DNA of 23,089 nucleotides from a virus. The stretch lies in IMG/VR virus record IMGVR_UViG_3300046538_000027, positions 1 through 23,089 of that record. The stretch is one strand, 5' to 3'. Positions 1 to 23,089 of this stretch are shown here, one piece after another. Under the pieces are notes generated by a model. It was not told the DNA's origin. It worked only from the letters and a program-made list of their open reading frames with translations, and did no database searches. Numbering within the stretch: position 1 is the first letter of the stretch; each line of letters begins with the position of its first letter. The position numbers and the translations under genes were made by a program.

Positions 1-161
1 ACTTCATCGCCAATTTGAAATTGCTTCGCCGCCTCCAGTGCCCGATGCATGCGATCGATCTGATCTGCAGCCGCGTCAAGCATGTCGGCCGTCTCATCAG
101 TGCGTCGCTGGCTCATGGATCGCAGGAACTTTGCGCGCCGCCGGAGGCTCAAGCTATCCAT
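1..161 (-). CDS. Partial small protein gene, unknown function, runs off left edge
   Basis: The reading frame opens leftward from ATG at 161-159 and stays open to the window edge (53 codons). It has a strong Shine-Dalgarno sequence, AGGAGAAGACG directly before the ATG. The visible N-terminus begins MDSLSLRRRAKFLRS, is arginine-rich, and continues into an amphipathic, Ala/Asp/Glu-rich stretch that looks helical (ETADMLDAAADQIDRMHRAL). I do not recognise a family. A small helical, possibly nucleic-acid-binding phage protein is one reading, but no domain can be named from this fragment. It lies on the same strand as the 60-aa gene at 403-585 and is separated from it by the tRNA-like element. A second in-frame ATG at 116-114 has no comparable ribosome site, so 161 is preferred. 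Confidence 0.7.
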   Translation of the reverse strand, partial: MDSLSLRRRAKFLRSMSQRRTDETADMLDAAADQIDRMHRALEAAKQFQIGDE

Positions 162-248
162 CGTCTTCTCCTGTCGTACTGCAAGTGCGTGGTGCCAATC
201 GTGTAGCCATTGTGGTGCCACGTGATGTCTTATGGTGGCCTGTACGGT

Positions 249-346
249 GCCAGCATACATCAGAACGGACTCCATGCAACACCATGTGGTGCTTTTTCAC
301 CGTACTTGTAATACGGGGGTTGCGGGTTCAAGTCCCGCTGCTGGCC
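249..346 (+). tRNA. tRNA-Thr(UGU)-like element with aberrant D-side; or attP core matching a tRNA 3' half
   Basis: The 3' half is textbook. The anticodon stem is CCGTA/TACGG (300-304 / 312-316) around a seven-base loop CTTGTAA with U33, anticodon UGU and purine 37. The variable segment is GGGTT. The T-stem is GCGGG/CCCGC (322-326 / 334-338) around TTCAAGT, and the acceptor 3' strand is TGCTGGC (339-345). A perfect partner GCCAGCA lies at 249-255, followed by U8, a weak 3-bp D-stem (258-260 / 274-276) and a loop containing AG and GG. About 22 nt (278-299) then separate the D-arm from the anticodon stem, so the whole is 98 nt rather than about 76. CCA is not encoded and the discriminator base is C, which is unusual for Thr. 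It is either a degenerate or inserted phage tRNA, or an attachment-site core copied from the 3' half of a host tRNA gene. Confidence 0.5.
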
Positions 347-375
347 CTGGTAAGTAGTAAGACCGTGGTGGCGCA

Positions 376-393
376 TGGTGTAGCCATACACCA
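376..393 (-). terminator. Hairpin just downstream of the 60-aa gene
   Basis: TGGTGTA (376-382) and TACACCA (387-393) form a perfect 7-bp stem around the loop GCCA, 9 nt past the leftward gene's stop at 403. Additional flanking GTGG/CCAC pairing can extend it. It has no U-tract on the minus strand, so termination is inferred from position only. Confidence 0.35.
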
Positions 394-402
394 CCACCCC
401 CG

Positions 403-585
403 TTATGAGGCCCGATGGAGGTCCTCTCTACTCAGATGCACTCGCATGGCTTCGAGCACAAGCTCCGAGACGCTTGGGTCCGCCTGGTCAGTGAGCACGC
501 AGCCATGGTTGGTGGCTTCTGCTCCGATCCGGTTCGCCAGCGTCTTCGCGTCACGTGCCAGGGAGCACGCTCCGTCCTGATCCAT
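403..585 (-). CDS. 60-aa hypothetical protein, leftward
   Basis: The start at ATG 585-583 is chosen because AGAGGCGGGG lies just upstream and a well-formed promoter lies at 613-641. The longer frame back to 801 would read through a perfect 17-bp hairpin and is unlikely to be translated. The protein (MDQDGACSLARDAKTLANR... to ...LSREDLHRAS) is soluble, mixed charge, and helical in appearance. It has two cysteines (Cys7 and Cys29) and no membrane segment. I recognise no family. It is separated from the structural operon and points the same way as the gene leaving the window at the left, so it probably belongs to a leftward early or regulatory set. It could be a shadow frame, but the promoter and ribosome site support it. 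Confidence 0.5.
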   Translation of the reverse strand: MDQDGACSLARDAKTLANRIGAEATNHGCVLTDQADPSVSELVLEAMRVHLSREDLHRAS

Positions 586-611
586 CGGTCCCCGCCTCTC
601 TGTGGTGACCA

Positions 612-641
612 GAACGTACGTTCGACCACTGACGGCGACAA
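612..641 (-). promoter_or_regulatory. Leftward promoter with palindromic operator candidate
   Basis: Read on the minus strand, TTGTCG (641-636) is followed after exactly 17 nt by TACGTT (618-613), a good housekeeping-sigma promoter that would start transcription about 20-25 nt before the ATG at 585. The -10 box is embedded in a perfect 12-bp palindrome, GAACGTACGTTC (612-623). That is the position expected for an operator. No repressor gene is visible in the window. Confidence 0.5.
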
Positions 642-720
642 GGCGTCCACCTCTCAGGTTTGTGTGGGAGACCCGACTTGTCCCCCGTTTGGCGGTCAAC
701 GTATCCAAAACCCGCGGAGC

Positions 721-758
721 AACGAACGCCCCCACCTCTACAGGTGGGGGCGTTCGTT
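721..758. terminator. Perfect 17-bp hairpin in the 586-847 intergenic region
   Basis: AACGAACGCCCCCACCT (721-737) is the exact reverse complement of 742-758, with the 4-nt loop CTAC. The hairpin is symmetrical, so it would form in either transcript. It lacks a U-tract on both sides. It stands between divergently oriented transcription units (promoter at 613-641 leftward, start at 848 rightward), so it may insulate them or end an antisense transcript. The rest of 586-847 shows only the two promoter regions. Confidence 0.6.
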
Positions 759-835
759 CGTGCCCGGTGATTTCCGACCCCGGTTGATGGGTGACGGGCA
801 CGAGGGGCAGCGTAGTAGGTGTCGGTGCCGCTCCG

Positions 836-841
836 TACCCT
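836..841 (+). promoter_or_regulatory. -10-like box TACCCT, leaderless promoter candidate
   Basis: TACCCT fits the TANNNT form of actinobacterial -10 boxes and ends 6 nt before the GTG at 848. The expected transcription start therefore falls on the start codon itself. No convincing -35 or Shine-Dalgarno sequence is present. The same arrangement occurs before the two other rightward genes. Confidence 0.4.
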
Positions 842-847
842 GCCCTC

Positions 848-1090
848 GTGACGCAGTACCAGTGGCATCCTCCTGAGCATCCTGACCCGCCTGAGGATCA
901 GCCGGCGGGTGTGCCTGGTGTGGAGTGGTCGGAGCTCGTGCATCATGCACCCGTGTGGGTGCGTGTGGAGATGAGTCGTACGGGTTGGCAGCGGTTGCCG
1001 GGGTTCGTGGACGCGAAGACGGACGAGCTCGTATTGGTCCAGTTCGTCCACATGGGGTTCGCGCACAAGGTGTGGTTGCCGCGTGACTGA
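848..1090 (+). CDS. 80-aa hypothetical protein, rightward
   Basis: The GTG at 848 gives an 80-residue protein beginning VTQYQWHPPE. A longer in-frame GTG at 791 has no ribosome site, and the 848 start lies where a leaderless transcript would begin. The N-terminus is rich in proline and acidic residues (residues 8-24). The rest is compact, with many aromatic and hydrophobic residues and a central VWVRVEMSRTGW segment, and it looks like a real folded domain. There are no cysteines, no membrane segment and no signal peptide. I do not recognise the family. It is transcribed against the late operon, directly before the SGNH hydrolase, with a GC-rich hairpin between them. The two rightward genes therefore probably have separate transcripts. 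Confidence 0.7.
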   Translation: MTQYQWHPPEHPDPPEDQPAGVPGVEWSELVHHAPVWVRVEMSRTGWQRLPGFVDAKTDELVLVQFVHMGFAHKVWLPRD

Positions 1091-1131
1091 GTGACGGTGC
1101 GGCAGTTGAAAGCACGACGAGACGACGAAAG

Positions 1132-1159
1132 CCGCCCCCAGCACTGAGGCTGGGGGCGG
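1132..1159 (+). terminator. 11-bp GC-rich hairpin between the two rightward genes
   Basis: CCGCCCCCAGC (1132-1142), loop ACTGAG, then the perfect complement GCTGGGGGCGG (1149-1159). It lies 42 nt after the stop of the 80-aa gene and 15 nt before the -10 box of the next gene. It has no U-tract, as is common for terminators in high-GC actinobacteria. Confidence 0.6.
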
Positions 1160-1173
1160 TACGTCGTGACATC

Positions 1174-1179
1174 TAGGAT
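1174..1179 (+). promoter_or_regulatory. -10-like box TAGGAT for the SGNH hydrolase gene
   Basis: TAGGAT is a good TANNNT box and sits 8 nt before the ATG at 1188, leaving room for at most a 1-2 nt leader. No Shine-Dalgarno match and no clear -35 element are seen. Leaderless expression is inferred. Confidence 0.45.
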
Positions 1180-1187
1180 CGGACATC

Positions 1188-1955
1188 ATGGGGAGCTTCA
1201 TCGACTGGTTCAGCCGGTCCTACAAGGGCGTCATCATCGGGCTCGTCGCGTTCGGGGCGGTGATGATGGTTGTACTGGCGCTACAGCACGTGAACGCGTC
1301 GCGACCGGCTGAAGGCGCTGTCGCTGGTCCAGTGCCGACGTTCAGCAGTACGGCCACGTTCCCGACCGTCTCAGTCAAGCGCGACGGTGACAATTCGCTA
1401 CACGTCCTGTTCGCAGGCGACTCGCTTACCGGCGGCTTGTACGCGTCCACCCAGGAAAACGCCTTCAAGTGGCGGATGCTCGCCAGCATGCAGCAAAGCG
1501 GCTCCGTCGACGAGAGCAACAGCGCACTGTCCGGCGGGACAACACTGCAGGTGTCCGAGAAGTACCCGGTCCCGTCAGGCTTGGACCTCGCTGTCGTCGA
1601 GCTCGGAACCAACGACCAGGGCAATCAGGTCCCCATGGACACGTTTACGGACTCCTACAGCGCGCTTCTCGACAAAATCAGGGCAAGCTCTGACCACGTC
1701 AAGATCGTCTGCGCTGGCGTCTGGGAAGCGAACGGTGGCAGCGCCACCGAGTCTGACTACGACGTCAAGATCCGATCGCTCTGCAGTCAGGCAGGCGGGG
1801 TGTTCGTCTCGCTCCGACAAATCTACACGAAGCCCGACGTCATCGGCCCTGTAGGAGCGAAGGCGTGGCTTGGCACCGCCGATGACTTCCACCCGAACGA
1901 CAAGGGGCATCAGCTCATCGCTGATGCCCTCCTGCAGCGCATCGTCATTCAGTAG
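1188..1955 (+). CDS. Membrane-anchored SGNH/GDSL-family hydrolase
   Basis: This 255-aa protein has a short basic N-terminus, one transmembrane segment (about residues 14-33, positive-inside, so the catalytic part should face outward), a Ser/Thr/Pro-rich linker (38-60) and an SGNH hydrolase domain. Block I is FAGDSLTGG with nucleophile Ser79. Gly116-Gly117 can supply the oxyanion glycine. Block III is ELGTND (Asn142). Block V is DDFHPND with Asp232 and His235. The family removes acyl or acetyl groups from lipids, glycans or peptidoglycan; the substrate here is unknown. It lies opposite to the late operon, ends convergently with an 11-nt overlap against the 37-aa gene, and has its own promoter candidate. 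A role in altering the host envelope (release, adsorption or exclusion of other phages) is inference. No catalytic residue appears to be missing. Confidence 0.85.
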   Translation: MGSFIDWFSRSYKGVIIGLVAFGAVMMVVLALQHVNASRPAEGAVAGPVPTFSSTATFPTVSVKRDGDNSLHVLFAGDSLTGGLYASTQENAFKWRMLASMQQSGSVDESNSALSGGTTLQVSEKYPVPSGLDLAVVELGTNDQGNQVPMDTFTDSYSALLDKIRASSDHVKIVCAGVWEANGGSATESDYDVKIRSLCSQAGGVFVSLRQIYTKPDVIGPVGAKAWLGTADDFHPNDKGHQLIADALLQRIVIQ

Positions 1956-2058
1956 TCGGCGGCTGCTGCGCGCGAGCAAGTGCCGCCTCGAGCTGCGTAA
2001 TCTGTACCTGCATGCGCGCGATCGTCTGCAACAGACCGACCACTTCCTCCGGGGTCAC
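1945..2058 (-). CDS. 37-aa protein, last gene of the leftward operon
   Basis: A short gene beginning GTG at 2058 and sharing GTGA with the stop of the fibre-like gene before it, which implies translational coupling. The product reads VTPEEVVGLLQTIARMQ and continues as a single amphipathic helix (QVQITQLEAALARAQ) with heptad-like spacing and a short polar tail. A trimeric or dimeric coiled coil is likely. Function is unknown. Its last 11 nt overlap the end of the convergent SGNH hydrolase gene. Confidence comes from the overlap architecture, the good amphipathic pattern and its position. Confidence 0.65.
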   Translation of the reverse strand: MTPEEVVGLLQTIARMQVQITQLEAALARAQQPPTTE

Positions 2059-2975
2059 GACAGCAGCCCCAGGGCGATCAGTGCGGTGCGGATCGAGTTC
2101 ACCGCGGTCTGTGTAGTTGCCGCGTCAGTCGCAGCGGCCGGTGATGCCTGACGTGCAACCGGCGCGACACCGTAGAACGCGATCTGCGTACCGGCTGCGG
2201 TCCCGTTGACTTGCTTCGTTTCGACGGCCGTGTACCACGTCGTCGGTGTCGTGTCGCGACCACCCGACGTGCCATCGGCTCCCTGAAGCAGCAGAGACTG
2301 GCCGTTCTGCGCAACACGCTTCTGCCAGTAGCCACCAGCACCACCGTTCCACGTCGACAGGCGCAGGGCATCCGGCTCGATAGCGGTCGCGTTACCGTCT
2401 GCCGCGATGGCCTGCACGGCCCGTACCCGCTTGCCTTGCGTCGCGTTGATGTCGGAGCGCCAGTAGATGCTGCCAGAACGGGCGGAGATGTACCCACCGC
2501 CAGACACACCAGTCGTGATGATCTCGAGCAGTTCGTTCGTCTCAACCGCCGACTCGGAGGCAACAACACGTAGCACATGCTTAGCGCCGTTTGCCTGATC
2601 CACGTGGATAAGCGGTGCCGTCTTCGACGACTGGTTGGCGTACACCCCGTACGCGGTTGCGGAGGTGATGGTGTCGTTCTGCTGGATCGCGATGCCGACG
2701 CCGGTCTTCTTGTTGTTGATGAAGATGCCCTGGCCGCCGTTGTCGATCCCGAGGCCGATGAGCGCCGATGCGGTCTGCGCTCCGGCTCCGGTGAGCAGGT
2801 GCAGCAGGTACCCGGTTGGCGAGTTGTGCACGAGCTCGTACACGCCGGGGCGAGTGTCGTCAGTGTCCTTGAGGACGGTGATGTCGTCCGTGCCATGCAC
2901 CAGTTGCGTGTCGCGGATGACCTTCGGAAGCAGCTTCGTGTCCGAGTCGATCGTGAAGAACTGAGGTGTGCCCAT
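2055..2975 (-). CDS. Fibre-like minor structural protein
   Basis: A 306-aa protein starting at ATG 2975 behind AAAGG. It is rich in Gly, Ala, Thr and Asn, with repeating short beta-like strands and no membrane segment or cysteine. This composition is typical of phage fibre shafts and receptor-binding proteins. The middle (about residues 80-190) resembles beta-helical fibre sequence. The C-terminus has an Ala/Thr-rich hinge and ends in VNSIRTALIALGLLS, a small helical end module I associate with other phage fibre and minor tail proteins. It lies after the lysis genes rather than with the tail genes, in the same operon, after the collagen-like gene and overlapping the 37-aa gene. Adhesin or decoration function is inferred; no enzymatic motif is seen. 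Confidence 0.65.
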   Translation of the reverse strand: MGTPQFFTIDSDTKLLPKVIRDTQLVHGTDDITVLKDTDDTRPGVYELVHNSPTGYLLHLLTGAGAQTASALIGLGIDNGGQGIFINNKKTGVGIAIQQNDTITSATAYGVYANQSSKTAPLIHVDQANGAKHVLRVVASESAVETNELLEIITTGVSGGGYISARSGSIYWRSDINATQGKRVRAVQAIAADGNATAIEPDALRLSTWNGGAGGYWQKRVAQNGQSLLLQGADGTSGGRDTTPTTWYTAVETKQVNGTAAGTQIAFYGVAPVARQASPAAATDAATTQTAVNSIRTALIALGLLS

Positions 2976-3009
2976 GATGGCCTTTCAAGTCGTAGTCAAA
3001 GAGGGAAAG

Positions 3010-3702
3010 TCACGCGGCTGGAACACACGTCGACTGGACGCGTCCGAGCTCAACACCTGACTGGTCGTAGAACACGACGTAAGAACTGAGACCATCGACG
3101 AGGCACTGAACAGACGCGACAGAACGACCGTCCTGCCCAGGCTTCCCGTCAACGCCGTTCTTGCCGTCCGCGCCAGGTGGCCCCGCTGGTCCGGCAGGAC
3201 CGGCAGGACCGGCAGCGCCAGCGGGGCCGGCTGGACCGGGGACCGTCGAATCAGCCCCCGGCGCACCGTTCAGCCCATCCGCGCCAGCACTGCCAGCCGG
3301 GCCGGGGACGGACGAATCTGCCCCCGCCTTGCCAGCAGCGCCCGGCTCGCCGTCTTTGCCATCACGGCCCGGCTCGCCATCACGGCCAGCCGGTCCCGTC
3401 TGCCCACGAACGCCCGGCAGACCGATCGGTCCGCGTTCGCCGGCAGCCCCGGCCACACCAGGGATCGGCGGGGCGTCACTCTTAATCTGGTCGGGCGTCT
3501 TCGTGTTCGGCTTCACACCGTTGTCGATCAGCTGCCGTTGCGCCTGAGTGAGCGCATCCGACAGTGTGTAGTTCTGCTTCCGCTGCACGTCGATGATCTG
3601 CGTCTTGTGCAAGTCGTCGTACACGCCAAACCCGATCGCCAACGCGATCATCACCGCCAAGCAGCCGAACATGATCCGGGTGCCACGAGTCCACTCGCTC
3701 AT
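3010..3702 (-). CDS. Membrane-anchored collagen-like repeat protein
   Basis: A 230-aa protein with three parts. The N-terminus is a short basic segment and one transmembrane helix (about residues 10-28). A polar, probably helical region follows (29-80). A Gly-X-Y collagen-like stalk spans about 82-192, interrupted twice by the near-identical ADSSVPG and ADSTVPG (128-134, 150-156). The C-terminal cap of about 38 residues has two cysteines (Cys200, Cys226) and beta-like sequence. Positive-inside orientation places the stalk outside the membrane. Collagen-like stalks are common in phage fibres, but a membrane anchor suggests the protein stays in the host envelope. It overlaps the preceding coiled-coil gene by ATGA and follows the holin, so a lysis-stage envelope role is plausible. 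No function can be assigned. The DNA is locally repetitive (GGCAGGACC units on the plus strand near 3200). Confidence 0.8.
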   Translation of the reverse strand: MSEWTRGTRIMFGCLAVMIALAIGFGVYDDLHKTQIIDVQRKQNYTLSDALTQAQRQLIDNGVKPNTKTPDQIKSDAPPIPGVAGAAGERGPIGLPGVRGQTGPAGRDGEPGRDGKDGEPGAAGKAGADSSVPGPAGSAGADGLNGAPGADSTVPGPAGPAGAAGPAGPAGPAGPPGADGKNGVDGKPGQDGRSVASVQCLVDGLSSYVVFYDQSGVELGRVQSTCVPAA

Positions 3703-4175
3703 AGGCCCAGCCCCTTGCTCACGATCGCAATGACAATGGACGCGACGACACCGATCGCAGCCGTGATGTACAGCTTCGCCTTCTCGTTCTTCGTCGCAGC
3801 GGTCGCCGCTTCCGTCTGCTCGATCCGCCCACGCAACGCAGCAACGTCCGTGTCATGCTTCAGCTCGAGCGTTTCGATGCGGTTGTTGACCTGCACGTTG
3901 CGCTCCTTCGACCCCGCCTCGAGCTCAGCGGCACGACGGGCAGAGTTGGCCTGCATGTCCGCGAGGTCCGTGTGGACCTCCGTCATCTCACGACGTTGGC
4001 CTTCCTGGTACAGCGTGAACACTTCGAGCGTCAGGGCCTTGTCCAGCCGAGACTCGATGCGGGCAAAGGCTTCCTTGTTCGACAACTCGACGCGGGCAAA
4101 GGCTTCCTTGTTGGATTCCTCAATGCGTCGAAGCGTCCGCATCAGCTCCGCGTTGGACAGTTCTGATTCCGGCAC
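3699..4175 (-). CDS. Tail-anchored coiled-coil protein, lysis cassette
   Basis: A 158-aa protein starting at GTG 4175 behind AAGGGGGG. Residues about 10-125 are almost wholly charged and heptad-like (coiled coil). An 11-residue tandem repeat, NKEAFARVELS / NKEAFARIESR, lies near residues 22-43. The last 20 or so residues (LYITAAIGVVASIVIAIVSKG) form one C-terminal transmembrane helix. This layout resembles XhlA/DUF2746-type small proteins found beside phage holins and endolysins, which are thought to assist or regulate holins; the family call is tentative. It sits between the 131-aa unknown and the collagen-like gene, overlapping the latter by four bases. Both proteins carry a membrane helix and an extended oligomerising region, so they could interact. 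Confidence 0.7.
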   Translation of the reverse strand: MPESELSNAELMRTLRRIEESNKEAFARVELSNKEAFARIESRLDKALTLEVFTLYQEGQRREMTEVHTDLADMQANSARRAAELEAGSKERNVQVNNRIETLELKHDTDVAALRGRIEQTEAATAATKNEKAKLYITAAIGVVASIVIAIVSKGLGL

Positions 4176-4208
4176 GACGCCCCCCTTCTACTTACGCCCG
4201 AGGGGCTG

Positions 4209-4604
4209 CTACACCGATGCGATGACCCGGTTTGCTTCGTCCGTCACGTGCACCTTGACCTGATCGCGCATGATGACAACGTTCGCGTTGATCGTGTTCG
4301 TCTGCGCGCCGAACGAGTTCAGTACCTGCTGCAGTTGACCGGTAATGAAGTCCTCCGACGCGCCCTGCACGTTGAGAGTGATGCTGGCGATCTTGTCGCG
4401 ACGCACACCACTGCCGGGGATGTCATCAGGGTTGAAGCCATGCGCGATGACGAGCACCCGGAAGACGTCAGCGGTCACGTTCGTGGCCACCCAGCCTGCT
4501 GCGGTGAACGCGTTGACGTGTGCTTCGGTCAGCCCGAAGAAGCACACCGTATCGAGCGCGAACGTGCGCGCGGTGGCAGTGTTCTTGAACAGCTTGTAGC
4601 TCAC
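4209..4604 (-). CDS. 131-aa hypothetical protein in lysis cassette
   Basis: Starts at ATG 4604, overlapping the holin stop by ATGA. The protein begins MSYKLFKNTATARTF and is soluble, mixed alpha/beta, with one cysteine (Cys21). It has an N-terminal segment on helix-forming residues (LTEAHVNAFTAAGW), a central VFRVLVIAHGFNPDDIP, and a C-terminal beta-like NANVVIMRDQVKVHV. No signal peptide, membrane helix or catalytic motif is seen. I do not recognise the family. Its place directly after the holin suggests co-expression with lysis functions, but it could be a small virion or regulatory protein. Confidence 0.75.
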   Translation of the reverse strand: MSYKLFKNTATARTFALDTVCFFGLTEAHVNAFTAAGWVATNVTADVFRVLVIAHGFNPDDIPGSGVRRDKIASITLNVQGASEDFITGQLQQVLNSFGAQTNTINANVVIMRDQVKVHVTDEANRVIASV

Positions 4605-4981
4605 TTGGGCTGCACCTGGTCGGAGCCGTCAACGATCTGCGGCGGCGACACTTCACCGACACGCTCGGCAGCAGCCTGACGCTGAGCTGCGGCCTTGGGG
4701 ACGGAGCCGAGACCGATGTGAGTCAGCCATTCATTGACGGCCGGGATCGCCATGACGCGGGACAGTGCGCCGGCAACCGCGGTGACAACTGCGGCAGCAC
4801 TCAGCAGCCACAGGTAGACAGTGCTGTCTACTTCGAGGCCGAGCGCGCTGATGATCGTCGGCAGCACACCAGCGAACGTGATGAACGCCGGGATACCAAC
4901 CTGCACGATCGTCCGCAGTACTCTCTGCGTGCTGAACCAGATCTTGACAACGCTGATGTTGTTCTTCTCGTGGTCAGCCAT
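4601..4981 (-). CDS. Holin
   Basis: A 126-aa protein directly downstream of the endolysin, whose TGA overlaps the ATG (TGATG). A GTG one codon earlier (4984) could also serve. It has a short charged cytoplasmic N-terminus, two hydrophobic transmembrane segments (about residues 27-48 and 55-77) separated by a short acidic turn, and a hydrophilic C-terminal tail rich in Ala, Gln and Lys. This is the usual layout of a two-helix holin. Holins collect in the inner membrane and open holes at a set time so that the endolysin reaches the peptidoglycan. Identification rests on topology and adjacency to the endolysin, not on a sequence motif. Confidence 0.8.
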   Translation of the reverse strand: MADHEKNNISVVKIWFSTQRVLRTIVQVGIPAFITFAGVLPTIISALGLEVDSTVYLWLLSAAAVVTAVAGALSRVMAIPAVNEWLTHIGLGSVPKAAAQRQAAAERVGEVSPPQIVDGSDQVQPK

Positions 4982-5736
4982 CACTTGCCCGCTTCCTGGT
5001 CAATGTCAGCGATCCGCTGACGTGCTTCCTTCGTGCCGTCATGCCCGGGGATGCCGTACTTCCACACGGCCGATGCGGTGTCGGCAGGGTTGCGACCAAG
5101 GCGGTCGTACGCCTGGTCGACGCGCGTCTGCACCTTCTCCACCGCGGCCGGGATGTTGCTGTTCTGCAGCTTCCCGAGCATCGTTTCGATGTTCTTCGCG
5201 CGTGCGCGGTCCTCGTCGTTGAACATGTCGTCCTCCTGGTCAGGGTTCTGGTTGTCGAGAACGCCGTTCTCGACGGTGATGCCGGGGTACGGCGGGAAGT
5301 GTTCGGCCTGGGTTGCGCCCTCGATATGCCACGGCTCGGGGATGACGAAGTTCCGTCCGGTCCACGTGAAGCCGCGGAGCTCGCACTGCTCGTGCAGCCA
5401 CTCAAACTCATCCGTCGTCAGCGCCCGGTTCTGGCCGTTCGCCATCGTCACGCCCGCGTCGATCGCGTTGCCGTGCGTGAGCTCGTAGTGCCGGGACAGG
5501 TAGAGGGCCGCGGCGACGGGGTACCCCTCGCGGAGGTACTTCGCGTAGAGCAGCTCGCAGCGTTCCTTTGTGCGCCGGCCCTCGTTTGGCGTGAGCCGAT
5601 CACCGTTCTGCCCGAACCGCGCGGCGAAATCGCGGGTCAGCGAGAGCCACTGCTGCGCGATCCGCTCCGAGTTGACGTATTGCATCTGCCCGAATAGGTC
5701 CGGGTAGGACGACGGGCCGATTGGATACCAGGCCAT
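4981..5736 (-). CDS. Endolysin, M15/VanY-type D-Ala-D-Ala carboxypeptidase-like
   Basis: The start at ATG 5736 is chosen for the strong AAGGAGG five bases upstream; the frame opens earlier but without a ribosome site. The 251-aa product has an N-terminal zinc peptidase domain of the M15/VanY kind. SRHYELTHGNAIDAG (residues 81-95) carries the expected His and Asp zinc ligands (His83 or His88, Asp93), and EPWH (134-137) supplies the catalytic Glu and the third ligand. The second half (about 150-251) is acidic then basic, without a recognisable repeat, and may bind the cell wall. Such enzymes cut peptide bonds in peptidoglycan. The gene opens the lysis cassette, after a hairpin and a set of 10-bp repeats. 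No signal peptide is present, so release should depend on the holin. Confidence 0.8.
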   Translation of the reverse strand: MAWYPIGPSSYPDLFGQMQYVNSERIAQQWLSLTRDFAARFGQNGDRLTPNEGRRTKERCELLYAKYLREGYPVAAALYLSRHYELTHGNAIDAGVTMANGQNRALTTDEFEWLHEQCELRGFTWTGRNFVIPEPWHIEGATQAEHFPPYPGITVENGVLDNQNPDQEDDMFNDEDRARAKNIETMLGKLQNSNIPAAVEKVQTRVDQAYDRLGRNPADTASAVWKYGIPGHDGTKEARQRIADIDQEAGK

Positions 5737-5755
5737 GCGGCCCTCCTTCAACGAC

Positions 5756-5783
5756 AAAGCCGCCCCGTGTAAGGAGCGGCTTT
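5756..5783 (-). terminator. Hairpin between tail-fibre and lysis genes
   Basis: AAAGCCGC (5756-5763) pairs perfectly with GCGGCTTT (5776-5783), with a partly paired 12-nt interior. On the minus strand the stem ends in CTTT. It lies between the fibre gene stop (5822) and the endolysin start (5736) and probably reduces readthrough into lysis. Confidence 0.65.
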
Positions 5784-5790
5784 AGACAGG

Positions 5791-5820
5791 CATAGAAAGC
5801 GTTAGAAAGCGGCAGAAAGT
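5791..5820. repeat. Three tandem 10-bp repeats (AGAAAGC core)
   Basis: CATAGAAAGC, GTTAGAAAGC and GGCAGAAAGT follow each other without gaps, one helical turn apart. They lie between the fibre gene's stop and the hairpin before the endolysin. They could bind a regulator, or be part of a leader. No binding protein is known from the window. Confidence 0.7.
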
Positions 5821-5821
5821 C

Positions 5822-6973
5822 TCAGAGATGGACGCCATCTACGACAATCGACGTGCCCGCGGAGATCGCGATACCTGCCGTGTAGACGAACAGGGTGCAC
5901 GTCGTCGCGGTCTGCCCCGTGATGCGTGCACTCACGCTCGTCAGCACGCCACCCGGTGGGGTGACAGACACGATCGTGGGCGTGTAGTTCGCGTCGGCAA
6001 ACGCTGTCGGCCAGGTGATCGTGACCGTGGTTGACGAGTTGAGAACCGTCAGCGCGCCCATCGTTGCCGAGGTGACGCGCTGCCGGAGCTTCGTCTTTGC
6101 GGCATCCTCGAGCGCCTTGACGCGAGCCGCTAGCGCAGTGACGTCGGTCGCGATCGCGTACGAAGACTGCTTGCCCTCGAGCGTCGTCACACGCCCCGTC
6201 AGAGCGGTCACATCAGTACCGGACGCATACCCGGACTGTCGGCCTTCCAGCGTCGTCACACGGCCAGCCAGGGCCGTTGCCACAGTCTCGTCAGTGGTGA
6301 CGCGAGTGGCGAGGTCCGTCACGCTGGTCTGCGCCGCGGTGATCGCCTTCGTCGCATCCGACGACGACTTCTCAACCGCCGTGAGACGAGCAAGGGACTG
6401 CGTGCGCGACTGAACATAAGCACTGTGCAGACCGGCCACCAGCGTCTCCACGCGGACACCCTGGATTCGTCCGTCCTTGGAGTACACGACGAACTCGTGC
6501 AGCCCGGCAGCGTCCAGGTCTTCAGCAATCCAACCGACCGAGACGCGGTTCGTCGGGTCGCCTGCATACGTGAACGTGCGCAGGTGCTGGTTCAGCCATG
6601 CGGACATGTCCACCGTGTAGTCGCCGGTGACGATCTTCATCTCCTGCGACGAGGGGATGTAGCCGAACGAACCGTTAGCGTCGACCGCAAGTGCGATCGG
6701 GTTGTTCGTCAGCGGGTTGTTGCGTGCACCAGTAGAGGACACGCCTGCCGGGAACACCCCCTGCGAGCCGACAATAGGCCCGGACATCGTGGCCGACGTG
6801 CCCGTGAACGTACCGCCCAGGAACATGTCCGCCTGCACCGATGACGTGTTGATCGCAGCCGACGAAAGCTTCTTGATCGCGTTCGACAGGGCACGAAGTC
6901 GGATGCGGAAGGTGCGCTCCAACTCAGCAACACGGCGCGGGGTCTCGAGCTCGTTCGGCAGCTTCACGTTCAC
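5822..6973 (-). CDS. Tail fibre with internal S74-like intramolecular chaperone region
   Basis: A 383-aa protein. The N-terminus (1-45) is helical and probably attaches to the tail. Residues about 45-105 are a Gly/Thr/Ser-rich beta region. Residues about 104-200 resemble the peptidase S74 chaperone of phage fibres: SSQEMK (108-113), VGWIAEDLDAAGLHEFVVY, then a V-E-T-L helix start. In known members a serine at the start of this domain is the self-cleavage site; Ser108 or Ser109 is the candidate here. Next come 23-residue coiled-coil repeats (LTGRVTTLEGKQ, about 235-290) and a C-terminal beta domain (300-383) that looks like a knob. S74 domains usually sit at the C-terminus, so an internal copy followed by a knob is notable. 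It overlaps the Gp37-like gene by ATGA. Confidence 0.7.
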   Translation of the reverse strand: MNVKLPNELETPRRVAELERTFRIRLRALSNAIKKLSSAAINTSSVQADMFLGGTFTGTSATMSGPIVGSQGVFPAGVSSTGARNNPLTNNPIALAVDANGSFGYIPSSQEMKIVTGDYTVDMSAWLNQHLRTFTYAGDPTNRVSVGWIAEDLDAAGLHEFVVYSKDGRIQGVRVETLVAGLHSAYVQSRTQSLARLTAVEKSSSDATKAITAAQTSVTDLATRVTTDETVATALAGRVTTLEGRQSGYASGTDVTALTGRVTTLEGKQSSYAIATDVTALAARVKALEDAAKTKLRQRVTSATMGALTVLNSSTTVTITWPTAFADANYTPTIVSVTPPGGVLTSVSARITGQTATTCTLFVYTAGIAISAGTSIVVDGVHL

Positions 6974-8088
6974 GAGTCGCCACCTTCCAGAACCGGAGTC
7001 ACCTGCGGAACATCTTCAAGATCAAGCACCCAACCGAGGGCGCGGACGACACCGCTAATGCCACCCGGGAACGCCGGCAAAGTGTCCACCCCGTCAGCGT
7101 CGATACCGCCGACGATGTAACCGATGTCGTCACCCTCAACCCAGTCGATGCCGAGACGCGGGGCAGCAGTCACAGCGGCCTGCAATGCGAGGGTGCGTGT
7201 GCCGCCGAAAAGTCCGACGGCCTGTGCGCGTCCGTGAGCGGCCAACGTGTCCGGGTTGTCGTCGTCCACGTCCGGCGTGAACCGGTACTCGAACGTGGGA
7301 CGGTTCGGGTCAGCCGTGACAATGTGCCCAGTCCGTTCAGCCGAACCGGTAGCGATCGCCAGGACGTCGTTCGCACCGTCGCCGTCCGAGTAGCTGCGAG
7401 GCTGCGACACCGACGTCACGGAGCCGGGGATCTCGAACGTTGCCGCCGGACCGATGCCACTCGACGGGACAACAGCGTTACCGATGCGGGTGCCGCTGAT
7501 CCGCAGCACCGGCGTGTACGTGATACCGCCGTCCAACGTCTCCCAAGCAATCGTCCACTCAGGACCGTTCTCCAGGCCAGCGAGCTCCGTGAAGCGATCA
7601 AGCACCGTCTGGTCGTCAGTGTCCGCATACTCACGGTCCACCACGACACCGCGAGACGAACCGATGACCTGCACCCGCAGAGGAATGCCACCGTTCGAAC
7701 CGGCACGCAGGTACCTGTTCGCCAGGTCAACCATGATGTCAACCGCGCCCACCTGCGTATACGACTGGTCCCCCACGTAGCGACGCTTCAGGTACGCGTC
7801 CTCATACGTCGCCAAGTTGATCGGCAGCGCATCCGTGTCATCCGGCGTGACCGTGAGAACCATGCCGCCCCACACGGGTATGCCGCTCTCCGTGTCGACC
7901 AGCACCAACGTGGACGCACCCTCGAGGGTTGCCCGCTGCCAGTTCTCCGGCAGCTTCTCCGTCAACGGCAGAGACGCCGACGCTGTACTACCACCACCGA
8001 GCTTCTTCGACACCTGCCTGCATTCGAGGTCCAGCAGTTCGGTGATGACGCGACCAGTCAGGACTTCCGTGGACAGCCACGAGTACAT
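6970..8088 (-). CDS. Minor tail protein, ReqiPepy6 Gp37-like
   Basis: A 372-aa protein with the hallmarks of the siphovirus ReqiPepy6 Gp37-like family common in actinobacteriophages. The N-terminus places the protein on the tail (VLTGRVITELLDLECRQVSKKL), followed by WQRATLEGASTLVLVD and a central GIPVWGGMVLTVTPD. The rest is mostly beta, with a C-terminal GWVLDLEDVPQVTPVLEGG. Family members are thought to correspond to the Tal/gp27-type baseplate hub proteins that sit below Dit. The start at ATG 8088 follows GGAGG. It overlaps the downstream fibre gene by four bases, which suggests the two are made together for assembly of the tail tip. Confidence 0.75.
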   Translation of the reverse strand: MYSWLSTEVLTGRVITELLDLECRQVSKKLGGGSTASASLPLTEKLPENWQRATLEGASTLVLVDTESGIPVWGGMVLTVTPDDTDALPINLATYEDAYLKRRYVGDQSYTQVGAVDIMVDLANRYLRAGSNGGIPLRVQVIGSSRGVVVDREYADTDDQTVLDRFTELAGLENGPEWTIAWETLDGGITYTPVLRISGTRIGNAVVPSSGIGPAATFEIPGSVTSVSQPRSYSDGDGANDVLAIATGSAERTGHIVTADPNRPTFEYRFTPDVDDDNPDTLAAHGRAQAVGLFGGTRTLALQAAVTAAPRLGIDWVEGDDIGYIVGGIDADGVDTLPAFPGGISGVVRALGWVLDLEDVPQVTPVLEGGDS

Positions 8089-8096
8089 GCGGCCTC

Positions 8097-9089
8097 CTAG
8101 GCGTCAGCGAGGAACGAAACCCCGTCGAAGATCGCGTACGTCGGCGTGCCCGTTGGTGCGTTCGCTTCCACGCGGCCGTTCGCGTAGATGCGGATGCGGA
8201 GAGTCGAACCAGCGACAGTTGCGACGTTGATGTACGTGTCCTGCGCCGGACGCCAACCGGACGTGAAAGTGAAGATGCCGTCGCCGCCGTTGATGCTCGC
8301 CTTCGACACCTGACCGCGCATGAACACCTGCGAGCCGACCTTGCGAATCGCCGGGTTGTTGACGGGCGTCCACGTGCTCGAGAAACCAGGGAGCGACTGC
8401 CATGAGCTGTCCGCGGTGACTGGCTGCCAGCTGGACCCAGTGGATCGGTACAGGCCGAGCCCGTAAGTCGAGTCATCGGCATTCGCCGTCAGGTCCGCGT
8501 ACGCGCCCGCCGAACCAGTCACAGCATTTAGCTCAGCGACCGATCGAACGGGCAGCACACCACCCGCAGCCGCAAGCGTCGGAGCAACCCACGTGACGGA
8601 CGGCGACCCAGCGCCAGCCTTGGGCACGTTCAGCGTCGCCAGGAGCATCGCCCGAGTCGGCAGTGCGGGCGTCGCCGGGGAACCAGCAGCAGTGCCCACC
8701 GTGTAGCCGAACGTCAGGCTTGGAGCGCCGCCGTTACCCTCAGACGGGTCAGTCGGCTGCACCCAAACAATATCCGTCCGCGGGTTCGACTGGTCCTGCG
8801 TGAACGTCGTCGTGACGTTCACGTTCGCATCCGACGCGTACTCGTACCCGCTCGCCTCAACAGCCGCCTGCACGTCCAGCACACCAGCATGCGGGCGAAC
8901 CGTCACCGTCGATCCAGACACAGTGACAGTCGACGACGGCGTGCCAGGACGGACGCCCGACCGCACACCCAGAGGACGGGCAGCCGTAGCACCTACCAAA
9001 GGCACACCAACAGTCGTCTGCCGAAGCCCACGACCCGCGTACTGAGGTGCGCCGTTCTTTGCATCGATTGGCCAAACAGTGATCGCCAT
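8097..9089 (-). CDS. Minor tail / baseplate protein
   Basis: A 330-aa protein starting at ATG 9089 behind GGAGG. The first third (MAITVWPIDAKNGAP..., then a region of short beta strands with SSTVTVSGSTVTVRPHAGVLD) resembles the N-terminus of tail-tip and baseplate proteins next to Dit in actinobacterial siphophages. The middle is Ala/Gly-rich (about 150-190). The C-terminus (about 215-330) is a beta-rich module (WRPAQDTYINVATVAG, LRIRIYANGRVEAN) that resembles the ends of host-binding fibres. No catalytic motif is seen. Order after Dit and before the Gp37-like protein supports a tail-tip position; receptor contact is inference. Confidence 0.65.
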   Translation of the reverse strand: MAITVWPIDAKNGAPQYAGRGLRQTTVGVPLVGATAARPLGVRSGVRPGTPSSTVTVSGSTVTVRPHAGVLDVQAAVEASGYEYASDANVNVTTTFTQDQSNPRTDIVWVQPTDPSEGNGGAPSLTFGYTVGTAAGSPATPALPTRAMLLATLNVPKAGAGSPSVTWVAPTLAAAGGVLPVRSVAELNAVTGSAGAYADLTANADDSTYGLGLYRSTGSSWQPVTADSSWQSLPGFSSTWTPVNNPAIRKVGSQVFMRGQVSKASINGGDGIFTFTSGWRPAQDTYINVATVAGSTLRIRIYANGRVEANAPTGTPTYAIFDGVSFLADA

Positions 9090-9093
9090 CCGG

Positions 9094-10122
9094 CTACCTC
9101 CAAGAAGGGACCGCAGTGACGGTCATACGAGCTTGAGAATTGAACTGACGGGCCGTAAACGACCACGTGTTGTCGCCCGGACGCAGCGACGACCAACCAC
9201 GCTTCGTGATGTACCCGTCACGGCTTGCCTGCCCGTTCGCGAGGACCGTGTGCGCTTCCATGTCGATGAGTAGGAACTCACCAGCACGCAGCGTCATCGC
9301 GTCCGAGAACGCGACTGAGCGGCCCGTCTCCGAATGCGTGATGACAGGCCCGACACAGGGGCCGTCGATACGGACGATTACCGGACCAGAGGTATTGCCG
9401 GGGTTCTCGATCGGAACCTGCCCGGTCTGCACGGTTGCCCCGATCGTGAACGGCACCGTCAGCGCACCAGTCAGCGAAAGAGCGTTGACGTATGTTGCCG
9501 ATGCGGGTGTGCCATCCGAGTTGAACAGGTCGTACGTGCCGGGCGTCGACGACGGCTGGATCATCAGGCCAGCAGCGTTCGCTGATGCTGACACCTGATC
9601 GGCCGTGTACAAGCCATCCGTGGAACCAGCGTCCGAACCACCGATGACAAGCCCGCCCGACGTTGACGGCAATGCGGTGCTGCCCTGCAGGGAGTCACCG
9701 AACTTCCGCCAGTCCGTCGAATCAACCTGAATCGACCACGTACCGATCGTCGGCAGCAGCGTGTCGGTCAGGATCTCATCCGACTGCTGCACCGACACCC
9801 ACCGGTCACCAGCAGGAGTCGAAACCGTCAACCGCTGATCGACACCAACCGGGATCGCATCGTTCAGACGATCGAACGCATCCTGCAACGACCGCGCGTC
9901 CGGTGCGTACACCTTCCCGGAAGCGGCGATCGAACGGCCACTCGCGTAGCTGCTCGACCGCCACCCACCGGAACGCCGCGCCCGCTGCGTGATCGAAGAC
10001 GTCGGCTTTGTAGACCCGGACCATCCATCCAACTTCTCGACAGCCCAATCAACGCCGAACGAATCGACCTGACCAAACGGGATGCCACCCAACATGAACG
10101 ATGTCTGATCCGGTTCCAGCAT
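9094..10122 (-). CDS. Distal tail protein (Dit-like)
   Basis: A 342-aa protein that begins exactly at the tape measure stop (TGATG overlap). The first 140 residues match the siphophage distal tail pattern: GGIPFGQVDSFGVDWAVEKLDGW, a basic loop RARRSGGWRSSSY, ASGKVYAPDARSLQDAFDRLN, and later WSIQVDSTDWRKFG. The C-terminal part (about 240-342) is a beta domain with the LRPGDNTWSFTARQ motif common in Dit proteins that carry an extra carbohydrate-type fold. Dit forms the ring at the end of the tail tube that anchors the tip. Position next to the tape measure is the usual one. Confidence 0.75.
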   Translation of the reverse strand: MLEPDQTSFMLGGIPFGQVDSFGVDWAVEKLDGWSGSTKPTSSITQRARRSGGWRSSSYASGRSIAASGKVYAPDARSLQDAFDRLNDAIPVGVDQRLTVSTPAGDRWVSVQQSDEILTDTLLPTIGTWSIQVDSTDWRKFGDSLQGSTALPSTSGGLVIGGSDAGSTDGLYTADQVSASANAAGLMIQPSSTPGTYDLFNSDGTPASATYVNALSLTGALTVPFTIGATVQTGQVPIENPGNTSGPVIVRIDGPCVGPVITHSETGRSVAFSDAMTLRAGEFLLIDMEAHTVLANGQASRDGYITKRGWSSLRPGDNTWSFTARQFNSQARMTVTAVPSWR

Positions 10123-13100
10123 CAGGCGTAACTCGCTCTCTCCCGCCGCTCGATCGCCTGAGCGACCGCGGTGGGGTCTTGCACGGACAGGTTGTAGTTG
10201 TTGCCCGCACGGTTGATCACCTGCGCCGGCTGCTGAACTGACCGCATCGGCGTCGGGTCCATGTACCGGATGTCGCGTCCCGAGTTCATGGCCTCGAGCA
10301 GCGGCCGGTTCCGAGCGGTCGCGGCAGCCGTGGACACGAACTCGCGGCCGTGGACGACACCGGCGATCTCCCCGATGCCACCGTTGCCCGTGTACCCGCC
10401 GACCGAGAAGCCCTTAACCCCGAACGCTCGAGCGATGATCTTCTGGATCGCGCGGGACTGCTTCTCGATCTGCCGCTCCAACGACTTCGCGTTACGGTCA
10501 GCTGCAGCGATCTGCGTCTTGTAGTTCGCATCCGCCACCGTCTGCCCCGCCTTGCCAGCAGACGACTGAATCGACGAATACGAACCGTTGATCGACTTGA
10601 TCTGAGCAGCAGACGCCGACGCCAGAGACCGGGCAAGCGGCAAACCCTCAACAGACCCGAGCTCAGCGATCTCCGACAGCAACGCTGAAGACACGCCACG
10701 CTGCTGCAACTTCACCAGCAGCGCCGCGAACTCCTTCGCCTTACCCGCCGTACGAGCAAGCCCGGAACTCAGACCACCCGCAGACCGGTAGTTGCCGACA
10801 TCGAACTTCGACACCGCAGACGCCACCGAAGACCGCAGCGAATCAGCTGAGGACCGCAAATCCTTCAGCTTGCCCGCCGCCGAATCCGACTGGTCAGCGA
10901 GACGCCCCAACGACTTCTGGAAGATCAGCGCCGCACTACCCGCACTGTGACGGGCAGCCGGCGACAAGTCAGAATCGCCGTACAGCGAGAACAGAGCAGA
11001 CACACCCTGCTGACCCGAATAGCTGCCACTGGCACGGTTGTACGCAAAATCGATCAGACCGCCAGACGCGTACTTCCGGACATGCCCGCCGTTCGCGTAC
11101 CGGCCCGTGTTCACCCGGTCCAGGAACGTCGTCCCGTACTTCCGCACCGACGACGCCTTGATGACGTACTCATTGTCAGACAGGTACGCCGGAATCGAAT
11201 CAGACGTTTCAGTACCAGGGCCACGAACATGACCACCACCGGCCTTGAAGATGCCGACCGTGTTGTCCGGCGTACCAACAGTCACACGATTCGTGGTAAT
11301 CGTGATCGACTTGCTGTTGAGGTTCGCCAGCGTGTTGATCATGCCTTGAATCGCGGTCTGGGCGGCAAGGACGTTTGCCGTCACCACCGTGCGCTTCTCA
11401 GCGGGAAGCGCATTTAGCTTTTGCTGATAATCTGAAATCTTGCCGCCAGCCGAATCGGCGTTGTTGAAGATTTCTGTTGCCCATCGCGTAGGGGTACCCA
11501 GGATCTTGTTCGCGTAATCCTGCGCAGCCTGACCCGTCACACCGTACTGCCCAAGAGCAGCGATCAGGGAATCGCGGCCAGAATTCAGTGCGCTCGTCGC
11601 CTGACCCTGCGACCCCGTCTGCTGATACAGAGCACCCGCGTAGTTCAACGTGGACTGCGCGATCGAATCAAGAGTCGCCGCGTTCTGCCTGCCCTTGTCC
11701 GTCGTCACGTCGAGGGACTGACCATTCTCCTTGACGGAGTCCGTCACCGCATCGATAGCCGACTCGAAATCACGCTGCGCGGAGTTCACATCGAGCTGGG
11801 CCGAATTGAAGCCCTTGATCGCGTTCGACGTGTCCGTGATCGCCTGGGTAGCATCCTCAGCAGAATCAGTGATTGAGTCTAGGCCGGAAGCAGCATCCTC
11901 AGCCGTGTCCTTACCCTCGGACTGCGCTTCGTTCAGCTGCTCCTGCTGGCCCTTAGCGTTCTCGACCGCACCGCGCTGCTTCTCAACCGCCTGCACAAGC
12001 TCGGTGATGTCGCCGGAAGCACCAGACAGGCCCTCGCCGTACTTCTTGCTGATGTAGTCGTTGTCGTCGCTGCCGCGGATGTCACGCTGAATCGCGAGCA
12101 GTTCCTTGTACGCCTTCGTGTTGCCCTGAGCGGCCTTCGTCACCGTGTCAAGGCCGATGCCGAGACGCTTTGCCTTGTCGAATGCCGACGATCCACCGAT
12201 TTCCGCACCGAAGATCGTCGTACGGGCGGCAAGTGCGTTTGACACGAGCTCGGTTGTGTTCTTCGTCAGGGCACCGGTGGTGTCGTCGAGCGAGTCACGG
12301 AGCGTCTGCGTGTACTGCGCCGACTGCAGCTGCTGAGCAGCGAAGATCGCAGCCGCAGCAGCGGCAACACTCAGGGCGATGCCCCATGGCCCAGTCAGGA
12401 ACTTGACGACCCCATTCAGAGAGGAACGCGCAGTGACGCCGCCCTCACCGAGCGTTGCGACAGCAGCGCGGAACTCGACGATCTTGGGAATCGCGACGAG
12501 CAGTCCGCCGGCCAGCAGCGATGCCCCGCCAACCACCGCGGTCAGCGCGAGCGCGGAACCCTTCACCGGCTCAGGCAGGGCGTTGAACGCAGCGACCACG
12601 CTCGTCATCGTCTGCACGAGAGGACGGAGCGCACCGTCAGCGGCAGACCCCGTCTCGATCAGGCCGGACTGGAACGCGGACTTGAGCTTCTTCAGGTCAC
12701 CGTTGAGGTTGTCCGACTTGATGGCAGCCTGCTCCATGGCATAGCCGGCATCGTTGTTCTGGTCGATGTAGCCCTGGATGCCATCCGCGCCCTCCTTGTA
12801 GAGGACAGTCGCCGCGCGCACCGCGTCAGACCCGAAAATCTGGGACAGGGCCTGCTGACGCTGAGCGTTTGAGAGGTCACCGAGCTTGTCGTGCAGCAGC
12901 TGCGCGAGATCCGCAGCACCCAGGAAGTTGCCGTTCGCATCCTTCACGTTCAAGCCAAGCTGCTTCATCAGACCAGCCGACTGCTTCGACGGGTTCGCCA
13001 GCGCCTGCAGCATCGACTTCAGGGAAGTACCAGCGTCCGAACCGAGCAGACCAGCATCCGCGAAGGACGACAGCACCCCAGTCGTTTCCTCGAGCGACAG

Positions 13101-13715
13101 GCCGAAGTTAGACGCGACCAGACCAGACTGGTTCAGCGCGTCACCAAGCTGCTCCACGCCACCGAGCGCCTTACCCGCCCCGGCCGCGAGCTCATCCGCG
13201 ATGTGCGGGACATCCTTACCCGACAGGCCGAACTGCTTCATCGCGACAGCAGCGATCTGCGTCGCCTTACCCAGCTCCACGTTGTCCGACGCGGCAAGAG
13301 CCAGAACACCGTCGAGGCCACCCCCGAGGATGTCCTTCGTCGCCAAGCCCGCCTTACCGAGCTCAACCTGCGCCTCAGTAACCTGCGTCGCCGTGTACCC
13401 GAACGCGGCACCCGCAGTCAGCGCCTGCTCACGGAACTTCGACATCTCGCCAGCAGTGGCCGACGTCGCCGCCTGCACCTTCGACATCTGCGCATCGAAA
13501 TCCGCAGCCATCTTGATGACGACCGCAGCAGCGCCCGTCGCAACAGCGCCCACTCCAAGCAGCGCGGTCCCGACAGAAGTAGAAGCCTGGCCGAGCTTCT
13601 CGAGCTTTTCGGACTGATTCGCCGCGTCAGCCGTCGCCTTGCGAACCTTCTCCATGCCGGAGACGTAATTCGCAATAGAAGCCTGGATAGTGACCTTTAC
13701 AACACGGTCCGCCAA
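10122..13715 (-). CDS. Tape measure protein
   Basis: The TTG at 13715 is chosen because a near-complete anti-SD match, GGAGGTGAT, lies just upstream and the resulting N-terminus, (M)ADRVVKVTIQASIANYVSGM, looks like other phage tape measure proteins. The frame extends to GTG 13730 without a ribosome site. The 1197-aa product has a TP901-type core (about 65-340, QMSKVQAATSATAGEMSKFREQA onward), a helical region with two hydrophobic stretches (about 395-480), a long Ala/Gln-rich coil, and a C-terminus with Gly-rich GGHVRGPGTETSDSIPAYLS and related motifs. At about 0.15 nm per residue, a tail of roughly 180 nm is expected (inference). The protein sets tail length and is ejected with the DNA. It is the longest gene in the window. 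Confidence 0.9.
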   Translation of the reverse strand: MADRVVKVTIQASIANYVSGMEKVRKATADAANQSEKLEKLGQASTSVGTALLGVGAVATGAAAVVIKMAADFDAQMSKVQAATSATAGEMSKFREQALTAGAAFGYTATQVTEAQVELGKAGLATKDILGGGLDGVLALAASDNVELGKATQIAAVAMKQFGLSGKDVPHIADELAAGAGKALGGVEQLGDALNQSGLVASNFGLSLEETTGVLSSFADAGLLGSDAGTSLKSMLQALANPSKQSAGLMKQLGLNVKDANGNFLGAADLAQLLHDKLGDLSNAQRQQALSQIFGSDAVRAATVLYKEGADGIQGYIDQNNDAGYAMEQAAIKSDNLNGDLKKLKSAFQSGLIETGSAADGALRPLVQTMTSVVAAFNALPEPVKGSALALTAVVGGASLLAGGLLVAIPKIVEFRAAVATLGEGGVTARSSLNGVVKFLTGPWGIALSVAAAAAAIFAAQQLQSAQYTQTLRDSLDDTTGALTKNTTELVSNALAARTTIFGAEIGGSSAFDKAKRLGIGLDTVTKAAQGNTKAYKELLAIQRDIRGSDDNDYISKKYGEGLSGASGDITELVQAVEKQRGAVENAKGQQEQLNEAQSEGKDTAEDAASGLDSITDSAEDATQAITDTSNAIKGFNSAQLDVNSAQRDFESAIDAVTDSVKENGQSLDVTTDKGRQNAATLDSIAQSTLNYAGALYQQTGSQGQATSALNSGRDSLIAALGQYGVTGQAAQDYANKILGTPTRWATEIFNNADSAGGKISDYQQKLNALPAEKRTVVTANVLAAQTAIQGMINTLANLNSKSITITTNRVTVGTPDNTVGIFKAGGGHVRGPGTETSDSIPAYLSDNEYVIKASSVRKYGTTFLDRVNTGRYANGGHVRKYASGGLIDFAYNRASGSYSGQQGVSALFSLYGDSDLSPAARHSAGSAALIFQKSLGRLADQSDSAAGKLKDLRSSADSLRSSVASAVSKFDVGNYRSAGGLSSGLARTAGKAKEFAALLVKLQQRGVSSALLSEIAELGSVEGLPLARSLASASAAQIKSINGSYSSIQSSAGKAGQTVADANYKTQIAAADRNAKSLERQIEKQSRAIQKIIARAFGVKGFSVGGYTGNGGIGEIAGVVHGREFVSTAAATARNRPLLEAMNSGRDIRYMDPTPMRSVQQPAQVINRAGNNYNLSVQDPTAVAQAIERRERASYA

Positions 13716-13760
13716 GCGGATCACCTCCACATTGGGGCCGCGGAAACGGCAGAAAGGACG

Positions 13761-13766
13761 TACGAT
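13761..13766 (+). promoter_or_regulatory. -10-like box TACGAT for the antisense membrane gene
   Basis: TACGAT ends 6 nt before the ATG at 13773, so the predicted first transcribed base is the A of the start codon. A purine-rich stretch AGAAAGGACG lies upstream, but its spacing (about 15 nt) is too long for a good ribosome site. Leaderless expression is inferred; no -35 is evident. Confidence 0.4.
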
Positions 13767-13772
13767 CAGTCC

Positions 13773-13955
13773 ATGAGTGAGCAGAAGACGTCAGCGATGA
13801 GCGGCCTGGCAGCGACCTACCTGCTGGTGATCGGCATCGTCATGCTGGTGATTGGTGTGCTCGTGTGGGGCAGCGGCGGGATGCCGCTCATCCCGTTCAC
13901 GATCGGCGCGGTCCTGGTCATCGCGTGGCTGATCATCAAGGCCGCAAAGAGCTAG
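13773..13955 (+). CDS. 60-aa two-helix membrane protein, antisense in the tail module
   Basis: This rightward gene lies inside the leftward tail operon and exactly fills the 236-nt gap between the chaperone (stop 13952) and tape measure (start 13715) genes. The product begins MSEQKTSAMSGLAATYLLVI. It has two hydrophobic segments (about residues 13-32 and 37-55) joined by a short WGSGGMP turn, and a basic end (KAAKS). Its stop shares CTAG with the stop of the leftward G-T frame, so the genes are convergent and overlap by 3 nt. It has no recognised family. Small phage membrane proteins on their own promoter often affect superinfection or the host envelope; that is inference. Antisense ORFs are common in high-GC DNA, but this one has no gene opposite it over most of its length, which supports it. 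Confidence 0.75.
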   Translation: MSEQKTSAMSGLAATYLLVIGIVMLVIGVLVWGSGGMPLIPFTIGAVLVIAWLIIKAAKS

Positions 13956-14943
13956 CCCCGCTCGACCTTCTCGACCGGCCAGAAGATGCCCGCGTTATCC
14001 GCGGTGTCACCGCCGGCCTTGCGCCACGCTTCCTCCGCGTGCGCTTCCGCCTGCTTCGCGAAGTCACGCAGGGGGGCGCGGACGAACACGCCCTCCGGTG
14101 TCGTCGTCAGCACGCCCGCCTTGAACACGTACTTGTTGTCCCGGTTCGACGGGTCAGCGTCCGGGGATGTGGCCTCGTCCATCGGGAAGCCGTGGGGGCC
14201 GATCATCTTCTGGAACGCCTGCACACCGAGGACCAACGCCACCTGATCGGGTGACCACTGCGACTCGCGTTCAACCCGCGTGTACAGCAGCGCCCCCGAC
14301 TCGTCACGCACCGGCACATGCCGTTCCTCAGGTACCCAACCGCGCAGTACCTTCGGGGCGACACCGAGCTCAGTGGCTAGGAGGACTTCTTCTCGGAGGC
14401 GGCGGTTACGGCGCGCAGCGCTTTTCCCACCTCCACCGCCCGAGCAGTGTCACCCTCGTTGAGCGCGTAGATGGCGTCAGCGATACGTCGGTGATCGCCG
14501 CCAGAGATGAGCTCGAGCAGGGTGTCCCACTCGTCAGCCGTGAGCGCGCGGTCGGTGCCGTCCTCGACGAGCACGCCGCTCTCGATCGCAGCATGCCGGG
14601 TGACAGCGTTGAAGTCGTACTGGAAGTACAGGTCCGCGAGCACCTTGTCCCGAGGCGGGTTGTTCAACGTGATGTCCGACCATGACTCACCGATGAGCCG
14701 CGTGAACTTCAGGTCAACCAGCGTGTCCGCGAACTCCGCACGCACATCCTCAACCTGCTGCAGCAGATCCGTCAGCGGCGACTTCTTCGCCAGCCGACCA
14801 TCCTGCGGCTTCTGCTTCTCAGCCTCAACCTGATCTTCCAGGGAAGCGAGACGGTCAGACACCTCAGCATCCAGCGCCACTGTCACAACCTTCGACGGAC
14901 GGCCCCGCTCCTTCGCAGCAGCCAGCTTCTCGTTGAACCCCAT
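13952..14943 (-). CDS. Tail assembly chaperone G-T, made by -1 frameshift
   Basis: The downstream frame (stop 13952) has no start codon near its beginning and is in the -1 frame of the upstream gene G. Ribosomes slipping at GGGAAAA (14422-14428) would pass from G residue 174 into SAARRNRRLREEVLLATELG and continue to ...IFWPVEKVERG, giving about 330 residues. The new part (about 156 aa) has LLATELGVAPKVLRGW, which resembles the T-domain start of other phage G-T proteins. In the lambda paradigm, G and G-T coat the tape measure and recruit tail tube subunits at a fixed ratio. The position directly before the tape measure, apart from the antisense gene, is as expected. Confidence 0.8.
14377..14943 (-). 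CDS. Tail assembly chaperone G
   Basis: ATG 14943 is preferred over a GTG five codons earlier because GAGGAA lies 8 nt before it. The 188-aa product starts MGFNEKLAAAKERGRPSK. Its first part is basic, the next about 50 residues are helical and charged, and the rest is a small helical domain with ALTADEWDTLLELISGG. It ends in ALRAVTAASEKKSS when no frameshift occurs. It lies between the major tail protein and the G-T extension. The product is the abundant short chaperone form. The in-frame slippery heptamer near its end gives the longer form. Confidence 0.85.
   Translation of the reverse strand: MGFNEKLAAAKERGRPSKVVTVALDAEVSDRLASLEDQVEAEKQKPQDGRLAKKSPLTDLLQQVEDVRAEFADTLVDLKFTRLIGESWSDITLNNPPRDKVLADLYFQYDFNAVTRHAAIESGVLVEDGTDRALTADEWDTLLELISGGDHRRIADAIYALNEGDTARAVEVGKALRAVTAASEKKSS
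14422..14428 (-). other. Programmed -1 ribosomal frameshift site, G GGA AAA
   Basis: On the minus strand the coding frame reads GTG GGA AAA GCG, giving the canonical X XXY YYZ heptamer GGGAAAA in the correct phase. Slipping by -1 leads into the open downstream frame, which is open through the overlap. The heptamer is close to lambda's GGGAAAG at the same place in the gene order. Confidence 0.8.
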
Positions 14944-14980
14944 AAGCCTGTTCCTCACTCGATCTCACTCAGAAGGTGAA

Positions 14981-15014
14981 CCCGTGCGGGCAGGAGTGAG
15001 ACTGCCCGCACGGG
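14981..15014 (-). terminator. 13-bp hairpin after the major tail protein gene
   Basis: CCCGTGCGGGCAG (14981-14993) is the exact complement of 15002-15014, with an 8-nt loop. It lies between the major tail protein stop (15030) and the chaperone start (14943). It has no strong U-tract. It may lower expression of downstream genes relative to the tail tube protein. Confidence 0.65.
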
Positions 15015-15022
15015 AGTAGAGA

Positions 15023-15043
15023 CGGCTGCTTAGGAAGCAGCCG
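15023..15043 (-). terminator. 9-bp hairpin over the major tail protein stop codon
   Basis: CGGCTGCTT (15023-15031) pairs with AAGCAGCCG (15035-15043) around AGG, spanning the stop codon at 15030-15032. It is followed 3' on the minus strand by the larger hairpin at 14981-15014. The pair may work together, for example to protect mRNA or terminate. Confidence 0.5.
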
Positions 15044-15557
15044 GGGTGACGTCGCGGAGAACCGGAGCCAGCGGACGGATCGACTGCGTCTTCGTGAAGA
15101 CGGAGTTCGCCGCAGCCTGGTCACGCTGCTTGACGCCCGCCTCAGTCATCCAAAAGTCGAACTTGCTCGTCGACGTGATGTCCGAGTCGTGGTCGGTCGC
15201 CCAACGCACCGCGAAAATGTACTTCTGGCCCTTGACCAGCAGCGGGTCGGCAACGTTGGTGGTGTCGCCGTACACGTACTGCAGAGCCAGGGTGTTCGAC
15301 TCCTTGCCGCCACGGGAGAACGTCTGCGTCGCCGTCAGACGGTCATCAGTGATGTCCTCCTGCGACGTCGCCTCAGCCCAACCCGAACCAGCAGTGAGGT
15401 CGTACGTGATGTCCACGAACGACGCCGAGTTCAGCTGCGCGAGCGTGATGTCCTTGAGGCCCTTACCTGCAGTGAGCACGGATGCCGGAGCAGCCATGAC
15501 CAGCAGGTTTCCCTCAGTACCGACGGACAGCGACTGCTGCCCCTTAGTGATCGCCAA
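15030..15557 (-). CDS. Major tail protein
   Basis: The TTG at 15557 is the start, following GAAGGAG by 6-7 nt; this gives 175 residues beginning (M)AITKGQQSLSVGTEGNLLVM. The sequence is beta-rich with few long helices: SASFVDITYDLTAGSGW, TATQTFSRGGKESNTLALQYVYGDT, then KYIFAVRWATDHDSD. It ends in APVLRDVTPAAS. This is the typical length and composition of a siphophage tail tube subunit. It sits between the head-tail joining genes and the chaperones, as in related phages. Hairpins after the gene suggest elevated expression relative to the downstream set. Confidence 0.8.
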   Translation of the reverse strand: MAITKGQQSLSVGTEGNLLVMAAPASVLTAGKGLKDITLAQLNSASFVDITYDLTAGSGWAEATSQEDITDDRLTATQTFSRGGKESNTLALQYVYGDTTNVADPLLVKGQKYIFAVRWATDHDSDITSTSKFDFWMTEAGVKQRDQAAANSVFTKTQSIRPLAPVLRDVTPAAS

Positions 15558-15637
15558 AATGGTCTCCTTCGGATGAAAAGCGGCCCCGGACTATCCGAAG
15601 GACCGACTACGCCCCCGTGGGGACAAATGAGAGGGGC

Positions 15638-15775
15638 TTACTTGCCCTTGTCGGCCGTGTCCGGCTTCGACTTCTCCACCAGCGGGAACTGCGCCGGCAG
15701 AGCTTCCTGAATCGACTTCAGGATTTCCATGTGCAGACCATGCGGCCCGCTGACGGTCACGTATTCGTCAGACAT
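15638..15775 (-). CDS. 45-aa hypothetical protein
   Basis: A short gene starting at ATG 15775 with AAGGAG 6 nt upstream. The product begins MSDEYVTVSGPHGLHMEILK; the rest is a charged, possibly helical segment (SIQEALPAQFPLVEK) ending in a polar, Lys/Asp-rich tail. It is the first gene after the head-tail boundary terminator and stands just before the major tail protein. I do not recognise it; short genes at this place are common in actinobacteriophages. Confidence 0.75.
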   Translation of the reverse strand: MSDEYVTVSGPHGLHMEILKSIQEALPAQFPLVEKSKPDTADKGK

Positions 15776-15793
15776 GACGTGCTCCTTACATGC

Positions 15794-15816
15794 AAAAACC
15801 CCGCCGAGGCGGGGTT
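15794..15816 (-). terminator. Intrinsic terminator at the head/tail boundary
   Basis: AACCCCGCC (15797-15805) and GGCGGGGTT (15808-15816) form a GC-rich stem. On the minus strand it is followed directly by TTTTT (15798-15794). It is the only clear U-tailed terminator in the window. It overlaps the stop codon of the gene ending at 15815 and precedes the 45-aa gene. Confidence 0.8.
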
Positions 15817-16258
15817 AGGTAGTGGGTGCGGGTTGCGACCGGAATGAGTACTCAACGGTCTGGAACCACATCGGCGGTGACACATCGGAATCGATCTGCA
15901 CCGGGGACGCGTAATCGCGCCTTAGAGGGTCCGTACGCGTGTTCGGCACCACCAGGCGCACACCGCGACGAAAGGGCCGCAGAACGCCATCCAGGCGCTC
16001 CGAGACCCACTGTGCCTGCTCCGGAGTAGAACCCGAACACTGGAACGTCACCGAAGCATCACGGACAACCTGACCGCCAGTCGCCCGATCCTGCACATCG
16101 TCATCGGACCCGACCTGCAAAGTCAAATACCAGGTGCCGGCGATCGGCTTACCGTCCGAGCCAACAGCACGGCCCTCGAACAGCTTCGAGGGCTTCTTAA
16201 ACTCCGTATCAGACAGCAGCAACGCCTTCAACGCGTTCTTCTCAGCGATCGTCGTCAC
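15815..16258 (-). CDS. Tail terminator / head-tail joining protein
   Basis: A 147-aa protein beginning at GTG 16258, which overlaps the stop of the preceding gene as GTGA. It starts MTTIAEKNALKALLLSDTEF and contains TWYLTLQVGSDDDVQDR and VVRDASVTFQCSGSTPEQAQ, ending with MWFQTVEYSFRSQPAP. The alternating beta strands and the end motif resemble tail terminator proteins that cap the tail tube and join it to the head, and the position (last head-tail gene before the major tail protein) supports this. The stop codon lies in the intrinsic terminator. No catalytic feature is seen. Confidence 0.6.
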   Translation of the reverse strand: MTTIAEKNALKALLLSDTEFKKPSKLFEGRAVGSDGKPIAGTWYLTLQVGSDDDVQDRATGGQVVRDASVTFQCSGSTPEQAQWVSERLDGVLRPFRRGVRLVVPNTRTDPLRRDYASPVQIDSDVSPPMWFQTVEYSFRSQPAPTT

Positions 16259-16665
16259 AACCCCGCCGCCTTCAAACCGTCATCGATAGCCTGGTCAATC
16301 CCACGATTGAAGCCGTCAGCTTCATCCGCCAAAGCTTTAGGCACACGCTTACGTCCAGGCGTTCGCGGGTTGCCGTTCTCATCCGTAGTGCCGACGTCAA
16401 CCATGCCAACGAGCGTGCCCTGGTAGCGGCCCTTCTCCGGACCAATCTCAGCCTCGATAGCGCCCAAACGCGCGCCAGTCGAGCCCTTGATGTCATACGA
16501 AATGGCACCAGGTGCGCCCGGAATCTGCCGTGCGCCTGTGTACTCGTTCTTGATCTGATCCTTGATGTTGCGGGCCGAAATTTCGACAGCCTTACGGACG
16601 AACGGTGCGGTCGCCTTCGGGATCTCACCCAAGTCACGAGCCAGCGCGTTCAGGTCATCAGCCAC
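16255..16665 (-). CDS. HK97 gp10-like tail completion / minor capsid protein
   Basis: GTG 16665 is chosen: the frame extends upstream without a start site, while this start overlaps the preceding gene's end by eight bases. The 136-aa protein begins VADDLNALARDLGEIPK and contains a helical segment KAVEISARNIKDQIKNEY followed by TGARQIPGAPGAISYDI, then beta strands and a C-terminal helix (NRGIDQAIDDGLKAAGL). This is the pattern of HK97 gp10 family proteins, which act in head closure or tail attachment. The 4-nt overlap with the next gene suggests coupled translation. Confidence 0.65.
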   Translation of the reverse strand: MADDLNALARDLGEIPKATAPFVRKAVEISARNIKDQIKNEYTGARQIPGAPGAISYDIKGSTGARLGAIEAEIGPEKGRYQGTLVGMVDVGTTDENGNPRTPGRKRVPKALADEADGFNRGIDQAIDDGLKAAGL

Positions 16666-17071
16666 CAGACACCACCCTCGCCGCGAACCGACGCGCAGTC
16701 GCATAAGACGAACGGAACGGCGCTTCGATACGCGCCACAGTCCCCGGAAGCGCAGGATCAGTCAGCGAACCAGTCACCCGCACCTGCATGCCGTTCTGCA
16801 CATCCACAGACGCGCCGATCGGCAAGGACAGTGTGGCGAGCTGCGACACGAGCAGCTGCGTAGACGCCTCAACGTCCGAAGCCTGCACGTTGCCCGCCTT
16901 GAAACGGCACGGGCCGTCGTAGGTCGGGGTGAAGACCTTCGGGTACTCGCCGTGCTCATCCATGTCCGTGGACTGCACCTCGAAACCGATCTGGCACGAG
17001 TCCGTCATGATCGACTCTGCGTTGGCCCGGAAGTCAGGCAGCAGACGCTCCACATCACTGCGCAGCGACAT
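16658..17071 (-). CDS. Head-tail stopper-like protein (DUF6093-like)
   Basis: A 137-aa protein beginning at ATG 17071 in a TGATG overlap. It starts MSLRSDVERLLPDFRANAES, followed by SCQIGFEVQSTDMDEHGEYPKV and a beta-rich body with YDGPCRFKAGNV and LPIGASVDVQNGMQVRV. This matches my memory of DUF6093 proteins found between connector and gp10-like genes in actinobacteriophages. It probably closes the head after packaging. Two cysteines (Cys26, Cys55) are present; no enzyme motif is seen. Confidence 0.65.
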   Translation of the reverse strand: MSLRSDVERLLPDFRANAESIMTDSCQIGFEVQSTDMDEHGEYPKVFTPTYDGPCRFKAGNVQASDVEASTQLLVSQLATLSLPIGASVDVQNGMQVRVTGSLTDPALPGTVARIEAPFRSSYATARRFAARVVSGG

Positions 17072-17544
17072 CAGATGCCCGCCTCATAGATGGGCCGGCC
17101 AGCAATGTCCGTACCGCACGAGCAGTACGACGCCAGGAAGTACAGCGAACACCACGGCATGTGACGAGACGCAGTACCAACCGTGTCGTACGAATACGCG
17201 CCACCGTTGGACTCAGTGAGTCCCAGCAACGTCCACCACTCGTCAAGGATCGTCACACGACCCTTACCCGACTGGTACGTACGCGAGGACGACGCATCAT
17301 CGACCGAGATGGTCACCTGAGTGGCATCGTCCGGCTTTTTCACCTGAGCGACGACAGCCTCACGGACCACATAGTCCAGCTTCGCCTCATCGATGACAGG
17401 TACCGGATCAGCGCTCAGACGCCGAGCCTCAATCAGCATGCCAGCGTCAGTGATCCACAGTTCCCACTGCTTCCACTGCACAGAGTCCGGTTCGGGGGCG
17501 GTCTGCCCAAGAGCAACCGCAATAGTGTCAGGCGTCACAGACAT
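17071..17544 (-). CDS. Head-tail adaptor (connector) protein
   Basis: A 157-aa protein beginning at ATG 17544 with AAGGG upstream. The N-terminal half is helical (TPDTIAVALGQ, WKQWELWITDAGMLIEARRL, KLDYVVREAVVAQVKKPDD), the usual fold of gp6-type adaptor proteins that bind beneath the portal. The C-terminal part is beta-like and aromatic, with four cysteines clustered at the end (within PWCSLYFLASYCSCGTD), which is unusual; metal binding is possible but not supported by a known motif. Position between the capsid and stopper genes fits a connector. Confidence 0.65.
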   Translation of the reverse strand: MSVTPDTIAVALGQTAPEPDSVQWKQWELWITDAGMLIEARRLSADPVPVIDEAKLDYVVREAVVAQVKKPDDATQVTISVDDASSSRTYQSGKGRVTILDEWWTLLGLTESNGGAYSYDTVGTASRHMPWCSLYFLASYCSCGTDIAGRPIYEAGI

Positions 17545-17562
17545 GACCGCCCCCTTCCCTTG

Positions 17563-17703
17563 CTACGCGTCCGACTTCTTGGGGCGACCCGGGGAACGCT
17601 TGGGCTCCGCGTCAGCGGATTCCCAGCCGTCCACGAACCGATCGTCCTTGGAGTCGTCAACCGACACGACCACCTGCGTGGTCAGGTTGCGGAAACGACC
17701 CAT
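17563..17703 (-). CDS. 46-aa hypothetical protein after capsid gene
   Basis: Starts at ATG 17703 in a TGATG overlap with the capsid gene stop, so it is translationally coupled to it. The product begins MGRFRNLTTQVVVSVDDSKD and ends in a basic KRSPGRPKKSDA tail that resembles an AT-hook (SPGRPKK). Function is unknown. Similar short basic proteins are common directly after capsid genes; a link to DNA or RNA contact is inference from charge only. Confidence 0.8.
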   Translation of the reverse strand: MGRFRNLTTQVVVSVDDSKDDRFVDGWESADAEPKRSPGRPKKSDA

Positions 17704-18620
17704 CAGACGTTCGCCACCTTGTCCACAACGGTGGAGAAGCCGTCGAGGTCCATGATTCCCCAGCCGTAAACGACCTCAGCGCGGAGAGCGATCTGGTTCT
17801 GACGCTTCAGGTCGCCCTGGCCGTCCGGGTCACCGAACTCGATGACCTCAACGGGGATGTCCTTCTGGACGCCCCAGCGGAACAGGTCCCACTGGCCGAG
17901 GATCGCCTTCACGCCGGTGTTGGCCGACGCCTCCGGGGTACCCGACACGGTGGAGGTGCTGAACGCCTGCAGGCCCTCGAACGCGGTGATGTTCGACCCG
18001 AAGCCAAGCTCCGGGTACTTCTTGCGACCGTCCGCGTAACGGCTGGTGGCGATCGTCCACGCGTACGTGGGGTCGAAGGCGACGCCGTTCGGGATGTAGC
18101 CGTCAGCGATGATCAGGCCAGCAGCCTGCTCCATCACCAGGTCCGGCGTGGTGAGCGTGCCGGTGGTCAGCTCGACGCTGTTCGTCGTCGACGCGATACG
18201 GTCACCAGCAACGATCGACGCCGCGACAGTACCCGCGAGCGGGTTGATGCCGTGGAACGCACCGAGGTCCAGCGCACGAGCCAGCGCAAGGCCAGCCTCA
18301 TCCGCGAGGGTCGACAGGACACCGAGCTGGTAGTCCTCGTCAGCCCACTGAACTTCCTGGTTGAAGCGCTGCGTCACCTGGAACTTGTGAGGGGTCACAA
18401 CCTTGGTGCCGAACGTGGTGTTCGTCGACCCCTTCTGTGCGCCCTCACCGACGAGCTCAGCACGCGGCCGGCCAGTCAGCGTCATGTGGGTGACCTGGCC
18501 GAACTTCTGCGGCTCAGATCCGGACAGGGCGGCGATACCGGAGCCCTGCGTGGCCTTGGCGAACAGTCCGTCCGCGATTTCGACGGGCAGAGTCAGCCCG
18601 GAGGTGGCAAGTACAGCCAT
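17703..18620 (-). CDS. Major capsid protein (HK97 fold)
   Basis: A 305-aa protein beginning at ATG 18620 behind AAAGGA. It starts MAVLATSGLTLPVEIADGLF without a long delta domain, which fits a separate scaffold gene just upstream. The spine helix and P-domain sequence is visible in FNQEVQWADEDYQLGVLSTL and ADEAGLALARALDLGAFHG. The A-domain includes GYIPNGVAFDPTYAWTIATS and LQAFSTSTVSGTPEA. The C-terminal QIALRAEVVYGWGIMDLDGF is characteristic of the HK97 fold. It forms the icosahedral shell. No maturation protease gene is seen in the window. Confidence 0.9.
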   Translation of the reverse strand: MAVLATSGLTLPVEIADGLFAKATQGSGIAALSGSEPQKFGQVTHMTLTGRPRAELVGEGAQKGSTNTTFGTKVVTPHKFQVTQRFNQEVQWADEDYQLGVLSTLADEAGLALARALDLGAFHGINPLAGTVAASIVAGDRIASTTNSVELTTGTLTTPDLVMEQAAGLIIADGYIPNGVAFDPTYAWTIATSRYADGRKKYPELGFGSNITAFEGLQAFSTSTVSGTPEASANTGVKAILGQWDLFRWGVQKDIPVEVIEFGDPDGQGDLKRQNQIALRAEVVYGWGIMDLDGFSTVVDKVANV

Positions 18621-18635
18621 GATTGGTCCTTTGCG

Positions 18636-19127
18636 TTAGTCGCTCCGACCGAACAGGGTTTTAGCGAACTGCTTCTTGCTATCAACCTGAGCGGTAGGCG
18701 ATTTGCCTTCATTGGGCACGTGCAGCGTGGTGCTGCCCGGTTCACCCTTGAACTGAATAAGCGCATCCGCAGACGCCTCAAGTTCTTCCTTCGTGCTGCC
18801 CGAAAGCAGCGCCAAAGGAACACCCTTAGCGGCGGCGACTTCCGCACGAGCAGCCTTCGCCTCGAGCTCAACCGCGCGCTTTTCAGCAGCGGCAAGCCGT
18901 TCAGCGACCTTCTCGGTTTCCGTCTTATTTGCTTCCTCGATCTCCGTGAGCTTGCTTGCGCGAGCCTTCACGTCGTCGTAATCAGCGAACTTTGCGCGTT
19001 CCCGAGCAATGCGTGCCTGGATCGCCTTGTCGAAGTCCTCCTGAGACGTAATCGCCTCGAACTTCGGTGCTTCCTGGCCCTGCTCGGTGTGTTCTCCCGC
19101 GACAGCGGTTTCTGTCTGCTCCGACAC
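18636..19127 (-). CDS. Capsid scaffolding protein
   Basis: A 163-aa protein beginning at GTG 19127 behind AAAGGGG. It is acidic at the start, almost wholly helical and charged in the middle (RERAKFADYDDVKARASKL, EKVAERLAAAEKRAVELEAKAARAE), and basic at the end (KKQFAKTLFGRSD), where it would contact the capsid. This is the classic organisation of siphophage scaffold proteins and its place just before the capsid gene confirms the call. No protease motif is present, so the scaffold probably leaves intact or is cut by another enzyme. Confidence 0.85.
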   Translation of the reverse strand: MSEQTETAVAGEHTEQGQEAPKFEAITSQEDFDKAIQARIARERAKFADYDDVKARASKLTEIEEANKTETEKVAERLAAAEKRAVELEAKAARAEVAAAKGVPLALLSGSTKEELEASADALIQFKGEPGSTTLHVPNEGKSPTAQVDSKKQFAKTLFGRSD

Positions 19128-19165
19128 GTCGGAACCCCTTTCGTCCGTTTAGGGGCCGTCGCCCA

Positions 19166-19189
19166 TGACCCTCGATACAGTCGAGGTCA
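19166..19189. other. Inverted repeat between MuF and scaffold genes
   Basis: CCTCGA (19170-19175) and TCGAGG (19181-19186) flank the loop TACAG, extended by TGAC/GTCA with one bulged C. It lies between the stop of the MuF gene (19216) and the start of the scaffold gene (19127). It has no U-tract. It may be a weak terminator or processing site. Confidence 0.4.
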
Positions 19190-19215
19190 CTGCTCCGCGA
19201 GAGAACGCGGAAAGA

Positions 19216-19890
19216 TCAGCCGGGCAGATGAGCGAAGTGCTCATTCAGGTATTCCCGGAGTTGCGCCTGCTGTGCCGGCGTGCGGCTCTTACGGCTGGCG
19301 CGGTACTGCACAACGGACGCTTCTTCGCCGTCGTAACCCAAGAACGCGGGTGCAGCAGTGCAATGGCAGTTGGTGTGCGCGGCGAAACGGGCCGTCGACT
19401 CCTTGTAGACGGCACCACGAGCAGCGAGCATGGCGCAGAACTTGCAGCCGCCCGACGCCACGCGACGCCACCCGATCGCCTGCGGGTCGTTCGCCGCGTT
19501 GCCCGTCACTGTGTCGCGGAACGGTCGCGCCGTCTCGAGCTGCACGATCTCAGCCAGCCGACCAGTCGTCGTCACCTCATCGCCCGTGAAGAGCGGCTCA
19601 GCTGCCCACGCGATCGCTCGGCGGATCTTCACCGTCCGGTCAACCAACACCACCTCAGCAGTGAACGTGCCAGCAACACCAGCCTCCGCGCGTGCGTCCT
19701 CGTAGAAGTCCGCAGCCAGCGCGCCCGTGCCGTCCTGGTAGTAGCCGATGACCTCCGGTACGCCCCCCAGAAGCTCGTACCGGCGCTGCTCTGCACTACC
19801 CGACGTGGACCGCAGCAGCTGCAACGACGTTGCTACAGCAGTGTTAGCTACCAGATTCAGCGCCGACCGGGACTGCAACGCTGACACCAT
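19216..19890 (-). CDS. MuF-like head morphogenesis protein
   Basis: ATG 19890, with GGAGG six bases upstream, gives 224 residues and overlaps the portal gene by 47 nt; the frame's upstream part to 20064 is a shadow of portal. The N-terminal half is helical and includes FYEDARAEAGVAGTF. The C-terminal half has the MuF signature: SGGCKFCAMLAARGAVY with Cys149 and Cys152, then HTNCHCTAAPAF with His172, Cys175 and Cys177, likely a zinc site. MuF proteins are head-assembly components that associate with portal, and some carry an extra toxin or enzyme domain. Here the tail after the Cys/His motif is only about 40 residues, so no such domain is present. Confidence 0.8.
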   Translation of the reverse strand: MVSALQSRSALNLVANTAVATSLQLLRSTSGSAEQRRYELLGGVPEVIGYYQDGTGALAADFYEDARAEAGVAGTFTAEVVLVDRTVKIRRAIAWAAEPLFTGDEVTTTGRLAEIVQLETARPFRDTVTGNAANDPQAIGWRRVASGGCKFCAMLAARGAVYKESTARFAAHTNCHCTAAPAFLGYDGEEASVVQYRASRKSRTPAQQAQLREYLNEHFAHLPG

Positions 19891-21277
19891 CCGCGGCCTC
19901 CGTCGTAGTCCTCGTCGCAAGTGCTGCCAGAACGTTCCGGCCAGCCGCACGCTGCTTCTCACGCAGCGCCTCATCGATCTGCTGCGAATCCAGCCCCAGC
20001 AATTCGAGGCCAACACGCGTCTCAGCAAGCCACGGCACCGCAGCCAGCTGCTTACCGCCCGCATCTGCCTGGGCAGAACGAGACAGGTACAGCGGAGAAC
20101 GCCACTTCGGTTCGATGCTCGAATACACGTCCGGAACCGAGCTCAACCCGTTCTGAATCGCCAGAGCACGAGCGACAGACCGGCGGATCGACACAGACCA
20201 GTCATCCGTCGCACCCTCAGCCTCAGCAATCAACGCGTCACGGCCCTGGATGTACGAACCCTCCGAAGTCGGATTCGCCATGTCAGACAGAGCGAAATCA
20301 GAGTCAGGCAGGTCGAACTCACGAGCCATCAGCTTCGCCTGCGCGTTCAACTGCGCCAGATGCGGCTCAGGAGACTCCGCAGACAGCTGCTTGAAGTCAG
20401 CACGAGGCTGGTTCGCGTCCTCATCGTCCGGGATGCCCAGAACACGGCCCATGACCATCTGCCAAGCAGGCTTCATCGCACCGTTCGCGTCACGGAACAG
20501 CGAATCGGAACCACCCAGCAAGACCATCTTCGGGATCGCGTAGATGTCCATGTGCGCCTCGAGGCGCATCAGGGCACGGAGCGCGCTGTCCTGGATCGAC
20601 ATGGCCGGCCGAGAGATCCGCGAACGGCCCATGCGCCGAGAAGCACGAGGCCGGTAGACAAGTGGGTCTACTGGGATGCCGAAGCCGTGAACCTGACGTG
20701 TGACTGACCACTCAGCGCCGGACTTCTCCGCACTGATGATCAGATTCGGCAGGTACAGCACAAACGCAGTGATTTTGTTGCCGTCACGGCCCGTCACCGA
20801 CAGGAAGTTGTCGAGCTGCCGGCGACGAACGTTCCAGTCGCCGGTGCTGTTCAGCGCGTCACGCGCATGCACCAGCGCTCGAGGCTCATCCGCGCCGCCC
20901 TGCGTCGTCACAAGGTACGAGACGCCGTAGATCAGCGAGTCAGTGCGTGCCTGCGACAGCTCAGCGAACAGGAAGTTGCTGTCCTGCAGCTCCTGCATGC
21001 CAGCAGCAGCCAGATCGCCATCGTTCCAGACGAAACGCTCAAGGTTGCAGCGACGAGCAAGCCCATCGACACCCTTCGCAGTCCAACCCAGCACCATAGC
21101 CAGCTGCTCATACTGCGGCGGAATCACCGTGCCGATCTGCGAAACAGCGTGCCGGCCGTCGTAATACGCAGCACGGCTCAGATTGCGCGGCAACTTGTGA
21201 TCCAGCTGCTCGATCAGATGATTCAGCGTCAACACTTCATCATCAGAGAACCCAGAAATACGGATCTGCTCACTCAC
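19844..21277 (-). CDS. Portal protein
   Basis: A 477-aa protein beginning at GTG 21277 in a GTGA overlap with the terminase stop. It has the SPP1 gp6-like portal pattern: ISGFSDDEVLTLNHLIEQLDHKLPR at the start, then the YEQLAMVLGWTAKGVDGLARRCNLERF segment, a SLIYGVSYLV helix, the crown region ALRALMRLEAHMDIYAIPKM and DSDFALSDMANPTSEGSYIQGRD near the tunnel. Portals form the dodecameric ring through which DNA is packaged and released. The C-terminal 100 residues are Ala-rich and helical. Length is normal for the family. Confidence 0.9.
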   Translation of the reverse strand: MSEQIRISGFSDDEVLTLNHLIEQLDHKLPRNLSRAAYYDGRHAVSQIGTVIPPQYEQLAMVLGWTAKGVDGLARRCNLERFVWNDGDLAAAGMQELQDSNFLFAELSQARTDSLIYGVSYLVTTQGGADEPRALVHARDALNSTGDWNVRRRQLDNFLSVTGRDGNKITAFVLYLPNLIISAEKSGAEWSVTRQVHGFGIPVDPLVYRPRASRRMGRSRISRPAMSIQDSALRALMRLEAHMDIYAIPKMVLLGGSDSLFRDANGAMKPAWQMVMGRVLGIPDDEDANQPRADFKQLSAESPEPHLAQLNAQAKLMAREFDLPDSDFALSDMANPTSEGSYIQGRDALIAEAEGATDDWSVSIRRSVARALAIQNGLSSVPDVYSSIEPKWRSPLYLSRSAQADAGGKQLAAVPWLAETRVGLELLGLDSQQIDEALREKQRAAGRNVLAALATRTTTEAADGVSVAVPVGAESGS

Positions 21278-22749
21278 ATGATCACCGCAATCCTGTCTCC
21301 GGACTTACCCTGACGCTTCACGTTCTCGTTCTGCGCACCCCACAAGGCCAAAGACGCAGAAACAATCGGAGTGATGTCAGACATCGCATCCTTCCGATTC
21401 CACGCCCAGGCACCCGCCAACGGCCGCTTACGCGCCACCGACAACGCCACATTCATCTGCGGCTGATCCGTATGAAACAACTGCTGCGACATCACACCAT
21501 CAAACAGAGCCGCACAAGCCACAGCCATATCCCGACCCTCAGCAGCAGCTAAAGTCACAACAACGTCCGTACCCTTCAAGTACCAACGCCCGTTCTTCCG
21601 CTTCTCCACCAAGCCAGTCATCTCATCCACGACGACGGCGTGGAGACGATTACGGCCAGCGCGGGACTCAACCCACGCGGGCACCCAATCGACGCCCTTG
21701 CGCTGCTCATCGAGCTCCACATGCCAACGCCCGTCCGGACGCTTACCCGCAAGACTCACCGAAGCGACCTTGCGATCCGGAGCGACGTCGATAGCGATCG
21801 AAAGACGTTCGATCGGCATGCTCGCCGGGTCGGCCGCCAAGTTCCACGATTCCTCATCGATGACACGATGCTGCGAATCGGCATCCCAAATGCCCATCGC
21901 CTCACGGAGAAATGAATCCTCCGACAACTGCTTCCGCATACGCAGGATCGCCTCAAGAGGCGTTCGATGCGGATGCGATGGGTTTGCTACCTTGATCTGA
22001 TCAAGATCATCAGGCGAAGCGTCCCGTTCCGCAGAAAACTCCACATACAGTCCGTCACCCTTGCCAGACCCGACATCTAGCGCATCCTTGCGAAGACGCT
22101 CGAATACCTCACCCGGATCGATTGGGCGCGGCGGAGTGCCAGTAAAAACAGCCAGCGCATTAGACGACGCGTTCATGGCCGGCAGCATGTCGTCCAGAGC
22201 GCGTTCGGTGAGGATCTGCGCTTCATCAAACACTTCAAGATCGACACCGGCAAAACCACGACCGAAGCCAGCCTCACGAGCACCAAACAGCACTCGAGAC
22301 TTGTTCCGGAACAGGATCGCTTCTTCGCCAGACCCGTTGAAGATGTTCTCGATCTGCGGCGAGACTTTGCGGCGACCAGCCATGCTTTTCATCGACTGGA
22401 ACGTCTCTTTAGCTGTCTTCAGTCGGTGTGCCGTCCACAGAACAGTTGTGCCAGGAGTGTTCAGGCACAGGGCAAACACGATTGCGCCAAGCGTGTACGT
22501 CTTGCCCGTCTGCCGCGGAATGCTGACAGCAACACCGCCAACAGTTGCCGCATACTTGCCATCCGCACGCTTTGCAAGAATGGCTCGCCCGAGCCCGTCC
22601 TGCCAGTCATCGAACGACAGCCCAATCTTCTGGGCGGTGTCGCGAACTCCCGGCCACCCAGTTGAAGCGATACCCGCTGGCAGAATCACATGACGAGCAG
22701 CCTCAGATAGCCTCGGCGTCCCAGTCTTCGTCTGCTGTGACACCGCCAT
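21274..22749 (-). CDS. Terminase large subunit
   Basis: A 491-aa protein beginning at ATG 22749 with AGGAGG upstream, overlapping the small subunit gene by 47 nt. The ATPase domain has a Walker A-type SIPRQTGKTYT, an adenine-binding DDWQDGLGRAI segment, Walker B LEVFDEAQ and coupling motif FTGTPP. The nuclease domain begins near AIDVAPDRK with its first acidic residue; VVDEMTG supplies another. It packages DNA into the prohead and cuts concatemers. Headful and cos mechanisms cannot be told apart here. All core motifs appear intact. Confidence 0.9.
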   Translation of the reverse strand: MAVSQQTKTGTPRLSEAARHVILPAGIASTGWPGVRDTAQKIGLSFDDWQDGLGRAILAKRADGKYAATVGGVAVSIPRQTGKTYTLGAIVFALCLNTPGTTVLWTAHRLKTAKETFQSMKSMAGRRKVSPQIENIFNGSGEEAILFRNKSRVLFGAREAGFGRGFAGVDLEVFDEAQILTERALDDMLPAMNASSNALAVFTGTPPRPIDPGEVFERLRKDALDVGSGKGDGLYVEFSAERDASPDDLDQIKVANPSHPHRTPLEAILRMRKQLSEDSFLREAMGIWDADSQHRVIDEESWNLAADPASMPIERLSIAIDVAPDRKVASVSLAGKRPDGRWHVELDEQRKGVDWVPAWVESRAGRNRLHAVVVDEMTGLVEKRKNGRWYLKGTDVVVTLAAAEGRDMAVACAALFDGVMSQQLFHTDQPQMNVALSVARKRPLAGAWAWNRKDAMSDITPIVSASLALWGAQNENVKRQGKSGDRIAVIM

Positions 22750-23011
22750 CCTCTTCAGCCTCCTGGCGCACCTTCAGCTTGATAGCCTCAATCTCCTTGC
22801 CGAGCTCCTGAAGCCGACGAGACAAAGCCGCGAGATCACGCGGAGGGCAATTCGGGTCCTCAACCGTGATCGCCACTCGACGACGCAAAGCGACCAAGAG
22901 CTCGAGCTGTTCACCCGACTCGGCCGCATCAGTAATCGACATAGGGGCCGAACGCCCAGGCGCTGTCTCGTTCTTTCCAACCGCACGAAGCGGTGACTTG
23001 CGAGCAGCCAT
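22703..23011 (-). CDS. Terminase small subunit
   Basis: ATG 23011 follows GGGAGG closely; the frame upstream lacks a site. The 102-aa protein has a basic N-terminus (MAARKSPLRAVGKNETAPGR), a helical middle (LELLVALRRRVAITVED, RDLAALSRRLQELGKEIEAIK) and an acidic end. It is short for the group and lacks an obvious helix-turn-helix, but size, charge, coiled-coil part and the overlap with the large terminase all fit a small terminase of actinobacteriophages. It would recognise phage DNA and start packaging. Confidence 0.65.
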   Translation of the reverse strand: MAARKSPLRAVGKNETAPGRSAPMSITDAAESGEQLELLVALRRRVAITVEDPNCPPRDLAALSRRLQELGKEIEAIKLKVRQEAEEDGGVTADEDWDAEAI

Positions 23012-23089
23012 CACGCCTCCCGGGTATTGATACAAGACGACCAAAGTAGTTTGATAATCGTGGAAAAAGGTTACGGATAGAAGTCATCT
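23012..23089 (-). other. AT-rich leader upstream of the terminase genes
   Basis: This edge segment is much richer in A and T (roughly 60%) than the rest of the window and holds no gene. On the minus strand it contains several TATCAA-like stretches and TACTTT, any of which might serve as a -10 box, but no -10/-35 pair at standard spacing stands out. It could hold the late promoter or a packaging site. The region is cut off by the window edge. Confidence 0.35.

What the first reader, a model, noticed from the sequence alone, without database searches (positions are those of the whole stretch)
13716..13955. Antisense membrane-protein gene inserted between tape measure and tail chaperones
Tail chaperone and tape measure genes are normally adjacent and co-oriented. 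Here a 60-aa two-helix membrane protein gene on the opposite strand occupies the 236-nt gap, has its own -10 box, and shares CTAG with the G-T stop. It is a well-bounded candidate 'moron', with superinfection exclusion or host-envelope modification as the main hypotheses.
Basis: partly seen in the sequence, partly recalled or inferred. Interest (0 to 1): 0.8.

Follow-up and report, generated by a model that had tools for sequence, protein, structure and literature searches.

The report
Antisense membrane gene in phage tail operon
A small gene for a two-helix membrane protein sits backwards between two tail-assembly genes of an actinobacterial phage; relatives and unrelated small membrane genes recur backwards in the same spot in many temperate phages of these bacteria, most with the same kind of minimal promoter, so it is probably a gene the dormant phage uses to protect its host from other phages.

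Summary
The ORF (13773-13955, +, 60 aa) is real: six relatives (43-67% identity) occupy the same antisense position between the tail chaperone T ORF and the tape measure gene (TMP), dN/dS is 0.13-0.47, and AlphaFold2 gives a helical hairpin. A TANNNT -10 box (TACGAT) lies 6 nt before the ATG, implying a leaderless mRNA.

The slot is recurrent. Unrelated antisense genes, mostly small membrane proteins (once a lipoprotein), lie there in Arthrobacter, Microbacterium and Gordonia phages and in Microbacteriaceae prophages, often with the same 4-nt stop-codon overlap. TANNNT at 5-8 nt precedes 13 of 19 antisense starts and 0 of 79 sense starts. The gene is swapped independently of the tail: two phages with 97%-identical TMP N-termini carry antisense proteins only 42% identical.

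Best reading: a prophage-expressed moron, probably superinfection exclusion at DNA entry, analogous in position to HK97 gp15 (62 aa, same slot, but sense strand, no sequence similarity), opposed by late transcription as reported for phi80 taiEcA. Expression, function and target are inferred. GenBank records call some of these genes 'membrane protein'; I found no paper describing the slot.

The parts
13773..13955 (+). Antisense gene: 60-aa two-helix (hairpin) membrane protein
   Evidence: ORF and translation; homologues in the same slot; dN/dS 0.13-0.47; AlphaFold2 hairpin, pLDDT 80
13761..13766 (+). -10 element TACGAT, 6 nt before the ATG; predicted leaderless start of transcription at 13773
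   Evidence: Conserved TANNNT at 6-8 nt in all seven family members; 13 of 19 antisense vs 0 of 79 sense starts
13952..13955 (.). CTAG shared by the stop codons of the antisense gene and the T ORF
   Evidence: Sequence; same 4-nt overlap in relatives and in many unrelated slot genes
13952..14428 (-). T part of the G-T tail assembly chaperone, entered by -1 frameshift at G_GGA_AAA (14428-14422); ATG/GTG/TTG-started ORF is 13952-14317
14377..14958 (-). G tail assembly chaperone ORF
   Evidence: position and slip site
10122..13715 (-). Tape measure protein gene (likely start TTG 13715; longest ORF starts at 13730)
   Evidence: PHROG tape measure matches; Shine-Dalgarno at 13729-13722

Best explanation
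The ORF is a genuine lysogeny-type moron: a short protein-coding gene with its own leaderless promoter, inserted antisense in the T-TMP gap of a temperate actinobacteriophage. In the prophage the late operon is silent, so the gene is expressed and makes a 60-aa helical hairpin in the cytoplasmic membrane with both charged ends inside. Most likely it excludes superinfecting siphophages at DNA entry, by acting on the membrane step that uses the tape measure protein. When the phage itself enters the lytic cycle, the late transcript runs through the gene in the opposite direction and switches it off. Shown by sequence: coding, predicted membrane topology, slot, -10 element, independent allele swapping. 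Inferred: expression in lysogens, silencing by late transcription, exclusion function, TMP-linked target.
For: Gene is real and under purifying selection. Own -10 element with leaderless spacing, conserved in the family and in unrelated slot genes, absent from 79 sense genes. Antisense slot recurs in temperate phages and in a prophage-bearing Curtobacterium contig, filled mostly by small membrane proteins and once by a lipoprotein. Allele exchange independent of TMP and G. L005 carries two Cro/C1-type HTH genes in the same orientation in the slot. HK97 gp15 exclusion moron (62 aa) is in the same slot and tail tube/tape measure swaps escape it (PMC10883804). Prophage gene opposed to the late operon and reduced by Q: phi80 taiEcA (PMC11364771).
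Against: No expression or phenotype data. No sequence similarity to HK97 gp15 or to any model in PADLOC, Pfam, PHROGs or NCBIfam above cut-off. One slot occupant (L020) is not a membrane protein; some related modules have the gap without a recognisable antisense gene (Pitbull, L016, L018). The window itself holds no integrase or repressor, being only the structural half.
Confidence: 0.5

Rival explanations
1. A lysogenic-conversion moron that is not anti-phage: it changes host envelope physiology (stress, transport, surface) to the benefit of the lysogen.
For: Same gene architecture, promoter and swapping would be expected; slot occupants are diverse envelope proteins without a common fold.
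Against: The constant position next to the tape measure gene and the HK97 gp15 precedent favour a link to DNA entry; no domain suggesting physiology was found.
Confidence: 0.25
2. A prophage-expressed tail assembly blocker of the Tab/Tai kind: it binds the incoming phage's tape measure or chaperone late in infection rather than stopping DNA entry.
For: Tab is an 83-residue prophage moron product that targets TMP (PMC10884400); Tai is antisense to the late operon (PMC11364771).
Against: A two-helix hairpin with almost no soluble part is poorly suited to act in cytoplasmic tail assembly; no similarity found to defence models.
Confidence: 0.1
3. A component of the phage's own lytic programme, such as a holin-like or assembly-membrane protein, that happens to be antisense.
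For: Small two-helix proteins include some holins (own knowledge).
Against: It would have to be made while the convergent late operon is transcribed through it; identity does not track TMP or G; absent from some related tail modules.
Confidence: 0.08
4. An antisense regulatory RNA of the tail operon whose ORF is incidental.
For: Any transcript from this promoter that reads past the stop would be complementary to T and G mRNA; no terminator was found there.
Against: Protein-level conservation with dN/dS of 0.13-0.47 and conserved AWLIIKAAK C-terminus.
Confidence: 0.05
5. A spurious ORF in a GC-rich gap.
For: Long chance ORFs are common here: 15% of shuffles hold one of at least 60 codons.
Against: Seven-member family, purifying selection, conserved -10, and zero of 5000 shuffles with two hydrophobic segments.
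Confidence: 0.02

Closest known systems
HK97 gp15 (superinfection exclusion moron, Cumby et al. 2012)
   Same: 62-aa moron product encoded exactly between the G-T chaperone and the tape measure gene; reported as a predicted inner-membrane exclusion protein, escaped by tail tube/tape measure swap (PMC10883804)
   Different: Sense strand, with a terminator after it; no detectable sequence similarity; Gram-negative host; predicted single helix (own knowledge)
phi80 TaiEcA and its 'noncontiguous operon'
   Same: Prophage-expressed gene transcribed against the late operon and reduced when late transcription is on (PMC11364771)
   Different: Lies upstream of the packaging module, blocks tail assembly, has an adjacent counter-defence gene; none of these shown here
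JBD26 Tab (tail assembly blocker)
   Same: Small prophage moron product whose target is TMP (PMC10884400)
   Different: Elsewhere in the genome (between terminase genes in the paper's description), acts on assembly rather than at the membrane
Membrane exclusion proteins: P22 SieA, TP-J34 Ltp, Tuc2009 Sie2009, T4 Imm
   Same: Small membrane or membrane-anchored proteins that stop phage DNA entry (PMC10883804 for SieA, Ltp, Sie2009; Imm from own knowledge)
   Different: Different genomic places; no sequence similarity detected through the family libraries searched
Slot genes annotated 'membrane protein' in Arthrobacter phage Persistence (gp17), TripleJ (gp17), Gordonia phage Morkie (gp15)
   Same: Same antisense slot; two-helix (Persistence, TripleJ) or one-helix (Morkie) proteins
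   Different: Not found as homologues of the window protein by tblastn; function unknown too

Membership tests
Phage moron | Gene inserted between two genes that are adjacent in related phages | tested here: met
   T and TMP adjacent without it in Phishy, AbbyDaisy, Bbif-1; present in the window family
Phage moron | Own promoter | tested here: met
   Conserved TANNNT at leaderless spacing; by sequence only
Phage moron | Own terminator | tested here: not met
   No intrinsic terminator found by a simple scan at 13500-14200; the gene ends inside the T stop codon. A typical but not universal moron feature
Phage moron | Expressed from the prophage, independent of phage growth genes | not testable with these tools
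   Needs RNA-seq of a lysogen
HK97 gp15 / YebO-like family | Sequence similarity to gp15 | tested here: not met
   No BLASTP alignment at E <= 100
HK97 gp15 / YebO-like family | Same genomic slot and size | tested here: met
   62 aa between T and TMP in NC_002167, though on the sense strand
Superinfection exclusion proteins (functional class) | Blocks infection by other phages when expressed | not testable with these tools
   Plating test needed
Superinfection exclusion proteins (functional class) | Membrane or surface location | tested here: met
   Two hydrophobic helices in all seven members; AF2 hairpin; prediction only
Known defence systems (PADLOC) | Match to a PADLOC model | tested here: not met
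   No match at E <= 0.1
Pfam DUF3784 (PF12650) | Score above gathering cut-off | tested here: not met
   19.1 bits vs cut-off 28.1

The most novel reading that the evidence does not exclude
Temperate actinobacteriophages share a dedicated antisense 'exclusion slot' between tail chaperone and tape measure: a leaderless, lysogeny-expressed cassette of interchangeable small membrane proteins or lipoproteins whose alleles decide which siphophages may inject, silenced automatically when the phage's own late operon is transcribed through it.
Probability: 0.35. Interest if true: 0.75.

Novelty: new variant of a known kind. Interest (0 to 1): 0.55.

Why it matters
If right, a simple positional rule (antisense small ORF between T and TMP, TANNNT 6-7 nt before the ATG) would let one collect a large set of candidate exclusion genes from temperate actinobacteriophages. 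It would also give a compact case of self-silencing by convergent late transcription, and the allele swaps next to nearly identical tape measures (L003/L004) could map exclusion specificity.

Tried and rejected
Homology search of INPHARED phages with the window protein: none. Pfam, PHROGs, NCBIfam, PADLOC: nothing above cut-off. Generic sigma-70 promoter and terminator scan: nothing. Search of 400 Microbacteriaceae genomes with the family profile: 10 weak hits, mostly inside long open frames, not followed up; one true member among 67 Curtobacterium genomes (the second hit there is weak). A first automatic slot census with a synonymous-codon score was unusable because T genes scored too low; the later ones still misplace T in some loci, so I give no fraction of occupied slots. 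Pairwise DNA identities of 1% printed are alignment failures caused by free end gaps and are not used. Holin and antisense-RNA readings were considered and judged unlikely. No fold search was run: a 60-residue two-helix hairpin would match too many structures to be informative.

Full report
OBSERVATION. The window is a complete 23,089-base virus record carrying the structural half of a siphophage on the - strand: portal, capsid, head-tail connectors, major tail protein, G, T, tape measure, Dit-like and further tail genes. Between T and TMP a 60-codon ORF runs on the + strand at 13773-13955. Its stop codon shares CTAG with the T stop. G carries a canonical G_GGA_AAA slip site (14428-14422) in the right phase to enter the T frame, so the flanking gene is a true G-T chaperone. 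TMP is best started at TTG 13715 behind GGAGGTGA, which reproduces the 236-nt gap in the finding.

IT IS A GENE. Scans of IMG/VR gave relatives at 43-67% identity in five other phage contigs (L002, L003, L004, L005, L006/L007/L015) and a further one in a 270-kb contig of Curtobacterium sp. ISL-83 (L034). All lie antisense between T and TMP and end with the same 4-nt overlap. Conserved features are a hydrophilic N-terminus, two hydrophobic helices joined by a G-rich loop, and (except in L034) the C-terminus AWLIIKA(A/S)K. dN/dS by Nei-Gojobori is 0.13-0.47 (dS is near saturation for the most distant pairs). AlphaFold2 on the seven-member alignment gives a two-helix hairpin, mean pLDDT 80. Positive charges sit at the ends and none in the loop, so N-in/C-in is expected (inference). 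Chance ORFs of this length are not rare in the gap (15% of shuffles), but none of 5000 shuffles had two hydrophobic segments.

PROMOTER. Upstream of the ATG lies TACGAT with a 6-nt spacer. TANNNT is the common -10 motif of M. tuberculosis, where about a quarter of genes with a primary start site are transcribed from the start codon itself (PMC3898074). Members of the family have TACGAT or TACACT at 6-8 nt and L034 has TAGGGT at 7. Unrelated slot genes of Judy, Phrank15, Isolde, Morkie, Footloose and TripleJ also have the motif. The tally is 13 of 19 antisense starts against 0 of 79 sense gene starts from the same loci (Fisher p = 5e-12). Caveats: rows are related, so the p-value is not a true probability, and for L034 and Isolde I chose the ATG myself. 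Persistence, Anekin and Hestia instead have TATGAT about 26 nt before the start, followed by a G-rich ribosome-binding-like stretch; Richie is similar.

THE SLOT IS RECURRENT. Using the TMP N-terminus as bait I collected related tail modules from virus contigs and Microbacteriaceae genomes. Several hold different antisense ORFs in the T-TMP gap: a second two-helix protein (L061), a one-helix protein (L065), a multi-helix ORF with poor coding score (L071), a lipoprotein with a lipobox (L076), a one-helix protein with a soluble domain (L024) and a small soluble one (L020). Annotated phages show the same: Arthrobacter phages Persistence, Anekin, Hestia, Judy, Phrank15, Faja, TripleJ, Richie and EvePickles, Microbacterium phage Footloose, and Gordonia phages Lucky10 and Morkie have an antisense gene there, named 'membrane protein' or 'hypothetical protein'; Isolde has an unannotated one. 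Judy's version is found in 17 records, Persistence's and Faja's in few. Phishy, AbbyDaisy and Bifidobacterium phage Bbif-1 have a gap of 10-20 bases and no gene; Pitbull and S. aureus phi12 have a gap but no annotated gene. Persistence and Judy carry integrases and regulator genes, i.e. look temperate.

IT MOVES INDEPENDENTLY OF THE TAIL. L003 and L004 have TMP N-termini 97% and G proteins 92% identical, but antisense proteins only 42% identical; conversely the window and L002 have TMP N-termini 51% identical but antisense proteins 57% identical. A structural or assembly partner of TMP would hardly behave so; an exchanged exclusion or conversion gene would. In L005, four further ORFs in the same orientation, two encoding Cro/C1-type HTH proteins, lie between TMP and the membrane gene, consistent with the slot being a place for genes expressed in the lysogen.

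MECHANISM. HK97 gp15, a 62-aa moron product, lies in exactly this slot, though on the sense strand; [quoted passage not shown] SNIPE, another membrane defence, works through tape measure proteins during injection (PMC13190303). The arrangement against the late operon is paralleled by phi80 taiEcA, which acts in the lysogen and is reduced when Q drives the late operon (PMC11364771). I therefore propose prophage-expressed exclusion at DNA entry with silencing by late transcription. Coding, slot, promoter motif and swapping are shown by sequence. Expression, silencing, function and target are inferred.

KNOWN OR NEW. Individual genes of this kind are in GenBank as membrane or hypothetical proteins. 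The papers I could search (text checks in 83, 88) do not describe the slot, but subscription journals are mostly missing and Cumby et al. 2012 itself was not held. The protein family matched no Pfam, PHROGs, NCBIfam or PADLOC model above cut-off. I rate it a new variant of a known kind: a moron analogous in position to HK97 gp15, but antisense and leaderless, in a recurrent slot.

Noticed in passing
window 1188-1955 (+): A GDSL-lipase gene (Pfam Lipase_GDSL_2, 5.5e-21) on the + strand, opposite to the tail genes, beyond a collagen-repeat tail protein (3010-3702, -). Judy also has a reverse-oriented lipase and membrane protein after its tail fibre gene: possibly a second antisense moron position.
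   Followed up: partly
L005:3819-4924: Four ORFs, two of them Cro/C1-type HTH regulators, inserted in the slot between TMP and the membrane gene in the same antisense orientation.
   Followed up: partly
L076:1049-1489 (coordinates with TMP on +): Antisense lipoprotein gene directly upstream of TMP in a Microbacteriaceae prophage; lipoproteins are a known exclusion class (Ltp).
   Followed up: no
L024:3605-4081 (-): A different antisense one-helix protein in the T-TMP gap of a related tail module, weakly matching PHROGs 13160 and 2320 of unknown function.
   Followed up: no
L104 (Lucky10 gp15) and L093:1612-1791 (Isolde): Lucky10 gp15 is annotated from a TTG upstream of the leaderless ATG used by Morkie gp15; Isolde's slot gene is not annotated at all.
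   Followed up: partly
L006 about 6190-6210: The T ORF of this contig is broken by an apparent frameshift, either a sequencing error or a real lesion.
   Followed up: no
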